From: Haloplanus rubicundus
GTDB lineage: Archaea; Halobacteriota; Halobacteria; Halobacteriales; Haloferacaceae
Assembly (NCBI RefSeq): GCF_003342675.1
Contig: NZ_CP031148.1
Location: 1,116,001-1,180,000, forward strand
Reading direction: 5' to 3'
DNA: 64,000 bases
The notes below the pieces were generated by a model that made no database searches, was not told the origin of the DNA, and worked only from the letters and a program-made list of their open reading frames with translations. Shown piece after piece: positions 1-64,000 of the stretch (within the stretch, counting starts at the first letter, position 1; every line of letters starts with the position of its first letter). A program made the position numbers and the translations under genes.

Positions 1-860
1 GCGACCTGCGCAACGGGCTGACGGCGAACTATCTGGCCGTCCCGGAGATTTCGGTGTTTTACGTCGGCTTCAACACCGCCGTCGTCCCGAAGCCGGTCCG
101 GCAGGCGTTCGCGTACGCGACCGACCAGCACCTGCTCGTCGACGAGGTGTTCAAAGGGCGCGGCGAGCCGGCGTATCACTTCACGCCGCCGAGCATCTAT
201 CCCGGCGGCGCGGAGGCGTACGCCGACCACGCGCGCAACGCCTATCCGTACGGGTACGACGAGAGCCGCCTCGACATGGCCACGCAGATCATGGAGGACG
301 CGGGCTACGGTCCGGACAACCAGTTCCGGATCGAGTGGACGCAGTACGAGTCCGACACCTGGCGGCGGATGGCCCAGATTCTACGCGATCAGTTGGCGAG
401 CGCCCACATCGAGATGGAGATTCAACAGGCGCCGTTCTCGACGCTGACGGAGCGGGGCCGCAACGGGAACCTGGAGGCGTTCACGCTGGGCTGGATCGCC
501 GACTGGCCGGCGCCGGACAACTTCTTGCAGCTGCTCAACCCACCCCAGACCGACACCTCGATGGACGCTCCCATCTCGTTTATCAACTGGAGCGCCGACA
601 CCGGCGACGCCGCCGGCCGCGCGACCGACGCCTACGGAACCATCGAAGACAATCCCGAACCGACCGACGCCGCACAGCAAGCCCGCGAGCGGGCGTACGT
701 CGAGATAGAGGAAGCCAACTGGGAGGACGTCGGCATGCTCAACATCTACCACTCGCTCGGCGAACGGTTCTGGTACGACTGGGTCGACATCGACCCCGAC
801 GGGGGGATGGGTGGCTCGCGGCAGAAACTCGACGACGTGAGGATCTTCGCCCATGAGTGA
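1..860 (+). CDS. ABC transporter substrate-binding protein, family 5 (C-terminal part)
   Basis: The frame is already open at the left edge (read from base 3) and ends at TGA 858-860, so about 285 residues are visible; the signal sequence and N-terminal lobe lie outside the window. The segment VRQAFAYATDQHLL and the later GWIADWPAPDNFL are typical of extracytoplasmic family 5 solute-binding proteins, which capture oligopeptides, dipeptides or nickel outside the cell and deliver them to a DppB/DppC permease pair. Two matching permeases and a fused ATPase follow on the same strand, so this is the receptor of one uptake system. The ligand cannot be told from this part. Confidence 0.9.
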   Translation, partial: DLRNGLTANYLAVPEISVFYVGFNTAVVPKPVRQAFAYATDQHLLVDEVFKGRGEPAYHFTPPSIYPGGAEAYADHARNAYPYGYDESRLDMATQIMEDAGYGPDNQFRIEWTQYESDTWRRMAQILRDQLASAHIEMEIQQAPFSTLTERGRNGNLEAFTLGWIADWPAPDNFLQLLNPPQTDTSMDAPISFINWSADTGDAAGRATDAYGTIEDNPEPTDAAQQARERAYVEIEEANWEDVGMLNIYHSLGERFWYDWVDIDPDGGMGGSRQKLDDVRIFAHE

Positions 861-959
861 CGCCGGCACCACCGCGCTTCGAGCGGCGACGACCGGAGAC
901 GCCGACCGGGACGCGAGACGACCGCCCCCGCACACGGGACACAACCCGAGGGTCCAGCG

Positions 960-2006
960 GTGAGCCGCTGGCGTTACTTCGCACAGCGGGTGGTGCTGGC
1001 CGTCCCGGTCGTGTTCCTGGGGACGACCGTCGCCTTCCTCATCGTTCGGTTGGGACCGATCGATCCCGCGGCGGCCATCCTCGGTGCCCAGCAGATCGGG
1101 TCCCCGGAGTACTACCAGCTCCGCGAACAGCTCGGCCTCACGCAGCCGCTGTGGGAACAGTACACCGACTTCATGTGGCGGATGGTCACCTTCCAGCTCG
1201 GGCGCTCGTGGGTGATCAGTCCCGGCACGCGCGTCAACGACCTCATCGCCGTCTACGCCCCGCGGACGATCTGGTTGGGTCTTTGGTCCGTGTTGATCGC
1301 GCTCTGTATCGGTATCCCGCTCGGGTTCTACGCGGGGCTCAACCCCAACACGTTCGGGGACTACTTCGCCTCCTTCGGCGGAATCGTCTGGCGTGCCATG
1401 CCCAACTTCTGGCTCGCGGTCATCCTCGTCACCCTCCTCTCTCAGTCCCAGTCGCTGTTCGGGATCGACTGGGAGGGGCTGTGGGTGTCGACACAGGTCG
1501 TGACGCCGCCGGATCTGAGCGTCTTCGCCGAGCCGACGACGCTCGTCACGACGCCGGGCGAGGCGTGGCTGCAGGTCGCCGTCGCGGTCAAGCAGATCGC
1601 CCCCGCCGCGCTGGTTCTCGGGTCGGCATCGATGGGCAACGAGATGCGCATCGGTCGGACCGCCGTCCTCGAGATCATCAACGCCGACTACATCGAGGCC
1701 GCGCGGGCGAAGGGCGTCTCCGGTCGCCGACTGGTCTGGAAGCACGTCTTCAGGAACGCCCTCATTCCGCTCGTGCCGATCATCACGGCCGAGGCGTTCC
1801 TACTCGTCGGCGGGTCCGTGCTGGTCGAAACCGTCTTCGCGATCAACGGCCTCGGTTCCCTGTTCTTCCAAGCCGCCGTCCAGGGCGACCTGCCGCTCGT
1901 GATCTCGCTCATGTACATCTTCATCCTCCTGCTCGTCGCCGCGAACATCCTGCAGGACTTCCTCTACACGCTGATCGATCCGCGCGTGGGATACGAACGA
2001 CGGTGA
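960..2006 (+). CDS. DppB-type ABC transporter permease
   Basis: A 348-residue inner-membrane permease. It opens with a membrane segment at about residues 9-30. The cytoplasmic ATPase-contact loop is recognisable in ADYIEAARAKGVSGRRLVWK, followed by the C-terminal NGLGSLFFQAA region usual in oligopeptide/dipeptide permeases of the DppB/OppB class. The length is close to that of the family. The GTG at 960 begins a classic N-terminus (SRWRYFAQRVVLAVPVVFLG) and is preferred. A stretch of 99 bases separates it from the binding-protein stop, and the partner permease starts 4 bases after its own stop, so the genes are probably co-transcribed. Confidence 0.93.
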   Translation: MSRWRYFAQRVVLAVPVVFLGTTVAFLIVRLGPIDPAAAILGAQQIGSPEYYQLREQLGLTQPLWEQYTDFMWRMVTFQLGRSWVISPGTRVNDLIAVYAPRTIWLGLWSVLIALCIGIPLGFYAGLNPNTFGDYFASFGGIVWRAMPNFWLAVILVTLLSQSQSLFGIDWEGLWVSTQVVTPPDLSVFAEPTTLVTTPGEAWLQVAVAVKQIAPAALVLGSASMGNEMRIGRTAVLEIINADYIEAARAKGVSGRRLVWKHVFRNALIPLVPIITAEAFLLVGGSVLVETVFAINGLGSLFFQAAVQGDLPLVISLMYIFILLLVAANILQDFLYTLIDPRVGYERR

Positions 2007-2010
2007 GACG

Positions 2011-3501
2011 ATGCACGACGGGACATCACCGACGAAATCGGACGACGGCCGCTCGGCGCACGGCCCAGCGGGTGGAACGTCGCTCGTCGAGCGCGTCGCG
2101 TCGACGCCCACGCCCGCGGCACTGTGGGCCGTCGGCCTGTTGCTCCTAGTCGGCGTCGAGTTCGGCGCCGTCCTGCAGGCTGGCACCGCGCTCCTCGCGG
2201 GGCTCGGGCGGGCACTGTCCGTCCTCTCCCCCGAGACGGTCGAGGGGCTCCGGACGGCCGCCGAGTCGGTGCCGACCCTCCTCTCGCGCGAGACGGTGCC
2301 GAATCAGGGCTGGCGGCGTGGGCCGGACGGTCCCTGGCGGGCGACGTTCGCCGGCCTCGAACCCAAGGTCGCCTGGCTCGTCCGCGTGGCGCTCGTCTAC
2401 GCCTACGCTTTCGCGTTCCTGGCGTGGCTCTGGCTGGGGTATCGCCGCTACCGGACTCACTACCGGCTCGCCGACTGGACGCCGCGTGACGACGTGATCG
2501 ACCGACTGCGCGGCCACCGCTGGGGCCAGTTCGGCTTCGTCGTCGTGTTCGTGTTCGTCGTCATGGCGCTTTTCGCGCCGGCCTTGGGACCGACCACCGT
2601 CGACCGGAACGTCCTCAACCCCTACGACCACGAGATCAGATACTACGACGCGGGGACGGGCGAAGTCGACACGATCACCGTTGGGAACGCCAACCTCCAG
2701 TCGGGATCGGAGGGTGCGGGCCAGAACGTGGGGCCGTGGACCTACGACGCGTACGGCCGGTTCCACCCGTTCGGCACGCTCCCGAGCGGCAAGGACCTGT
2801 TCACTTTCCTGGCCGAGGGGGCGCGCATCTCCCTGAGCATCGGCGTCGCGTCGATGCTCGTCTCCGGCGTCTTCGGCTTGGCGATGGCGACCCTCACCGC
2901 CTATTACAAGGGCTTGACCGACTTGCTGGTCGTCCTCACCAGCGACTCGATCAAGTCACTCCCACTGTTGATGGTCCTCATCCTCGTCGTCGTGGTGTTT
3001 CAGGGCACGTGGCTCGCGGAGTTCTACGACGGCGCCGTCCTGTTGACGGCGGTGCTGGCGCTCGTCAACTGGCCGTATCTCTGGCGGGCGGTTCGGGGGC
3101 CCGCGTTGCAGGTCGCGGAAGCGACGTGGATCGACGCGGCCCGGAGTTTCGGCCAATCGCCCGCGGTCATCATGCGCAAACACATGGCGCCGTACGTCGT
3201 CGGGTACATGATGGTGTACACGTCGATGAGCCTGGGCGGAGTCATCATCGCCGTCGCCGGCCTCTCCTTTCTCGGTCTCGGGATCACCCCCCCGACGCCG
3301 GAGTGGGGTCGCGCCGTCAGCGTCGGCCAGCCGTACGTGGCGACCGCCTCGTGGCACATCTCGCTCCTGCCGGGCATCCTCATCACCCTCGTGGTGACCG
3401 GCTTCAACGCGCTCGGCGACGGCATCCGCGACGCCATCGACCCGGAGAGCGAGGGCGGGTCGGGGGTCGAGGGCGCGGCGGCCGGTGGAGGTGGCGCGTG
3501 A
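2011..3501 (+). CDS. DppC-type ABC transporter permease with long N-terminal extension
   Basis: A 496-residue permease, partner of the preceding DppB-type protein. The family core starts near residue 167 (GHRWGQFGFVVVFVFVVMAL). The ATPase-contact motif appears as EATWIDAARSFGQSPAVIMR and the usual ending GDGIRDAIDP is present. Family members are normally about 300 residues. The extra 165 or so residues at the N-terminus carry about two further hydrophobic segments (roughly residues 30-60 and 120-145), so this subunit probably has two additional membrane spans. Its TGA overlaps the GTG of the ATPase gene (GTGA), which indicates translational coupling. Confidence 0.9.
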   Translation: MHDGTSPTKSDDGRSAHGPAGGTSLVERVASTPTPAALWAVGLLLLVGVEFGAVLQAGTALLAGLGRALSVLSPETVEGLRTAAESVPTLLSRETVPNQGWRRGPDGPWRATFAGLEPKVAWLVRVALVYAYAFAFLAWLWLGYRRYRTHYRLADWTPRDDVIDRLRGHRWGQFGFVVVFVFVVMALFAPALGPTTVDRNVLNPYDHEIRYYDAGTGEVDTITVGNANLQSGSEGAGQNVGPWTYDAYGRFHPFGTLPSGKDLFTFLAEGARISLSIGVASMLVSGVFGLAMATLTAYYKGLTDLLVVLTSDSIKSLPLLMVLILVVVVFQGTWLAEFYDGAVLLTAVLALVNWPYLWRAVRGPALQVAEATWIDAARSFGQSPAVIMRKHMAPYVVGYMMVYTSMSLGGVIIAVAGLSFLGLGITPPTPEWGRAVSVGQPYVATASWHISLLPGILITLVVTGFNALGDGIRDAIDPESEGGSGVEGAAAGGGGA

Positions 3502-5990
3502 CCGACACCCCGGCGGACGCGGCGAACGCCCGCCACCGCGACGACCCCATCCTTGCCGTGGAGAACCTTCGGACGACTTTCGAGACCGACAAGGAGACGA
3601 TCAGGGCGGTCGACGGGATCGACCTCGACGTCTATCCGGGCGAGACGGTCGGGCTGGTCGGCGAATCCGGGTCGGGCAAGAGCGTGACCGCCCGCTCGAT
3701 CATGGGACTGATCGACGCGCCGGGACGGATCGATCCCGACAGCAGCATTCGGTTCGACGGCGAGGAGTTGACCGGGCGGTCCGAGGCGGAGTGGAGCGCG
3801 GTTCGCGGGAGCGGGATCGCGATGGTGTTTCAGGACCCCCTCTCGCGGCTCAACCCGGTGTACACCGTCGGCAACCAGATCACGGAGTCCCTGCGACTCC
3901 ACCAGGGACTCCGCGGCGCGGCGGCGACGGCGGAAGCGATCGAGTTGCTGGAGGCCGTCGGCATCGCCGACGCGCCGCGCCGACTCGACGAACACCCCCA
4001 CGAGTTCTCGGGCGGGATGCGCCAGCGCGCGGTGATCGCCATGGCGCTCGCCTGCGACCCCGAGGTGTTGATCGCGGACGAACCGACGACGGCGCTGGAC
4101 GTGACCACCCAGGCACAGATCCTCGAGCTCCTCGAGCGACTGCAGGCCGCGCGTGATCTGGCGATCCTGTGTATCACACACGACATGGGCGTGATCGCGG
4201 AGGTCTGCGACCGGGTGAACGTGATGTACGCCGGCGAAATCGTCGAGACGGTGGCCGTCGAGGAGCTGTTCGCCGCGCCGGCACATCCGTACACGCGGTG
4301 GTTGCTGGCGAGCGTCCCGAGTGCGCAGTCGCCGACGCGGCGCCTGCGGACCATCGAGGGCGAGGTGCCGACGCCGACCGACGCCCCGACCGCGTGCCGG
4401 TTCGCGCCCCGCTGTCCGCAGGCGTTCGAGGACTGCGAACGGAGTCATCCACCGTCGGTGAACGTGTCCCCGACCGACCCGGATCACACGGTCGCCTGCC
4501 TGCTGTATCCCGAGGACCGCGACGCCGACGCCGCGAGCGAGACGGGACGGGACGGTCTCCCCGACGACCCGGATCGGCGCGGGGCCGAGGCCGCGGTGAC
4601 CGGCCGGCGGTCGTCGGTAGCCACGGACGCCGACGGCCGGCGTCGGTCGGATCCCGCGGACCAGACGCTCGTCGAGGTACGCGACCTCGAGACGCATTAC
4701 GAGGCCGGTGCGACCCTCTTCGAGACGCCGCCGGTCAAGGCGGTCGACGGGGTGAGCTTCGACATCCGACGCGGGGAGACGCTCGGACTCGTTGGGGAGT
4801 CGGGCTGTGGAAAGACCACGCTCGGGCGCACGCTCCTCGGCCTGGAGCGGGCGACGGGCGGCACCGTCCGGTACGGCGGCCAAGACGTGACCGAGATGAC
4901 GGCAGCGCAGCGACAGCGGTGGCGGCGCAACGTCGGCATGGTGTTCCAAGACCCCGAATCCAGCCTCAACGAGCGGCTGACGGTCGGCGAAATCGTCCGC
5001 GAACCGCTGGACGTCCACGACTGGGAGACGCCACGGCGCCGGCGGGGGCGGGTTCGCGATCTGCTGGACACCGTCGGTCTCCAGCCGGAACATTACCACC
5101 GCTACCCACACCAGTTCTCGGGCGGGCAACGGCAACGAATCGCCATCGCGAGGGCGCTGGCGCTGAACCCCGAGTTCCTCGTCCTCGACGAACCCGTCTC
5201 GGCACTCGACGTCTCCGTCCAGGCGCAGGTGCTCAACCTCCTCGAAGACCTGCAGGCGGAGTACGGGCTCACGTACCTGCTTATCGCCCACGACCTCTCG
5301 GTCGTGCGCCATGTCTGTGATCGAGTCGCAGTGATGTATCTCGGCACCCTCCTCGAACGCGGCGACACCGCGGCGCTGTTCGAGGAGCCGGCGAACCCGT
5401 ACACCATCTCGCTGCTGTCTGCGGTGCCGACGGCCGAGCCGACGGGATCGACGGCGGAGACGGATCGGATCACGCTTCGTGGCGAGCCGCCGACGCCGCG
5501 GGATCCGCCGTCCGGCTGTCCGTTCAGCACACGCTGTCCCATGAAGATCAGACCGCCCGCGTTCGAGGACCTCGACGACGACCTCTTCGAGCGGATCGAG
5601 ACGCTTCGGACGGTCCTCCGGGAGCGGGCGCGGGCCGATCGGTCGCTGACCGATCGGGTCGCGGCGCTACTCGGTCGGGACGCCACGGACGCCGACGCCG
5701 CGGAGCTTCGGCGCGACCTGTTCGGCGACGTCACGCTTCCCCCGACGGCGCAAGGCCCGGTGGACGAGGCGCTGGCGAAACTGGACGCGGGCGAACTTGG
5801 GGCTGCACAGCGGGTCCTGGCCGACGCGTTCGACAGCGACTGCGACACCGTGATGCCCGACGCCCACCGGACCGGACCGGCCGACCGCACGAGCTGGTGT
5901 CACCGTCACCGCGAGGCCGAGACCGATCCCCGCTCGGCGGTCGACCGCGCGCGATACGCCCAAGATTCCGACAATCAATCAGACCAATGA
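3498..5990 (+). CDS. Fused DppD-DppF double ATP-binding protein of the ABC transporter
   Basis: One 830-residue chain holds two complete ABC ATPase domains that are usually separate DppD and DppF subunits. Domain 1 has Walker A GESGSGKS near residue 55 and signature EFSGGMRQR near 170, and ends in the oligopeptide-type Cys-rich tail CRFAPRCPQAFEDC. Domain 2 has Walker A GESGCGKTT near 433 and signature QFSGGQRQR near 538. Its Cys tail (GCPFSTRCP) is split from its partner by roughly 100 extra acidic, helical residues before the end. The start is taken as the GTG that overlaps the permease stop; the frame is open further upstream only inside the permease gene. It should energise the 960/2011 permease pair. 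Confidence 0.92.
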   Translation: MTDTPADAANARHRDDPILAVENLRTTFETDKETIRAVDGIDLDVYPGETVGLVGESGSGKSVTARSIMGLIDAPGRIDPDSSIRFDGEELTGRSEAEWSAVRGSGIAMVFQDPLSRLNPVYTVGNQITESLRLHQGLRGAAATAEAIELLEAVGIADAPRRLDEHPHEFSGGMRQRAVIAMALACDPEVLIADEPTTALDVTTQAQILELLERLQAARDLAILCITHDMGVIAEVCDRVNVMYAGEIVETVAVEELFAAPAHPYTRWLLASVPSAQSPTRRLRTIEGEVPTPTDAPTACRFAPRCPQAFEDCERSHPPSVNVSPTDPDHTVACLLYPEDRDADAASETGRDGLPDDPDRRGAEAAVTGRRSSVATDADGRRRSDPADQTLVEVRDLETHYEAGATLFETPPVKAVDGVSFDIRRGETLGLVGESGCGKTTLGRTLLGLERATGGTVRYGGQDVTEMTAAQRQRWRRNVGMVFQDPESSLNERLTVGEIVREPLDVHDWETPRRRRGRVRDLLDTVGLQPEHYHRYPHQFSGGQRQRIAIARALALNPEFLVLDEPVSALDVSVQAQVLNLLEDLQAEYGLTYLLIAHDLSVVRHVCDRVAVMYLGTLLERGDTAALFEEPANPYTISLLSAVPTAEPTGSTAETDRITLRGEPPTPRDPPSGCPFSTRCPMKIRPPAFEDLDDDLFERIETLRTVLRERARADRSLTDRVAALLGRDATDADAAELRRDLFGDVTLPPTAQGPVDEALAKLDAGELGAAQRVLADAFDSDCDTVMPDAHRTGPADRTSWCHRHREAETDPRSAVDRARYAQDSDNQSDQ

Positions 5991-6066
5991 CACGAATCGC
6001 CCCCGCTCGCCCGTGGGTCGCCGTCCCGTTCCGGCCAGTCACCCGCGCCCGCTCGCGACGGTCGGT

Positions 6067-6483
6067 ATGACGCCGCGTTCGGCGAGACGGTGGGGTCGGC
6101 GGCTGCTGGATCTCGTCGGCTACGCGGCCGGGCTGTTCGTCGCGGCGGTTTCGCTGATCGCGCCGGTGAGTGTGGCGACCGGGAGCGGCCTAGTCGGTGT
6201 CAAGGTCGGCCTGTTTCTCGCCGGCGTCGCCTGTGTCGGCTACGCGACCGTCCTCTGGTGGCCGTCACGGTCGGAGTCGGATCCCGCCGCGACGCCGAGC
6301 CGATCCGGCCGCGATGGACGGCCGACGGGGTTCGAGGCCCTGCTAGATCGCGTTCCGCCCTGGCGGTGGCTCCGCGTCGATCCCCACGGCCGGTTCCACC
6401 CCGGAACCAAACTGTACGCCGCCGCCGCGTTGCTGTTCGGCGCCTCCTTCCTGCTGGAGGCAGTGTTCGGCGTCGGGGTCTGA
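6067..6483 (+). CDS. Small membrane protein of unknown function
   Basis: About 138 residues with three predicted membrane segments, roughly at residues 16-38, 44-62 and 112-135. A hydrophilic loop rich in Arg and Ser and a conserved-looking VDPHGRFHPGTKLYAA segment lie before the last span. The ATG at 6067 is chosen over an in-frame GTG at 6013 because the 18 intervening residues are Pro/Arg-rich and unlike a membrane protein start. It lies 76 bases after the ABC ATPase stop and may be read through from it. I do not recognise a functional family. Confidence 0.7.
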   Translation: MTPRSARRWGRRLLDLVGYAAGLFVAAVSLIAPVSVATGSGLVGVKVGLFLAGVACVGYATVLWWPSRSESDPAATPSRSGRDGRPTGFEALLDRVPPWRWLRVDPHGRFHPGTKLYAAAALLFGASFLLEAVFGVGV

Positions 6484-6609
6484 CGCGATCGGCGTCCCCG
6501 TTTCGAGATGGTGGTGGCGAAATCGGTAGCCGCGTCCAGCCGACGGCACGAGTATCGTGAGGTGATGTCATCACGATGACTTTTGATCGTGCGGTCCGTA
6601 GGCCAGACT

Positions 6610-7155
6610 ATGCCGACGGCCGGCGACGACGACGGCGCCGAGCGTCTCGCGGCGCACGCGGCGGGGAACAAGCGGGCGTGGCAGGCGACCCTCGACGACG
6701 TGGACGAGCTGGCGGCCGGCCGGGCGACCGACGGGTGGGAGGTGGTGACGGTCGTGGCGGGACAGACGGCGCCCCGGCCCCGCGAGACCGGCGGCACCGA
6801 CCGGTACGGACTCGTCCACGTCGTCTCCAAGAGCGACGCCGACTCGTTCGCGACGGCGTACGAGCGCGGTGAGTACCCGCGATACGACGTCTACCGGGCA
6901 ACGACCGACACGCGACTCTTTCTCGTGACCGAGTGTCTCGACCCGGGAAGCCGGACCGCCATCCTCGTCGCCGGGAGCGTTCGACGGGACGACGCTCGGG
7001 CACTCGCCCGAACCGCCGCCCGGACCGGGCGGATGTACACCCACGTTCGGACGCTGGACGGGACGCACCTGGGATCGTTCGAACACGCGACCCCCGAGAA
7101 GTTCTTCCCGGTGACTGACCGGGGATCGCAGTCGAGCGGCGAGGACTGCCGGTAA
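6610..7155 (+). CDS. Soluble haloarchaeal protein of unknown function
   Basis: A 181-residue acidic soluble protein starting MPTAGDDDG. The N-terminal third is helical and charged. The rest alternates strand and helix (VVTVVAGQTAP, YGLVHVVSKSDADSF, TRLFLVTECLD, TAILVAGSV) and ends with the GSFEHATPEKFFP segment, suggesting a compact alpha/beta fold. No catalytic motif is visible. The ATG at 6610 is preferred to the in-frame TTG at 6583. A degenerate copy of the palindromic repeat follows its stop codon directly. Confidence 0.75.
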   Translation: MPTAGDDDGAERLAAHAAGNKRAWQATLDDVDELAAGRATDGWEVVTVVAGQTAPRPRETGGTDRYGLVHVVSKSDADSFATAYERGEYPRYDVYRATTDTRLFLVTECLDPGSRTAILVAGSVRRDDARALARTAARTGRMYTHVRTLDGTHLGSFEHATPEKFFPVTDRGSQSSGEDCR

Positions 7156-7228
7156 TAATCGTAACTGCTCACCGGTGGTCCGCCGTCGCGGTCGGGCGAC
7201 CCAGCGGTACCGACTGACGATGATCACT
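7156..7228. repeat. Palindromic intergenic element, copy A (degenerate)
   Basis: It lies immediately after the TAA at 7153-7155. The inner stem is CCGGTGGTCCGCC facing GGCGACCCAGCGG, with a GC-rich loop. The outer arms (ATCGTAACTG on the left, a GACGATGAT-type sequence on the right) are only partly complementary. It matches the plan of the copies at 13491, 19367, 39216 and 50671 but has decayed. Confidence 0.6.
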
Positions 7229-7285
7229 ACGACGGCGCGCCACTCGATGCCGCCGCCGTGGACCGTCGTCCGCCCACCCGTCCCA

Positions 7286-7645
7286 TCAGCGACCCAGCAC
7301 CGGCTCTTTGAGCGCGACGACTTCGCTCATGATGGCCTCGACGTGTTCCTCCGGGACCCCGTTCTTCTCCAGCGCTTCCTGCAGGTAGCGCCCGACCAGG
7401 TCGAAATGGTCCTCCTCGATCCCCAGATGTGCGTGTGCCTCGCGCATGTTCGCCCCCGAGTATTCGACGGGGCCGCCGGCGACGGCGCTGATGAACTGCA
7501 CCTGATGGGAGCGGAGTTCGTCCATATCCATGCCGTCGAAGTACGGTTCGAGTCGCTCGTCGGCGAGCACTCGCTCGTAGAAGTCGTCGACCACCGATTC
7601 GACTGCGTCTCGACCACCGATATCCCGATAGATCGTCTGCGACAT
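7286..7645 (-). CDS. Truncated haemoglobin (group I-like globin)
   Basis: A 119-residue truncated globin. The opening SQTIYRDIGGRDAVESVVDDFYERVLADE is the usual start of this family. The DFYERVL helix carries the B10 Tyr and the segment MREAHAHLGIEEDHFD supplies the proximal His of the F helix. These small haem proteins bind oxygen or nitric oxide in the cytoplasm and often act in NO detoxification or oxygen sensing. The start at 7645 is preferred over an upstream ATG at 7678, which adds only non-globin residues. It is convergent with 6610-7155 and lies downstream of the frameshifted regulator on the same strand. Confidence 0.92.
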   Translation of the reverse strand: MSQTIYRDIGGRDAVESVVDDFYERVLADERLEPYFDGMDMDELRSHQVQFISAVAGGPVEYSGANMREAHAHLGIEEDHFDLVGRYLQEALEKNGVPEEHVEAIMSEVVALKEPVLGR

Positions 7646-7708
7646 TGCGTCGCGGGATGATCGACACGGCGTGGGCATACGGCCGTCGCCTAGGATGCTC
7701 GGTCCTAT

Positions 7709-8350
7709 TTACGTTCGTGTGGTCGAATCACACGGCCGAGCGGGGACGATCTGATCGAACAGTTTCGTCTGTGCGGTCGACAGGTGTTCGACGAACGTGG
7801 AGACGGCGATGCCGAGTTCGCCGGCCACGGCGTCGGCCGTCGCACGCTTCGGCGAGTCGAAGTAGCCCATCTCGTGGGCGGTTTCGAGCACCTCGAACTG
7901 CCGGTCGGTGAAGGCGCTCCGGTCGGCGACGAGGAGCGTCCGGTCCTCGTCGCCGGACCGCACCAGCCGCCGCACCGTACGTCGGCACAGCACGCTCGGA
8001 GCGCCGCCGTGACGGTGCGGAGCGTCTCGCGGTCGGGCACGATGAGGGTGAGACGGAGACGACCGCCCTCGGCCCGAATCTCCCGGACCGGACAGCCGTG
8101 GTTCGGCACGCGCGAGCACGGACACTCGTCGTCGTGGCTGAACCGGTACACCGACCGCGACCCGTCCGCGAACACTTCCTCGGCGTCGTCGACCGTCGCC
8201 CCCGCGTCCGTCCCCTCGACGGTCACCTCGCCGACGATGCCCGCCCCCCCGGTCGACCGCCACCGACTCCACCGTCCCCGCCTCGCTCAGCGCCGCCGCC
8301 GGACAGCCGGCCCCGTGGAGTTCGAACTGGGCGTGAATTCCTGTCGCCAT
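7709..8350 (-). pseudogene. Bacterio-opsin-activator-type HTH regulator, interrupted by two frameshifts
   Basis: Three consecutive pieces of one protein lie in two frames. MATGIHAQFELHG begins at 8350. The frame then shifts at a run of seven C (8244-8250; six would restore it) into a piece containing CPCSRVPNHGCPVREI and LRLTLIVPDRETL. It shifts back near 7976-7984, where one base seems to be missing, into a C-terminal helix-turn-helix (FTDRQFEVLETAHEMGYFDSP, then AVAGELGIAVSTFVEHL). This is the architecture of haloarchaeal Bat/HTH-10 regulators, with a sensor-like N-terminus and a C-terminal DNA-binding domain. The shifts compensate, so the gene may be intact with two sequence errors, or decayed. 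It is divergent from the 8469 module. Confidence 0.75.
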
Positions 8351-8426
8351 GCGTCCCGGACATCGATCCCGAGTGATAAGCGACGCCGTTCGTGTCGCCG
8401 CCGCCATCCTGTGATCTGCCTAAACG

Positions 8427-8437
8427 GTTAAGATATC
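8427..8437 (+). promoter_or_regulatory. TATA-like box of the 8469 module
   Basis: GTTAAGATATC lies about 35 bases before the ATG at 8469 in a locally AT-rich patch of the divergent intergenic region shared with the frameshifted regulator. It is the only TATA-like stretch there. Confidence 0.5.
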
Positions 8438-8468
8438 TCACATCATCGTTCACTATGGACATATCCTC

Positions 8469-9125
8469 ATGGCAGACCCAGTCAACGAAATCGTCAAAGA
8501 AATCCCGTTCGCCGAACTCGTGCGCAAGGCCGCGCTGGCGGTGGCCGACGGGCAGACCGCACTCGACCTCAACTCGATCCAGACCGCACAGACGCTCGCG
8601 GACATGGAACTCGACGCCGGCGCCGTCATCCTCGGCATCGTCGAGGAGACGGACGAGGACGGCAACGTCACGAACGTCTCGACGCTGACGAACGACCAGC
8701 CCCTTTCGCTCCTCGCGTACGGCGTCACGCCGACGTTCTACGAGTTCAGTGAGACGGAGATCGATCTCAAGTTCTGGGTTCGGTGGCACACCCGAAGCAC
8801 GCACGTCGAGAGCGATTCGACGTTCTCGCGGGACATGCGCACGTCCTACGAGCAGTCCCGCAAGAAGTACGGCGGCGGCGGTGGCGTCGGTCTCAACCTC
8901 GGCTTCTTCTCCATCGGGGGGAAGGGCGGCTACCAGAAACAGGAGGTCAAGGGCGAACGCGAGGTGGAACTCGACGTGCGCACCCACTCCGAGTACGACA
9001 GCCGCGTCTACGGTCTGGACGCGAGCGCGGCCTGCCGGTTGAAGACGACGCTGGTGCCCAAGCCGGCGCCCGACCGCTCGGTGCCCGACGTCATCACGCG
9101 GCCGGCCGAGGGTGGGTCGTCGTGA
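8469..9125 (+). CDS. Beta-rich protein, first gene of an unknown four-gene module
   Basis: 218 residues. The N-terminal amphipathic helix (IPFAELVRKAALAVADGQTALD) recurs in the next gene as a close variant. A beta-rich body follows with PLSLLAYGVTPTFYEFSETE and IDLKFWVRWHTR, then a Gly-rich GGGGGVGLNLGFFSIGGKGG stretch and a strand-rich end. The helix-then-beta layout reminds me of the DUF2589-type proteins of bacteria, whose function is unknown; that resemblance is from memory and unproven. No signal peptide or membrane span is seen. The stop overlaps the GTG of the next gene, so it is translationally coupled to it. Confidence 0.75.
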   Translation: MADPVNEIVKEIPFAELVRKAALAVADGQTALDLNSIQTAQTLADMELDAGAVILGIVEETDEDGNVTNVSTLTNDQPLSLLAYGVTPTFYEFSETEIDLKFWVRWHTRSTHVESDSTFSRDMRTSYEQSRKKYGGGGGVGLNLGFFSIGGKGGYQKQEVKGEREVELDVRTHSEYDSRVYGLDASAACRLKTTLVPKPAPDRSVPDVITRPAEGGSS

Positions 9126-9505
9126 GCGGCGCCGAACGCTGGGTCGCCCGCCCCCTCGGCGAACTCGTCACCGGCGTCGCCCGCGCGGTGGCGGAGGGAC
9201 AGACCGAACTCGACCGCGCTTCGCTCGCCACCCGGCGCGACGTTCGGCGGGCGGTCGAGGACGGCGACCTGGAGACGCCCATCGAGACGCCGTGGTTCCG
9301 ATTCTCGGGCGTCGAGGCCGACCTGAACGTCTCGCTGTCGATGCGGGGGCGCCCGGAACGCGACGAAAGTGGCAAGATTCGGGCCTACCGGCCGACGCTC
9401 GTCGCCGCGCCCACCGACCCCGAGTTCACCACCCGTACCGACTACGACGTGGCGGCGTCGAGTCGCGTGAGCCTCGACATCGTCCCCGTCCCCGGCCCCG
9501 AGTAG
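9122..9505 (+). CDS. Shorter paralogue of the preceding protein
   Basis: 127 residues. It repeats the plan of the previous protein: an amphipathic helix (LGELVTGVARAVAEGQTELD) and then a beta-rich part in which FSGVEADLNVSLSMRG matches FSETEIDLKFWVRW of its neighbour. It ends with strands (AASSRVSLDIVPVPGPE). It lacks the Gly-rich insert. The GTG start at 9122 overlaps the upstream stop (GTGA), and the next gene starts directly after its TAG. The two paralogues probably form a hetero-oligomer; that is inference from coupling and similarity. Confidence 0.75.
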   Translation: MSGAERWVARPLGELVTGVARAVAEGQTELDRASLATRRDVRRAVEDGDLETPIETPWFRFSGVEADLNVSLSMRGRPERDESGKIRAYRPTLVAAPTDPEFTTRTDYDVAASSRVSLDIVPVPGPE

Positions 9506-10633
9506 ATGCCCGGCGACGACTTCCGGTTCACGAGGGAACTCACCGCGCTCGACGCCACGAAACTCGACCGGGCCGAGGCCCGCGAAGTGGAGGGGCTCTA
9601 CCGGGCCAAGGAGTATCTCGCCACCGAGTTCCGTGATCGGCTGATCGAGGTCGAGAGCGAACGCGACCTGCTCCGGACGAGAGTCGACCGCCTGCAGGCC
9701 GAACGCGACTCCCTCCGGGAGCGCCTTGACGGCCTCGAAGCCGACCGGGGGAGCGTCGCCCCCGACCGCCTCGTCGCGTCGCTCGGCGACGCCCTCGCGA
9801 GCGCCCGCGACGACCTCTCGGCGGCCGAGTACGCCATCGGTCGGGTCGAAGTCGACCTCAAGGCGAACGTCGTCGGCGGCGACGACGGCCCGCGGTTCCA
9901 GCTCCCCGACCTCGCCGAGCCGGTGAACCGCGAGACGTTGAGTACGCTCCGCTTCGACCTCCGGCCGGCGGCTCCTGCGGAGGAGACGACCGTCTACGAT
10001 CCGATCCCGGACGTTCGCGACCGCTCGCTGGCCGAGGCCCGAGGGGCCGTCCAGCGGGCCGGCTTCACCGTCGGCGAGGTGACGACCGAACCCGGCGACG
10101 CCGACGACGTGGTGCTCGATCAGTTCCCGTCGCCCCGGTCCGTGGCGGAGCCCGGCACGCCGGTCGATCTGACCGTCTCGGAACGCCGCGAACTCGACGT
10201 GCCGAGCGTGATCGGACTCGACCTCGAGGACGCGGCGGCGGCGCTCGACGACGCCGGCCTGACGGTCGGCGCCGTCGACGCCGAGGCGCGCGACGCGCCG
10301 GCCGACGCCGTCGTCGGTCAGTCCCCGCCCGCGGGCGAGTCCGTGCCGGTCGGGACCGCCGTCGATCTGACCGTCTCGGCCGGGTCGGCAGCGGCCGACG
10401 CGGCGTCCGAACCACCCGAGTCGGACGGGCTCGAGGAGCGAGCGACCGTCGACCTCGAAGCCGTCGACGGAATCGGGCCGACGTACGCCGACCGCCTGCG
10501 CGAGTCGGGCGTCGCGGACGTGGCGACGCTGCTCGACCGCGACGTGGAGGCCGTGGCCGAAGTGACCCGCGCACCCGCGAGTCGGGTCGAGAACTGGTTC
10601 GTCGACGCGAGGCGGTTGCTGGAGGACGAATGA
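9506..10633 (+). CDS. Coiled-coil, double PASTA and helix-hairpin-helix protein
   Basis: 375 residues with an unusual domain string. Residues 15-82 form a charged coiled coil. Residues 85-155 look like a third copy of the module helix plus strands (RLVASLGDALASARDDLS, then VEVDLKANVV and TLSTLRFDLRP). Residues 165-226 and 229-291 are two PASTA domains, with the markers IPDV, A...L...GF.VG and QFPSPRSVAEPGTPVDLTV, then PSVIGLDLEDA and GQSPPAGESVPVGTAVDLTV. Residues 318-372 are a helix-hairpin-helix unit (VDGIGPTYADRL). PASTA domains usually sit outside bacterial cells on kinases or penicillin-binding proteins. Here there is no signal or membrane anchor, so a cytoplasmic scaffold is more likely. 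Its ATGA overlap couples it to the next gene. Confidence 0.8.
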   Translation: MPGDDFRFTRELTALDATKLDRAEAREVEGLYRAKEYLATEFRDRLIEVESERDLLRTRVDRLQAERDSLRERLDGLEADRGSVAPDRLVASLGDALASARDDLSAAEYAIGRVEVDLKANVVGGDDGPRFQLPDLAEPVNRETLSTLRFDLRPAAPAEETTVYDPIPDVRDRSLAEARGAVQRAGFTVGEVTTEPGDADDVVLDQFPSPRSVAEPGTPVDLTVSERRELDVPSVIGLDLEDAAAALDDAGLTVGAVDAEARDAPADAVVGQSPPAGESVPVGTAVDLTVSAGSAAADAASEPPESDGLEERATVDLEAVDGIGPTYADRLRESGVADVATLLDRDVEAVAEVTRAPASRVENWFVDARRLLEDE

Positions 10634-10872
10634 CCGACACACACCTGCTCGCCTTCGCCCCGTCGAGCGACGAGGCGGCGATCCGTGCCGTCCTCGACCG
10701 GGTCGTCGCCGCGGGCGGCGAACTCGTCGTCGTCGCCGGCGCGGGGGTGGTCGTTCGCGCGCCACAGGCCGTGGCGGACGCGGCGGCGGCCCACCCGGCG
10801 GTGGCCCACGTCGGCGGCGTGGCGCTACCGGATCGGGAGCCAGTTCGGATCCGCCGGCCGCCCCCGGAGTGA
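10630..10872 (+). CDS. Small propeptide-like protein closing the module
   Basis: 80 residues. The pattern HLLAFAP, then a helix (DEAAIRAVLDRVVAAGGELV), then VVVRAPQAVADAAAAHPAV and AHVGGVAL resembles the small ferredoxin-like fold of subtilase propeptides and I9-type inhibitors, where a similar 'aP.av..l..hPgV' segment occurs. That is a fold-level guess. No protease gene is near, so it may be a free chaperone, inhibitor or binding module for the three preceding proteins. It overlaps the PASTA gene by four bases (ATGA). Confidence 0.65.
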   Translation: MTDTHLLAFAPSSDEAAIRAVLDRVVAAGGELVVVAGAGVVVRAPQAVADAAAAHPAVAHVGGVALPDREPVRIRRPPPE

Positions 10873-10936
10873 GGGGCGGGGCGCCACCGCCCGATTGAGA
10901 ACTGTTCACACCACCCACGTCCGGCGATTACGCCCA

Positions 10937-10949
10937 CGAAAGCTTTAGG
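10937..10949 (+). promoter_or_regulatory. BRE/TATA region of topA
   Basis: The sequence CGAAAGCTTTAGG lies about 30 bases before the topA ATG, with a purine-rich BRE followed by an AT-rich core. This is the spacing of haloarchaeal promoters with short leaders. Confidence 0.55.
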
Positions 10950-10974
10950 CGGGTGGTCGGCTTACGAGTCGGCG

Positions 10975-13491
10975 ATGAAACGCGGCCCCGAACTGATCAT
11001 TACCGAGAAGGACAACGCCGCCCGCCGCATCGCGGACATTCTGAGCGGCGGCAGTGCGGACGCCGACCGCGTCAACGGCGTCAACGTCTACAAGTGGGGC
11101 GGCAAGCGGTGTATCGGGCTCTCGGGCCACGTCGTCGGCGTCGACTTCCCGTCCGAGTACAGCGACTGGCGCGACGTCGAACCCGTCGAACTCGTCACCG
11201 CCGAGGTGGAGAAGCGGCCGACGCAGGAGAACATCGTCGCCGCGCTCCGCCGCATGGCGCGCAACGCCTCGCGCATCCACATCGCGACCGACTACGACCG
11301 CGAGGGCGAGTTGATCGGGAAGGAGGCGTACGAACTCGTCCGCGAGGTGAACGAGGAGGCGCCCATCGACCGCGTGCGCTTCTCCTCGATCACCGACCGC
11401 GAGGTGACCGAGGCCTTCGCCGACCCCGACGAACTCGACTTCGACCTTGCCGCTGCGGGCGAGGCCCGACAGATCGTCGACCTGATGTGGGGCGCGTCGC
11501 TCACCCGGTTTCTCTCCCTCTCGGCCCGGCAGCTCGGCGACGACTTCATCTCCGTCGGCCGGGTGCAGGGACCGACGCTCAAGCTGATCGTCGACCGCGA
11601 GCGCGAAATCGACGCCTTCGACCCCGAGGACTACTGGGAGCTGTTCGCGGACCTCACGAAGGACGACGAGACGTTCGAGGCGGGCTACTTCTACCTCGAC
11701 GAGGACGACACGGAGGCCGACCGGGTCTGGGACGAGGCGACGGCCACCGCCGTCTACGACGTCCTCGCCGCGGCGTCGACGGCGACGGTCGAAGAGGTGC
11801 GCCGGCGCACCCGCACCGACGACCCGCCGGCACCGTTCAACACGACGCAGTTCATCCGCGCCGCGAGCGGTATCGGCTACTCCGCCCAGCGCTCCATGAG
11901 CATCGCGGAGGACCTCTACACCGCCGGCTACATCACGTACCCGCGGACGGACAACACGGTCTACCCCGAGGATCTGGAGCCACGGGACCTGCTCGACGCC
12001 CTCTCCTCGGGGCCGCGCTTCGGCGACGACGCCGCCAGCCTCCTCGACGCCGAGGACATCACCCCAACTGCGGGCGACGAGGAGACGACCGACCACCCGC
12101 CGATCCATCCGACGGACGAACTCCCCTCGCCCACCGACCTCTCGGAGGACGAGTGGGAGGTGTACGAACTCGTCGTGCGGCGCTTCCTCGCCACCGTCGC
12201 GGACGCGGCGACGTGGGAGCACCTGCGCGTCGTGGCGACCGTCGCGGGCGAGGGGATGGAGCCCTCGCTCAAGGCCAACGGCAAACGGCTGGTCGACCCC
12301 GGCTACCACGCCGTCTACCCGTACCGCTCGACGACGGAGAACTACGTCCCCGACGTGGCCGAGGGCGAGGAACTCGCCCTGACGGACGCCCGCATGGAGG
12401 CCAAGCAGACCCAGCCCCCCCGCCGATACGGGCAGTCCCGCCTCATCGAGACGATGGAGAAGATGGGCATCGGGACGAAGGCGACCCGACACGACGTGAT
12501 CCAGAAGCTGTACGACCGGGGGTACATCGAGGGCGACCCGCCGCGGCCGACCCGCCTCGCCCGCGGCGTCGTCGAGGCGTCCGAGGAGTTCGCGGACCTC
12601 ATCGTCAGCGAGGAGATGACCGCGCAGTTGGAGGCGGACATGCAGGCCATCGCGCGCGGCGAGGCGACGTTGGAGGACGTGACCGACGAGTCCCGCGAGA
12701 TGCTGGAGCGCGTCTTCGACCGCCTCACGGAGTCCCGGGAGGAACTCGGCGACCACCTCCGCGACTCGCTGAAAGCGGACAAGACCGTCGGCCCCTGTCC
12801 CGAGTCGGACCACGACCTGGTGATCCGGCGGAGCCGCCACGGGTCCTACTTCGTCGGCTGCGACGGCTACCCGGACTGCGAGTTCACGCTGCCGCTCCCG
12901 TCGACGGGCAAGCCCATCCTGCTCGACGAGACGTGTCCGGACCACGGCCTCGCGGACGTGAAGATGCTCGCCGGCCGCAAGACGTTCGTCCACGGCTGTC
13001 CGCTGTGTGCCGCCGAGGCGGCCGACGAGGAACCCGACCTGATCGTCGGCCCCTGCCCCGAGTGTGGCGAGGACGAGGGCGGCGAACTCGCGATCAAGCG
13101 CCTCCGTTCGGGCGGTCGGCTCGTCGGCTGTACGCGCTATCCCGACTGCGACTACTCCCTGCCGATGCCCCGGCGGGGCGAGGCCGAACTCACCGACGAG
13201 ACGTGCGAGGAACACGGTCTGCCGGGCATCCGCATCACCTACGAGGACGCCGACCGGGAGCCGTGGGACCTCGGCTGTCCCATCTGTAACTACCGCGAGT
13301 ATCAGGCCCGGCAGGCGGGGACGGAACTGGAGGCCATCGACGGCATCGGCGAGAAGACGGCCGAGAAACTGAAAGACGCGGGCGTCGAGGACGTGGCCGG
13401 CCTGAAGTCGGCCGAACCCGACTCGCTCGCCGACGAAATCGACGGCGTCGGGCCGGATACGGTGCGGAACTGGCAGGCCGACGCCGACTGA
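10975..13491 (+). CDS. topA: DNA topoisomerase I (type IA)
   Basis: 838 residues. It relaxes negatively supercoiled DNA by a transient 5' phosphotyrosine link. The Toprim domain starts at LIITEKDNAARRIADIL, with DYDREGE inside. The active-site Tyr is residue 322 in YITYPRTDN. After the catalytic core come four Cys-rich zinc modules (for example PCPESDHDL...CDGYPDC and PCPECGEDEGG...CTRYPDC), and the protein ends with a helix-hairpin-helix (IDGIGEKTAEKLKDAGVEDV), an addition common in haloarchaeal versions. Its TGA stop forms the first edge of a palindromic repeat element. Confidence 0.97.
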   Translation: MKRGPELIITEKDNAARRIADILSGGSADADRVNGVNVYKWGGKRCIGLSGHVVGVDFPSEYSDWRDVEPVELVTAEVEKRPTQENIVAALRRMARNASRIHIATDYDREGELIGKEAYELVREVNEEAPIDRVRFSSITDREVTEAFADPDELDFDLAAAGEARQIVDLMWGASLTRFLSLSARQLGDDFISVGRVQGPTLKLIVDREREIDAFDPEDYWELFADLTKDDETFEAGYFYLDEDDTEADRVWDEATATAVYDVLAAASTATVEEVRRRTRTDDPPAPFNTTQFIRAASGIGYSAQRSMSIAEDLYTAGYITYPRTDNTVYPEDLEPRDLLDALSSGPRFGDDAASLLDAEDITPTAGDEETTDHPPIHPTDELPSPTDLSEDEWEVYELVVRRFLATVADAATWEHLRVVATVAGEGMEPSLKANGKRLVDPGYHAVYPYRSTTENYVPDVAEGEELALTDARMEAKQTQPPRRYGQSRLIETMEKMGIGTKATRHDVIQKLYDRGYIEGDPPRPTRLARGVVEASEEFADLIVSEEMTAQLEADMQAIARGEATLEDVTDESREMLERVFDRLTESREELGDHLRDSLKADKTVGPCPESDHDLVIRRSRHGSYFVGCDGYPDCEFTLPLPSTGKPILLDETCPDHGLADVKMLAGRKTFVHGCPLCAAEAADEEPDLIVGPCPECGEDEGGELAIKRLRSGGRLVGCTRYPDCDYSLPMPRRGEAELTDETCEEHGLPGIRITYEDADREPWDLGCPICNYREYQARQAGTELEAIDGIGEKTAEKLKDAGVEDVAGLKSAEPDSLADEIDGVGPDTVRNWQADAD

Positions 13492-13569
13492 TACGGATTA
13501 GTGTAACTGGTTACCGGTGGGTCGCCGGACACTCTCGACGAACGACCGGTACTGACTAATGACCCGTAT
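13491..13569. repeat. Palindromic intergenic element, copy B
   Basis: The left arm ATACGGATTAGTGTAA starts on the last base of the topA TGA stop; the right arm ends CCCGTAT. The inner stem CCGGTGGGTCG pairs with CGAACGACCGG at 9 of 11 positions. It has the same layout as copies at 19367 and 39216 but is less perfect. The rest of the gap to 13648 holds a T-run (CCCTTTTTTAT) that may be the promoter of the next gene. Confidence 0.75.
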
Positions 13570-13647
13570 GAGACCCAGACCGGTAACCGCGCTCGAGTGA
13601 CCGCGAGTCGGACCCTTTTTATCGGCTCCGCGGAGTAGGGTGTCTCA

Positions 13648-14361
13648 ATGACCGCGCCGTGGGACGACTGGGATCACGTTCTCAAGGTCGACCCCGACAA
13701 GGAACTCGTCGACGGCGAGACCTTCGAGGACGTCTGTGCGACCGGGACCGACGCCATCGAGATCGGTGGCACGACAGGGATGACCAAAGAGAAGATGGAG
13801 ACGGTCGTCGAGGCTTGTAGCAAGTACGGCGTCCCGTTGTATCAGGAGCCCTCGAATCCGGCCGTCGTCATCGAGGACGACGCCCTCGACGGCTACCTGA
13901 TCCCGACGGTGTTCAACGCCGGCGACAGCTTCTGGGTGACCGGTGCCCACAAGGAGTGGGTTCGCATCGAGAACGGTCTCGACTGGAGCCGTACGCACAC
14001 GGAGGCGTACATCGTCCTCAACCCCGACTCGTCGGTCGCGGAGTACACCGAAGCCGACTGCGACCAGTCGCCGGACGACGTGGCCGCCTACGCCGCCGTC
14101 GCGGAGAAACTGTTCGGCCAAGAGATCGTCTACATCGAGTATTCGGGCACCTTCGGCGACCCCGAGACGGTCGCGGCCGCGGCCGACGCCCTCTGTGAGT
14201 CCACCCTCTTTTACGGCGGCGGCGTCGGCGACTACGACACCGCCCACGAGATGGGGCAGTACTCCGACGTGGTGGTCGTCGGTGACCTCCTCCACGACGA
14301 GGGGTGTGCGGCCGTCCGCGAGACGGTCGAGGGCGTCAAAGACGCCCACGCCGACGACTGA
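13648..14361 (+). CDS. Geranylgeranylglyceryl phosphate synthase (PcrB family)
   Basis: 237 residues, the usual size. It transfers geranylgeranyl from its diphosphate to sn-glycerol-1-phosphate, the first committed step of archaeal ether lipid synthesis. The family markers are clear: [11 protein letters not shown] at the start, [24 protein letters not shown], and the phosphate-binding end of the barrel ([16 protein letters not shown] followed by [11 protein letters not shown]). The enzyme is cytoplasmic or membrane-associated. It is transcribed on its own, between a palindromic element and a convergent membrane-protein gene. Confidence 0.94.
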
Positions 14362-14367
14362 TTCCGA

Positions 14368-14628
14368 TCAGGCCGGGTCCGCGGTCGCCGCCGACCTCGT
14401 CGCTCCCGTCCCCGATCCGCCGTCCGTCGCGTCGTCGGCCGGCCGACTCCCGTTCCAGACGCCGACGGCGACGAGGCCGCCGTAGAACCTGACGGCCGCG
14501 GCGAGGAGGGGCCCGACGCCCGGCACCGCGAGCGGGAGGGTCGCGACCAGTAACGTCCCCACGAGGAGGGTGTGTCGCCCTCCGTCGGTGTCGAGCGGCC
14601 AGCGAAGCAGCGAGTCGAGGTCCGTCAT
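14368..14628 (-). CDS. Small membrane protein of unknown function
   Basis: 86 residues starting MTDLDSLLRWPLDTDGG. Two hydrophobic spans follow (about residues 20-37 and 40-60), then a short cytoplasmic-type tail rich in Gly, Ser and Thr. The upstream in-frame ATG at 14652 would only add MPRPSRLA. It is convergent with the lipid synthase, six bases apart. I do not recognise a function. Confidence 0.65.
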   Translation of the reverse strand: MTDLDSLLRWPLDTDGGRHTLLVGTLLVATLPLAVPGVGPLLAAAVRFYGGLVAVGVWNGSRPADDATDGGSGTGATRSAATADPA

Positions 14629-14677
14629 TGCGAGGCGGGATGGCCTCGGCATGGGATATAAACCATCGGACCGGGAT

Positions 14678-15001
14678 TCAGGACTCGTCGCGTGAGAACC
14701 GCTCCCGGTCGTCGATCATCTCGAGGAACGGCTCGATCTCCTCGAACCGCGGGCCGCGTTCGAGCGTCTCCGTCTCCGGATCCCAGTCGACGAGTTCGGC
14801 GTCGTCCAGCTTGGGGAGATGATTGTGACGGAGTTCTATTCGGAGGATGTCCGGCTCGTCGTCCCCGGTAAACAGGGTCGTTCGGATCGGTTCGTCGGTC
14901 CGTCCGTCCGGGTCGGCGAGCGCCCAGAGGATGTATCGGCGATACTCGTGGCTGAGGAGTTCGAACAGTTCGTCGAGCGAGCCGTCGTCCCCGTCTCTCA
15001 T
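14678..15001 (-). CDS. Winged-helix transcriptional regulator-like protein
   Basis: 107 residues. The segment LDELFELLSHEYRRYILWAL is the hallmark first helix of a large haloarchaeal winged-helix group related to ArsR, followed by IELRHNHLPKLDDAELVDWD, which reads as the recognition helix and wing. There is no sensor domain. The start at 15001 is the first ATG in front of this motif; longer forms run through non-conserved sequence. A T-run directly upstream (15001-15007) may belong to its promoter. The target is unknown. Confidence 0.8.
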   Translation of the reverse strand: MRDGDDGSLDELFELLSHEYRRYILWALADPDGRTDEPIRTTLFTGDDEPDILRIELRHNHLPKLDDAELVDWDPETETLERGPRFEEIEPFLEMIDDRERFSRDES

Positions 15002-15199
15002 TTTTTGTGTCCACGAGCCGCGACGGGGACCGAACTGGTCCCCGAAGCAGTCGTTACCACGAGGCGTGCGAAGCGGCAAGTAACTACCGCCCACTCGTCT
15101 CCTCTTGGTCCGGCAGCCGGGGGCGTCGTCGCGAGTGGTCGACGGGTGACTCCCGTTCGGCACCGGGATTTTTCTCGTCGTCAGCCGAAGCCCCGGGCG

Positions 15200-16303
15200 A
15201 TGGAGATTACCGACGTACGCGTCGAACGGATCGAAGTGCCCCTCGACCGACCGCTGGGCGTCTCTCGCGACCGCTCCATGTCCGCCCGTGGGGCGGCCTT
15301 CGTCGTCGTCGAGACGGACGAAGGCATCACGGGCATCGGCGAGGGCGTGGGACCGGAGTCGTACATCATCGAGCGCATCGTCGAGGAGAAGTACGCGCCC
15401 CTGCTGATCGGGGAGGACCCCCTCGACATCGAGCGTCACTGGCAGTCGATGGTGACCGATACGGTCTACAAGGACCGGAAGGGACAGGGGCTATCGGCGG
15501 CCAGCGGCGTCGACATCGCGCTCTGGGACGTTGCGGGCAAACACCACGGCGTCCCCGTCTATCGACTGCTCGGCGGGCCGATGGAGGAGTCGCTCAAGCC
15601 GTACGCGAGCGACCTGTTCTGGCAGGACCCGGAGACGATGGCCGAGCGAGCCGGATCGTACGTCGACCGCGGATTCGCGGGCGTGAAGACGCATCTCGGC
15701 CGTGGCCTCGACGCCGACGAGGAGCGCGTGGCGGCCATGCGCGACGCCATCGGCCCCGACACGGCGCTGATGGTCGACATGAACTGCGGCTACGACCGCC
15801 CCGAGGCTCGCCGCGTCGGGCGGATGCTGGAGGAGTACGACGTCTACTGGTACGAGGAGCCGATGACGCCGTACGACGTGGACGGCCTCGCCGCGCTGCG
15901 CGAGGAACTTTCGGTGCCCATCGCGTCCGGCGAGAACGAGTACACGAAGTGGGGCTTTCACGACCTCTTCGAGGCCGACGCGGTGGACTACGCGATGCCC
16001 GACGTGATGCGCTGTGGCGGCATCACGGAGGCGAAGAAGATCTGCGCGCTCGCGGAGACGTACAACACGGTCTGTACTCCCCACTGTTTCACCACCGGCG
16101 TCGGCCTCGCGGCGACGATGCACGTCATGGCGGCGTCGCCGGCCTGTGAGTGGCTGGAGTTCGACCCCACGCACTTCGAGGTGTACGAACCCCTCTTCGA
16201 GACGCCGCCGGAAATCGAGGACGGCCGGATCGCACTCCCCGAGGAGCCGGGACTCGGCGTCCACCTCGACGAGGACGTGATCGGCGAGTTCCGCGTCGAC
16301 TGA
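15200..16303 (+). CDS. Mandelate racemase/muconate lactonizing enzyme family protein (enolase superfamily)
   Basis: 367 residues with the enolase-superfamily layout: a capping domain (MEITDVRVERIEVPL) and then a barrel with metal ligands in VDMNCGYD (about residue 193), WYEEPM (about 219) and SGENEY (about 243). The Lys position reads GVKTHLG (about 161) rather than the common KxK, and a His-containing PHCFTTGVG segment near 295 may serve as general acid or base. Members dehydrate or epimerise sugar acids. No sugar catabolism gene lies nearby, so the substrate is open. Confidence 0.85.
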   Translation: MEITDVRVERIEVPLDRPLGVSRDRSMSARGAAFVVVETDEGITGIGEGVGPESYIIERIVEEKYAPLLIGEDPLDIERHWQSMVTDTVYKDRKGQGLSAASGVDIALWDVAGKHHGVPVYRLLGGPMEESLKPYASDLFWQDPETMAERAGSYVDRGFAGVKTHLGRGLDADEERVAAMRDAIGPDTALMVDMNCGYDRPEARRVGRMLEEYDVYWYEEPMTPYDVDGLAALREELSVPIASGENEYTKWGFHDLFEADAVDYAMPDVMRCGGITEAKKICALAETYNTVCTPHCFTTGVGLAATMHVMAASPACEWLEFDPTHFEVYEPLFETPPEIEDGRIALPEEPGLGVHLDEDVIGEFRVD

Positions 16304-16330
16304 GCGGCGCGACGACTCCAAACGGTCGCG

Positions 16331-16336
16331 TTTAAG
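16331..16336 (+). promoter_or_regulatory. TATA-like box of aspS
   Basis: TTTAAG lies 30 bases before the aspS ATG and is followed by GC-rich DNA up to the start, which fits a leaderless transcript. Confidence 0.5.
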
Positions 16337-16360
16337 ACGCGGGGTCCGATACGAAGGTGT

Positions 16361-17662
16361 ATGCAGGACCGAACCTACACGGCCGACGTCGCCGCCGGCG
16401 AGACGGCGACGGTCGCCGGCTGGGTCCACGAAATCCGGGACCTCGGCGGTATCGCCTTCCTGATTCTCCGGGACAAATCCGGCAAACTTCAGGTCAAATT
16501 CGAGAAAGACGAGATGGACGAGGACCTCGTCGAGACGGGACTCGGCGCCCACCGCGAGAGCGTCGTCGCCGTCACCGGCGCCGTCGAGGAGGAGCCGCGC
16601 GCACCGACGGGGCTGGAGATGGTGCCCGACTCCGTCGACGTGCTGGCCGAGGCCGATCCCGAACTCCCCCTCGACCCCTCCGGAAAGGTCGACGCCGAAC
16701 TTCCCACCCGGCTGGACAACCGCACGCTCGACCTCCGCAAGCCCGAGGTGAAGGCCATCTTCGAGATTCGGAGCGAGATTCTGCGCTCGGTCCGCGAGTA
16801 CTTCCGCTCGGTCGGCTCGACGGAGATCAACACGCCGAAAATCGTCGCCACGGGGACGGAGGGCGGCACCGAACTCTTCCCCATCACCTACTTCGGGAAG
16901 GAGGCGTTCATGAACCAGTCGCCACAGCTGTTCAAACAGCTGATGGTCGGCAGCGGGCTGGAGCGGGTCTTCGAAATCGGCCCCATCTTCCGCGCGGAGG
17001 AGCACAACACGCCCCGCCACCTCAACGAGGCGACGATGATCGACTTCGAGTCGGCCTTCGTCGACCACCACGAGGCGATGGACGTGTGCGAGGGGACGCT
17101 CAAGGCGGCCTACGAGGGCGTCGCCGAGAACTGCGCCGAGGAGCTGGAACTCCTCGGCTACGACGACTTCGCGGTTCCGGACGCCGACTTCCCGCGGCTC
17201 ACCTACGAGGAGGCCATCGAGCGGATCAACGCGACGGGCGCCCTCGACGAGCAGTTGGTGTGGGGCGACGACCTGCCGACGGAGGCCGAGAAGGCCCTCG
17301 GTTCGGACGTGGGCGGCCACTACTTCATCACCGACTGGCCCTCGGAGATCAAGCCGTTCTACATTCAGGACTACGACGACGACCCGCAGCTCTCGAAGGG
17401 CTTCGACCTGATGCACCCGCGGATGGAGCTCGTCTCGGGCGGCCAGCGCGAACACCGCTACGACGAACTCGTCGCTGGCTTCGAACAGCAGGGACTCGAC
17501 CCCGAGCAGTTCGACTACTACACGAAGATGTTCAAATACGGGATGCCGCCCCACGCCGGGTGGGCCTACGGCGTCGAACGTCTCGTGATGACGATGCTCG
17601 ATCTGGGGAACATCCGCGAGGCGGTGCTGTTCCCACGCGACCGGCAGCGGCTGAGTCCGTAG
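16361..17662 (+). CDS. aspS: Aspartyl-tRNA synthetase, archaeal type
   Basis: 433 residues, the normal archaeal length. An N-terminal OB-fold anticodon-binding domain ([20 protein letters not shown]) is followed by the class II core: motif 2 in [20 protein letters not shown], and motif 3 in [16 protein letters not shown]. It charges tRNA-Asp; whether it also charges tRNA-Asn cannot be told here. Odd feature: the coding segment for its last residues ([10 protein letters not shown] plus stop) is repeated twice more in the 165 bases downstream. Confidence 0.97.
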
Positions 17663-17826
17663 GACGAAGCCGTCCGGGAGCGTGGGCGCAGGGAGTGGAG
17701 TGTAACGGAACGACCGTGTTCCCGCGGGATCGACAGAGACTGAGTCCGTAGGACGAAGTCTCTGTGAGCCAGCGAGACGCGAGCGATGCGAGCGTCTCGC
17801 GGGACCGGCAGCGTCTGAGCCCGTAG
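17629..17826 (+). repeat. Three tandem copies of the aspS 3' end
   Basis: Copy 1 (from 17629) encodes [10 protein letters not shown] and the aspS stop. Copy 2 (from 17717) and copy 3 (from about 17795, partly diverged) encode the same residues and a stop but are detached from any gene. Copies 1 and 2 also share the GGACGAAG extension after the stop. The spacing is 88 and then about 78 bases. This repeat fills the whole gap to the next gene. Confidence 0.85.
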
Positions 17827-17830
17827 CGTC

Positions 17831-18409
17831 CTAGTTCCCCTGAATCGCGTCGATGACCATCGCCGCGGCGACGACGGCGTCCCGTGGAACGTCGCCGGCG
17901 TCGTCGACGACGATGTCGTATTTGTCGCGCAGGGAGAGTTGGCCGTCGATGCGCCCGACGTGCCCGCCCTGCCCGTCGGTGATCTCGTATTTGTGGGGGA
18001 TGAGTTCGCCGAACGGCAGGAGGTTGCGCGCGAGCGTGACGGCCGCGCCGCGGGAGGTGATCTTCGCCAGCGCCGCCTCCGTCTCGCCGTCGCGGATCGT
18101 CCACGTGTCCTGAAAGATCGAGTAGTCGTTGTCGAGGACGACAACCCGCTCGTCCGTCTCGGCGTCGAATATCGCGTAGTTGCCCGCAACGTCGAGAATG
18201 CCTCCCGCCTTCACGGTAAACACCTCGTCGCCGTCGGCGTCGACGAAGGGGAACTCCTCTTTGAGTTTGAACAGCTTCTGTTTGGCCCGGAGAACCACGT
18301 CCCCGTTCTCGTCGGACGCCGCGTACTTGTTGCGGACGAGCGACTGCTCGACTGTGTACGTGTCTCCGCGCAGTTCGATGGCCGAGAAGCCGCGGTCGTC
18401 GACCGACAT
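17831..18409 (-). CDS. LURP-one-related / phospholipid scramblase-like protein
   Basis: 192 residues. A beta-barrel with a repeated two-strand pattern: YTVEQSLVRNKYAASDENGD, VLRAKQKLFKLKEEFPFVD, FTVKAGGILDVAGNYAIFD, then DTWTIRDGE and a final hydrophobic helix (DAVVAAAMVIDAI). This is the LURP-one/Tubby-like scramblase fold, found as a stand-alone protein in many haloarchaea with unknown function. The start at 18409 is about 28 bases after a TATA-like TTCATAT (minus strand, 18434-18442), so it is preferred to an ATG at 18430. Confidence 0.82.
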   Translation of the reverse strand: MSVDDRGFSAIELRGDTYTVEQSLVRNKYAASDENGDVVLRAKQKLFKLKEEFPFVDADGDEVFTVKAGGILDVAGNYAIFDAETDERVVVLDNDYSIFQDTWTIRDGETEAALAKITSRGAAVTLARNLLPFGELIPHKYEITDGQGGHVGRIDGQLSLRDKYDIVVDDAGDVPRDAVVAAAMVIDAIQGN

Positions 18410-18476
18410 ACACCGATCTGTCCGCGCCATCGGATATGAATGGCGGCCTGCGGTCGTCCGTGGCGTTTCGACAGGG

Positions 18477-18482
18477 CTTAAC
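18477..18482 (+). promoter_or_regulatory. TATA-like box of the pantoate kinase gene
   Basis: CTTAAC is centred about 28 bases before the ATG at 18507, with TTTCGACAG just upstream as a plausible BRE. Confidence 0.45.
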
Positions 18483-18506
18483 GACTCCCTGCTCGTCGTG
18501 ACACGT

Positions 18507-19367
18507 ATGAGCGAGGAGTTACGGGGAAACGGGGAATCGACCGCGTTCGTCCCCGGTCACGTCACCAGTTTCTTCGCCCCGTACCCCGACGACGACCCGG
18601 AACGAGCGGGGTCGCGCGGCGCCGGCCTCACCCTCACCGACGGCGTAGAGGTGACGGTCCGGGCGGCCGAGGACGACGCCCCGCCCGTCACCCTCGACGG
18701 CGACCCCATCGCTATGCCGCCGGTCGAGGCGGTCCTCGACGGACTCGGTGTGGCCGACCGGGCGCGGGTCGTCGCCGAGAGCGACCTCCCCCTCGGCACG
18801 GGCTTCGGCGTCTCGGGCGCGATGACGCTGGGGACGGCGCTGGCCGCCAACGACCGCTTCGGCCGCAAGCGGTCGGCGAACGACCTCGTGACACTCGCCC
18901 ACCGCGCGGAAGTCGAGGCGGGCACGGGCCTCGGCGACGTGGTGGCGCAGGCCCGCGGCGGCGTCCCGATCCGTCTCGACCCCGGCGCGCCGGCACACGG
19001 CCGCCTCGACGGCGTCCCCGCGACCCGACGGGTCGAGTACGTCACGTTCGGCGACCTCTCGACGGCCGAGGTGCTCGCGGGCGACACCGACCCGCTCGTC
19101 GCCGCGGGCGACGCGGCGCTCACCCGACTGGTCGACCGGCCGACGCTTCCGACCCTCGTCGCGGAGTCGCGCCGGTTCGCCCGCGACGCCGGACTGCTCA
19201 CGGACCGGGTACGCGAGGCCGTCGACGCCGTCGTCGACGCCGGCGGCGAGGCGTCGATGGTCATGCTCGGCGAGACGGTCTTCGCGCTCGATTCGGGGCT
19301 CACGGACGCCGGCTTCGACGCCGAGGCGTGCCGGACCTGTGACGCCGGGGCGCACGTGACGGGCTGA
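18507..19367 (+). CDS. Pantoate kinase (archaeal GHMP family)
   Basis: 286 residues. It phosphorylates pantoate to 4-phosphopantoate in the archaeal CoA pathway. N-terminal TAFVPGHVTSFFAPYPDDD is typical of the archaeal enzyme. The GHMP phosphate-binding loop is LPLGTGFGVSGAMTLGTALA, and a late GGEASMVMLGETVFAL corresponds to the third GHMP motif. The gene for the next enzyme of the pathway follows after 121 bases, but a palindromic element and what looks like a separate promoter lie between them. The stop TGA shares its last base with that element. Confidence 0.93.
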   Translation: MSEELRGNGESTAFVPGHVTSFFAPYPDDDPERAGSRGAGLTLTDGVEVTVRAAEDDAPPVTLDGDPIAMPPVEAVLDGLGVADRARVVAESDLPLGTGFGVSGAMTLGTALAANDRFGRKRSANDLVTLAHRAEVEAGTGLGDVVAQARGGVPIRLDPGAPAHGRLDGVPATRRVEYVTFGDLSTAEVLAGDTDPLVAAGDAALTRLVDRPTLPTLVAESRRFARDAGLLTDRVREAVDAVVDAGGEASMVMLGETVFALDSGLTDAGFDAEACRTCDAGAHVTG

Positions 19368-19448
19368 TACGGTTTACTGTAAGTCAGTTCCAGTGGTTCG
19401 CCGAGACGGTCCGGCGAACCACTGGGACACAGTTACAGTGATCCGTAT
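19367..19448. repeat. Palindromic intergenic element, copy C (most perfect)
   Basis: The 82-base palindrome has outer arms ATACGGTTTACTGTAA (19367-19382) and TTACAGTGATCCGTAT (19433-19448), complementary at 14 of 16 positions. The inner stem CCAGTGGTTCGCCG (19390-19403) has a perfect complement at 19412-19425 and an 8-base loop AGACGGTC. The first base is the last base of the pantoate kinase stop codon. Confidence 0.9.
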
Positions 19449-19459
19449 GATCGGGGCGC

Positions 19460-19467
19460 TTTTTACT
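19460..19467 (+). promoter_or_regulatory. TATA-like box of the phosphopantothenate synthetase gene
   Basis: CTTTTTAC lies about 26 bases before the ATG at 19489, just after palindromic copy C. It suggests independent transcription of the second CoA gene. Confidence 0.45.
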
Positions 19468-19488
19468 CGTCACGGCTACCGACGCGAC

Positions 19489-20241
19489 ATGGCCGAGGGC
19501 GACACCGACATCCCGGCGGACCACCCCCGCCACGACTCGCTGGTGACGCGCCACCGCATCGAGGACGGCGTCGAGGCCGGCATCACGAGCAAACAGGGCC
19601 TCATCGCCGAGGGGCGGGGCGAGGCGTTCGACTACCTGCTCGGCGAGCGGACGCTCCCCTCGGCGGACGCGGCGGCGCGCGCGGCCGCCGCCCACCTCCT
19701 GCTCGCCCGCCACCCCGTCGTCTCCGTCAACGGGAACGCGGCGGCGCTAGTGCCCGACGAACTTGTCGCCCTCGCGGACGCCGTCGGCGCGGACCTGGAG
19801 ATCAACCTGTTCAACCGGACCGAGGAGCGGATGGCCGCCATCGCCGACCATCTCCGCGACCACGGTGCGAGCGAGGTGAAGGGCCTCGACGCCGACGCCC
19901 GGATTCCGGGTCTCGATCACGAACGCGCGAAAGTCGACGCCGACGGCATCGCCGACGCCGACGTGGTGCTCGTGCCGTTAGAGGACGGCGACCGCGCGGC
20001 GGCCCTGTCCGACCTCGGGAAGGCCGAAATCGTGATCGACCTCAACCCCCTCTCCCGGTCGGCACAGGTGGCCGACGTGCCGGTCGTCGACAACATCCTG
20101 CGGGCGATCCCGAACATCACTGCTCACGCCCGCGAACTGGCGGACGCGGACCGCGACGAACTCGAACGGATCGTCGCCGAGTTCGATCCGGCGGCGGCGC
20201 TCGACGACGCCGAGCGGGCGATCCGATCCGGCGACCTATAG
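19489..20241 (+). CDS. 4-phosphopantoate--beta-alanine ligase (phosphopantothenate synthetase)
   Basis: 250 residues. It joins 4-phosphopantoate and beta-alanine using ATP, the archaeal replacement for bacterial PanC. The characteristic segments are IPADHPRHDSLVTRHRIEDG near the start, PVVSVNGNAAALVP, LEINLFNRTEERM and IVIDLNPLSRSAQ. It follows pantoate kinase, the preceding step. Its last six bases overlap the end of the convergent oxidoreductase gene. Confidence 0.94.
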   Translation: MAEGDTDIPADHPRHDSLVTRHRIEDGVEAGITSKQGLIAEGRGEAFDYLLGERTLPSADAAARAAAAHLLLARHPVVSVNGNAAALVPDELVALADAVGADLEINLFNRTEERMAAIADHLRDHGASEVKGLDADARIPGLDHERAKVDADGIADADVVLVPLEDGDRAAALSDLGKAEIVIDLNPLSRSAQVADVPVVDNILRAIPNITAHARELADADRDELERIVAEFDPAAALDDAERAIRSGDL

Positions 20242-21300
20242 GCCGCTGACGAAGATGGCGATCCACTGCCGGGGGTCGGGCCGGCGTCGTACCTCGATCC
20301 CTTCGACCCACTTCACCCACTGGAAGCCGCGGCGCCCGGGTGCGACGAGCCGAATCGGATAGCCGTGGCCGTGGTCGAGGCGCTCGCCGGAGAGGTGGGT
20401 CGCGAGCACGGCGTCCCGTGCCTCGTCGAGCGGGAGGCTCCAGCGATAGCCCGTCACGGAGCGGACGGTCACCCACGCGGCGTCCTCGCTGGCGCCCGCC
20501 ACGTCGAGAAGGTCGCCGAGGCGGACGCCCCGCCAGTCGCGTTCGGCGTACCAGCCGCTCGTGCAGTCGAGGAGCGCCTGGCGCTCGGCGGTCGGATTCA
20601 GGTCGTCGACGCCGAGTTCGAGCGGCCGCCCCACTAGCCCACCGACCGAGAGCGTCCACGTCGTCGGGTCGACCGGGTCGGGGTCGTCGGCGACCCAACT
20701 GGTGACGGGCAGGTCGGCGTCGGAATCGAGCGCCCGCGACCCGGTGAATCGGCGGGTCGCCGCGGGGGTTCCGAAGAGGGTCGCGAGCCCCCGCAGCCCA
20801 GCCGACGTGACCCCCGCGGCGACGACGAGGCCCGCGTACTGGAGGGCGACCCGTCGCTCGCGCACGTCGGTGCGGCGGAGCGGCCGGTAGCGGGCGCGAA
20901 GGTGGACGAGGAGCAGGGGGACGAGCAGCAGGCCAAAGAGGATGTGGAGGTTGAGGAGCGTCCAGAAGCCGAGGGGGACGACCACGCCGACGGCCCACGC
21001 GACGCCCGTCGCCGCGGCGGCGACGGCGACGGCGGCGAGGAGGATCGAGAGGGGTGTCGCCCGGTCCCACGCCCGCCGGTCGCGGACCCGGCCGGCGACG
21101 CGGCGGAACTTGACGACGAGGAGCGGGGGAATGGAGAGGCCGGCGACGGCGTGAATCCAGAAGATGGCGGCGTCGGAGGGGTGACCGACCCAGAAGCTCG
21201 TGAGTCCCGTGGCAGCGGCGAGGCCGACCAGCGCGAACAGCGACCAGTCGACGAGTCGCGGCGGCGGGTCGAGGTGGGCGAGGCGCGCCCGGAGGGACAT
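20236..21300 (-). CDS. Membrane-anchored molybdopterin oxidoreductase (sulfite-oxidase type fused to a cytochrome b-like domain)
   Basis: 354 residues with two parts. The first 170 or so hold about five membrane spans with His residues placed as in di-haem cytochrome b domains (IFWIHAVAGL, LNLHILFGLL, LLLVHLRARY). The rest is a sulfite oxidase/YedY-type molybdopterin domain (TWTLSVGGLVGRPLEL, LLDCTSGWYAERDWRGV with the Cys ligand of Mo, GYPIRLVAPGRRGFQWVKWV). In bacteria these are two proteins, YedZ and YedY (MsrQ/MsrP). The fusion should pass electrons from the membrane to an outward-facing active site. The substrate is unknown; protein or small sulfoxides are possible. Confidence 0.85.
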   Translation of the reverse strand: MSLRARLAHLDPPPRLVDWSLFALVGLAAATGLTSFWVGHPSDAAIFWIHAVAGLSIPPLLVVKFRRVAGRVRDRRAWDRATPLSILLAAVAVAAAATGVAWAVGVVVPLGFWTLLNLHILFGLLLVPLLLVHLRARYRPLRRTDVRERRVALQYAGLVVAAGVTSAGLRGLATLFGTPAATRRFTGSRALDSDADLPVTSWVADDPDPVDPTTWTLSVGGLVGRPLELGVDDLNPTAERQALLDCTSGWYAERDWRGVRLGDLLDVAGASEDAAWVTVRSVTGYRWSLPLDEARDAVLATHLSGERLDHGHGYPIRLVAPGRRGFQWVKWVEGIEVRRRPDPRQWIAIFVSGL

Positions 21301-21340
21301 GTGAGAAAGTATCACTCGGCGCGCAAAGAACCCGTCGCGC

Positions 21341-22501
21341 CTACCGTGCGTCGTCGATGGCGCGTTCGATCCGGTCGAAGCCCTCTTCGAGACGGTCGAG
21401 GCTGTTGGCGAAGCTCAGGCGAACCCAGCCCGATCCGACCTCGCCGAAGCCGTCACCCGGCGCGAGGACGACGCCGTACTCCCGGAGGAGGTGTTCGGCA
21501 ATCTCGAGGCTCGTCCCGGGGAGGTCGAGGTCGAGGAAGGCGTAGAAGGCACCCTCCGGCCGGGGGCAGGTCAGGCCGTCGATGGTCGCGGCGCGTTCGA
21601 CCACGTAGTCGCGGCGCGTGTGGAAGGCGTCGTACATCTCCTCGGCGGCATCCTGTGGTCCGGTCAGCGCCGCGAGGGCGGCGTGCTGGCTCACGCTCGA
21701 CGCACAGGAGGTGGTCGACTCGTGGATCTTGGTCGCCTGATCGACGATGTCGGTCGTTCCCGCGAGCCATCCGACGCGCCACCCGGTCATGGCGTAGCGT
21801 TTCGAACAGGAGTTGACCGTGAGGACGTTCTCCGGGTGTCCCGCCATGGCGGCGACGCCCTCGGGCGCTCGGTCGTAGCTGAGTCCGAGGTACACCTCGT
21901 CGGCGACGACGTAGGCGTCGTTGTCGGCGGCGGCGTCGACGACGGCGCGGACCTCGTCGGCGTCGTAGGTGCGCCCGGTGGGGTTGTTGGGCGAACAGAG
22001 AATCACGAGGGCGGTGTCGGGACCGATGGCGTCGACGAGGCGGTCGGCGTCGAGGGTGAACCCCGATTCGGCGGGCATGGGAACCGGGTTGGGAACCCCG
22101 TCGGCCATCCGGGTCTGGACCCAGTAGTTGGGGAAGCCGGGCGTCGGGAAGACGACTTCCTCACCGGGCGAGACGGTACAGAGGGCGGCGAGGTGAAGCG
22201 CCTCCATCCCGCCCGCGGTGACGATCACTTCGTCGGGGGTGACCCGGACGTCGTAGTCGCTCGCCATGTGATCGGCGATAGCGTCGCGGAGTTCCGGATT
22301 GCCGGCGTTGGTGGTGTAACTGGTGTGGCCGTCCTGCGCCGCCGTGCAGGCGGCGTCGACGACGTGAGCGGGCGTGTCGAAGTCGGGGATGCCGACTTCC
22401 AGCCGCACGAGGTCCTCGTCCATCTCCTCCGCGATATCGAACATGTAGCGGATGCTGGAGCGGTCGACGTTGCGGACGCGGTCGGTGGGACCGAGAGTCA
22501 T
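21341..22501 (-). CDS. Class I/II aminotransferase (PLP-dependent)
   Basis: 386 residues, fold type I. Visible motifs are LEVGIPDFDTPAHV, TAGGMEALHLAALCT, VILCSPNNPTGRTYD, VVADEVYLGL and the PLP-binding lysine in NSCSKRYAMTGWRVGW, with an Arg-containing WVRLSFANSLDRLEEG at the end. It resembles the aspartate aminotransferase Igamma group of archaea and probably converts aspartate, an aromatic amino acid or alanine. The amino donor cannot be read from sequence alone. It is divergent from the methyltransferase gene. Confidence 0.92.
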   Translation of the reverse strand: MTLGPTDRVRNVDRSSIRYMFDIAEEMDEDLVRLEVGIPDFDTPAHVVDAACTAAQDGHTSYTTNAGNPELRDAIADHMASDYDVRVTPDEVIVTAGGMEALHLAALCTVSPGEEVVFPTPGFPNYWVQTRMADGVPNPVPMPAESGFTLDADRLVDAIGPDTALVILCSPNNPTGRTYDADEVRAVVDAAADNDAYVVADEVYLGLSYDRAPEGVAAMAGHPENVLTVNSCSKRYAMTGWRVGWLAGTTDIVDQATKIHESTTSCASSVSQHAALAALTGPQDAAEEMYDAFHTRRDYVVERAATIDGLTCPRPEGAFYAFLDLDLPGTSLEIAEHLLREYGVVLAPGDGFGEVGSGWVRLSFANSLDRLEEGFDRIERAIDDAR

Positions 22502-22581
22502 ACTGAGCGGTGGCCCGGCGGTGCGAAAAGGGGTTCGATCCCCCGTCAGCTACATGGCCCGGCGCGGCCACACTGTGGACG

Positions 22582-23337
22582 ATGCGACTCCGACCCACCT
22601 ACTTTTTCGGCGTCTACCACTGGCGCGAGCGGCTGTCACGGATCGCGCTCTCGACGCTGCTGATCTGCGCGGCAGCCGCGGCCGTTCGACGTGGTCGTCG
22701 GCTCGTCCGCCTCGCCGCCGTCGCCGTCGGTCTCGGTGCGGCCTACCGCGGCGGCGACGCCGCCCGTCGCCTCCTCACGCCGCCCCCGTGGGCGCTCGAC
22801 TGCGCGAAGTACGACGGGTTGGCGTCGGTCCTCTCGCTCGACGATATCGACCGCCACCTCGACGTGGGCTGTGGCTCCGGCCGGTCGCTGGTTGGCCTGG
22901 CGCCCCACCTGCCCGACGACTGCCACGTCGTCGGCCTCGACGTCTTCGACGACCGGGTGATCCTCGGCAACGGGCCCCAGCTAGCGCGGCGAAACGGCGC
23001 CCGAGCCGGTGTCGACGTCTCGCCCGTCAGAGGCGACGCCTCCCGTCTCCCCTTCGACGACGGCAGCTTTGACCTCGTGACGGCCTGCCGAGTCGCCCAC
23101 GACGTGCCCGTGGAGCGACGGGACGCGGCCTTCGACGAACTTCGACGGGTGTGTGCCGACGGCGGGACCGTCGGCCTGCTGGAACTCCCGATCACGCCCG
23201 AGGGCGTGAGCGACTACGAGGCGTACTGGCGGCGGTGTCTGGAGGACGCGGGGTTACGGGTCGAGCGGGTGACGACGGTCGAACGGGAGCGGCGGCCGGG
23301 GCAGCCGTACGTCGCCATCGCCGCGACACCGCGGTGA
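22582..23337 (+). CDS. Membrane-anchored class I SAM-dependent methyltransferase
   Basis: 251 residues. The first 75 contain two weak membrane spans (about residues 18-35 and 43-60) separated by basic residues. The methyltransferase follows with motif I HLDVGCGSGRSLVGLAP, motif II VVGLDVFDD and a motif IV-like FDLVTACRVAHDVP. The acceptor is unknown. The lipid-facing anchor suggests a lipid or quinone-like substrate, but this is inference. The ATG at 22582 is preferred to a GTG or ATG further upstream because it precedes the first span. Confidence 0.82.
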   Translation: MRLRPTYFFGVYHWRERLSRIALSTLLICAAAAAVRRGRRLVRLAAVAVGLGAAYRGGDAARRLLTPPPWALDCAKYDGLASVLSLDDIDRHLDVGCGSGRSLVGLAPHLPDDCHVVGLDVFDDRVILGNGPQLARRNGARAGVDVSPVRGDASRLPFDDGSFDLVTACRVAHDVPVERRDAAFDELRRVCADGGTVGLLELPITPEGVSDYEAYWRRCLEDAGLRVERVTTVERERRPGQPYVAIAATPR

Positions 23338-23349
23338 GTCGGAATTTGG

Positions 23350-23565
23350 CTACCCGCGGAGCCAGTCGCTCCGGTAGAGGTAGCCGGTGAGAATCGCCGT
23401 ACAGAGGAGTGCGAGGCCGGTTGCGACGAGGCCAGTGGGGTCCGGGACGAACAGGATTCCGAGGGCGCTCCCCGCCATCGACCCGATGAGCAGGCAGGCG
23501 AGGAGGCGGAGGGCGGGTGCGACCACGGTCGGCGCTTCGGACGCTCGAAAATAATTCTGTTGCAT
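23350..23565 (-). CDS. Two-span membrane protein of unknown function
   Basis: 71 residues: a short polar start (MQQNYFRASEAP), then hydrophobic spans at about residues 15-38 and 44-62, ending YRSDWLRG. It is convergent with the methyltransferase gene and its start is 46 bases from that of metG on the other strand, so the two genes share a divergent promoter region. No family recognised. Confidence 0.65.
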   Translation of the reverse strand: MQQNYFRASEAPTVVAPALRLLACLLIGSMAGSALGILFVPDPTGLVATGLALLCTAILTGYLYRSDWLRG

Positions 23566-23580
23566 GCGACGAACCGGCGG

Positions 23581-23588
23581 GCTTTAGG
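23581..23588 (+). promoter_or_regulatory. TATA-like box of metG
   Basis: GCTTTAGG lies about 27 bases before the metG ATG in the short divergent region with the 23350 gene. Confidence 0.45.
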
Positions 23589-23611
23589 GTCGCATCCACC
23601 TGTGAACGCGT

Positions 23612-25687
23612 ATGAACCACGAGGAGTTCCCCACGGATCGGCCGGCGGTGGTGACCTGCGGGTTGCCCTACGCCAACGGCGACCTCCACATCGGGCACCT
23701 CCGAACGTACGTCGGCGGCGACGTGTTTGCCCGCGCCCTGCGCAAACTCGGGCAGGAGACGGCGTTCGTCTCGGGGTCCGACATGCACGGTACCCCCGTC
23801 GCGGTCAACGCCGAACAGGAGGGCGTCTCGCCCGAGGCGTTCGCGCTGGAGTGGCACGAGACCTACGAGGCGACGTTCCCGAAGTTCGGCGTCGACTTCG
23901 ACAACTACGGCCACACCCACGACGCGACGAACGTCGAGACGACGACCGACATCGTCCGGGCGCTGGAGGACAACGGCCACGTCTACGAGAAGGAGATCAT
24001 GGTGGCCTACGACCCCGAAGAGGAGCAGTCGCTCCCGGACCGCTACGTCGAGGGGACCTGCCCCTACTGCGGCGCCAAGGCCCGCGGCGACGAGTGCGAC
24101 GAGGGGTGTGGCCGTCACCTCGAACCCGGCGAAATCGAGAACCCCGAGAGTACGATAACGGGCAACCCCGCCGAGTACCGGGAACAGACTCACAAGTTCT
24201 TCCGCGTCTCGGCGTTCCAGGAGTACCTCGGCGAGTTCATCGACCGCCTCGAAGGCACGGCCAACGCGAAAAACCAGCCCCGCGAGTGGATCGAGGGCGA
24301 ACTCCGCGACTGGTGTATCACCCGCGACATGGACTGGGGGATCGACTACCCAGAAGGAAAGGGTGCGGACGACCTCGTCCTCTACGTCTGGGTCGACGCC
24401 CCCATCGAGTACATCTCGTCGACCAAGCAGTACACGGAGCGCGTCGGTGCCGACGTCTACGACTGGGAGGAAGTGTGGCGCGAGGGCGGCGGAGAAATCG
24501 TCCACGTCATCGGCCGCGACATCATCCAGCACCACACGGTGTTCTGGCCCGCCATGCTGCGGGGCGCGGGCTACACCGAACCCCGCGCCGTGATGGCGAG
24601 CGGGTTCATCACCCTGAACGGCAAGGGCTTCTCCACCTCCCGGAACCGCGCCGTCTGGGCCGACGAGTATCTGGACGAGGGCTTCGACCCCGACCTGCTC
24701 CGGTACTACCTCGCCACCAACGGCGGGTTCCAGCAGGACGTGGACTTCTCGTGGGAGCGCTTCCGCGAGCGCGTCAACAACGAACTCGTGGGGACGGTCG
24801 GCAACTTCGCGTACCGTGCGCTCCTCTTTGCCCACCGTGAGTTCGGTGGGACGCCGGACGCCGAACTCTCCGAGGAGGTACGCGAGCGCATCGAGACGGC
24901 CATCGACGACTTCGCCGCGGCGGTCAACGACTACTCGATCCGGGAGGCGGGCGACGCGGCCGTCGCCCTCGCGGGCTTCGGCAACGAGTACATCCAGCGC
25001 AACGAACCGTGGAACCTCGTGGACGACGACCCCGAGCGCGCGGCGCAGGTGATCCGCGACTGCGTCCAGATCGCGAAGGCCGTCGCCGTCCTCTTTGCCC
25101 CCGTCGCACCCGGCACCTGCGAACGCCTGTGGTCACAGGTCGGCGGCGAGGGATCGGTCCACGACGTGACCGTCGACGCGGCGCTCGAACCACCCGCGGC
25201 GGACCTCGACGAACCGGCCGAACTCTACGAGAAGATTCCGGACGAGCGCGTCGAGGAACTGAACGCGAAACTGGCGGAGCGCGTCGAGGCGGCGGAAGCC
25301 GACGACGACGAAGACGACGACGAGAGTGATTCCGACATGACCGAGACCGATTTCGACCCCATCGAATCCGACCGCATCGACTTCGAGACGTTCCAGGACC
25401 TCGACGTTCGCGTCGGGGAGATTCTGGAGGCCGAAGGGATAGAAGGGGCGGACAAACTCGCCCGCCTCGTCGTCGACATCGGCGTCGAGGAGCGACAGAT
25501 CGTCGCGGGCATCAAGCAACTCCACGACCTCGATACGCTGCCCGGGACCCGGGTGATCGTGCTGGCGAACCTGGAGCAAGCCGAACTGTTCGGCGTCGAG
25601 TCGAACGGGATGGTGCTGGCCGCGGGCGAGGAGGCGGACCTGCTGACGACGCTCGGGGACGCGCGGCCGGGCGAGCGGGTTCGATAG
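23612..25687 (+). CDS. metG: Methionyl-tRNA synthetase with C-terminal tRNA-binding domain
   Basis: 691 residues. Class I synthetase with the HIGH motif in PYANGDLHIGHLRTYVGG and the KMSKS equivalent in NGKGFSTSRN. Zinc-binding Cys pairs are seen in TCPYCGAKARGDECDEGCGR. After the helical anticodon-binding domain there is an acidic linker (EADDDEDDDESDSD) and a Trbp111-like OB domain (FETFQDLDVRVGEILEAEGI to the end), which in other organisms dimerises and grips tRNA. It charges initiator and elongator tRNA-Met. Confidence 0.97.
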   Translation: MNHEEFPTDRPAVVTCGLPYANGDLHIGHLRTYVGGDVFARALRKLGQETAFVSGSDMHGTPVAVNAEQEGVSPEAFALEWHETYEATFPKFGVDFDNYGHTHDATNVETTTDIVRALEDNGHVYEKEIMVAYDPEEEQSLPDRYVEGTCPYCGAKARGDECDEGCGRHLEPGEIENPESTITGNPAEYREQTHKFFRVSAFQEYLGEFIDRLEGTANAKNQPREWIEGELRDWCITRDMDWGIDYPEGKGADDLVLYVWVDAPIEYISSTKQYTERVGADVYDWEEVWREGGGEIVHVIGRDIIQHHTVFWPAMLRGAGYTEPRAVMASGFITLNGKGFSTSRNRAVWADEYLDEGFDPDLLRYYLATNGGFQQDVDFSWERFRERVNNELVGTVGNFAYRALLFAHREFGGTPDAELSEEVRERIETAIDDFAAAVNDYSIREAGDAAVALAGFGNEYIQRNEPWNLVDDDPERAAQVIRDCVQIAKAVAVLFAPVAPGTCERLWSQVGGEGSVHDVTVDAALEPPAADLDEPAELYEKIPDERVEELNAKLAERVEAAEADDDEDDDESDSDMTETDFDPIESDRIDFETFQDLDVRVGEILEAEGIEGADKLARLVVDIGVEERQIVAGIKQLHDLDTLPGTRVIVLANLEQAELFGVESNGMVLAAGEEADLLTTLGDARPGERVR

Positions 25688-25753
25688 GCCGGTCCTTCAC
25701 GAACGTTTCCCGTCGCCGCCCGCTTTTTTGTCGGCCCCCGGCGAAGGGGCGGT

Positions 25754-27508
25754 ATGCGACGGGCAAAGATCGTCTGTACGTTGGGCCCCGCCTCCGACGA
25801 CCGGGGAACGATCCGCGAACTCGCGGACGCCGGGATGGCCGTGGCCAGGCTGAACGCGAGTCACGGGACGCACGCGGACCGCGCGGAGGTGATCGACCGC
25901 ATCCACGCGGTCGACGCCGCGGTCGACGATCCGCTCTCCTCGATGCTCGACCTTCAGGGCCCCGAGGTCCGGACCGCGGAGATCGACGACCCCATCGATC
26001 TGCCGACGGACGCGACCGTCCGGTTCGTCGAGGGCGATACGGCGACGCCGGAGGATGTCGGCCTCTCCTACGCGATTTCGACCGTGGAACCCGGCGACAC
26101 CGTCCTCCTCGACGACGGTCGTATCGAGACGCGGGTCGAGGCGGTCGACGGCGACGTCGTGACCGCCCGCGTCGTCTCCGGCGGCGAGTTGGGGAGTCGC
26201 AAGGGCGTGAACATCCCCGGCGTCGACCTGGACCTCGACGTGGTGACCGACCGCGACCGCCGGGACATCGAGGTGGCCGTGGAGGGCGACGCCGACTTCG
26301 TCGCGGCGAGTTTCGTCCGCGACGCCGACGACGTCTACGAGGTGACCGACGCCATCGAGAACGCGGGCGGCGACATCCCGGTCGTCTCGAAGATCGAACG
26401 CGCGGGCGCGGTCGACAACATCGACGAAATCGTCGAGGCGTCCTACGGCGTGATGGTCGCGCGCGGCGACCTCGGCGTGGAGTGCCCGCTGGAACACGTG
26501 CCGATGGTGCAAAAGCGAATCATCCACAGCGCTCAGGACGCGGGCGTCCCGGTCATCACGGCGACGGAGATGCTGGACTCGATGGTCCACTCGCGGCGGC
26601 CGACGCGGGCCGAAGCGTCGGACGTGGCGAACGCGGTCCTCGACGGTACGGACGCAGTGATGCTCTCGGGCGAGACGGCCATCGGCGACCACCCCGTGCG
26701 CGTCGTCGAGACGATGGACCGTATCGTCCGCGAGGTGGAGCGCAGCGACGAGTACGCCGAGACGCGAGAGGGGCGGGTGCCGCCGGCGGCGGAGGGCTCC
26801 CAGACGGAGGCGCTGGCGCGAGCGGCCCGCTTTCTCGCCCGCGACCTCGGCGCCGCGGCCATCGTCGCCGTCTCGGAGTCGGGCTACACGGCACGGACGA
26901 CGGCGAAGTTCCGCCCCGGCGTGCCGGTGGTGGCGACGACGCCCCGAGACCGGGTGCGCCGCCAACTCGCGCTCTCGTGGGGCGTCGACCCCCAGTACGC
27001 CGCCTACCGCGAGGACATCGAGGGGATGATCGACGCGGCGGTCGACACCGCCATCGAGGCCGGCGCCGTCGAGAGCGGCGACACCGTCGTCGTGCTCTCG
27101 GGGATGATGACCGAACTGGAGGGGACGAACACGACGAACATGCTGAAAGTCCACGTCGCCTCGGAGACGGTCGCGACGGGGCGGAGCGTCGCCCGCGGCC
27201 GGGTCGCCGGCCCCGTCTTCCGGTGTCCGGACGGCGACCTCTCGGACGCTCCGGATGGAGCCATCGTCGTCCTCCCGGCGACGTTCGACGGGGAGTTCGC
27301 GGGCGACACCGGTCGGATCGGCGGCATCGTCGACGCCCGGCCGGGGATGACGAGTTACGCGGCGATGGTCGCCCGCGAGCGCGGCGTCCCCATGATCAGC
27401 GGCGCGCCCCTCCCGGACGACGTGGCCGACGGCGCGACGGTGACGCTCCACGCCGACCGTGGGATCGTCTACGAGGGCGACGTGACCCCGCGCGAACACC
27501 AGCGATAG
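25754..27508 (+). CDS. pyk: Pyruvate kinase with C-terminal PEP-utilising-type domain
   Basis: 584 residues. The catalytic part (MRRAKIVCTLGPASDD, VSKIERAGAVDNIDEIVE, VMVARGDLGVE, ITATEMLDSM, MLSGETAIGDHPV) makes pyruvate and ATP from phosphoenolpyruvate. A domain of the mobile PEP-utilising type is added at the C-terminus (IVVLPATFDGEF...VDARPGMTSYAAMVARERG). The position of the phosphorylated His in catalytic relatives (TSHAA) is Tyr here (TSYAA), so the domain is probably structural or regulatory. Such an extra domain is common in Bacillus-type and haloarchaeal enzymes. Confidence 0.95.
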   Translation: MRRAKIVCTLGPASDDRGTIRELADAGMAVARLNASHGTHADRAEVIDRIHAVDAAVDDPLSSMLDLQGPEVRTAEIDDPIDLPTDATVRFVEGDTATPEDVGLSYAISTVEPGDTVLLDDGRIETRVEAVDGDVVTARVVSGGELGSRKGVNIPGVDLDLDVVTDRDRRDIEVAVEGDADFVAASFVRDADDVYEVTDAIENAGGDIPVVSKIERAGAVDNIDEIVEASYGVMVARGDLGVECPLEHVPMVQKRIIHSAQDAGVPVITATEMLDSMVHSRRPTRAEASDVANAVLDGTDAVMLSGETAIGDHPVRVVETMDRIVREVERSDEYAETREGRVPPAAEGSQTEALARAARFLARDLGAAAIVAVSESGYTARTTAKFRPGVPVVATTPRDRVRRQLALSWGVDPQYAAYREDIEGMIDAAVDTAIEAGAVESGDTVVVLSGMMTELEGTNTTNMLKVHVASETVATGRSVARGRVAGPVFRCPDGDLSDAPDGAIVVLPATFDGEFAGDTGRIGGIVDARPGMTSYAAMVARERGVPMISGAPLPDDVADGATVTLHADRGIVYEGDVTPREHQR

Positions 27509-27553
27509 CGGGCGGCCGGTACCCCTTTCCGTCGCTACCTCCTACCGGCGCCT

Positions 27554-27748
27554 ATGAGTGCGCTGTCCGACGACGAACGCGACGACGACGAGTCGCCGTG
27601 GCGGTTCGCCGTCGACGAAGTCGGCGAGGATGCCCCCGAACCGGAGACCATCGACCCCGAGACGCCGGAGGCGGAGAACGTCGTCTTCGTCCTCCTCGGC
27701 GTGGCGCTCTCGGCGCTGATCTTCTACGCCGCGTTCGGCAGTCTGTGA
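27554..27748 (+). CDS. Small single-span membrane protein of unknown function
   Basis: 64 residues: an acidic soluble N-terminus (about residues 1-42, with many Asp and Glu) and one C-terminal membrane span (ENVVFVLLGVALSALIFYAA). It sits 45 bases after pyk and may be in the same transcript. No family function known to me. Confidence 0.7.
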   Translation: MSALSDDERDDDESPWRFAVDEVGEDAPEPETIDPETPEAENVVFVLLGVALSALIFYAAFGSL

Positions 27749-27790
27749 GGTGGCCGCCTTCGCCACGCCACACGTCGCCCCAGCCGACAG

Positions 27791-27796
27791 TATAAA
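27791..27796 (+). promoter_or_regulatory. TATA box of the NfeD-family gene
   Basis: TATAAA lies 30 bases before the ATG at 27821, a textbook archaeal position for a leaderless gene. Confidence 0.6.
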
Positions 27797-27820
27797 CGCC
27801 TCCGGCCCAAACCTCGGCGT

Positions 27821-28438
27821 ATGGTCGTTCCCATGGGCGTCCTCCAGGCGGGGTTCGAACTCGGCCCGGAGACGCTTCCCCTCCTGTTGATCGTGGCGGG
27901 GCTCGGGCTCTCCATCGCGGAGGCGATGGCGCCCGGCGCCCACTTCGCGGTCCTCGGGGTAGCGTTGCTCGCCGCGGGCATCGTCGGCTTCCTCCTCGGG
28001 CCGCTCGCCGGGCCGCTCGTCCTCGCCGTCCTCGTCCTCGTCTTCGGGAGCCTCGCGCTCGCCGGCTACCGCCGGTTCGACTTCTACGGCGACTCGGGAG
28101 CCGGACAGACGAGCGACTCGGCGTCGCTCCGTGGCCGCACCGGCCGGGTGACCGAACGCGTCACCCCGCAGTCGGGAAGCGTCAAACTCGACCGCGGCGG
28201 CTTCAACCCCAACTACGCCGCCCGCTCCATCGACGGCACGATTCCGGAGGGCACCGAAGTGCTGGTGGTCGACCCCGGCGGCGGCAACGTCCTCACCGTC
28301 ACGTCCTTGGAAGACGTGGAGGACGACATCGACGCGGAACTGGCGCGGGGGCGGGCGGCGATGGAGGCGGACGCCGACGCCGACGCCGACGAGGACGCCG
28401 AGACGGCCGACGCCGACGGCGAACCGGAGCGAGCGTAG
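27821..28438 (+). CDS. NfeD-family membrane protein
   Basis: 205 residues: two or three hydrophobic segments between about residues 20 and 80 (LPLLLIVAGLGLSIAEAMAPG, FAVLGVALLAAGIVGFLLGP, LVLAVLVLVFGSLALAGYRR), then an NfeD-type OB domain (LRGRTGRVTERVTPQSGSVK and PEGTEVLVVDPGG), and an acidic tail of alternating Asp-Ala repeats. NfeD proteins partner membrane-microdomain stomatin/flotillin proteins, often encoded nearby, but no such gene is adjacent here. An alternative ATG four codons in is possible. Confidence 0.85.
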   Translation: MVVPMGVLQAGFELGPETLPLLLIVAGLGLSIAEAMAPGAHFAVLGVALLAAGIVGFLLGPLAGPLVLAVLVLVFGSLALAGYRRFDFYGDSGAGQTSDSASLRGRTGRVTERVTPQSGSVKLDRGGFNPNYAARSIDGTIPEGTEVLVVDPGGGNVLTVTSLEDVEDDIDAELARGRAAMEADADADADEDAETADADGEPERA

Positions 28439-28455
28439 CGGCCGGCACCGTGGCG

Positions 28456-28461
28456 TTTAAA
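28456..28461 (+). promoter_or_regulatory. TATA-like box of tfe
   Basis: TTTAAA is centred about 28 bases before the tfe ATG, between GC-rich flanks. Confidence 0.55.
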
Positions 28462-28486
28462 TCGCGGCCGCTCCGAACGGACCACA

Positions 28487-29011
28487 ATGGCTTTTGAGGA
28501 GCTGCTGAGCGATCCGGTGATCCAGAAGTACCTCCACGAGCTCGTCGGACCGACGGGGATGCCGGTCGCCGCCGCGCCGCCGGACGGGGAGGTGACGGAC
28601 GAGGAACTCGCCGAGGAGTTGGGGCTCGAACTGAACGACGTGCGCCGTGCCCTCTTCATCCTCTACGAGAACGACCTCGCGAGCTACCGCCGCGTCCGCG
28701 ACGAGGACTCCGGGTGGCTCACCTACCTCTGGACGTTCGAGTACGAGAACATCCCGGAGAACCTGGAGGAGGAGATGTACCGCCTGCTCGACGCCTTGGA
28801 GGAGCGACTGGAGTACGAACGGACCCACGAGTTCTACCTCTCGGAGCCCGCGGGCATCCGCTTCGAGTTCAGTGAGGCGATGGAGTTCGACTTCCAGTGT
28901 CCGGAGACGGGCGCCCCGCTCGAACCCATGGAGAACGACGATCTCGTCGAGGCGACCGAACGCCGCATCGAGGAGCTTCGGAACGAACTCAACGTGGACG
29001 TCACCCGCTGA
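28487..29011 (+). CDS. tfe: Transcription factor E (TFE, TFIIE-alpha homologue) with a degenerate zinc ribbon
   Basis: 174 residues. It helps open the promoter with RNA polymerase, TBP and TFB. The N-terminal extended winged helix is clear (LLSDPVIQKYLHELVG, VTDEELAEELGLELNDVRRA, LFILYENDLASYRRVRDEDS), followed by a helical linker and the C-terminal ribbon region. In the usual ribbon four Cys bind zinc. Here the first pair position reads FYLSEPAGIRFEF and the second FQCPETGAPLEP, leaving a single Cys, so zinc is unlikely to bind. Its stop overlaps the next ATG by one base. Confidence 0.93.
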   Translation: MAFEELLSDPVIQKYLHELVGPTGMPVAAAPPDGEVTDEELAEELGLELNDVRRALFILYENDLASYRRVRDEDSGWLTYLWTFEYENIPENLEEEMYRLLDALEERLEYERTHEFYLSEPAGIRFEFSEAMEFDFQCPETGAPLEPMENDDLVEATERRIEELRNELNVDVTR

Positions 29012-29679
29012 TGGTCGTTCTCGCAACCAAATGTTACGTCGAGGGGTCGGCGCGGGAGCGGGCACTCGACGGGATGCACTCCCTCGTGGACAACGTCGTC
29101 GGTGACCTCGACGTGGAGTGGGAGGTCGGCGTCCGCCACGACGACTTCGTCTCGGTGACGATCACCGGCGACGACGCGGTGGTCGCCCGCAACGCTCTCG
29201 GCGAGGAGTGGGGCACGGTCGGCACGGGGTTCGAGGACGGCGAGGTCTACGTCGGCACGCTCGAATCGTGGGACGAGGACGGCTTCGTCCTCGACGCCGG
29301 CGAGCGGGTTCGGATTCCGGCCGACGAGTTGGGACTCGGCCCCGGCACCCCGTCCCAGATCCGGGATCGGTTCGGCCTCGTCCAGCACGTGCCGCTCCGC
29401 TTTGTCGCCGGCGACCCGCCGCGGCTGGCTGACGTTGAGCGCGACCGGCTCTTCGAGTGGACGCGGAGCGACAACGGCCGCCTGAACGTCAACAGCGCCA
29501 CGCGGGGCGAGGTGCGGGCGACGCTGAACCGCGCGGGGCACGCCCGCGACGTGGTGACCGTCGAGCGTCTCGGCTTGCTCGAACAGAGCGTCGTCTGCGC
29601 GGAGGGCACCGATCCGCCGGGGCTGCTCGCTAGCGTCGGCGAATACTTGCCCGCGGAGCTCAAATGTGTCATTCCCTGA
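29011..29679 (+). CDS. Conserved archaeal protein paired with tfe (DUF2110-like)
   Basis: 222 residues. Starts MVVLATKCYVEGSARERALD, with alternating strand/helix segments and a middle part DFVSVTITGDDAVVARNALG that reads like an RNA- or nucleotide-binding small domain. The C-terminal half contains LNVNSATRGEVRATLNRAGH. I recall this family as DUF2110, often found next to tfe in archaea, with no proven function. The one-base overlap with the tfe stop (TGATG) supports this start and a shared transcript. A role linked to transcription or RNA is inference. Confidence 0.8.
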   Translation: MVVLATKCYVEGSARERALDGMHSLVDNVVGDLDVEWEVGVRHDDFVSVTITGDDAVVARNALGEEWGTVGTGFEDGEVYVGTLESWDEDGFVLDAGERVRIPADELGLGPGTPSQIRDRFGLVQHVPLRFVAGDPPRLADVERDRLFEWTRSDNGRLNVNSATRGEVRATLNRAGHARDVVTVERLGLLEQSVVCAEGTDPPGLLASVGEYLPAELKCVIP

Positions 29680-29682
29680 GTG

Positions 29683-30471
29683 ATGAACCGCCGGCACCTG
29701 CTTCCCCTCGCGCTCGTCGTCCTCGCCCTCACGTCCGGCTGTGCCGGGTTCTTCGGGTCGAACTCGATCTCCGACGACCGACTCGACGAGGAGCCACCCG
29801 CCCCGTACGTCTGGGACAGCGACGTGAATGCCCACATCACGCTCACGGAGAACGCCCGCTTTCAGGCGGTGTACCGACTGAACCGGTCGTCGGTCGAACT
29901 GTTCCGTCGCGACGGCTTCGGCGGGCGGAATGCGATACCCATCTCGGCGGTCCGCTACCGCTACCCCAACGGGACGGTCATCACGGGCACGGAACTGCAG
30001 GCGCGCGGCGGCGCCGTCGACCGCTCGCGATCGCGCGTGTCGATCACGCTCCCCTCGGGCGCCGAGAGTGGCAAACTCGCCTTCACCTCCGACAGCACGC
30101 CCAAGCGATTCAGCCTCCCGACGTTCGTCAACGGCTCCTACGCGGTCGTGTTGCCGCCGAACCGCCGGGTCGAGGTGTTCCCGTTCGGAAAGGTCACGCC
30201 CGGCGGCTACGAGGTCGAAACCGACGGCGACCGGCGGATCATCCGCTGGGCGAGCGTCGAGACGGACGCCGTCTCGGTCCAGTTCTACCTCCAGCGTGAC
30301 CTCTACATCTTCGGCGGCGCGGCGGCGGTTCTCGCCGTCGTCGGCGCAGTCGGCCTCTTCTACTACAAACGCCGGATCGACGAACTCCGCCGGCAGCGGG
30401 AGGAACTCGGCCTCGACGTGGATACCGAGGACGACGAGTTCCGCGACGATCCGCCGCCGGGGATGGGTTGA
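29683..30471 (+). CDS. Lipoprotein with C-terminal membrane span, unknown function
   Basis: 262 residues. The N-terminus MNRRHLLPLALVVLALTSGC is a lipoprotein signal whose lipobox ends at Cys 20. A beta-rich extracellular domain follows (about residues 45-205), then a membrane span (FGGAAAVLAVVGAVGLFYY) and a charged helical tail (RRIDELRRQREELGLD) inside the cell. Anchoring by both lipid and a C-terminal span is a haloarchaeal style. A GTG one codon earlier is equally possible. It lies three bases after the DUF2110-like gene, so it is probably in the tfe operon. Confidence 0.78.
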   Translation: MNRRHLLPLALVVLALTSGCAGFFGSNSISDDRLDEEPPAPYVWDSDVNAHITLTENARFQAVYRLNRSSVELFRRDGFGGRNAIPISAVRYRYPNGTVITGTELQARGGAVDRSRSRVSITLPSGAESGKLAFTSDSTPKRFSLPTFVNGSYAVVLPPNRRVEVFPFGKVTPGGYEVETDGDRRIIRWASVETDAVSVQFYLQRDLYIFGGAAAVLAVVGAVGLFYYKRRIDELRRQREELGLDVDTEDDEFRDDPPPGMG

Positions 30472-30548
30472 AACGACCCGGTCGGCCGGCACGAACCGCT
30501 CTGCGGTCGTTCGGATCGAGTGTCGATTCGCCCGCGTCGGGGGTGGCG

Positions 30549-30914
30549 TTACGTCGGCCCGACGTATCGGTAGTTCCCGAAGCCCACGAGCGGGAAGAAG
30601 ACGACGCCGAGGAAGGCGAGCCCGAGTCCGAAGCCGATACCTTTGCCGAAGGCGCGAGCGACGCCGGCGTGAATCCGGTACAGCGCGTAGAAGTTCACGA
30701 TTGGGACGATCAGCACCAGCAGCCACCACCAGGCGTTCTCGCCGATTTTGAGCATGACGTACAGGTTGTATATCGGCACGATAGCCTTCCAGCCGGCGTG
30801 ATTGGCCTTCTCGAACACCTGCCACATGCCCGCGAGTTGGATCAGGACGAAGAGCACCTGAATCACGAGGACGAGACCACCAGCCGCGTCGCTACCTTGG
30901 AGGGGGATCGACAT
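30549..30914 (-). CDS. Multi-span membrane protein (signal-peptidase-neighbour type), unknown function
   Basis: About 121 residues (start MSIPLQGSD; an ATG at 30929 would add five residues). Three membrane spans at about residues 12-30, 35-52 and 62-80, plus a fourth hydrophobic part (GKGIGFGLGLAFLGVVFFPL). The segment WQVFEKANHAGWKAIVPIYN is shared by a widespread family of small membrane proteins (DUF5684-like) seen beside signal peptidases in bacteria. Function unknown. It ends with GNYRYVGP. Confidence 0.75.
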   Translation of the reverse strand: MSIPLQGSDAAGGLVLVIQVLFVLIQLAGMWQVFEKANHAGWKAIVPIYNLYVMLKIGENAWWWLLVLIVPIVNFYALYRIHAGVARAFGKGIGFGLGLAFLGVVFFPLVGFGNYRYVGPT

Positions 30915-31067
30915 CACTGACGGGACCATACCGGCCGTGTCGAACGCGATCAAAAGAACATACCGGTTCGACACGCTCACCGTGCCCGGCACGGCGACCG
31001 ATTCCCGCGTCCACTCGCCCCCGTCTCCGTCACGACCCTTTTCACGCCCCGCCGCCTACGACACCCC

Positions 31068-31751
31068 ATGCGAGTCGCGGTCGTCACCGTCGGCGACGAA
31101 CTGCTGTCCGGGGATACGGTCGACACGAACGCCTCGTGGCTGTGTGACCGCCTCGACGAGCGCGGCGTGTCGGTCGAGCGGATCACGACGGTTCCGGACC
31201 GGATCGCCGACATCGCCCGCGTCGTCAACGAGTACCGCGCGGAGTACGACGCGGTGCTCGTCACCGGCGGCGTGGGACCGACCCACGACGACGTGACGAT
31301 GGACGGCGTCGCCGCGGCGTTCGGACGCGAGGTAGTCCCCAACGAGGACGCCGAAGCGTGGATCGCGGAGCACGGCGACTACGCCGTCGCGGACCTGACG
31401 GAGGGGACGACCCACCTCCCCGCGGGGGCGCGGCTCCTCCCCAATCCGGAGGGGGTCGCGCCGGGGGCCGCCCTCGAGGGCGTCTACGTCATGCCGGGCG
31501 TTCCGGCGGAGATGAAGGCGATGTTCGAGACGGTGGCCGCGGAGTTCGAGGGGGAGCCGACCCACGTCGAGATGGTGCGGACGAGCGAACCGGAGAGCGC
31601 GCTGCTCGACCGCATCGCGGCCGTCCGCGAGGAGTTCGACGTGACCGTCGGGAGCTATCCGGGCGACGATGTGCGGCTGAAGGTGATGGCGACGGACGCG
31701 GAGACGGCGGCCGCGGCGGCCGCGTGGCTCCGCGAGCGAGTCGAGGAGTGA
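31068..31751 (+). CDS. CinA-like molybdopterin-binding domain protein
   Basis: 227 residues. It contains the MoCF/CinA nucleotide-binding fold: RVAVVTVGDELLSGDTVDTN, VLVTGGVGPTHDDVTMDGV and the ending MPGVPAEMKAMFE. This corresponds to the N-terminal domain of CinA, which in bacteria has ADP-ribose pyrophosphatase activity. The C-terminal NMN-deamidase domain is missing. It may act in pyridine nucleotide repair; an NAD-kinase-like gene lies just downstream. Confidence 0.88.
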   Translation: MRVAVVTVGDELLSGDTVDTNASWLCDRLDERGVSVERITTVPDRIADIARVVNEYRAEYDAVLVTGGVGPTHDDVTMDGVAAAFGREVVPNEDAEAWIAEHGDYAVADLTEGTTHLPAGARLLPNPEGVAPGAALEGVYVMPGVPAEMKAMFETVAAEFEGEPTHVEMVRTSEPESALLDRIAAVREEFDVTVGSYPGDDVRLKVMATDAETAAAAAAWLRERVEE

Positions 31752-31754
31752 GCG

Positions 31755-31865
31755 TCAGCGGTACAGATACAGCAGCCAGAGGGCGGTGACGAGGAGGCTG
31801 AGCAGCAACACGGCCGCGCCGGTTTCCGCGATGGGGAGGGGTTCCCCGGACTGAAGCGGGATCAT
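31755..31865 (-). CDS. Very small single-span membrane protein
   Basis: 36 residues: a short polar start (MIPLQSGEPLPIAETG), one membrane span (AAVLLLSLLVTALWLLYLY) and a terminal Arg. A TTAAG box lies 26-30 bases upstream on the minus strand (31891-31895), matching a leaderless start at 31865. It is convergent with the CinA-like gene. Its clean span and promoter make it more than a random frame, but no homology is known to me. Confidence 0.55.
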   Translation of the reverse strand: MIPLQSGEPLPIAETGAAVLLLSLLVTALWLLYLYR

Positions 31866-31956
31866 GAGCGGGGGTAGCGACGGGACTCGCTTAAGACTGC
31901 TCATCGCGCGCCGCTGACGCCCGACCCGCGAGGCTTTTCCCCGCGCTACCGTAGGG

Positions 31957-33021
31957 ATGAGCATGCGACTCGGGTTCGTGGTCAACCCCATCGCCGGCAT
32001 GGGTGGACGAGTCGGCCTGAAAGGCACGGACGACAAGGTCGAGGAGGCGCGCGCCCGCGGGGCCACGCCCCGGTCACCGGACCGCGCCCGCCGTGCCCTC
32101 GCGGCCATCGCCGAGACGGTCCCCGACGTGACGCTGTTGACGTGGGGCGAACCGATGGGTGCCGACATCGCCCGCGACGTGGGACTCGACCCCGAGGTGC
32201 TGGGATACCCCGAGGGGTCGGAGACGACGGCGGCCGACACCCGCGCCGCCGTCGCGGCCTTCCTCGACGCCGACGCCGACCTCGTCTGTTTCGTCGGCGG
32301 CGACGGGACGGCCGCGGACGTGGCCGAGGCTCTGGAGGGAACCGAGGTGCCGATGCTCGGGGTTCCGGGCGGGGTGAAGGTATACTCCTCCGTGTTCGCC
32401 GTCTCGCCCGAGGACGCCGCGGACGTACTCGCTTCCTTCGAGCGGACCGAGCGCCGCGAGGTGATGGACATCGACGAGGACGAGTATCGCGAGGGATCGG
32501 TGAACCCGGAACTCCGGGCGGTGGCGTGGGTGCCGGTCGGGGAGGACCTCCAGTCCTCGAAGCAGACGGGCAGCGGGAACGTCGAGGCGGTGGCCGAGGG
32601 GGTCGCCGAGGAGGTCGAACCCGGCGTGACCTACGTCCTCGGCCCCGGCAGTACGGTCGGGGCGGTCAAGGAGGCGCTGGGCTTTGCGGGCTCGCCCCTC
32701 GGCGTCGACGTCTGGCGCGACGGTGAGGTGCTCGCCCGCGACGCGAGCGAGGCCGAAATCCTCGACGTCCTCGGCGACCGAAACGTGATCGTCGTCTCGC
32801 CCATCGGCGGGCAGGGGTTCATCTTCGGGCGTGGCAACCCCCAGCTCTCGCCGGACGTGATCCGGCGATGCGAGGTCGAGGTGGTCGCCTCGCGGTCGAA
32901 ACTCGACGACATCGGGGCGCTCCGAGTCGACACCGACGACCCGGACCTCGACGCCGAGTTGCGGGGGTGGACTCGCGTCCGAGTCGGGCGTTTCGAATCC
33001 CGCCTGCTCGAAGTTCGGTAA
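31957..33021 (+). CDS. ATP-NAD/AcoX-type kinase
   Basis: 354 residues. Opens MSMRLGFVVNPIAGMGGRVG and contains the NAD-kinase/diacylglycerol-kinase type GGDGT motif (LVCFVGGDGTAADVAEAL) and LGVPGGVKVYSSVFAVSP. This corresponds to the COG3199 group annotated as predicted kinases related to polyphosphate/ATP-NAD kinase. NADP synthesis is plausible but not proven for this branch. Late motifs include YVLGPGSTVGAVKEALG and SPIGGQGFIFGRGNPQLSP. Confidence 0.85.
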   Translation: MSMRLGFVVNPIAGMGGRVGLKGTDDKVEEARARGATPRSPDRARRALAAIAETVPDVTLLTWGEPMGADIARDVGLDPEVLGYPEGSETTAADTRAAVAAFLDADADLVCFVGGDGTAADVAEALEGTEVPMLGVPGGVKVYSSVFAVSPEDAADVLASFERTERREVMDIDEDEYREGSVNPELRAVAWVPVGEDLQSSKQTGSGNVEAVAEGVAEEVEPGVTYVLGPGSTVGAVKEALGFAGSPLGVDVWRDGEVLARDASEAEILDVLGDRNVIVVSPIGGQGFIFGRGNPQLSPDVIRRCEVEVVASRSKLDDIGALRVDTDDPDLDAELRGWTRVRVGRFESRLLEVR

Positions 33022-33101
33022 AACCGCCACACATCAATATCTATCATGAGGTATAATGATGCATAGTCAAGATTAAGGTCGCTGGAACAGATAGGTGTGG
33101 T

Positions 33102-34133
33102 ATGGAAACACGGAAAGTGCAACGCTTGGGCCCTTCGACGCTGGCGATGACGCTCCCGGCGGAGTGGGCCAAAGAACACAACGTCGAGAAGGGGGACGAG
33201 GTGTCGCTCCGGATGGGGGGCAAGGGGACGCTCACCGTCCTCCCCGAGTCGGCGAGCACGGAGGGGTCGACGGCGACCATCCACGCCGACAACCTCGACT
33301 CCCGGGCGCTCGAACGCGCCATCGTCGCGCAGTACGTCCTCGGACGGCGGGTCATCCACATCGAGAAATCGGAGGGGGCCCTCGACAGCGAGCACATCAA
33401 CGCCGTCTACCGCGCGGAGACGCAGTTGATGGGGCTCGGCGTCATCGAGGAGACGCCGGAGCGAATCGCCATCCGGTGTTCGGTCGACCCCGAGGACTTC
33501 ACCCTCGACAACCTCCTCGAACGCCTCGAGAACACGGGGAGTACGATGCGTGGCGAGTCGATCAAGGCGCTCGCCCACGGCAACGCCGACCTGGCCGAAC
33601 GGGCGCTGAACCGCGAGCGACAGGCGAACAAGATATTCGTCCTCCTCTTGCGTCTGATCTTCATGGCCTACCAGAACCCGAACCTCGCGCGGGCGGTCGG
33701 TCTCGAATCCGGGTTCCCGCTGATCGGCTACCGGTCGGTCGCGAAGAACCTCGAACTCACCGCCGACAACGCCGAGGACATCGGGAACATCGCCCTGGAC
33801 GCCAAGAACAACACCCTCGACGTGGACGGATCGACGATGCGCCGCATCCGCGAGTTCACCGACCAGGTCGACGAAATCACCGCCACCGCCGTCGAGGCCG
33901 TCGTCGAACGCGACTACGACAAGGCCATCGCCGTCGGGCGGATGTACGAGGAGATCACCGACCGGGAGATGGAACTGATCCGGAGCCTGCCGGACATGCC
34001 GAAAGTCGAACTCCTTCGGACCCGCGAGGTGCTCGTCAGCCTCCAGCAGACCGCGCAGTACGCGATGCGAAACGCCGAAATCGCGGCGAACCTCGCGCTC
34101 AACGAGGAGTCCGAGCACGTCACCATCGAGTAA
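33102..34133 (+). CDS. phoU: PhoU-family regulator with AbrB-type DNA-binding N-terminus
   Basis: 343 residues. Residues 1-50 form a SpoVT/AbrB swapped-hairpin DNA-binding domain (VQRLGPSTLAMTLPAEWAKE, GDEVSLRMGGKGTLTV). Two PhoU helical bundles follow (from about residue 110, including IKALAHGNADLAERAL, and from about 220, including DQVDEITATAVEAVVERDYD). Archaeal proteins of this kind regulate phosphate uptake. No pst genes are in the window, so it may act in trans. It is preceded by an AT-rich gap (ATAATGATGCATAG), its likely promoter. Confidence 0.9.
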   Translation: METRKVQRLGPSTLAMTLPAEWAKEHNVEKGDEVSLRMGGKGTLTVLPESASTEGSTATIHADNLDSRALERAIVAQYVLGRRVIHIEKSEGALDSEHINAVYRAETQLMGLGVIEETPERIAIRCSVDPEDFTLDNLLERLENTGSTMRGESIKALAHGNADLAERALNRERQANKIFVLLLRLIFMAYQNPNLARAVGLESGFPLIGYRSVAKNLELTADNAEDIGNIALDAKNNTLDVDGSTMRRIREFTDQVDEITATAVEAVVERDYDKAIAVGRMYEEITDREMELIRSLPDMPKVELLRTREVLVSLQQTAQYAMRNAEIAANLALNEESEHVTIE

Positions 34134-34150
34134 TCCCCTCTTTTCGACCG

Positions 34151-35434
34151 CTATCGAACCGCCGCGTCCAGGGTCGCCGATCCCGGTATCCCGACCGAGA
34201 GCAGGCCGCCGTCGTCGTCGTCGGTCGGCGTCGCCGTGGGCGTCGGGGTGGGCGTCGCCGTCGCCGTCGGCGTCCCGTCGCCGTCGTCGAGGAGGCCGTC
34301 GTCGTCGCTCGGCGTGGGGGTCGGCGTCGCGGTGCCGTCGTCGGACGTGGACGTCGGCTCCGGCGTAGGGGTCGGTGTGGCGGTGCCATCGCCGCCGCCG
34401 AGGAGGCCGTCGTCGTCGCTCGGCGTGGGGGTCGGCGTCGACGTGCCCGACGGCGTCGGCGTGGCCGTCCCGTCCGCGGCGTCCGATTCCTCGGCCTTGT
34501 TGTCGAAGATGTCCGTCTCGATGGTCCGGGTGTAGGTCAACGGATCGAGCGGCACGTCGACGGTTTCGGTCGGGAGTTCGAATCGCGCCGAGAAGTCGAT
34601 GCGGAGATCCGTCACCTGATCGTTCTGCAGGTGGCTCACCCACCACTCGTCGATGTTGTCGTTGTTCAGGGTCGTCGTCGCCCGGATGGTTCGGGTCTCC
34701 CCCGGCGGGATGACGCCCTGGTCTTCCGTCGTCCCGTTCCCCATCTCGATGTCGTTCATCGTCGCCCGGTAGCTGAGTTCGGAGACGGGGATGGCGTACG
34801 AGTTGGGGTTGTAGACGACGAAACGCATGTCGATGTTCGTCTCCGCGGCGCTCACCTCGCCCCACTGGGCGCTGGTCTCCCTGATGACGAGGAGGGGACC
34901 GCCGGTCGGCGACGACCCGACGGGGCGGTCCTCGGTGGAGTTGAACGCGGAGATGATGTCCGTCTCGATGTCCCGGGTCACCTGCGGGGCGCCGAAGGAG
35001 GCGCCGAGCGTCGAGGAGTGGACGTCGGCGTTGACCGCGAGGGTCGTCCGCTCGTCGTTGCGGACGTGACTCACCCACCACGTGGGGATGCGTTCGTTCG
35101 CGAGGCGGGTCGTCATCGGTACCGACGACTGCCCCTGTGGGAGGGAGAGGCCGCCCTTGGTGCCCGTCGCCATCCGGATGCCGTTCATGTCGATGGCGTA
35201 GTCGACGGTGAGGCCGCCCAGGGTGGCGCCGATGGGGTTCGGATTCCGAACCCGCAGGTCGCTCTCTATCGTGGTCGTCGTCTCGTTGACGGCGCCGAAC
35301 CGGTTGTCGACGCCGGCGACGGACGGTTGACTGAGAAAGAAGACGGCGACGCCCGCGAGGAGAAGGACGGCGACGACGGCCAACGTCACTACTCGTCTAG
35401 TCGTCGATACGATCCGGCGAAGCCAAGAGAGCAT
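34151..35434 (-). CDS. LEA type 2 (WHy) domain membrane protein with Thr-Pro-rich tail
   Basis: 427 residues. A membrane anchor (about residues 14-34) is followed by two water-stress/WHy-like domains that repeat the same plan: SDLRVRNPNPIGATLGGLTV...TTRLANERIPTWWVSHV and RFVVYNPNSYAIPVSELSY...TTLNNDNIDEWWVSHLQND. The C-terminal 120 residues are a low-complexity outer tail of TPTP repeats separated by SDDDGLL blocks. LEA2 proteins protect against desiccation or salt stress in other organisms; the role here is unknown. The ATG at 35434 begins the basic-then-hydrophobic anchor; an ATG at 35461 is possible. Confidence 0.83.
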   Translation of the reverse strand: MLSWLRRIVSTTRRVVTLAVVAVLLLAGVAVFFLSQPSVAGVDNRFGAVNETTTTIESDLRVRNPNPIGATLGGLTVDYAIDMNGIRMATGTKGGLSLPQGQSSVPMTTRLANERIPTWWVSHVRNDERTTLAVNADVHSSTLGASFGAPQVTRDIETDIISAFNSTEDRPVGSSPTGGPLLVIRETSAQWGEVSAAETNIDMRFVVYNPNSYAIPVSELSYRATMNDIEMGNGTTEDQGVIPPGETRTIRATTTLNNDNIDEWWVSHLQNDQVTDLRIDFSARFELPTETVDVPLDPLTYTRTIETDIFDNKAEESDAADGTATPTPSGTSTPTPTPSDDDGLLGGGDGTATPTPTPEPTSTSDDGTATPTPTPSDDDGLLDDGDGTPTATATPTPTPTATPTDDDDGGLLSVGIPGSATLDAAVR

Positions 35435-35511
35435 ACGGTTCGGACGGACGCCCGGAGACATACGGCTTGTGGCTTCGTGCCGGTCACTTCGCTCGAAATC
35501 GCCCACGAGAC

Positions 35512-35518
35512 TTTTTAA
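35512..35518 (+). promoter_or_regulatory. TATA-like box of the squalene/phytoene synthase gene
   Basis: TTTTTAA preceded by CACGAGAC lies about 34 bases before the ATG at 35549. Confidence 0.45.
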
Positions 35519-35548
35519 CCCCTCGGTCGTAACCCGCAATCGCTCCGA

Positions 35549-36622
35549 ATGTCTCGACACGCAGCTAGACCTCCCGGTGACCGGGCCGACCTCGAATGGT
35601 GTCACGAGGCGGTGCAGGGCGTCTCCCGAACGTTCGCGTTGACCGTCGACGTGCTCGACGAACCGATGGCGTCGTACATCTGTATCGGCTACCTCCTCTG
35701 TCGCGTTCCTGATACTATCGAGGACGCGGACCACGTTCCGCCGACCGAACAGGCCCGCCTCCTCCGCGAGTACGACCGGGTGCTCGATCCGGCCGACGAG
35801 ACCGGGGCCGAGGACTTCCGGGCGTCGGTCGACGAGTGGCTCCCCGAGCCGGAGGGGCGATCCGAGGACTGGAACGTCGTCGCCAGCACGCCACGGATCG
35901 TCCGGACGTTCGAGGCGCTCCCCGAGGACGTCCGGGAGGCGGTCACGCCGCCGGCTCGCGAACTCGTCCAGGGGATGGCGATGTTCGTCGAGCGCTACGC
36001 CGACGAGGGCGGCCTCCGCATCCAGTCCCGCGAGGAACTGGAGGAGTACTGTTACTACGCCGCCGGCACCGTCGGCAACCTGGTCACCAACCTGCTGGCG
36101 CGGGGCGACCTGAGCGAGGGGCGCCGCGCCCGGCTCTACGACACCGCCGAGGAGTTCGGCCTCCTGCTCCAGCTGGTCAACGTCGCCAAGGACGTTTACG
36201 ACGACTACACCGAGGAGGACAACGTCTACCTGCCGGCGGAGTGGCTGGCCGCCGAGGACGTTCCACAGGACGAAGTGCTCGCGCCGGAACACGCGTCGGG
36301 CGCGGCGGCCGTCGTCCGGCGCACCGCCCGCCACGCGCGGTCGTTCCTCGACGACGCCCAGACCTACCTGGAGACGGTCCCCACGACGGACGGCAACACC
36401 GTCGCGGCGTGGGCCATCCCCTTCCTGCTCGCGGTCGGGACGCTCCGCGAACTGCTCGAACGCCCCGAGGACGCCCTCTCCGCGACCGGGGTCAAGATTT
36501 CGCGCCAGGAGGTGTTCGCCGTCGTCACCGAGATGACGGGAACCCCCTCCGACTCGCTCGCGGACCTCCGGGAGGATATCGCCGGCCAGCCGTACCACCG
36601 GGCGAGCGGGCAGGCGGACTAG
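35549..36622 (+). CDS. Squalene/phytoene synthase family protein, closer to squalene synthase
   Basis: 357 residues. Head-to-head prenyl transferase. The first Asp-rich motif is in CRVPDTIEDADHVP and the second in VNVAKDVYDDYTEEDNVYLP. The opening VSRTFALTVDVLDEPMASYI and the DTIED form are more like eukaryotic-type squalene synthases than the carotenoid CrtB enzymes, so farnesyl diphosphate to squalene is the better guess. Squalene is an abundant haloarchaeal membrane lipid. The stop TAG shares the palindrome CTAG with the stop of the convergent zinc-finger gene. Confidence 0.88.
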   Translation: MSRHAARPPGDRADLEWCHEAVQGVSRTFALTVDVLDEPMASYICIGYLLCRVPDTIEDADHVPPTEQARLLREYDRVLDPADETGAEDFRASVDEWLPEPEGRSEDWNVVASTPRIVRTFEALPEDVREAVTPPARELVQGMAMFVERYADEGGLRIQSREELEEYCYYAAGTVGNLVTNLLARGDLSEGRRARLYDTAEEFGLLLQLVNVAKDVYDDYTEEDNVYLPAEWLAAEDVPQDEVLAPEHASGAAAVVRRTARHARSFLDDAQTYLETVPTTDGNTVAAWAIPFLLAVGTLRELLERPEDALSATGVKISRQEVFAVVTEMTGTPSDSLADLREDIAGQPYHRASGQAD

Positions 36623-36882
36623 GTCACCACCGCGTACGTCAGCAGGAACCCGAAGTAGAGCGCGACGACCCCCGCGAGCGCGAGCAGTCGGAACCGGCGG
36701 AGGTCGTCGGTCTCCGCGTCGTGAGCCGTCTCGTACGCCGCCCGTTCGTCGTCGGACAGCGCCGCCGCGTGGTCGAGACCGCGGTGGAGCGCCAGATACC
36801 GCTCGCGGGCGAACGGTCGTCCACAGTGCTCACAGACGTGGGGTGTCGCGTCGGGGGGAACGTCGGTGTCGAAGTCGGTCAT
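36619..36882 (-). CDS. C2H2-type zinc finger protein with C-terminal membrane span
   Basis: 87 residues. One zinc finger near the N-terminus (HVCEHCGRPFARERYLALHR, with a second His in GLDH), an acidic linker, and a membrane span at the end (LLALAGVVALYFGFLLTYAV). This join of a nucleic-acid-type finger with a tail anchor is seen in small haloarchaeal proteins. It lies two bases after the 36885 gene and is probably co-transcribed with it. Confidence 0.82.
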   Translation of the reverse strand: MTDFDTDVPPDATPHVCEHCGRPFARERYLALHRGLDHAAALSDDERAAYETAHDAETDDLRRFRLLALAGVVALYFGFLLTYAVVT

Positions 36883-36884
36883 GA

Positions 36885-38267
36885 TCAGGTGGCGATGAAC
36901 GGCGGTGTGACGTACGGTTCGGCGACGATCCAGAGGCTGAGCATGGTGTATCCGACCATGACGGCGGTGACGCCGTACTGGCTCCGCACGGCCTGCAGGC
37001 GCGAGGGAAAGAGGTCGTAGGCGGTGGCGTGGGCCACCCACACCGCGAGCAGGTGGCCGAGGAGGACGCAGGCGAGTTCGAGGCCGCCGAACCACGCGGG
37101 CAACCCGGCGAGTTGGGGCGGCGACGGCGGCGGCGCGAGCGGCGACGCGGCGACGGCGACGAGCGTCGGCGAGAGGACGAGCACCGACGCGAGGTTGTGC
37201 GCGAGGTGGTAGCCGGCGGCGATGGGGAGCAAGGAGGGGGCGAAGCGCCGGGCGAGGTACGTCGCGGAGAGATACGTCTCCGCGCGCCGCCGGCCGAGAC
37301 GGGCCGACGCACGGTACGCAAGGTAAAACAGCGCGGCGCCGAGGAGGTAGGCGCCGAGGTAGACGACGACCGGCGGGACGCCCGCACCGACGACGGCGCG
37401 GGCGCCGCTCGCCCACGGGCCGGTCGCGACGAAGCCGTCGTACGTCGTGACGAAGAGGAGCGTGACCACGAACGCCACGTCGTCGCGGCCGTCGAGGACG
37501 GTGTCGGGGAGGGCGCCGCCGGGGAGCCGCAGGCGGAGGCGGCCGTCCTCGACGCCCACGGGTGCCAGCCGACCGTAGTAGCGGAACGCGCGGGCGAGCG
37601 GGTCGGCGCGTTCGAACCAGGTGTCGGCGCCGACGACGACGGCGCCGCCGACGGTGACGACGGTGTATGTCACGAGCACCGACGCGAGCAGTCGCGGGTC
37701 GTCGGCGAGCGGCGTCGCGACTTCGATCCACACGAGGAGGAGGAGGCCGGCGACGCTGGGCCACGACCCGATCCGGTCGGGGTAGGGGCGGTCGAGTGAC
37801 GGGAGCGCCTCGGCGAGGGTTCGGAAGGGATTGAGCGCCGGCCACGAGTTGCCGAGGAGGTACGTGGAGGCGACGTAGCCACCCCACCACGCCACCCAGA
37901 CGACGAGGATGGCGAGGTTTCTCACTCCCGAGGCTCGGTCGAGGAAGCCGACGAGGAGCGTCAGGGCGAGGACGGAAACGCCGGCGACGCGGACGAGCGC
38001 CCGGAGGGCGCGGCCGGGGTCGGGCAGCGCCCACCCCCAGTCGTGGACGGCGGCGACGAGTCGGCGGTCGGTGACGAAGCTGGCGAGCAGAAAGGAGACG
38101 CCGACGACGCCGCCCCCGGTGAGCAGGAAGAGCCACGTCGGGACGGCGAGCGGATCGCGCGTCGCGCCGGCGAGACCTCCGCTGTGGGCGGCGACGACGC
38201 CGACCCACGTCGACAGACCGACGGTGGCCGTGAGGGTGAGGCGGGTCGCTCGGGGGACCGGGACCAT
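36885..38267 (-). CDS. Polytopic membrane protein of unknown function
   Basis: 460 residues with about eleven membrane spans and short loops (for example RNLAILVVWVAWWGGYVAST, GTYLLGAALFYLAY-type segments near residue 310 and ELACVLLGHLLAVWVAHAT near 410). Conserved-looking polar pieces inside spans include GNSWPALNPFRTLAE and AAGYHLAHNLASVLVLS. No transporter signature is recognised. It is divergent from the cytochrome oxidase subunit III gene and shares the 98-base gap with it. Confidence 0.78.
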   Translation of the reverse strand: MVPVPRATRLTLTATVGLSTWVGVVAAHSGGLAGATRDPLAVPTWLFLLTGGGVVGVSFLLASFVTDRRLVAAVHDWGWALPDPGRALRALVRVAGVSVLALTLLVGFLDRASGVRNLAILVVWVAWWGGYVASTYLLGNSWPALNPFRTLAEALPSLDRPYPDRIGSWPSVAGLLLLVWIEVATPLADDPRLLASVLVTYTVVTVGGAVVVGADTWFERADPLARAFRYYGRLAPVGVEDGRLRLRLPGGALPDTVLDGRDDVAFVVTLLFVTTYDGFVATGPWASGARAVVGAGVPPVVVYLGAYLLGAALFYLAYRASARLGRRRAETYLSATYLARRFAPSLLPIAAGYHLAHNLASVLVLSPTLVAVAASPLAPPPSPPQLAGLPAWFGGLELACVLLGHLLAVWVAHATAYDLFPSRLQAVRSQYGVTAVMVGYTMLSLWIVAEPYVTPPFIAT

Positions 38268-38364
38268 CGTCCCCCGGTTGGGGACTCCCCGACGAGTAGC
38301 TTCCGGAAGCGACTGGCCGCGGCGGTTGGGAGGATTTTTGGTAGTTGAATCGCAACGGGGGGAT

Positions 38365-39216
38365 ATGGCTACGGATCACGGTGACGATCACGGACATCAC
38401 CTCCCGGCCGTCGAGGACTGGCCGCGAGGCTTCGGCGAGGCGAGTTGGTGGCCGTTCATCACGGCGCTGGGCGCGGGAGGACTCTATCTCGCGGCCGCCC
38501 TGTACATCGTCGCGGGCGGCGACGAATCGACGATCAACCCCATGCTCGCTCCGATCGGGGCCGCCGCGAGCGTCGGGACCTTCCTCCTCGGGCTGTACGG
38601 CTGGCTGTATCACGCCTTCGTCGCCGAGTTCTGGTCGCGAGGCACCAACGAGACGAGCGCGTCCGCGCTCCGCTGGGGGATGATCGCCTTCCTCGGGTCC
38701 GAACTCGCCACCTTCGGCGCCGTCTTCACGTACTACTTCTTCATCCGCGCGGGGACGTGGCCGCCGGGTGAACTCCCGCACCTGACGGGATCGCTCGTCA
38801 TCATCAACACCGTGATTCTGGTGGCGTCCAGCCTGACGCTCCACTGGGCACACGTCGCCATCCGAAAGGACGACCGCCGAAAGTTCGTCCTCGGCCTACT
38901 GGCGACGCTCCTGCTCGGCGTCGTCTTCATCGGGGGACAGGTGTACGAGTACTACGAGTTCATCGTCCACACCGAGTTCACGATCACCTCCGGGCTGTTC
39001 GGCTCGGCCTTCTACGGCCTGACCGGCCTCCACGGCCTCCACGTCTCGCTCGGCGGTGCGCTCCTCGCCATCGTCACCATCCGAGCGCTCGCGGGTCAGT
39101 ACTCCGCCGAGCGCCACGTCTCGGTCAGCACCGTCTCGATGTACTGGCACTTCGTCGACGTGGTCTGGATCTTCCTGGTCGTCATCCTGTACGCTGGCGG
39201 CGCGCTCGGCGCCTGA
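38365..39216 (+). CDS. Haem-copper oxidase subunit III
   Basis: 283 residues with seven membrane spans. Typical segments are WWPFITALGAGGLYLAAALY, GMIAFLGSELATFGAVFTYY (the conserved acidic position in the third span) and GLTGLHGLHVSLGGALLAIV, ending HFVDVVWIFLVVILYAGG. The short N-terminus is His-rich (DHGDDHGHHLP). It belongs to a terminal oxidase in the cell membrane. The catalytic subunits I and II are not in the window, so the gene is an orphan here. Its TGA stop is fused to palindromic copy D. Confidence 0.92.
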   Translation: MATDHGDDHGHHLPAVEDWPRGFGEASWWPFITALGAGGLYLAAALYIVAGGDESTINPMLAPIGAAASVGTFLLGLYGWLYHAFVAEFWSRGTNETSASALRWGMIAFLGSELATFGAVFTYYFFIRAGTWPPGELPHLTGSLVIINTVILVASSLTLHWAHVAIRKDDRRKFVLGLLATLLLGVVFIGGQVYEYYEFIVHTEFTITSGLFGSAFYGLTGLHGLHVSLGGALLAIVTIRALAGQYSAERHVSVSTVSMYWHFVDVVWIFLVVILYAGGALGA

Positions 39217-39298
39217 TACGGTTTATTGTACGTCATTATCCGGTGGTTCGTCTGGACGGTCCGACGAACCACCGGTACACAGGTACAACGATCCGTAT
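39216..39298. repeat. Palindromic intergenic element, copy D
   Basis: The 83-base element begins on the last base of the subunit III stop. Outer arms are ATACGGTTTATTGTAC (39216-39231) and GTACAACGATCCGTAT (39283-39298), complementary at 13 of 16. The inner stem CCGGTGGTTCGTC (39240-39252) pairs perfectly with 39263-39275; the loop TGGACGGTCC contains the GACGGTCC core of other copies. Confidence 0.9.
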
Positions 39299-39352
39299 GT
39301 GTCGGCCCCCTGCCGCCGTGGATTTATGTGGTCTCACGCGACACTCGTGAGC

Positions 39353-39583
39353 ATGGACGACCTCGACCAACTCGTGTCGTCGCTGACGCCCCGTGAGGAG
39401 AACGACGAGATCAAACTCTACCAGAACACCGTCTCCGTCGCGTGTCCGGTCTGTGAGAACCCGTTCGACGACCTCGTGGTGTGTAAGAACGAGGAGACGA
39501 GCCTCGAACAGATCGAACCGCTCGACATCTGCGTCACCGTGTACGAGGGTAGTCCGCTGCTGTTCACGCACAAGCACTCATAA
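39353..39583 (+). CDS. Small Cys-containing protein of unknown function
   Basis: 76 residues: a short helical start (MDDLDQLVSSLTPREEND), then a rubredoxin-like half site CPVCENPFDD followed by VVCKNEETSLEQIEPLDICV. The Cys spacing (CxxC and two more) could hold zinc. I recall similar proteins in haloarchaea annotated loosely as flagella-cluster proteins, without experimental support. Its start lies 54 bases after palindromic copy D. Confidence 0.72.
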   Translation: MDDLDQLVSSLTPREENDEIKLYQNTVSVACPVCENPFDDLVVCKNEETSLEQIEPLDICVTVYEGSPLLFTHKHS

Positions 39584-39607
39584 GGCTCCGCACCCCGACC
39601 CCGTGGT

Positions 39608-39832
39608 ATGGCGCGCGAAGTCACCCACACCGCGACCGGGCCGAAGATCATCACGCCCGAGGACATCGACGACGAGAAAGGCGACGTGGCCATCTGTCTG
39701 TGCGGGCTGAGCGGCTCTTACCCCTTCTGTGACGGCTCCCACCAGCGGGCGGAGGACGAGGACCCCGACGAGCGGTACAAGTACGTCGACGGGGAGCGCC
39801 GGCGTATCTCGATAGCGTTCGAGGATTCCTGA
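39608..39832 (+). CDS. CDGSH iron-sulphur domain protein
   Basis: 74 residues. The 2Fe-2S binding signature is complete: [16 protein letters not shown] supplies three Cys and one His. The preceding [17 protein letters not shown] is the usual lead-in strand. CDGSH proteins are redox-active 2Fe-2S carriers in the cytoplasm. It lies 24 bases after the previous small Cys protein and may share its transcript. Confidence 0.92.
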
Positions 39833-39915
39833 CGGCGCGGGCGAGTGGCTTCGGGTGGCCGACCCATCCCGGGTGCCGGAAACTATTTGGCTCGCTTTCG
39901 TCCATCCCTACACAA

Positions 39916-41850
39916 ATGGACGGCGAGATTCTCGACGCGGTGGCCGAGTGGGGGACCCGTCCCGTCGCGGACGGCGTCAGCGGCCTGTACGAGTTGGCCG
40001 ACGGGGAGTTCACCGGCGCCGTCTCCGACGGCACGACGTGGGCGTTCGTCCTCAACGGTCGCTTCGTCGGCGTTTTCGACGGCGTCGTCGAGGACTTCGA
40101 GGACGCCTCGCTGACGGCCTACACCGCTCCCGACCTGTCGCTGCCGCTGCTCTACGCGATGCAGGCCCGCGGCGGCGAGGTCCGGGGGCAGTACTACTCG
40201 AACGACACGCCGCTGTCGGAACTCGACGACACCCTCTCGTCGGGCAAGTTCGTCGGCTACGTCGAACTCTCCGAGAACGTCCTCTCGGGGGACTACTACG
40301 TCGTCTACTACGGCGGCCGCGCGCTCCCCGTCGCGTTCGTCGGGAACAACCGCCGCCTGCTCTCCGGCGACGAGGCGTTCGAACGCGCCGCCGACGAGGT
40401 GGGTATCTACTCCGTCGTCGACGCCGATATCGAGGTGGTCGACCTGCCGGAGCGACCCGAGGGCGCGGCGGCATCGAAGTCGGAGTCCGACTCCACCGAC
40501 GAGTCCGGCGTCGTGATCGCCCCGGACGCCGACGACGAGGCCGCGACGGAATCCGAGCCGGCGACCGACGCCGACGGCGGGGCCGCGTCGGGGGACGCGG
40601 CCGCTGCCTCCACCGTCACCGACGACGAGGTCACGTCGAAATCGGAGTCGACGACCGACGCCGACGACGCGGCCGACGGGGACGGCGCGACGGAGGCGGT
40701 GGACGACGGCGCGCCCTCCGGGGGCGACGACTTCGAGTCGCTCGGCGAACTCTCGGGGGTCGACGACACCGAGGCCGACACGGTCGAGTCGGCGTCGCCG
40801 GCCGACACGGACGACGCCGAGGCCGAGACCGACCACTCGTCGTCCGACGACGTGGCGACGGACGCCGACGCGACGGACGAGGCGGTCGGCGGGACCGAAG
40901 CCGAGGCCACGTCCGGGGACCGTGACCGGCTCCACCGCGAACTCGACGCCGCGCGCGAGCGGATCGCGGAACTGGAGACCGAACGGGATCGGATCGCGGG
41001 CGAGCGCGACGACCTCCGCGCGGAGGCCGACCGCCTCCGTGAGCGGGTGGCCGAACTGGAGGCGGCGGTCGAACGGCTCGAAGCCGAGTCGGCCGACGAC
41101 GCCGAGGCGCCGCCGGACCGGACGCTCGACCCGGACGAGGCGCTCTCGGGGACGAACCTGTTCGTTCGCTACGCCGACAAGGCAGACGGGACGGTCGAAC
41201 GCGCCGCGGAGGGCCGGATTTCGGCGGCGGAGCTGCGCGACAACCTCCGCTTGGAGTACCACACCGAGTTCGAGAGCGAGGGCGTCAGCGTCGACGGCCG
41301 ACCGTTCGAGGCGTTCCTCCGGGCGACCCCCGAACACCAGTTCGCCGAGTGGCTGTTGACCGCCGTCGTCTACGAGATTCGGCAGACAGACACGCGGGCG
41401 GAGCTGTCGAAACTGTACGAGGCCATCGAGAACGTCGACCGCATCGACCTCGACGGGGAAGTGGACGTGACGGTCGAGGACGGCGAGAGCGGGGCGGAGT
41501 CCACGACGGTGACCTTCGACGTCGTGTTTCGGGACAAGATGGGCGATCCGCTCTTCGCGGCGGCGTTCGACGACTCGCGGGAACCGACGCGCGCCGGGGC
41601 GATCCGGTCGCTCGTCGACGGTGCGCGGTCGGTGAGTCAAGCGGTCGAGGCGTTCGCCGCGGCCTTCGTCGTGACGACGAGTTTCTTCGACGCCGACGCG
41701 ATGGAGGTCGCAATCGACGCCACCCGGGGCGGGCTGTTCAGCCGCAGTTCACGGAAGAGCTACGTCAAACTGTCGCGCAAATCCGGGTTCCACCTCTGTC
41801 TGGTCGAGGCGCGAGACGAGGACTTCTTCCTGACCGTACCGGAACTCTAG
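39916..41850 (+). CDS. Two-domain haloarchaeal protein with acidic linker and coiled coil, unknown function
   Basis: 644 residues. An N-terminal globular domain (about 1-175; DGTTWAFVLNGRFVGVFDG, FVGYVELSENVLSGDYYVVY) is joined by a 160-residue Asp/Glu/Ala/Ser-rich linker to a coiled coil (about 335-390, LDAARERIAELETERDRIAG) and a C-terminal alpha/beta domain (about 410-644, GTNLFVRYADKADGTVERAA, DKMGDPLFAAAFDDSREP, YVKLSRKSGFHLCLVEARDE). No enzyme motif is visible. The layout suggests a regulator or scaffold. Its stop shares CTAG with the convergent regulator gene. Confidence 0.8.
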   Translation: MDGEILDAVAEWGTRPVADGVSGLYELADGEFTGAVSDGTTWAFVLNGRFVGVFDGVVEDFEDASLTAYTAPDLSLPLLYAMQARGGEVRGQYYSNDTPLSELDDTLSSGKFVGYVELSENVLSGDYYVVYYGGRALPVAFVGNNRRLLSGDEAFERAADEVGIYSVVDADIEVVDLPERPEGAAASKSESDSTDESGVVIAPDADDEAATESEPATDADGGAASGDAAAASTVTDDEVTSKSESTTDADDAADGDGATEAVDDGAPSGGDDFESLGELSGVDDTEADTVESASPADTDDAEAETDHSSSDDVATDADATDEAVGGTEAEATSGDRDRLHRELDAARERIAELETERDRIAGERDDLRAEADRLRERVAELEAAVERLEAESADDAEAPPDRTLDPDEALSGTNLFVRYADKADGTVERAAEGRISAAELRDNLRLEYHTEFESEGVSVDGRPFEAFLRATPEHQFAEWLLTAVVYEIRQTDTRAELSKLYEAIENVDRIDLDGEVDVTVEDGESGAESTTVTFDVVFRDKMGDPLFAAAFDDSREPTRAGAIRSLVDGARSVSQAVEAFAAAFVVTTSFFDADAMEVAIDATRGGLFSRSSRKSYVKLSRKSGFHLCLVEARDEDFFLTVPEL

Positions 41851-42152
41851 CTCTGGATCTCGGCCGTCTCTTCGATCTTCATCGAATCGAGTTTCTCGAC
41901 GATGGCGTCGATCTTCTCGTCGAGTTCGTCGACGAAGTCGGCGGTGTCCTCGGTGGTGATCGCCCCCTGACTCGACGGTTCGATGAGGTTCTCCTCCTCG
42001 AGGACGCGGAGCGAGTACCGGACCTTGTGGTGGGGGTATCCCGTCTCGTTGGACATCTTCACGATGCCGATCGGTTCGTTGCCGATGACCATCTTCAGCA
42101 CCTGTAGATGGCGTTCGAGCATATCGACTTCTTTCTCGAGCCTGTCTATCAT
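41847..42152 (-). CDS. Small winged-helix regulator-like protein
   Basis: 101 residues. A helical start (MIDRLEKEVDMLERHLQVLK) leads into a winged helix (EPIGIVKMSNETGYPHHKVR, YSLRVLEEENLIEPSSQGAI) and a C-terminal dimerisation-type helix (ADFVDELDEKIDAIVEKLDS). It probably binds DNA, with unknown targets. A TTTTAAAA box lies about 30 bases upstream on the minus strand (42179-42186), supporting the start at 42152. The 214-base gap to purA holds the two divergent promoters and nothing else I can identify. Confidence 0.85.
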   Translation of the reverse strand: MIDRLEKEVDMLERHLQVLKMVIGNEPIGIVKMSNETGYPHHKVRYSLRVLEEENLIEPSSQGAITTEDTADFVDELDEKIDAIVEKLDSMKIEETAEIQS

Positions 42153-42178
42153 GACACTTGTTAACTTGTCGTAGCGGG

Positions 42179-42186
42179 TTTTAAAA
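42179..42186 (-). promoter_or_regulatory. TATA box of the winged-helix gene at 41847
   Basis: An AT-only stretch (TTTTAAAA, its own complement) sits about 30 bases before the minus-strand ATG at 42152. Confidence 0.6.
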
Positions 42187-42332
42187 GTTGCTGTGGGACC
42201 CGGCGTGCGAAAATGGACATCTAGGTCACAGGAGTGAGAGTAGTTAACGCTTCGGGTTGCGGCGGAACGAGTGCCGTCGGCCGATTCGTCCCGAACTCGT
42301 TCGGCCACCGCGTCGTGAGCGTATCGTAATCG

Positions 42333-42340
42333 GTTTAGCG
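42333..42340 (+). promoter_or_regulatory. TATA-like box of purA
   Basis: GTTTAGCG is about 30 bases before the ATG at 42366. This favours 42366 over the in-frame upstream start at 42342, which would lie at the box itself. Confidence 0.5.
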
Positions 42341-42365
42341 AGTGGCGTGGAATCCTCGCCCGGAC

Positions 42366-43694
42366 ATGACTGTCACCATCGTCGGGTCCCAGCTCGGCGA
42401 CGAGGGCAAGGGCGCCCTCGTCGACCTGTGGGGTGGGAACGCCGACATCGTGGTCCGATACCAGGGCGGGGACAACGCCGGCCACACCGTCGTCGAAGGC
42501 GGCGAGGAGTACAAACTCTCCCTGGTGCCGAGCGGCGCCATCCGGGACAAGGTTGGTGTCCTCGGCAACGGCTGTGTGGTCAACCCGCGGACGCTGTTCG
42601 ACGAACTCGACGCGCTCCGCGAGCGGGGGCTCGACCCCGACGTGCGCGTCGCACGCCGTGCGCACGTCATCATGCCGTACCACCGCGTCCTCGACGGCAT
42701 CGAGGAGGAAGCAAAGAGCGACGACGACCTCGAGGCCGGCACCACCGGCCGCGGCATCGGCCCGACCTACGAGGACAAGGTGGGCCGGCGCGGCATCCGC
42801 GTCGGCGACCTGCTCGACCCCGACGTGCTCCGGGACCGACTGGAGTACGTCGTCCCGCAGAAGCGCTCGGTGGTCGAGGACGTCTTCGGGATGGAGACCG
42901 GCGAGGAGTTCGACGTGGACGCGCTCCACGAGGAGTTCGCGGCCGTCGGCCGTCGCCTCGCCGCGGAGGACATGACCGTCAACGCGGGCGACTTCCTCGG
43001 CAACGAACTCGACGACGGCTCGAACCTGCTGTTCGAGGGCGCGCAGGGCACCTCCATCGACATCGACCACGGCATCTACCCCTACGTCACCTCCTCGAAC
43101 CCCACCGCCGGCGGCGCCTCGACGGGGACGGGCGTCGGCCCGACGGTGATCGGACAGGGCGAAGTCGTCGGCATCGTGAAGGCCTACCTCTCCCGGGTCG
43201 GCACCGGTCCGCTCCCGACCGAACTCGACGGCGAGGACGAGGACCTCGCGGACTACATCCGCGAGAAAGGCGGCGAGTTCGGCACCGTCACCGGTCGACC
43301 GCGTCGCATCGGCTGGCTGGACGTGCCGATGCTCCGCCACGCCGCACGCGCCAGCGGGTTCACCGGCATCGCGGTCAATCACCTCGACGTGTTGGCTGGC
43401 TTGGACGAGGTGCAGGTCGGCGACGCCTACGAACTCGACGGCGAGCGACTGGAGACGATGCCCGCGACGACCGAGCGCTGGGCGGACTGCGAGCCGATCC
43501 TGAAGGAGTTCGAGCCGTGGCCCGAAGTCGACTGGGCCGCCGTCGCCGCCGACGGCTACGACGCCCTGCCCGCCGGCGCGCGGACGTATCTCGACTACCT
43601 GAGCGGGGAAGTCGGCGCGCCAGTCTACGCCGTCGGCGTCGGCCCGGACCGCGCCGAGACCATCGAACTCGTCGATCCGTTCGATCGGGACTGA
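42366..43694 (+). CDS. purA: Adenylosuccinate synthetase
   Basis: 442 residues. It joins IMP and aspartate with GTP on the way to AMP. Characteristic motifs are TVTIVGSQLGDEGKGALVDL, YQGGDNAGHTVV, GAIRDKVGVLGNGCVVNP, TTGRGIGPTYEDKVGRRGIR and EGAQGTSIDIDHGIYPYVTS. It is full length, cytoplasmic and transcribed alone. The start follows from the position of the TATA-like box and the family N-terminus. Confidence 0.97.
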   Translation: MTVTIVGSQLGDEGKGALVDLWGGNADIVVRYQGGDNAGHTVVEGGEEYKLSLVPSGAIRDKVGVLGNGCVVNPRTLFDELDALRERGLDPDVRVARRAHVIMPYHRVLDGIEEEAKSDDDLEAGTTGRGIGPTYEDKVGRRGIRVGDLLDPDVLRDRLEYVVPQKRSVVEDVFGMETGEEFDVDALHEEFAAVGRRLAAEDMTVNAGDFLGNELDDGSNLLFEGAQGTSIDIDHGIYPYVTSSNPTAGGASTGTGVGPTVIGQGEVVGIVKAYLSRVGTGPLPTELDGEDEDLADYIREKGGEFGTVTGRPRRIGWLDVPMLRHAARASGFTGIAVNHLDVLAGLDEVQVGDAYELDGERLETMPATTERWADCEPILKEFEPWPEVDWAAVAADGYDALPAGARTYLDYLSGEVGAPVYAVGVGPDRAETIELVDPFDRD

Positions 43695-43742
43695 TCCGTC
43701 ACCGGGGCAACCGTTTTAGCCTCCGCTCGTCCACGTACACGC

Positions 43743-43883
43743 ATGGTGACCACGACCGAACGGGACGGCATGACGTGGTACGAGTGTGAGGTCTGTGGGA
43801 TGTTGTTCGACGCGCGGGAGGACGCGAAACAGCACGAGGAGACGTGCGACGACGACACCGCCGACCCCTCCTACCTGCAGTAG
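43743..43883 (+). CDS. 46-residue C2H2-type zinc finger protein
   Basis: The short frame encodes TWYECEVCGMLFDAREDAK followed by QHEETC, giving CxxC and HxxxxC ligands of one zinc finger, with acidic ends. It starts at ATG 43743, 49 bases after purA, and its TAG abuts the stop of the convergent 43884 gene. Small one-finger proteins like this are common in haloarchaea; some act in stress adaptation. The complete finger and the start 20-30 bases after a TTTTAG box support a real gene. Confidence 0.8.
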   Translation: MVTTTERDGMTWYECEVCGMLFDAREDAKQHEETCDDDTADPSYLQ

Positions 43884-44312
43884 CTATTCGTCGACCAGTT
43901 CGTACGACTCCTCGCCCCAGTCGTCCTCGACGAACACGAACACCCGCCCGCGGGCCACGTCGAGGTCGGCCTGTATCCGACACCGCATCCCGTCCGGCGT
44001 GGCGACGGTAACGCCCGGGAAGATTTCCTCCGCCTCGCCGCCGTCGAGGACGATCCGACCCACGCCGGTCGACTCCAGGATGTCGTCGTGGGTCTTGCGG
44101 TCGTTGACGTACAGCATCACGCCCTCGGTCCCCTCGGGATCGGTCACGAGGACGTGAACCTCCTTGCCCGGTGCGGCCGTGAGCGTCCCCTCGGCCTTCT
44201 GCGGGACGCCCCGGTACAGCGTCGTCCGCCCGTCCAGATACTCGACCTGCACGCCCTCCTCGAGCAGCTCGACCGGGAGCGTACTGGGTGCCACGTCGCT
44301 TCGGATGCTCAT
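43884..44312 (-). CDS. Haloarchaeal beta-rich protein of unknown function
   Basis: 142 residues starting MSIRSDVAPSTLPVELLEEG. Strand-rich throughout (VQVEYLDGRTTLYRG, GTLTAAPGKEVHVLV, GVMLYVNDRKTHDDILESTG, RGRVFVFVEDDWGEESYELV). I recall the family as DUF5796; no function is known. The ATG at 44312 follows a basic, non-conserved stretch, so longer starts are rejected. Convergent with and directly abutting the small zinc-finger gene. Confidence 0.75.
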   Translation of the reverse strand: MSIRSDVAPSTLPVELLEEGVQVEYLDGRTTLYRGVPQKAEGTLTAAPGKEVHVLVTDPEGTEGVMLYVNDRKTHDDILESTGVGRIVLDGGEAEEIFPGVTVATPDGMRCRIQADLDVARGRVFVFVEDDWGEESYELVDE

Positions 44313-44448
44313 ACGGCCGGTTTCGTGCGCCGAGGCAAAAACGTCGCGTCTACGGAGCCGCTGCCTCCCGGTGGGACGCCGGATCGCCACGGCGATCCAC
44401 CGGTCACGACGCTCGACCCACCGTCTCACCCGACCGAGAAGGATACGG

Positions 44449-44456
44449 TTATAATA
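44449..44456 (+). promoter_or_regulatory. TATA box of the 44478 small gene
   Basis: TTATAATA lies about 25 bases before the GTG at 44478 and is the strongest TATA match in this gap. Confidence 0.55.
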
Positions 44457-44477
44457 ACGCCGTCCGTCCTTCCGTTC

Positions 44478-44600
44478 GTGTCCGTCTCACGTCCCGCCTG
44501 GCGCACCGCCGCCGCCACCGGTATCGCCTACCTCGTCGCCCTCGCGGCGCTGTTCGTCCTGCTCTTTGTCGGCCCGTACGTCGTCTTCGGTGCCGTGTAA
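44478..44600 (+). CDS. 40-residue single-span membrane protein
   Basis: Starts at GTG (MSVSRPAWRTAAATG) and consists mostly of one membrane span (IAYLVALAALFVLLFVGPYV) with a basic N-terminus, so the N-terminus should lie inside. A strong TATA box 25 bases upstream favours a real leaderless gene. It is convergent with the PAN gene, 13 bases from its end. Function unknown. Confidence 0.6.
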   Translation: MSVSRPAWRTAAATGIAYLVALAALFVLLFVGPYVVFGAV

Positions 44601-44613
44601 AAAACCGCGTCGA

Positions 44614-45828
44614 CTACGCGAACGCCCGCGAGACGCTATCGTCGGCCGTCTCGGCGCTGATCTTCTCCCACGCCGCCACGAAGTCGTCCATGTAGATCTC
44701 GGTGCGGTCGTCGCGGATGGCGAACATGCCGGCCTCGGTGCAGACGGCCTTGATGTCGGCGCCGGAGGCGTCGTCGGCCATCTCGGCCAGTTCCACGAAG
44801 TTCACGTCGTCGGCGACGTTCATGTTGCGGGTGTGGATCTGGAAGATGATCTCGCGGCCCGCCTCGTCGGGCTTGGGCACCTCGATGAGGCGGTCGAACC
44901 GGCCGGGGCGAAGGATGGCCGGATCGAGCATGTCGAAGCGGTTGGTCGCCGCGATGATGCGGATTTCGCCGCGCTCCTCGAAGCCGTCCATCTCCGAGAG
45001 GAGTTGCATCATCGTCCGCTGGACCTCGGCGTCGCCGGACGTCTTCGAGTCCGTCCGCTTCGACGCGATGGCGTCGATCTCGTCGATGAAGAGGACGGCG
45101 GGTTCGTTCTCGCGGGCCACCTCGAAGAGGTCGCGGACGAGTTTCGCGCCCTCCCCGATGAACTTGTGGACGAGTTCGGAGCCGGCCATCTTGATGAAGG
45201 TGGCGTCGGTCTGGTTGGCGACCGCTTTGGCGAGCATCGTCTTCCCCGTCCCCGGCGGACCGTGGAGGAGGACGCCCGACGGCGGATCGATGCCGACCTG
45301 CTGGAACATTTCGGGGCGGTCGAGCGGCATCTCGACCGTCTCGCGAACCTCCTGCATCTGCGATTCGAGGCCGCCGATGTCCGCGTAGGTCACGTCGGGG
45401 CTGTGGTCCACCTGCATCACGCGGGCGCGAACGTCCGTCTCCTTGTCGAGCCGTTTGACGATGGAGAGGGAGTTGTTCACCGCGACGCGCGCGTCGGGTT
45501 CGAGCTCCGACTTCATCTCCTCGGTGACCTCGGTGAGGGCCTCCTGATTGTTGCCGTGCTGTTTGATGATGACGCCCTCGTCGTTCACCTCCTGTACCGT
45601 CGCGACGAACAGCGGCGACTGCTTGAGCTTCTTGTTCTCGTGGGTCAGCCGTTCGAGCTTCTGCTGGTACTTGTTGTTCTCGGCGTTGGCGTCCAGCAGC
45701 TTGTCGCGCATCTCCTCGTTCTGTCCCTCCAGCACGTCGAGGCGCTCACGGAGGGCTTCGATTTTCTCCTGCTGCGACGTCGCCTCGTCGTCGTACGGGA
45801 GGTCGACATCGTCCACAGTATCGGTCAT
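44614..45828 (-). CDS. pan: Proteasome-activating nucleotidase (PAN) AAA+ ATPase
   Basis: 404 residues. N-terminal coiled coil (about 18-68), OB domain (71-130), then the AAA+ module with Walker A GPPGTGKT near 190, Walker B VLFIDEIDAI near 250 and the SRH segment ATNRFDMLDPAILRPGRFDR. It unfolds substrates and opens the 20S proteasome gate as a hexamer. The usual HbYX tail that docks into the 20S core ends hydrophobic-Tyr-X; here the last residues are SRAFA, with Phe in the Tyr position. A TATA-like CTTATGAA lies about 27 bases upstream on the minus strand. Confidence 0.95.
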   Translation of the reverse strand: MTDTVDDVDLPYDDEATSQQEKIEALRERLDVLEGQNEEMRDKLLDANAENNKYQQKLERLTHENKKLKQSPLFVATVQEVNDEGVIIKQHGNNQEALTEVTEEMKSELEPDARVAVNNSLSIVKRLDKETDVRARVMQVDHSPDVTYADIGGLESQMQEVRETVEMPLDRPEMFQQVGIDPPSGVLLHGPPGTGKTMLAKAVANQTDATFIKMAGSELVHKFIGEGAKLVRDLFEVARENEPAVLFIDEIDAIASKRTDSKTSGDAEVQRTMMQLLSEMDGFEERGEIRIIAATNRFDMLDPAILRPGRFDRLIEVPKPDEAGREIIFQIHTRNMNVADDVNFVELAEMADDASGADIKAVCTEAGMFAIRDDRTEIYMDDFVAAWEKISAETADDSVSRAFA

Positions 45829-45930
45829 TAGCCGTTTTAAGTCGCTGATTCATAAGAGACTTCGGGTGGGTGCGGAGTTCGCCGTGACTCCTCGTCCCAA
45901 GATATAACCAATGAGCATCAAACTCGATAA

Positions 45931-45942
45931 CAAATATTATTA
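45931..45942 (+). promoter_or_regulatory. TATA box region of the 45969 regulator
   Basis: An AT-rich stretch (CAAATATTATTA) sits 27-38 bases before the ATG at 45969. Confidence 0.55.
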
Positions 45943-45968
45943 TCCTGTATGTGCGAGGTTGGTGTAAG

Positions 45969-46229
45969 ATGAGTACGACCGAGGCAGTCACCCGCGACGA
46001 GGGCGCGGATCGGTGGGCCGACGTGCGCGACCTGCCGCCGAGTGCGAAACTCGTCGCGAAGGTCCTCGACTACAACGAGACGCTGAGTCAGAGCCAGTTG
46101 GCCGAGGAGACGCTGTTGCCGCCGCGGACGGTCCGGTACGCGCTGACACGGCTCGAAGACGCCGACGCCGTCGAGTCACGGTTCTCCTTCTCCGACGCGC
46201 GCAAGCGCCTCTACTCCCTCAAGATTTAA
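45969..46229 (+). CDS. MarR/ArsR-type winged-helix protein
   Basis: 86 residues. Residues 25-86 form a winged helix: PSAKLVAKVLDYNETLSQSQ, LAEETLLPPRTVRYALTRLE (recognition helix) and the wing DADAVESRFSFSDARKRLYS. There is no ligand domain, so it is a minimal DNA-binding protein with unknown target. It is divergent from PAN and ends (TAA 46227-46229) just before an open frame that has no start of its own, which may once have formed, or may still form, one product with it. Confidence 0.88.
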   Translation: MSTTEAVTRDEGADRWADVRDLPPSAKLVAKVLDYNETLSQSQLAEETLLPPRTVRYALTRLEDADAVESRFSFSDARKRLYSLKI

Positions 46230-46230
46230 C

Positions 46231-46536
46231 ACCGAACGGGCGGCCATCCGTTCCCGTGACCTCCGCGACGCCGACGCCGACGTTCGCGCGGCCCTGCACG
46301 CCCTCGCGACCGACGACGGTGTATCGACCGTAGACACCGACGCCATCGACGAGGCCGCCGCCGCCCTCGACGACGTTCGCGACGCCGCGGCGTTCGTCGC
46401 GGCCGACGGCCTCCCGCGCCTCCGCCGGGCCATCGACCGCGCGGACCGCGCCGGCGACGACGCGGCCGTCCGCCGGGGGCGTGACGCCCTCGACGCCCTC
46501 GAACGGTGCCGGCGAGCCGCCGCCAACCACTTTTAG
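46231..46536 (+). CDS. Helical acidic ORF without a canonical start codon
   Basis: The frame reads TERAAIRSRDLRDADADVRA and continues with strongly haloarchaeal codon use through VDTDAIDEAAAALDDVRDAA to ALERCRRAAANHF and TAG 46534-46536. The residue pattern is that of a short all-helical protein. In this frame there is no ATG, GTG or TTG between the in-frame TGA at 46144 and the conserved part; the GTG at 46256 is out of frame. Either the start codon is lost, the base sequence has an error, an unusual start is used, or ribosomes shift +1 at the upstream ATT-TAA stop. The left limit given is simply the first codon after that stop. Confidence 0.5.
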   Translation, partial: TERAAIRSRDLRDADADVRAALHALATDDGVSTVDTDAIDEAAAALDDVRDAAAFVAADGLPRLRRAIDRADRAGDDAAVRRGRDALDALERCRRAAANHF

Positions 46537-46610
46537 GGGGGATCGTAACTGTCCGTAGATGCTCGCCGGACCGTCCCGGCGAGCATCTACGATGACTTCC
46601 GAGCCCCCCT
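46535..46610. repeat. Palindromic element F (variant of the intergenic family)
   Basis: It begins at the stop of the 46231 ORF. The inner stem CGTAGATGCTCGCCGG (46554-46569) has a perfect 16-base complement at 46576-46591 with a 6-base loop ACCGTC. Outer flanks AGGGGGG and CCCCCCT are also complementary. It shares GATCGTAACTG and the CCGGCG core with the other copies, but the stem sequence differs. Confidence 0.8.
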
Positions 46611-46663
46611 ATTCACCGCGGTCACGGAACGGTTTTGAGCGACGGGGCGCAACGCCCACCACG

Positions 46664-47989
46664 ATGACACGGGTGATCCACACCGGCGACACCCACGTCG
46701 GCTACCGACAGTACCACTCGCCGGAGCGCCGGCAGGACTTCCTCGACGCGTTCGAGGCGGTGATCGACGACGCGGTCGACGGTGACGTCGACGACGAGGG
46801 ATCGAAGACCCCTCGGGCCGACGGCGCGGCCGTCGACAGCGAGGGATCGAAGACCCCTCGGGCCAACGGCGAAGCCGTTGACGCCGTCGTCCACGCCGGC
46901 GACCTCTTTCACGACCGCCGTCCCGACCTCTCCGACCTGCTCGGCGTCCTCTCCGCCCTTCGGCGTCTCGACGCCGCCGACGTGCCCTTCCTCGCCGTCG
47001 TCGGCAACCACGAGGCGACCCGCGGGAGCCAGTGGCTCGACCTCTTCGAGAACTTGGGGCTGGCGATCCGGCTCGACGCCGAACCGACGGTCGTCGGCGA
47101 CACCGCCTTCTACGGCCTCGATCACGTCCCTCGCTCCCGGCGTGACGACCTCGACTACGACTTCGCGTCTCCGCCCGCCGACGCCGACGCGACGGCACTC
47201 GTCGCCCACGGCCTCTTCACCCCATTCCCGCACGCCGACTGGGACACCGAGGCGTTGCTCGACGCGGCGACGGTCGACTTCGACGCCGTGTTGCTCGGCG
47301 ACAACCACGCCGCCGACACGGCCCAAGTGGCCGACACGTGGGTGACCTACTGCGGCTCGACCGAGCGGGCGAGTACGGACGAACGCGACGCCCGCGGCTA
47401 CAACCTCGTCGAGTTCGGCGCCGACGCGGGCGGATCGGCGACCGTCGACATCCGACGCCGGTCGCTCGACACCCGGCCGTTCGCCTTCGTCGACGTGGAA
47501 CTGGCCGCGGGCGAGGGGGTCGAGCGCGTCCGCGAACGCGTCCGCGAATACGACCTCTCGGACGCCGTCGCGGTCGTCTCGATCACCGGCGACGGCGACC
47601 CCGTCACGCCCGCGGCCGTCGAGGACGCGGCGCTGGAGGAGGGCGCCCTGCTCGCGCGCGTCACCGACCACCGGGCGGTCGGGGGCGAGACGGCCGAGGC
47701 GACGCCGGACGTGGACTTCGCCGACCCCGACGCCGCCGTGCGGGAGCGCGTGCGCGAGATGGAGCTCTCGGATCTCGGCCGCCGACTCGACGAGACCATC
47801 CGGGACGACGCGGTGGCCGACTCGAACGTCCGCGACCGGGTCGCGTCGGCGGTCGGGGAGGCCGTGGCGGCGGGCGCGCTCGACGGATCGCCGGCGGACG
47901 GCGAGGCGGCGGATTCGGACGCTGCGGCCGGGGAGGATGACGGCATCGACGACCGACGCGATCAGGTCTCCATGGAGGACTTCCTGTGA
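46664..47989 (+). CDS. mre11: DNA double-strand break repair nuclease Mre11
   Basis: 441 residues. Metallophosphoesterase motifs are in order: [11 protein letters not shown] near the N-terminus, [21 protein letters not shown] and, later, [11 protein letters not shown] and LLGDNH. With Rad50 it processes DNA ends. Between motifs I and II there is a 15-residue repeat present twice (EGSKTPRA plus spacer), absent from the basic family fold. The C-terminus is acidic and ends VSMEDFL. The ATG at 46664 directly precedes motif I. The stop overlaps the rad50 GTG. Confidence 0.95.
46793..46885 (+). repeat. In-frame 45-base duplicated insertion in mre11
   Basis: Two near-identical 45-base units begin with GAGGGATCGAAGACCCCTCG at 46796 and 46841. 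Each unit contains the hairpin CGAGGG...CCCTCG (9-base loop) and encodes EGSKTPRA followed by a short Asp/Ala spacer. The reading frame is kept. The insertion lies between phosphoesterase motifs I and II, presumably in a surface loop. Confidence 0.88.
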
Positions 47990-50670
47990 AGTTCGACCGG
48001 ATTCGCCTGCGGAACTTCCGCCCGTACGCGGACGCCGACCTCGACTTGCGCGACGGCGTGACGGTCATCCACGGCCTCAACGGGAGCGGCAAGTCGTCGC
48101 TCTTGGAGGCGTGTTTCTTCGCGCTCTACGGGTCGAAAGCGCTGGAGGGGACCCTCGACGACGTGGTCTCCAACGGCGCCGAGGAGGCCGAAATCGACCT
48201 GTGGTTCACCCACGCCGACGCGGCCTACCACGTCCACCGTCGCCTCCGGGCGTCGGGCGAGCGGACGACCACCGCGGACTGCGTGCTGGAGGGACCGGAC
48301 GCGACGGTCGAGGGCGCCCGCGACGTGCGGGCGTTCGTCGTCGACTTGCTGCGGATGGACGCCGAGGCGTTCGTCAACTGCGCGTACGTGCGGCAGGGCG
48401 AGGTGAACCAGTTGATCAACGCCTCGCCGGCCCAACGGCAGGACGTGATCGACGACCTCCTGCAGCTCGGGCGACTGGAGGCGTACCGCGACCGGGCCGG
48501 CGACGCTCGACTCGGCATCGAGGACGTGCGCTCCGGGAAGCGGGGCGAACTCCGGAAGGTGGAGTCACAGATCGAGGAGAAGGAGGCCGAGAACCTCTAC
48601 GCCGCGCTCGACGACCTGGAGTCGACGCTGTCCGAGGTGGATTCGCAGATCGACCACTACGAGACACAGCGCGAGAAGGCCCAAGAGACGAAAAGTGAGG
48701 CCGAAGCGGTGCTGGAGGAGTACGAATCGAAGCGGGCCGAACTCGACTCGGTCGAGGGCGACATCGACGACCTGGAGGCGGCGATCCACGAGGCGGAGTC
48801 GGAGCGCGAGACGCTGCGTGAGCGGGTAACCGAGGCGCGCGAGCGGATCGACGAACTGGATGAGAAGGTCGACGACCGCCTCGACGCGGCGGGGCTGGAC
48901 GCGGCCACGGAGGCGGCCGTCGACCGGCGGCGTGACGAACTCGGCGAGCGCGAGGCCGAGATACGGGAGACCCGAACCGAGGCGAACGCGTCGGCGACGG
49001 GGCTCCGGAATCAGGCGACGAACCTCGCGGAGAAGGCCGACGACCTCGCGGATCGGGCGGCCGACGTCGAAGAACGCGCGGCGGAGTTGCGCGCCGAGGC
49101 GGACGACGCCGAGGCGACGGCCGAGGAGCGCGAGGCGCGCGTCGCCGACCTGGAGAACGAGGCGGCCGAACTGGCCGCCCGGTTCGAGGACGCGCCGGTC
49201 GACCGCGGCGAGGCCGCGACCCGGCGGGACGACCTCCGCGAGCGCCGCGGTGAGGTCCGTGAACGCGTGGCCGAACTCGAAGCCAAACTGGAGTCGGCGA
49301 CGGAGCGCGTCGCGGAGGCCGAGGCGTTGCTGGCGGCGGGGAAATGCCCCGAGTGCGGGCAGCCGGTCGCGGACTCGCCCCACGCCGACCCCGAGGACGA
49401 CCGCGAGCGGGTCGCGGAACTGGAGTCCGAACTGGCCGACGCACGCGAGCAGGTGACGACGCTCGACGACCGGATCGACGCGCTCGACGAGTTGGTCGCG
49501 GCCGAGGAGCGACTGGCCGAAATCGAGACGGAGCACGACCGGCTCGAGGACCGCGTGACGGAGGCCCATGAGACGGCCGCAGAAAAACGCGAGGCGGCCG
49601 AGAAGCGTGAGGCGGAGGCGACGGACCTGCGCGAGCGTGCCGCCGAGACCCGGGAGGTCGCGACCCAGAAGCGCGACGAGGCCGACGAGGCCGCGGCGCG
49701 GGTCGACGAGTTGACCGCCGAGCTGGAGTCGATAGCCGAGGCTCGCGAGCGCGTCGACGCCATTTCGGAGCGCTTGGAGCGAATCGCCGACCTCGAAGAC
49801 GAAATCGAGCGTCGTCGCGAACGGGCGGCGGGCATCGAAGAGACCAACGACGAACGCCGGGAACGGCTCGCGGAGAAACGCGACCGCCGCGACGAACTCC
49901 GCGACGCCGTCGACGAGGACGCCATCGAATCGGCCCGCGAGCAGCGGGCGAACGCCGAGGAGTATCTGGAGAACGTCGCGGACGAACTGGACGCGCTCGG
50001 GGAGCGACGCGATTCGATCCAGACGAAAATCGGCGGCGTCAGAGGTGAAATCGAGGCGCTGGAGTCGCTTCGGGACGAACGCGACGAACTGGCCGAGTGC
50101 GTCGCCGCCCTCGATGCCCTCCACGAGGAGGCCGAGCGCCTCGAAGCCACGTACGGCGATCTGCGCGCGGAGCTTCGCCAGCGCAACGTCGAGACGCTCG
50201 AACGCCTCCTCAACGAGACGTTCGACCTCGTCTACGGCAACGACGCCTACGCCCACCTCCGCCTGAACGGCGAGTACGAACTCTCGGTCGTCCAGAAGGA
50301 CGGCAGCGAACTCGATCCGACCCAGCTGTCGGGCGGTGAACGCGCCCTGTTCAACCTCAGCCTGCGGTGTGCGATCTACCGGCTCCTCGCGGAGGGGATC
50401 GACGGCGCGGCGCCGATGCCGCCGCTCATCCTCGACGAGCCGACCGTCTTTCTCGACTCGGGGCACGTCTCGCGGCTGGTCGATCTGGTCGCGGAGATGC
50501 GCGACATGGGCGTAGCGCAGATCGTCATCGTGAGCCACGACGAGGAACTCGTCGGCGCGGCCGACGACCTCGTGCGCGTCGAGAAGGATCCGCGGACGAA
50601 CCGCTCGACGGTGACGCGGGCGGAGTCGGCGGTCGACGAGCTAGCGGCCGGCATCACCGACGACGACTGA
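47986..50670 (+). CDS. rad50: DNA double-strand break repair ATPase Rad50
   Basis: 894 residues. N-terminal ATPase half with Walker [11 protein letters not shown] near residue 31, a Q-loop, two long coiled-coil arms (about 150-440 and 460-740), the zinc hook CPECGQPV near 455 between them, and the C-terminal half with signature [13 protein letters not shown] and Walker [16 protein letters not shown]. It tethers DNA ends and controls Mre11. Translation is coupled to mre11 by GTGA. Palindromic element E follows its stop. Confidence 0.96.
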
Positions 50671-50752
50671 GACTGATTACTGTAACCGTCTGCCGGTGGT
50701 CCGCCAAGACGGTCCGGCGACCCACCGGTACTGGCTTACGATAAACCGTACG
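50671..50752. repeat. Palindromic intergenic element, copy E
   Basis: It starts one base after the rad50 TGA. Left arm GACTGATTACTGTAA, right arm TTACGATAAACCGTAC. The inner stem CCGGTGGTCCGCC (50693-50705) faces GGCGACCCACCGG (50715-50727), matching at 11 of 13. The loop has AAGACGGTCC, the same core as copies C and D. Confidence 0.8.
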
Positions 50753-50771
50753 AGACGGCTCGTCGTACCCG

Positions 50772-51203
50772 TCACTCCTCGGTCGCCCGGAGCCGCGCCA
50801 CGGCGTCCCGGGTCGTCTCGGTCGCCTCGTAGCCGCGTTCCCCGACGACGGTCGTTTCGGCGACGAGTCCGGCCGCCCGGAACTCCGCGAGCAGGCCGTG
50901 GAGGTCGCTCTCACAGAGGTCGTACGCGTCGAGGAGGGTCCGCACGCCGACCGGTCCCCGATCCACGAGTTCGACGAGGAGGCCGAGCGCCCGGTCGTTC
51001 GGCGTCGCGGTGAGGACGCGCCGGACCGACGCGGGGACGGCGCCCGCGGCGGTCGACAGGGGCGAGGCGTCGTCCTCGACCGTGAGGTCGGCGTTCGACA
51101 CGTACTCCTCGGCGCCGGTGTCGGGGTCACGGACGAGACTCGACTCGGACGAGCGCTTCACGAGCAGGTAGCGCCGGCCCTCGTCGTCCCGAACGGTTCG
51201 CAT
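50772..51203 (-). CDS. Helix-turn-helix domain protein, unknown target
   Basis: 143 residues. The N-terminal third is strand-rich (VRDDEGRRYLLVKRSSESSL, DPDTGAEEYVSNADLTVED). The C-terminal half is a winged-helix-like domain (ALGLLVELVDRGPVGVRTLL, DAYDLCESDLHGLLAEFRAA, GLVAETTVVGERGYEATE). I recall this as the DUF5797 family of haloarchaea. The ATG at 51203 is the first in front of the conserved part. It is convergent with rad50 across element E. Confidence 0.75.
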   Translation of the reverse strand: MRTVRDDEGRRYLLVKRSSESSLVRDPDTGAEEYVSNADLTVEDDASPLSTAAGAVPASVRRVLTATPNDRALGLLVELVDRGPVGVRTLLDAYDLCESDLHGLLAEFRAAGLVAETTVVGERGYEATETTRDAVARLRATEE

Positions 51204-51228
51204 GGTCGAGTGGTGACGAGCCGCGGAG

Positions 51229-51591
51229 TTAGGCGTTCCGTTCGGCGTCGCCGTCGCCGTCCGCGGACCGTGGTTCCTCGCCGTCGCCGTGGCGCCGCTC
51301 GAAGGCGCGGTAGTGGTGGTACACTCGGAGGCCAGCGAGGGCGCCGAAGGCGATGGCGGCGCCACCCCACAGCCACCAGCCGCGGAAGTAGACGAGCATC
51401 GGGCCGAGCGAGAGGCCGAAGAGGGCGACGTTGGCGAGGACGACGCTCCGCCAGAACGTCTCCAGAATCTCGGGGTCGACGTCTTCCTCCGCCACTGCCG
51501 GCTCCGGAATCCGTGGCAGGTCGCGCTCCGGGTCACCCCAGCGCGACTCCGGGTTCGTCTCCTCGGGTTCGTCGGGCCACGGATCGAACAC
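51229..51591 (-). CDS. Two-span membrane protein of unknown function
   Basis: 120 residues: an acidic, Pro-rich N-terminus (MFDPWPDEPEETNPESRWGD), two membrane spans (SVVLANVALFGLSLGPMLVY and WWLWGGAAIAFGALAGLRVY) and an acidic tail. Common haloarchaeal family without known role. It precedes the 50772 gene on the same strand by 25 bases, so the two are likely in one transcript. Confidence 0.75.
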   Translation of the reverse strand: MFDPWPDEPEETNPESRWGDPERDLPRIPEPAVAEEDVDPEILETFWRSVVLANVALFGLSLGPMLVYFRGWWLWGGAAIAFGALAGLRVYHHYRAFERRHGDGEEPRSADGDGDAERNA

Positions 51592-51633
51592 GCTCTCTGA
51601 GAGCGAACGGGAGGGGAAAAGGGTTCGGTTGGC

Positions 51634-51813
51634 TCAGGCCAGCTCGCGAATCGGCACCGCCGTCGACGACTCGACCCACGCGAGCGGGTTCTCCGCGTCG
51701 TAGAGTACGGTCCCGTCTTCGACTTCGTACGCCTCGACGGTGTCGATACCGTCGTGATCCGGACGTCGCGTGTCCGTACTGTCCCACCGGCCTGCATCGA
51801 CGTGGTCGGACAT
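51634..51813 (-). CDS. Small acidic haloarchaeal protein
   Basis: 59 residues (MSDHVDAGRWDSTD, then VEAYEVEDGTVLYDAENPLA and WVESSTAVPIREL). A TATA-like CATATA lies just before an ATG at 51840, so transcription probably starts inside the longer form and 51813 is the better start. The DGTVLYDAENPLAWV segment is a conserved motif I have seen in small haloarchaeal proteins of unknown function. Confidence 0.62.
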   Translation of the reverse strand: MSDHVDAGRWDSTDTRRPDHDGIDTVEAYEVEDGTVLYDAENPLAWVESSTAVPIRELA

Positions 51814-51900
51814 CGTCACGAGCGTGGTACGAAGTGACATGGTATATGTTTTGTCGTCGTGACAGGGTTTTCGGGCCCCGCCGGCCGGTGAGTGGCTGGG

Positions 51901-51908
51901 TTTTTACC
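51901..51908 (+). promoter_or_regulatory. TATA-like box of polB
   Basis: TTTTTACC lies about 27 bases before the polB ATG at 51931, in a gap of 117 bases shared with the divergent small gene. Confidence 0.45.
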
Positions 51909-51930
51909 GGGGAGTGCCGAAGGGAGCGGC

Positions 51931-54900
51931 ATGACTCAGACCGAACTCACCGGGTCTTGGGACACGGACGACTCCGACAGGCCCGACGCTGAGGCGGTCG
52001 CCGTCGCGGGCGACGCCGCGCAGTCGGTCGCCGAGGTAGTCGACGCGGCCGATCTGAAGTTCCCCGATCCGGACGGGACGGTCGACCTCGCGGTCACGCA
52101 GGTCGACTACACGGTCGAGGGACAGGGCAGCGACGAGTACCCCGTCGTCCACCTCTTCGGCCGGACGTCCGACGGTACCGCCGAACACGTTCGTGTCCTC
52201 GGATTCGAGCCGTACTTCTACGCACCGACCGCGAGCCTCGACGACGACGATCTCGACCGCGACGTGATCACGCGGACCGAGACGGGCTACGAGAGCATCC
52301 GCGGCGAAGAACTGACGAAAATCTGTACGAAGACGCCTCGCGACGTGGGGAACATTCGCGACGAGTTCGACCACTTCGAGGCGGACATCCTCTTTCCCAA
52401 CCGTCTGCTGATCGACAAGGACATCGGAAGCGGCGTACGGGTCCCGGTGCGGCGGCTGGAGAGCGGGTCGATCCAGATTCCCCACGACGAGATCGAGGCC
52501 GTCGAGGTGCCGACCGACCTCCGCGTCAACACCTTCGACATCGAAGTCGACGACCGCTCGGGATTTCCGGAGGACGGCGAGGAGCCGATCATCTGTCTCA
52601 CGAGCCACGACTCCCGGCGCGACGAGTACGTCGTGTGGCTGTACGAGGCGCCCGCGGGCGAGGGTGCCGTCCCCGACAGCCTCGACGACTACGAGGGTCT
52701 CGCCGAGATGGCCATCGAGGTCAGGACGTTTGACTCCGAGGCCGCGATGCTCGACGCCTTCCTCACCTACCTCGAGCGGACCGATCCGGACGTGCTCACG
52801 GGCTGGAACTTCGAGGACTTCGACGCGCCCTACCTCATCGACCGCCTCGAAGAGGTCGGCAAGCGCCCGGACGTCGACCGGAATCTGAACCCCGACCGCC
52901 TCTCCCGCGTCGACGAGGTGTGGCAGAGCGACTGGGGCGGCCCGACGATCAAGGGCCGGGTCGTCTTCGACCTGCTCTACGCGTACAAGCGCACGCAGTT
53001 CACCGAACTGGAGTCCTACCGCCTCGACGCGGTGGGCGAACAGGAACTCGACGCGGGGAAGGAGCGCTACGCGGGCGACATCGGCGACCTGTGGGAGGAC
53101 GACCCCGAACGACTGCTGGAGTACAACCTTCGGGACGTGGAACTGTGTGTCGAACTCGACCGCAAGCGCGACATCGTCTCCTTCTGGGACGAAGTGCGGA
53201 CGTTCGTCGGCTGTAAACTGGAGGACGCCCCGACGCCCGGCGACGCGGTGGACGTCTACGTCCTCCACAAGGTCCACGGGGACTTCGCGCTCCCCTCGAA
53301 GGGTCGGGCGGACGCCGAGGACTACGAGGGTGGGGCCGTCTTCGACCCGATCACGGGGGTCAAAGAAAATGTCAGCGTACTGGACTTAAAGTCGCTCTAT
53401 CCGATGTGCATGGTGACGATCAACGCCTCCCCGGAGACGAAAGTCGACCCCGGCGCCTACGACGGCGACACCTACCACGCTCCCAACGGGACTCACTTCC
53501 GGAAGGAACCGGACGGCGTCATCCGGGAGATGGTCGACGAGTTGCTGGAGGAGCGCGAGGAGAAGAAGGCCGAACGGAACGCCAACGACCCCGGCAGCGA
53601 GGCGTACGAGCAGTACGACCGAGAGCAACAGGCGGTGAAGGTCATCATGAACTGCTTCACGCCGGACACCGACGTGCTCACGCCCGAGGGCGTCCGGAAC
53701 ATCCGCGATCTCGGCGTCGGAGACGAGGTGTACTCGCTCGACCCCGAGACGTTACGGATGGAGGTCAAGCCCGTAACTGAGACGCACGCGTATCCGGACT
53801 ACCGTGGTGACCTCGTCGACATCGAGACGAGCAAGATCGACTTCAGCGTCACGCCGAACCACCGGATGCTCGTCCGGAAGGACGATACGAACGGCGAGTC
53901 GTGGGACGATTTCCGGTTCGTCGAGGCCGGGGACCTGAACGAGTCGTCGCACTACGAACTACCACACGGATGGGAGGGACCGGACGGCGAGCGACTGGAG
54001 ACGGTCGATCTTACTGAACTCCTCGACGGCGACTACGAGGTGTGGGCGAACAACGACGTACACGGGCACACCCTCGCCGCCGAAGTCGGCTACTACCCGG
54101 ACAAGATGGAGAAACAGGGGTCCGACGGGACGGGCTACGTCTTCTCGGCCACCGAGTTCGAGAAGCACCGCGAGTACCTCGACGAGTGTTGTTCAGAGTT
54201 CTACGTTCACGCCGAACGGGGCCGGAAGTGGATTCCGCGATACTACGACGGCGACGACTTCCTCGATCTACTGGCGTGGTACATCACCGAGGGATCGGTG
54301 TACATGTCCGAAGACAAACAGTTCGGGGAGCAATTCAGAGGAAGTGCCACGACGATCAAGCTTGCACAGGAGGCGATTGCCGACGGCGGTGAGAACGACG
54401 GCCACACGTCCATCGGTGAACTTCTCGACCGGATAGGCTTCGATTACTACGTCGACGACCGATGCTATCAGTTCACCTCACGACTACTCGGTCGGTGGCT
54501 CGAAGACGCGTGTGGTGAGAACAGTTTCGAGAAGCGAATCCCCGAACTTGTCTTCGCGGCCAACCGCGAACAGAAAGAGCGATTCCTCGACACGCTCGTC
54601 GCGGGCGACGGCGACCGGCAGGTGAACAGTTGGCGATACACCACGTCGAGTGAACGGCTCCGAGACGACGTGTTACGCTTGTGTGCGCACCTCGGGCTGA
54701 CGGCCAGCTACAACCGCGACAGTGGTTCGTGGCGCATCTACTGCACCGAGAACGGTACGAACAGTTTCCGGATGCATCGCTCGGGAAACCGGAGCACCGC
54801 CGACGACGGCGCGTACTGTGTCACCGTCGCAGATAACAACACGCTCCTCGCAGGCCGTAACGGAAAATATCAGTTTGTTGGCAATTCTTTATACGGCGTC

Positions 54901-55917
54901 CTCGGATGGGACCGCTTCCGCCTGTACGACCGGGAGATGGGCGCAGCCGTCACCGCCACCGGTCGCGACGTGATCGAACACACCCAGTCGGCGGCCAACG
55001 ACGTGGGCTACGAGGTGGCCTACGGGGATACGGATTCTGTCATGTTGGAAATCGGTCAGGAATCGAAAATCGAGGATGTGCCCGACGAGATTCGGGAGGC
55101 CCACCCCGAGATGAGCGAGTCGGACCTCCAGCAGGTCGCCGGCGCCATCGAGACAGGCTACGAACTCGAGGAGGCGATCAACGACTCCTACGACGAGTTC
55201 GCCCTCGACGAGTTGAACGCCCACCACCACCGCTTCCAGATCGAGTTCGAGAAGCTTTACAGACGCTTTTTCCAGGCGGGCAAGAAGAAACGGTACGCGG
55301 GCCACATCGTCTGGAAGGAGGGCAAACACGTCGACGACATCGACATCACGGGCTTCGAGTACAAGCGCTCGGACATCGCCCCGATCACGAAGGAGGTCCA
55401 GCGCCGGGTGATCGAGATGATCGTCACCGGCGACGACGTCGACGACATCGAGGAGTACGTCTACGACGTGATCGAGGACTTCGAGGCGGGCAACGTCGAC
55501 CTCGACGACGTGGGCATTCCCGGCGGTATCGGCAAGCGTCTGGGCGCCTACGACACGGACACGGCGCAGGTCCGGGGGGCGAAGTACGCGAACCTCTTAC
55601 TCGGCACCAACTTCCAGCGCGGGAGCAAGCCCAAGCGACTGTACCTGAAGAAAGTGCATCCGGATTTCTTCCGGCAGCTAGAAGAGGAGGGTCGCTTCGA
55701 CCCTCAGGCCGACCCGCTGTACGCCGAGTTCAAGCGCGACCCGGACGTGATCTGTTTCGAGTACGCGGACCAGGTGCCGGACGCGTTCGAAATCGACTGG
55801 GACAAGATGCTGGTGAAGACGCTCAAAGGGCCCATCGAGCGGATCATCGAGGCGCTCGGCCTCTCGTGGGACGAGGTCAAGAGCGGCCAGCGACAGACCG
55901 GTCTCGGTCAGTTCTGA
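51931..55917 (+). CDS. polB: Family B DNA polymerase with an in-frame intein
   Basis: 1328 codons, giving a 917-residue polymerase after removal of a 411-residue intein. Exonuclease motif I is in NTFDIEVDDRSG and motif II in GWNFEDFDAPYL. Polymerase motif A is DLKSLYPMCM, motif B is split by the intein (KVIMN before it, SLYGVLGWDRF after it), and motif C is YGDTDSVM. This is the replicative/repair polymerase of the chromosome, with proofreading. Codon use turns AT-rich in short patches at motifs A and C and beside the intein. The ATG at 51931 starts MTQTELTGSWDTDD. Confidence 0.96.
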   Translation: MTQTELTGSWDTDDSDRPDAEAVAVAGDAAQSVAEVVDAADLKFPDPDGTVDLAVTQVDYTVEGQGSDEYPVVHLFGRTSDGTAEHVRVLGFEPYFYAPTASLDDDDLDRDVITRTETGYESIRGEELTKICTKTPRDVGNIRDEFDHFEADILFPNRLLIDKDIGSGVRVPVRRLESGSIQIPHDEIEAVEVPTDLRVNTFDIEVDDRSGFPEDGEEPIICLTSHDSRRDEYVVWLYEAPAGEGAVPDSLDDYEGLAEMAIEVRTFDSEAAMLDAFLTYLERTDPDVLTGWNFEDFDAPYLIDRLEEVGKRPDVDRNLNPDRLSRVDEVWQSDWGGPTIKGRVVFDLLYAYKRTQFTELESYRLDAVGEQELDAGKERYAGDIGDLWEDDPERLLEYNLRDVELCVELDRKRDIVSFWDEVRTFVGCKLEDAPTPGDAVDVYVLHKVHGDFALPSKGRADAEDYEGGAVFDPITGVKENVSVLDLKSLYPMCMVTINASPETKVDPGAYDGDTYHAPNGTHFRKEPDGVIREMVDELLEEREEKKAERNANDPGSEAYEQYDREQQAVKVIMNCFTPDTDVLTPEGVRNIRDLGVGDEVYSLDPETLRMEVKPVTETHAYPDYRGDLVDIETSKIDFSVTPNHRMLVRKDDTNGESWDDFRFVEAGDLNESSHYELPHGWEGPDGERLETVDLTELLDGDYEVWANNDVHGHTLAAEVGYYPDKMEKQGSDGTGYVFSATEFEKHREYLDECCSEFYVHAERGRKWIPRYYDGDDFLDLLAWYITEGSVYMSEDKQFGEQFRGSATTIKLAQEAIADGGENDGHTSIGELLDRIGFDYYVDDRCYQFTSRLLGRWLEDACGENSFEKRIPELVFAANREQKERFLDTLVAGDGDRQVNSWRYTTSSERLRDDVLRLCAHLGLTASYNRDSGSWRIYCTENGTNSFRMHRSGNRSTADDGAYCVTVADNNTLLAGRNGKYQFVGNSLYGVLGWDRFRLYDREMGAAVTATGRDVIEHTQSAANDVGYEVAYGDTDSVMLEIGQESKIEDVPDEIREAHPEMSESDLQQVAGAIETGYELEEAINDSYDEFALDELNAHHHRFQIEFEKLYRRFFQAGKKKRYAGHIVWKEGKHVDDIDITGFEYKRSDIAPITKEVQRRVIEMIVTGDDVDDIEEYVYDVIEDFEAGNVDLDDVGIPGGIGKRLGAYDTDTAQVRGAKYANLLLGTNFQRGSKPKRLYLKKVHPDFFRQLEEEGRFDPQADPLYAEFKRDPDVICFEYADQVPDAFEIDWDKMLVKTLKGPIERIIEALGLSWDEVKSGQRQTGLGQF
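53653..54885 (+). mobile_element. PolB intein (self-splicing, LAGLIDADG-type homing endonuclease)
   Basis: 411 codons starting at Cys (CFTPDTDVLTPEG, block A) and ending in Asn before Ser (QFVGN then SLYGV). Block B is TPNHRMLVR and block F is YCVTVADNNTLLAGRNGKYQ. Two dodecapeptide-like motifs of the endonuclease are DLLAWYITEGSVYM and DTLVAGDGDRQVNS. The penultimate residue is Gly instead of the common His, a known but less frequent variant. Insertion is in polymerase motif B, one of the recognised PolB intein sites. The C-terminal end is clearly AT-richer than the host gene. Confidence 0.95.
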
Positions 55918-55922
55918 AACTG

Positions 55923-55963
55923 TATTTTCTCCTCCGAAAATAATAGTTCTCGAAGAGAGAACT
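55923..55963. promoter_or_regulatory. Two adjacent short palindromes between polB and sufC
   Basis: TATTTTC and GAAAATA (55923-55942, 6-base spacer) are followed by AGTTCTC and GAGAACT (55945-55963, 5-base spacer). Both are perfect 7-base inverted repeats in AT-richer DNA. They may act as the polB terminator, as operators for the suf operon, or both. Confidence 0.5.
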
Positions 55964-56021
55964 CGAAGGGGGAGAATGCGTAAGCATTATGCGTCTAACA
56001 ACCCACCCTCACGGTAGGGAT

Positions 56022-56942
56022 ATGGCAACACTACAGATCAACAATCTTCACGCGAAAGTCGCAGAAGAGGGCGGCGAGAGCATCCTTCGTGGCGTCGACC
56101 TGGAGGTCAACTCGGGCGAGATTCACGCCCTTATGGGGCCGAACGGATCGGGGAAGTCGACGACAGCGAAGGTGATCGCCGGTCACCCGGCCTACGAGGT
56201 CACCGACGGTGAGATCACGCTCGTCCTCGACGACGAGGACGTCGCCGACATCGACGAGGAGGTACCCGCCGAGAAGCGCGAGTGGGACCTGCTCGCCCTC
56301 GAACCGAACGAGCGCGCGGCGCTCGGCATCTTCCTCGGATTCCAGTATCCGGCCGAGATCGAGGGTGTCACCATGACGAACTTCCTCCGGCAGGCGCTCA
56401 ACGCCAAGGCGGAGGAGCGAGAGGAACTGTTCGAAGATGAGGACGAAGACGAGGCGGAGGCCGACGAAGAGGAGTCGGGCTACGACACCTCCCCGATGGA
56501 AGGCAACCCCGACGACGGCGAGATCGGCGTCGCCGAGTTCCAGCAGCTCCTAAAAGAGAAGATGGAACTGCTGGACATGGACGAGAAGTTCGCCCAGCGG
56601 TATCTCAACGCCGGCTTCTCCGGCGGCGAGAAGAAGCAAAACGAGGTGCTGCAGGCGGCCATCCTCGAACCCGCCATCGCGGTGCTCGACGAGATCGACT
56701 CCGGGCTGGACATCGACCGCCTGCAGGACGTCTCCGAGGGGATCAACGCCCTCCGCGACGAGCAGGGGACGGGTGTGCTCCAGATCACGCACTACCAGCG
56801 CATCCTCGACTACGTCGAGCCGGATCACGTTCACGTGATGATCGACGGGAAGATCGCTGAGAGCGGCGGTGCGGATCTCGCCGAGAAGCTCGAGGACGAG
56901 GGCTACGACTGGGTCCGCGAGCAGGTCTACGAGACAGCGTAA
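56022..56942 (+). CDS. sufC: SufC, Fe-S cluster assembly ATPase
   Basis: 306 residues. ABC-type ATPase with Walker A GPNGSGKST near residue 39, signature FSGGEKKQNEVLQ near 205 and Walker B IAVLDEIDSGLD. It powers the SufB-SufD scaffold. A strongly acidic insertion of about 35 residues (around 130-165, EDEDEDEAEADEEES) lengthens it beyond the usual 250. The ATG at 56022 begins MATLQINNLHAKV. sufB follows after 26 bases and sufD two bases after that, giving a sufCBD operon. Confidence 0.96.
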   Translation: MATLQINNLHAKVAEEGGESILRGVDLEVNSGEIHALMGPNGSGKSTTAKVIAGHPAYEVTDGEITLVLDDEDVADIDEEVPAEKREWDLLALEPNERAALGIFLGFQYPAEIEGVTMTNFLRQALNAKAEEREELFEDEDEDEAEADEEESGYDTSPMEGNPDDGEIGVAEFQQLLKEKMELLDMDEKFAQRYLNAGFSGGEKKQNEVLQAAILEPAIAVLDEIDSGLDIDRLQDVSEGINALRDEQGTGVLQITHYQRILDYVEPDHVHVMIDGKIAESGGADLAEKLEDEGYDWVREQVYETA

Positions 56943-56968
56943 TACGGCTGCAGCCACAACACCAAACC

Positions 56969-58399
56969 ATGAGTTCAGATCAAGACCATCTAAAAGAGAC
57001 GGACACCGAGGCCCGCTTCGAGTTCAAGAAGGAGGAGCGCTCCTCCTTCCAGGCCGAGAAGGGTCTCACCGAGGAGACAATCCGCGTCATCTCGGAAGAC
57101 AAGGGCGAACCCGAGTGGATGCTGAAGCGGCGCCTCCGTGCGCTCGAACAGTTCCAGGAGATGCCGATGCCGACGGACTGGCCCGGCCAGCCCGACCTCT
57201 CCGAGGTCGACGTCAACGAGATCATCCCGTACATCCGACCGGACGTCGAGACGCGCGAGAGCGTCGACGACTGGACGGACCTGCCCGACGACATCAAGGA
57301 CACCTTCGACAAGCTGGGGATTCCGGAAGCCGAGAAGAACGCCCTCTCGGGCGTCGGCGCCCAGTACGAGTCCGAGGTCGTCTACCAGAACATGCAGGAG
57401 CAGTGGGAGGAGAAAGGCGTCATCTTCTGTAACATGGACGAGGCCGTGCAGGAGCACGGGGACCTCGTCCGCGAGCACTTCATGACGAAGTGCGTCCCCC
57501 CGAGCGACAACAAGTTCGCGGCGCTGCACGGCGCCATCTGGTCGGGCGGCTCGTTCGTCTACGTCCCCGAGGACACGACGGTCGAGATGCCCGTGCAGGC
57601 GTACTTCCGGATGAACTCCGAGGGGATGGGCCAGTTCGAGCACACGCTCATCATCGCCGAAGAGAACTCGGAAGTTCACTACATCGAGGGCTGCAGCGCA
57701 CCCAAATACTCGGCGTTCAACCTCCACTCCGGCGGCGTCGAAGTGTTCGTCGGCGAGGGCGCTCACGTGCAGTATTCGACCGTGCAGAACTGGTCGAAAA
57801 ACACCTACAACCTGAACACGAAGCGAGCGCTCGTCGAGGCCGACGGGCGCATGGAGTGGATTTCGGGGTCGATGGGGTCGAAGGCGACGATGCTGTATCC
57901 CTCGACGGTGCTCAAAGGCCCCGGCGCCTCGGACAACCACATCACCATCGCCTTCGCGGGCGAGGGCCAGAACATCGACACCGGGGCGAAGGTGTACCAC
58001 AACGCGCCGGAGACGAAATCGACCATCGAGTCCAAGTCCATCAGCAAGGACGGCGGCCGCACGAACTACCGCGGGCTGGTCCACATCGCGGACGGCGCGG
58101 CGGACTCCTCGACGTCGGTCGAGTGTGACGCGCTGATGTTCGACAACGAATCCACCTCCGACACGATGCCGTACATGGAGATCAACGAGTCGACGGTGGA
58201 CGTGGCCCACGAGGCGACGGTGGGGAAGATCGGCGACGAGGACGTGTTCTACCTCCAGAGCCGTGGCCTCGACGACGACGACGCCAAGCAGATGATCGTC
58301 TCGGGCTTCATCGAGCCGATCACGGAGGAACTGCCCATCGAGTACGCGGTCGAACTCAACCGTCTCGTCGAACTCGAGATGGAGGGGAGTCTCGGATAA
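56969..58399 (+). CDS. sufB: SufB, Fe-S cluster scaffold
   Basis: 476 residues, full length. Recognisable by GVGAQYESEVVYQNMQEQWE, CVPPSDNKFAALHGAIWSGG, FVYVPEDTTVEMPVQAYFRM and VHYIEGCSAPKYSAFNLHSG near the middle, with the late block LMFDNESTSDTMPYMEINE. The Cys in EGCSAP corresponds to the conserved cysteine of the family. It forms with SufD and SufC the complex that builds 4Fe-4S clusters. Confidence 0.96.
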   Translation: MSSDQDHLKETDTEARFEFKKEERSSFQAEKGLTEETIRVISEDKGEPEWMLKRRLRALEQFQEMPMPTDWPGQPDLSEVDVNEIIPYIRPDVETRESVDDWTDLPDDIKDTFDKLGIPEAEKNALSGVGAQYESEVVYQNMQEQWEEKGVIFCNMDEAVQEHGDLVREHFMTKCVPPSDNKFAALHGAIWSGGSFVYVPEDTTVEMPVQAYFRMNSEGMGQFEHTLIIAEENSEVHYIEGCSAPKYSAFNLHSGGVEVFVGEGAHVQYSTVQNWSKNTYNLNTKRALVEADGRMEWISGSMGSKATMLYPSTVLKGPGASDNHITIAFAGEGQNIDTGAKVYHNAPETKSTIESKSISKDGGRTNYRGLVHIADGAADSSTSVECDALMFDNESTSDTMPYMEINESTVDVAHEATVGKIGDEDVFYLQSRGLDDDDAKQMIVSGFIEPITEELPIEYAVELNRLVELEMEGSLG

Positions 58400-58401
58400 T
58401 C

Positions 58402-59616
58402 ATGAGTGCGCAGGTACCAGCAGACCTCTCGGAAGCGACCGTCCACGAGATCGCCAACAGCCGCGACGAGCCGGACTGGCTCCGCGAGACGCGGCTCAAG
58501 GCGCTCAAGGCCATGGACGATCTGGAGATGCCCGACGTCATCCAGACGCCCGGCCGCCGGTGGACGAACCTCGGCCAGCTCGACTTCGACGAGCTGGCCG
58601 ACCCCCTCAATCAGGCCGACGACACCGAGCGCGTCACGGACGAGGGCGTCGAGGTGCTGCCCTTCACCGAGGCGGTGGAGAAGCACCCGAAGCTCATGCA
58701 GGCCAAATTCGGCTCCGTCATCGATCCGGAGACGAACTACCTGACCGCCCTGTCGGTGGCGCTGTTCACGACGGGGACGTTCATCTACGTCCCCGAGGGC
58801 GTCGACGCCGAGGACGTGACCATCCGGACGGAGATGAACTCCCGGTCGCTGTTCAGTCACACCCTCGTCGTCACCGAGGACTCGTCGTCGGTGACGATTC
58901 TCGAACGGATCAGCTCCGGCGACGCGGCCGTCGACGGCGAGCGCTACTTCAGCAACCTCGTCGAAGTCGACGCCGCCGAGAACAGCTACGTCCAGTACGG
59001 CTCGCTCCAGACGCTCGACGAGGAGACGTACAACGTCACGCTCAAGCGCGGCGACGCTGACGTCTACTCGACGATCAACTGGATCGAGGGGAACCTCGGC
59101 TCGCGGCTCACCCGCTCGGACGTCGAGACGGAGCTCAACGGCGATAGCTCCGAGACGAAGATCGTCGGCGCCTTCTTCGGCCACGACGACCAGCACTTCG
59201 ACGTGAACGCGCGGGTCTGGCACCAGGCCGAGCACACGACGGCCGACCTCGTCACCCGCGGCGTCCTCGACGACACCGCCCGGTCGGTGTACGAGGGCGT
59301 CCAGGACGTGGGTCGTGAGGCGTGGGACACCAGCTCCTACCAGCGCGAGAACACGCTCATGCTGAGCGACGACAGCGAGGCCGACGCCTCGCCGAAGCTC
59401 ATCATCAACAACCACGACACCGAGGCCTCCCACTCCGCGACGGTCGGGCAGGTCGACCGTGAGGACCTGTTCTACCTGACCTCGCGGACGATCCCCGAGC
59501 GGGACGCCCGGAACATGCTCGTCGAGGGCTTCTTCGTGCCCGTCCTCGAGGAGATTGCGGTCGAGGAGTTCCGCGAGGACCTCGAACGTCGGATTTCGGC
59601 CCGGCTTCGCGAGTAG
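58402..59616 (+). CDS. sufD: SufD, Fe-S cluster assembly protein
   Basis: 404 residues, starting two bases after the sufB stop. The beta-helical core is visible in FIYVPEGVDAEDVTIRTEMN, TLVVTEDSSSVTILERISSG, AENSYVQYGSLQTL and KLIINNHDTEASHSATVGQV, ending in DARNMLVEGFFVPVLEEIAV. It is the partner of SufB. Its C-terminus is followed by a palindrome-bearing promoter region for the ferritin-like gene. Confidence 0.95.
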   Translation: MSAQVPADLSEATVHEIANSRDEPDWLRETRLKALKAMDDLEMPDVIQTPGRRWTNLGQLDFDELADPLNQADDTERVTDEGVEVLPFTEAVEKHPKLMQAKFGSVIDPETNYLTALSVALFTTGTFIYVPEGVDAEDVTIRTEMNSRSLFSHTLVVTEDSSSVTILERISSGDAAVDGERYFSNLVEVDAAENSYVQYGSLQTLDEETYNVTLKRGDADVYSTINWIEGNLGSRLTRSDVETELNGDSSETKIVGAFFGHDDQHFDVNARVWHQAEHTTADLVTRGVLDDTARSVYEGVQDVGREAWDTSSYQRENTLMLSDDSEADASPKLIINNHDTEASHSATVGQVDREDLFYLTSRTIPERDARNMLVEGFFVPVLEEIAVEEFREDLERRISARLRE

Positions 59617-59624
59617 CGCCGAAC

Positions 59625-59645
59625 AGGGAACGGCTTAAGTTCCCT
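59625..59645 (+). promoter_or_regulatory. Palindrome over the TATA-like box of the ferritin/regulator pair
   Basis: AGGGAAC (59625-59631) and GTTCCCT (59639-59645) form a perfect 7-base inverted repeat whose 7-base spacer is GGCTTAA, the TATA-like core. A dimeric regulator bound here would block the promoter. The DtxR-type regulator encoded 550 bases downstream is the natural candidate; this is inference. Confidence 0.5.
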
Positions 59646-59662
59646 ACACCCCGACTTGGCGT

Positions 59663-59710
59663 ATGACCGCCCCGGCATCACGTATCGACCGGAGGTGTTC
59701 GAGCCGATGA
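59663..59710 (+). other. Possible 15-codon leader ORF overlapping the ferritin-like start
   Basis: The ATG at 59663 lies about 28 bases after the TATA-like core, where a leaderless transcript would begin. It encodes MTAPASRIDRRCSSR and its TGA overlaps the ATG at 59707 (ATGA). A GGAGGTG (59691-59697) sits ten bases before that ATG. This could couple translation of the ferritin-like gene to the leader. Confidence 0.35.
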
Positions 59711-60198
59711 GCGTCAGCCACCGGGTCGGCTCCGATCACCAGCTCGCACGCCTCCTCCAGATCGGCATCGTGCTGGAGGAGGTGGTCGAGGCGCGGGCCC
59801 ACCACCACTACCAGTCGCTCGCCCCCGACGACCTCGACCCGGAGATCGAGGCACTCCTGGCCGACGCCGCCGAGGAGTCGGCCGACCACCGCGATCGATT
59901 GGAGAAACTGATCGCGGACCTCGACGCAGAGTCGATCCCGTTCGAGGACATCGAGGCGCTCGTCGAGGCGCAGTACGCCCAGACGAAACCCGAGGACTTC
60001 GACGGCGTCCTCTACGACCAGCTCTGTAACGAGGAGACGGCGTACAAGTTCTACGACGACCTCGTCGCCGCCATCGAGGAGAGCGACGCGCAGTTCTCGG
60101 TGGATCGAGCGCGACTGCTCGACGTCTTGCGCTCCATCCGCGAGGAGGAGGCAGCGGGCGTCGAGGAAGTGACGAACGTCATGGAGACACGGGAATGA
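59707..60198 (+). CDS. Ferritin-like / rubrerythrin-type protein
   Basis: 163 residues, mainly helical. Helix pairs carry Glu and His spaced as in ferritin-like metal sites (GIVLEEVVEARAHHHYQSL, DAAEESADHRDRLEKLIADL, LCNEETAYKFYDDLVAAIEE, IREEEAAGVEEV). It probably stores or handles iron. The start at 59707 (MSVSHRVGSDHQL) is preferred over an in-frame TTG at 59656 because of the Shine-Dalgarno-like sequence and the ATGA with the leader ORF. The ATGA overlap with the next gene ties it to a DtxR-type regulator. Confidence 0.8.
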   Translation: MSVSHRVGSDHQLARLLQIGIVLEEVVEARAHHHYQSLAPDDLDPEIEALLADAAEESADHRDRLEKLIADLDAESIPFEDIEALVEAQYAQTKPEDFDGVLYDQLCNEETAYKFYDDLVAAIEESDAQFSVDRARLLDVLRSIREEEAAGVEEVTNVMETRE

Positions 60199-60629
60199 AC
60201 ACGGCAGACCAGTACCTCAAGGCGATTTACCTGATTCAGGAGATGGAAGACGGCCCGGCCTCGACCGGGGCGCTCGCGGACATGCTCGACGTGAGTCCGG
60301 CGAGCGCCAACGAAATGATCGGCAAACTCGAAGCCCGCGAGCTCGCGGACCACGAGAAGTACAAGGGCGTCCGGCTCACCGAGGAGGGGATCGTCCGCGC
60401 CCGCGACGCGCTCCAGACGTACTGCATCATCGAGCGTTTCCTCGCCAACGTCCTCGACGTGGAGGACTTCCGGGGCGAGGCACGCGAACTCGAGGCGGTC
60501 ATCGACGACACGGTGGCCGATCGGTTGGATACGATCATCGACCGGAACCCGAACTGTCCGGACTGCTTCGACGCGGAGACCGACGCCTGCGCCGAACTGG
60601 ACGTGGAGTGCGAGAAGCCGGCTGATTGA
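60195..60629 (+). CDS. DtxR/SirR-type metal-dependent repressor
   Basis: 144 residues. N-terminal winged helix (ADQYLKAIYLIQEMEDGPAS, ALADMLDVSPASANEMIGKL, YKGVRLTEEGIVRARDAL) and the metal-binding/dimer domain (ECIIERFL-type helix at YCIIERFLANVLDVEDFRGE, ELEAVIDDTVADRLD), ending with a short Cys-rich tail (NPNCPDCFDAETDAC). In this family Fe or Mn binding triggers DNA binding. The SH3-like domain of longer members is absent. Located after sufCBD and the ferritin-like gene, it probably regulates iron genes, including its own promoter. Confidence 0.93.
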   Translation: MNTADQYLKAIYLIQEMEDGPASTGALADMLDVSPASANEMIGKLEARELADHEKYKGVRLTEEGIVRARDALQTYCIIERFLANVLDVEDFRGEARELEAVIDDTVADRLDTIIDRNPNCPDCFDAETDACAELDVECEKPAD

Positions 60630-60650
60630 CGAATTCTCTCGCTATTTCAG

Positions 60651-60669
60651 TCCTATTCTTCAAATAGGA
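60651..60669. promoter_or_regulatory. Short inverted repeat after the DtxR-type gene
   Basis: TCCTATT and AATAGGA form a perfect 7-base inverted repeat with a 5-base loop (CTTCA), 20 bases after the regulator stop and 20 bases before the HNH gene. It could be a terminator or an operator for the latter. Confidence 0.4.
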
Positions 60670-60688
60670 GTAGGCGGCAACGGACTGT

Positions 60689-61438
60689 ATGGACTGTCCG
60701 TCGTGCGACAAAACGCTCGCGTCAGAGCGAGGAATGCGTCAACATCACGCTATGGCGCACGACACACCGCTTCCGAATCGGACCTGTGTAGATTGTGGTT
60801 CCGAGTTCCACGATCCGAAGTCACGACGAAAATACTGCAGTTCGTGTGATCCGAATGTGGGTCGAAACAACGGTAATTGGAGTGATGCGAAAGAGACTGC
60901 TGTCTGTCGAACCTGCGGTACTTCTTTCGAGTACTATCCCTCGGAAAAGGATGGTGTGTACTGTAAAAAATGTATACTGGCTGCTGATGGCTTGTTACCA
61001 GACAATCCTGCCGAACGAAACCGAATAGAAACGCAGTGTACGTACTGTGGAACTGTTATGAGTGTTGTCCCATCCCGGATAGATAACTCGAATCAGGGTG
61101 TTTTCTGCACACGAACATGCCACGGTGCATGGCTTTCGAAACACGTTGTCGGACCAAACCATCATCAGTGGGAAGGAGGAACGATTGACTACGGTGGTTC
61201 GTGGTGGCGAGTACGTAGACGCGCGCTAACCCGTGACAACTATCGGTGTCAACAGTGCGGTCGTCCCCGTGAAGAACTTGGACGTAATCCTGACGTTCAT
61301 CACATCGAGAGGGTTCGTGATTTCGAAGACCCTCGCGAAGCTCACACGCTTTCGAATGTCATATCCCTCTGTCGCTCGTGTCACCAGCACGTAGAGGCCG
61401 GCAATATCCCCTCGCCTTCTCGGAACTCAGAAGGATAA
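60689..61438 (+). CDS. Zinc-finger HNH endonuclease, probably acquired
   Basis: 249 residues. The N-terminal 150 residues hold several zinc-binding Cys clusters (CPSCDKTLASERGMRQHH, CVDCGSEFHD...YCSSCDP, CRTCGTSFEYYPSEKDGVYC, CTYCGTVMS...FCTRTCHGAW). The C-terminus is an HNH nuclease: RRRALTRDNYRCQQCGRP, then PDVHHIERVRDFEDPREAH, then LISLC-type ISLCRSCHQHVE. Codon use is markedly AT-richer than all genes to the left (AAA, TTT and AGT codons), and the gene sits between the iron cluster and a tRNA. This fits a horizontally gained homing-type or defence nuclease. Confidence 0.88.
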   Translation: MDCPSCDKTLASERGMRQHHAMAHDTPLPNRTCVDCGSEFHDPKSRRKYCSSCDPNVGRNNGNWSDAKETAVCRTCGTSFEYYPSEKDGVYCKKCILAADGLLPDNPAERNRIETQCTYCGTVMSVVPSRIDNSNQGVFCTRTCHGAWLSKHVVGPNHHQWEGGTIDYGGSWWRVRRRALTRDNYRCQQCGRPREELGRNPDVHHIERVRDFEDPREAHTLSNVISLCRSCHQHVEAGNIPSPSRNSEG

Positions 61439-61499
61439 TTTATTATGCGTCGGCTAGCTACCTGACGCTGCGGGAGACGGTTGCTGGGGCCTTACTAAC

Positions 61500-61602
61500 A
61501 GTCCCGTGGTGTAGCGGCCAATCATCTGGGCCTTTGGACGTGTTCGGGAATACCCGGCGCGGAAGACAGCCCAGGACGGCGGTTCGAATCCGCCCGGGAC
61601 TA
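61500..61602 (+). tRNA. tRNA-Gln (anticodon TTG) with a 30-base intron
   Basis: The acceptor stem AGTCCCG (61500-61506) pairs with CGGGACT (61595-61601), with discriminator A at 61602. The anticodon stem TGGGC (61527-61531) pairs with GCCCA (61569-61573). The loop CTTTGG places the anticodon TTG at 61534-61536. The T arm GGCGG-TTCGAAT-CCGCC is canonical. An intron of 30 bases (61538-61567) lies in the usual archaeal position after base 37. No CCA is encoded. Exon length is 73 bases. Confidence 0.93.
61538..61567 (+). other. tRNA-Gln intron
   Basis: 30 bases between positions 37 and 38 of the tRNA, with internal hairpin potential (CGGG-AATA-CCCG). The boundary is ambiguous by one A. It should be removed by the tRNA splicing endonuclease through a bulge-helix-bulge structure. 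Confidence 0.8.
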
Positions 61603-61705
61603 CTAATAAATCTCGTATAGCTCGGGCTGAGAAGCGTCCCCTAACGATGCTTGAGATTCTCGCGGTACGTGCGCTCACTTCATGCTATGGAGAGAATCGG
61701 TCTTC

Positions 61706-62398
61706 GTGTTTAGTTTGGAGCATTGTGCCAGCGAGCGAAACTCTGCAACCAGTTTTCAGCTGTTGTTGGTTCGACGTGACTAAAACCGTTTGAAAACGAA
61801 GAGGTTCGTCGTTTTACTTCTCTAAAGATACGTTCGATGGCATTCCGATTTCCGTGGCGTTCTGTCTGAAATCGGAGCCCTGCTCGGTCGAGTGCAGTTT
61901 GGAGATGTTTGGCGCCATCGACGAGAAATAGGGCGGATTCGACATCGTGTTTCTCCCGCAGTTCGTTGAGAAAAGAGTTCAGTAAGAGCGGTTGTAGTGA
62001 TCGAAAACAGCCGTAAATGGAGTAATTCGTTCGTCTGTGGATCCGCGGCGGCGGCGTACAGCCAGAACTGCTGATCGTTGATTCGAATCACCGTTTCGTC
62101 AACCGCAACCTGATTCGAAGCCCTTCCGCTGACCGGCTGTAGATCGGCCTTCTGGACCCAATCGTGAACCGCTTTCCGAGAACGTTCGACACCCAAACTG
62201 TCAAGAGCAGAGATGGTATTCGAAAGTGATAGTCCAGCCAGATGCATCTGAATACCGAGCTTCATCGCCGGCTCGGGTGTCCGCTCTCGCTCCACAAAAT
62301 CCAAATCAATCCAGTCGTTATGCCCGCTGAGGCGTGTGATTTCTGCCATAGACCAGCAAGAAATTCACTCGCCTCACTCTTCATCGTTAACTAAACAC
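61706..62398. mobile_element. IS6-type insertion sequence with defective transposase
   Basis: A 693-base element bounded by inverted repeats GTGTTTAGTT (61706-61715) and AACTAAACAC (62389-62398). It carries a single transposase frame on the minus strand whose stop lies inside the left repeat. The 8 bases next to each end (CGGTCTTC left, AAAGCTTG right) do not match, so no target duplication remains. The base composition is lower in GC than the surroundings. Confidence 0.8.
61710..62349 (-). pseudogene. IS6-family DDE transposase, frameshifted
   Basis: The N-terminal part starts MAEITRLSGHNDWIDLDFVE and holds ISALDSLGVERSRKAVHDWV and the first catalytic Asp in QVAVDETVIRINDQQFWLYA. After LHLRLFSITTTALTELF an extra T in a TTTT run (about 61985) shifts the frame. 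The rest resumes in another frame with FLNELREKHDVESALFLVDG (second Asp) and FQTERHGNRNAIERIFREVK (catalytic Glu), ending WHNAPN and TAA at 61710-61712. All three DDE residues are present, so a one-base repair would restore it. Confidence 0.85.
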
Positions 62399-62527
62399 AA
62401 AGCTTGTAGGAAGCCCCACCTTTTAGGCCGGGCGAGGCTGTCACTGGTGAACCGGTTCCGGTTACACGCCGCTAGCCGGTCGAATCAGACACCAACTTCT
62501 TTACCCTTACTCACACGTAACCACCCT

Positions 62528-63217
62528 ATGGAACGTCGAAACGTGTTGACAGCGTGCGGGACGGTTCTCACAGGGATGCTCGCTGGCTGTAGCGGTGGCG
62601 GTGGCGGAGACGCGACGCCGACGGGAACGGAGGCGGCGGACCCGACGACGACGGAAACCGAGGCGCCGACCGCCACCGAGACGGAGACGCCGGAGCCGAC
62701 GGCGACCGAAACAGAGGCACCGACCGCCACCGAGGCGGCGTCCAGTCTCGACGGGCCGACCCATGACGTCGGGGAGTCGTTCACCGTCGGCAGCGACAAC
62801 GAGGCCATCGGCTACCGGATCGTCGACTTTTTCCGCGCCGACCGGGTCGGCAGCAGCGCGAACAACTCCACCGCTAACGGCACGTACTTGATCGTCGTTC
62901 TCGACCTGACCAACCCGCGGGACTCCGCACTCTCGTTCCCGAACAACAACTTCCTCGTCTGGAACGAGGAGCAGATCCTCTATCTCGACGATGGGGCGAC
63001 GCCACAGATCGGCAACGACGACCGGATCGACATCGAACCGATTGGCACGGCGACCGTCCTCTCAGGCAACACCAAGACCGGCGCCGTCGTGTTCGACGTA
63101 GATCCCGACCGAAACTACTGGATTCGAGTCACCCCGACCGGCGACTCGGGCGAGACCCACTACGTACCCGTCGGCCTCGCCTCCGAGATCCAGGAACTTC
63201 AGAGTTCGCTGACGTAA
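62528..63217 (+). CDS. Secreted lipoprotein with DUF4352-like domain
   Basis: 229 residues. The signal MERRNVLTACGTVLTGMLAGC ends in a lipobox Cys, then a Gly run, a 45-residue Thr/Glu/Pro linker (TETEAPTATETE repeats) and a beta-sandwich domain (about residues 80-229; VGESFTVGSDNEAIGYRIVD, TYLIVVLDLTNPRDSALSFP, GAVVFDVDPDRNYWIRVTPT) of the telokin-like DUF4352 kind. It is anchored outside the cell; function unknown. Codon use is again GC-rich, in contrast to the IS element just upstream. Confidence 0.85.
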   Translation: MERRNVLTACGTVLTGMLAGCSGGGGGDATPTGTEAADPTTTETEAPTATETETPEPTATETEAPTATEAASSLDGPTHDVGESFTVGSDNEAIGYRIVDFFRADRVGSSANNSTANGTYLIVVLDLTNPRDSALSFPNNNFLVWNEEQILYLDDGATPQIGNDDRIDIEPIGTATVLSGNTKTGAVVFDVDPDRNYWIRVTPTGDSGETHYVPVGLASEIQELQSSLT

Positions 63218-63221
63218 ACGA

Positions 63222-63243
63222 CCACGGGTCGGGAGACCCGTGG
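63222..63243. terminator. Hairpin after the lipoprotein gene
   Basis: CCACGGGTC pairs with GACCCGTGG over 9 bases with a 4-base loop GGGA, followed by CTTTTCT. It begins 5 bases after the lipoprotein stop. It may be a terminator or the structured right end of a tnpB-type element, since the minus-strand tnpB remnant stops 20 bases away. Confidence 0.55.
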
Positions 63244-63262
63244 CTTTTCTAATTTCCTCAGC

Positions 63263-63495
63263 CTACGCCGATAGCACTCCACGCGAAGCGATTTCGCGGG
63301 ATGAGGATGGGTGGTTTACGGAACACCCCGACCCAGATAGGCTCACCTTCCGAACACTTGGTTGGGTTTTGCGACTCCGGTAATTAACCGACTCAACGTC
63401 GATTCCTGCGTGTTTCGCCCACGCTCCCCACGCCACGTTCACACTCGCATTCCGGGCAGCGTGATCTTGCTGAACCGCACACGAGTTATTCGTAC
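63263..63495 (-). pseudogene. C-terminal remnant of a tnpB-family (IS200/IS605) protein
   Basis: In one minus-strand frame the end reads RCTNNSCAVQQDHAARNASV, NVAWGAWAKHAGIDVESVNY and, near the stop, NHPSSSREIASRGVLSA. The Cys pair followed by D..AARNA is how TnpB zinc-ribbon and RuvC-III regions read. Upstream the frame is broken by a stop (TGA) and no start or earlier motif is found. The 120 bases between this and the plus-strand remnant are open on both strands without a recognisable protein. Confidence 0.5.
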
Positions 63496-63616
63496 ACCGG
63501 AACCGTATTCAACCGCCGTAGATGGCATGAGCGGGGTTTCAACGCGATCTTTGAGCTGTCCGACCCGTACACCTGCGACTTGACCGACGTGCTGGAAACG
63601 CACTGGTAGGTTAGGG

Positions 63617-63981
63617 TGAATGAGAAGATGTGCCACTTCCGGACGTTCCGCGCGTTCATCGACTGGTTGGCGTGTACCGCCGAGGAGTACGGCATCGATG
63701 TCGAAGTCCGCCCGAAGCGTGGACGAATCAGACGTGCCCCGAGTGTGGCTACCGCGAGAAGATGAGTCGTCGCGGAGATACGCTGACGTGTCCGTGTGGT
63801 TCGAGGGACACGCCGACCTCACGGCGTCGGAGACGTTCCTTCGGGAACACAGTGATTGCAAAATCAGGTCGATGGCACAGCCTGTGCGATTTGAGTGGGA
63901 CGAGTACCGATGATCAGTGTCTCCGCGCTCACCTCCAAAGAAGTGCGCACGAACCCGCCAGTTGCCTCCGTAGGTCGGTAG
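63617..63981 (+). pseudogene. C-terminal remnant of another tnpB-family protein, several frameshifts
   Basis: Pieces in successive frames spell out a TnpB C-terminus: [20 protein letters not shown] and [13 protein letters not shown], then [20 protein letters not shown] and TLTCPCG (zinc ribbon), then [20 protein letters not shown] and VRFEWDEYR, and finally [13 protein letters not shown] to TAG 63979-63981. At least three frameshifts separate them. The N-terminal RuvC parts are missing. TnpB proteins are RNA-guided nucleases of IS200/IS605 elements; this copy is dead. Confidence 0.7.
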
Positions 63982-64000
63982 CTGAACCCCCTAACGGAGG

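What the first reader, a model, noticed from the sequence alone, without database searches (positions are those of the whole stretch)
8469..10872. Four-gene coupled module combining paralogous beta-rich proteins with a PASTA/HhH coiled-coil protein
All junctions are overlaps or direct abutments (GTGA, TAG-ATG, ATGA), so the four products should be made in fixed ratio. The first two are paralogues (ELV...A.AVA.GQT.LD helix plus strands), and the third seems to contain the same unit plus two PASTA domains and a helix-hairpin-helix. PASTA repeats are mainly known from extracellular parts of bacterial kinases and PBPs; here there is no signal peptide or anchor. The fourth resembles a subtilase propeptide. 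No enzyme is present, which suggests a structural assembly. This is my best candidate for an undescribed system.
Basis: partly seen in the sequence, partly recalled or inferred. Interest (0 to 1): 0.75.

Follow-up and report, generated by a model that had tools for sequence, protein, structure and literature searches.

The report
Undescribed four-gene module, archaea and bacteria
A small set of four to five neighbouring genes of unknown function, coding for related beta-rich proteins, a coiled-coil PASTA protein and a tiny inhibitor-like protein but no enzyme, travels as a unit between archaea and many bacterial phyla, which suggests an overlooked protein assembly.

Summary
Four abutting genes lie upstream of topA in a haloarchaeon: P1 8469-9125, P2 9122-9505, P3 9506-10633, P4 10630-10872. 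A congener lacks exactly this block (~8391-10903) between conserved flanks. The same gene types recur as one unit in 60 of 68 archaeal loci examined and in at least 33 of 54 bacterial loci from about twelve phyla (many on truncated contigs). Order is P1(-P1)-P2-P3-P4 in archaea and P4-P1-P1-P2-P3 in bacteria. P1, P2 and the middle of P3 share a helix-plus-beta unit by profile comparison; P1 is a distant relative of DUF2589. P3 adds a coiled coil, PASTA and HhH; most bacterial P3 lack PASTA and HhH. AlphaFold2 gives P1 a long helix and very long beta-hairpin without a confident PDB match, and P4 the subtilisin-propeptide fold. No signal peptide, enzyme or constant extra neighbour was found, and no family library or searched paper describes the set. 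The P1 tree mixes archaea and bacterial phyla, indicating horizontal transfer. Most likely it is a cytosolic hetero-oligomeric assembly; that mechanism is inferred, not shown.

The parts
8391..10903 (.). block present or absent as a unit between conserved flanks (globin-like/HTH genes on the left, topA on the right)
   Evidence: L211 (same genus) aligns to window 7293-8390 and then from 10904, with 33 bases between; L209, L210 and L212 align contiguously only from 10887-10919 onward
8420..8435 (+). probable promoter element (CTAAACGGTTAAGATA), 34-49 bases before the P1 start codon
   Evidence: core TAxACxGTTA kept in the congeners, which otherwise differ upstream; assignment as BRE/TATA is inference
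8469..9125 (+). P1, 218 aa: helix 14-45, short hairpin 54-74, very long beta-hairpin 90-128/161-198; DUF2589-like unit
   Evidence: (pLDDT 75)
9122..9505 (+). P2, 127 aa, GTG start: short paralogue of P1 (helix plus strands)
   Evidence: (99%)
9506..10633 (+). P3, 375 aa: coiled coil, P1/P2-like unit, two PASTA, HhH
9617..9751 (+). P3 coiled coil (about residues 38-82)
   Evidence: sequence pattern; coiled-coil Pfam models hit many family members
9752..9976 (+). P3 middle unit (residues 83-157), homologous to P2' and through it to P1/P2
10001..10396 (+). P3 two PASTA domains (residues 166-297)
   Evidence: PF03793 5e-26, 2 stretches; PASTA part of NF033483
10451..10612 (+). P3 helix-hairpin-helix (residues 316-369)
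   Evidence: PF14520 9e-7, above cut-off
10630..10872 (+). P4, 80 aa: beta-alpha-beta-beta-alpha-beta, subtilisin-propeptide (I9-like) fold, conserved VGGV motif
   Evidence: pLDDT 85; Z 10.2 to POIA1

Best explanation
A self-contained, horizontally transferred 4-5-gene module that makes a cytosolic hetero-oligomeric protein assembly. P1 (one or two copies), P2 and P3 are built on the same helix-plus-beta-hairpin unit and are proposed to pack side by side through it. P3 adds a coiled-coil stem and, in many archaea, PASTA/HhH modules for recognising a ligand or docking. P4, a free-standing subtilisin-propeptide-like protein, is proposed to act as assembly chaperone or as inhibitor of a host serine protease that matures or clears the assembly. 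Shown: gene set, order, shared unit, predicted folds of P1 and P4, selection, lack of export signal, presence/absence as one block, transfer. Inferred: physical complex, stoichiometry, and the roles of PASTA, HhH and P4. The cellular purpose is not known.
For: Same gene set in haloarchaea, methanogens and relatives and about twelve bacterial phyla; all four types in 60/68 archaeal and 33/54 bacterial loci, with order P1(-P1)-P2-P3-P4 in 53/68 and P4-P1-P1-P2-P3 in 29/54. Shared unit in P1, P2, P2', P3, P3' with decoy test. P1 fold. P4 fold. Clean empty site. No recurrent extra gene. Purifying selection, strongest on P1. Tree mixing domains and phyla; P1a identity incongruent with GroEL. No signal peptide or TM.
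Against: No interaction data; no complex could be modelled. P1 is modelled as a monomer with a low-confidence hairpin tip (pLDDT below 50 in most of 128-171). Loci were found through P1, so P1 presence is by design. Bacterial contigs are often truncated, and some versions lack P2 or P3 by the profiles used. A TPR gene joins the operon in Nitrospira, so the module is not always closed.
Confidence: 0.55

Rival explanations
1. Protease-control or conflict-type adapter system: the DUF2589-like proteins are adapters/scaffolds, P3 senses a ligand through PASTA/HhH, and P4 holds a serine protease encoded elsewhere inactive until a trigger (for example a virus) appears.
For: P4 has the fold of subtilisin propeptides and of the free subtilisin inhibitor POIA1. 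A few P1-family members weakly hit Trypco2 (3 of 89, best 0.011), a domain named for co-occurring with trypsin-like peptidases in conflict systems (PMC7159879). Patchy, horizontally moved distribution.
Against: No protease gene in the module or recurrently beside it; no PADLOC hit apart from the PASTA part of PD-T4-6; the Trypco2 comparison was not above decoys for P1, P2 or P3 with the one sequence at hand.
Confidence: 0.2
2. Cytoskeleton- or granule-associated coat: P3 coiled coil as filament or tether, the P1/P2 units as coat of an intracellular body.
For: Coiled coils of variable length and about ten PASTA repeats in a methanogen P3 paralogue (L100) suit a spacer. No enzyme, no export signal.
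Against: No association with granule, gas-vesicle or cytoskeleton genes among the recurrent neighbour families; no localisation data.
Confidence: 0.15
3. Membrane-active or pore-type effector: the long beta-hairpins of P1 oligomerise into a barrel, with P4 as the neutralising partner.
For: Foldseek's top PDB rows for P1 are stems of beta-pore proteins and phage portal/collar hairpins.
Against: All rows have E above 0.05 and Z 3.6 or less, i.e. a generic long hairpin. P1 is the most conserved part of the module, unlike typical effectors. No toxin-family hit above threshold.
Confidence: 0.08
4. Chance or housekeeping cluster tied to topA (for example through the HhH domain).
For: topA follows directly, and its C-terminal HhH resembles that of P3.
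Against: Elsewhere the neighbours differ completely; congeners have topA without the block.
Confidence: 0.01

Closest known systems
DUF2589 (PF11655)
   Same: Same order of long helix, linker and 'PLL...P...I.E..ID.' strand; profile-profile 75%, P 2.5e-5, above 60 decoys; 5 of 89 P1-family members hit it weakly, best 2.4e-4
   Different: Window P1 gives no hit; a P1b member stays under the cut-off at 21.5 of 23 bits; canonical DUF2589 genes form a separate cluster in Parerythrobacter
PASTA-domain Ser/Thr kinases and PBPs
   Same: PASTA pair, 5e-26
   Different: No kinase, transpeptidase or TM segment; proteins appear cytosolic; PASTA absent from most bacterial P3
Subtilisin propeptides / Inhibitor I9, POIA1
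   Same: P4 fold: Foldseek prob 1.0, TM about 0.6-0.7; Z 10.2 over 70 residues to POIA1
   Different: No Pfam I9 hit in any of 17 members; no subtilase in the module; other ferredoxin-like folds score only slightly lower (Z about 8)
Trypco2 (PF19631) adapter of NTPase conflict systems
   Same: Weak hits in 3 of 89 P1-family members
   Different: Not above decoys for P1, P2 or P3; no NTPase, vWA or peptidase partner

Membership tests
DUF2589 (PF11655) | score above Pfam gathering cut-off | tested here: not met
   window P1 no hit; a P1b member 21.5 of 23 bits; best of 89 members E 2.4e-4, bit score of that hit not shown
DUF2589 (PF11655) | homologous helix plus strand core by profile-profile comparison | tested here: met
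   hhalign 75%, P 2.5e-5, 0/60 decoys; distant relation only
PASTA (PF03793) | domain above cut-off | tested here: met
   90.8 bits against 23.2; all 20 archaeal P3 hit
PASTA kinase (PknB/Stk1; also PADLOC PD-T4-6) | kinase domain | tested here: not met
   only the C-terminal PASTA part of the models matches
HHH_5 (PF14520) | domain above cut-off | tested here: met
   29.7 bits against 27; 19/20 members hit
Inhibitor_I9 / subtilisin propeptide | fold | tested here: met
   (predicted model)
Inhibitor_I9 / subtilisin propeptide | sequence profile match | tested here: not met
   no I9 hit in 17 members; a Proteinase K row only at E 0.71
Inhibitor_I9 / subtilisin propeptide | binds or inhibits a subtilase | not testable with these tools
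   needs an assay
Trypco2 conflict adapter | profile match | tested here: inconclusive
   3/89 weak hits; single-sequence comparison not above decoys for P1, P2, P3
Trypco2 conflict adapter | neighbouring trypsin-like peptidase/NTPase | tested here: not met
   searches show no such recurrent neighbour

The most novel reading that the evidence does not exclude
A previously undescribed kind of cytosolic protein machine or particle, shared by archaea and bacteria through gene transfer, built from three or four versions of one helix-plus-beta-hairpin unit with a coiled-coil subunit and a propeptide-like partner.
Probability: 0.5. Interest if true: 0.85.

Novelty: categorically new. Interest (0 to 1): 0.72.

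Why it matters
A compact module with no enzyme that is kept in order and shared by methanogens, haloarchaea and about a dozen bacterial phyla must do something useful in unrelated cells, yet no profile library used here names its parts beyond PASTA and HhH, and no paper searched describes the set. P1a stays 61-76% identical between bacterial phyla. The defined gene set, the empty-site congeners and cultured carriers (Halorubrum, Natronomonas, Methanolobus, Rhodoferax, Parerythrobacter, Pelovirga) make it directly testable by deletion, pull-down and cryo-EM.

Tried and rejected
Phage or prophage origin: no tblastn match in phages, no relative in IMG/VR, PHROGs only weak or coiled-coil noise. 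Plasmid element: one plasmid only, Sphaerotilus. Known defence system: the PADLOC hit is the PASTA part of PD-T4-6 only. PDB sequence relatives of P1, P2 and P4: none significant. P1 fold matches: only generic hairpins, Z 3.6 or less; the viral library gives one unnamed protein at E 5e-4 with TM about 0.3, not followed. Direct repeats or target-site duplication at the block ends: nothing of 8 bases or more. Trypco2 relation: looked likely by eye, not supported by the decoy test. A greedy ORF caller misread high-GC loci and was replaced. Literature: DUF2589 occurs in one open paper, where AF0414-AF0417 of Archaeoglobus are 'DUF2589 related' and up with lactate (PMC3949148); I could not check that these are the same four genes.

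Full report
WHAT IS THERE. The four ORFs are real and placed as reported. P1 and P2 overlap by GTGA, P2 and P3 abut (TAG/ATG), and P3 and P4 overlap by ATGA. Within the genus, nonsynonymous change is held down in all four, most in P1 (pN/pS about 0.1). A TA-rich element at 8420-8435 is largely kept in congeners whose other upstream bases differ; reading it as the promoter is inference. No protein has an N-terminal hydrophobic stretch, so the products are most likely cytosolic.

A DISCRETE BLOCK. Of twelve genomes in the window's genus, five carry P1, in each case upstream of topA with the same P2-P4. In a congener without it (L211) the DNA aligns to window 7293-8390 and then again from 10904, with 33 bases between. 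The segment gained or lost thus holds exactly these four genes.

CONSERVED AS A UNIT. In other haloarchaeal genera (Halorubrum, Salinigranum and unnamed ones) P1 (one or two copies), P2, P3 and P4 stand together in quite different surroundings, mostly in the order P1(-P1)-P2-P3-P4. A P1 profile found relatives in 41 of 393 genomes of the phylum, among them methanogens, and most of those loci carry the same four genes. One plasmid search and one scan of 84,980 species' genomes extended it to Bacteria: Proteobacteria, Chlorobi, Chloroflexi, Nitrospira, Acidobacteria, Gemmatimonadota, Cyanobacteria, Clostridia, Actinobacteria, Kiritimatiellota, Fibrobacter and others. There the order is P4-P1-P1-P2'-P3'. 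Counting with profiles, all four types occur in 60 of 68 archaeal loci and 33 of 54 bacterial loci, many of the latter on short contigs; the canonical orders account for 53 and 29. Some loci are near-copies (the same genome reached by two routes), so these are counts of loci, not of independent events. The loci were picked by P1 or P3, so that member is given, but the others are independent evidence. Clustering of flanking ORFs shows no further gene that recurs. A Pfam scan of 98 bacterial neighbours shows only a scatter of families, TPR being the commonest at 7; in Nitrospira a TPR gene overlaps P3'.

SHARED UNIT. Profile-profile comparison gives P1~P2 99% (P 1e-19), P1~P2' 69% (4e-5), P2'~P3 middle domain 95% (5e-8) and P3 domain~P3' 87% (4e-6), each above 60 column-shuffled decoys. 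The unit is distantly related to DUF2589 (75%, P 2.5e-5, above decoys), although window P1 itself does not reach any Pfam model. AlphaFold2 of P1 with 89 sequences gives a helix (14-45), a short hairpin and a hairpin with strands of 38-39 residues; the tip is uncertain. No PDB match is convincing: long hairpins of pore stems and phage portals come first, at E above 0.05 and Z 3.6 or less.

P3 AND P4. Archaeal P3 has one to several PASTA domains, and most haloarchaeal P3 end in HhH. P3 with PASTA also occurs in Acidimicrobia and a deltaproteobacterium. Most bacterial P3' are coiled coil plus unit only, and one Pontiellaceae version fuses P2' to PASTA-like and HhH-like parts. PASTA and HhH are therefore accessories, not the core. 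P4 is conserved in both domains (82 non-redundant sequences). Its model (pLDDT 85, beta-alpha-beta-beta-alpha-beta) matches subtilisin propeptides and the inhibitor POIA1 best (Foldseek prob 1.0, Z up to 10.2), with ribosomal S6-like folds not far below, so the fold is clear but descent is not proved.

TRANSFER. The P1 tree places archaea in at least three places and mixes bacterial phyla. Parerythrobacter P1a is closer to a Thermomicrobiales P1a (76%) than to that of Sandarakinorhabdus (72%), a fellow alphaproteobacterium, although GroEL ranks them 85% for Sandarakinorhabdus against 60-68% for the other phyla (the Thermomicrobiales GroEL match is a 68-residue fragment). Horizontal transfer across domains is the simplest reading.

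MECHANISM. With no enzyme, no export signal, several copies of one unit, a coiled-coil subunit and a small propeptide-like partner encoded together, a hetero-oligomeric cytosolic assembly is the most economical explanation (0.55). A protease-control or conflict-type adapter system is the main rival (0.2). Neither the complex nor its purpose is shown.

NOVELTY. Pfam, NCBIfam, PADLOC and PHROGs name nothing in P1, P2 or P4. The open literature holds one passing mention of DUF2589-related genes in Archaeoglobus (PMC3949148). Only open PMC papers were searched, so a description elsewhere cannot be excluded. I rate it categorically new as a gene system; the underlying unit is a distant cousin of an uncharacterised Pfam family.

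Noticed in passing
window 7705-8407, minus strand: HTH-type regulator gene next to the module seems to carry two compensating frameshifts: residues 47-129 of the 211-aa homologue (L041 3195-3830) lie in one frame, the two ends in another.
   Followed up: partly
L100:7050-11024, L188:653-5161: Giant P3 paralogues (1324 and 1502 aa) next to the module in Methanosarcinaceae; the L100 copy has about ten PASTA-like repeats.
   Followed up: no
L194:3045-6130 (Parerythrobacter): A pair of canonical DUF2589 genes with a small protein and a metalloprotease-like gene, about 9 kb from that genome's copy of the module: possibly a second uncharacterised system.
   Followed up: no
L109:3896-6235: Divergent three-gene version in a methanogen genome: extended P1, short P2, and a third protein with the unit plus a DUF4332/HhH tail and no PASTA.
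   Followed up: partly
L159:9508-12219 and the L160 counterpart: Large protein with a glycosidase-like N-terminal part and a metalloprotease-like C-terminal part directly follows the module; read by eye only.
   Followed up: no
L164, L173, L176, L184: Comamonadaceae-type version with an extra ORF of about 250-580 aa between the two P1-like genes.
   Followed up: no
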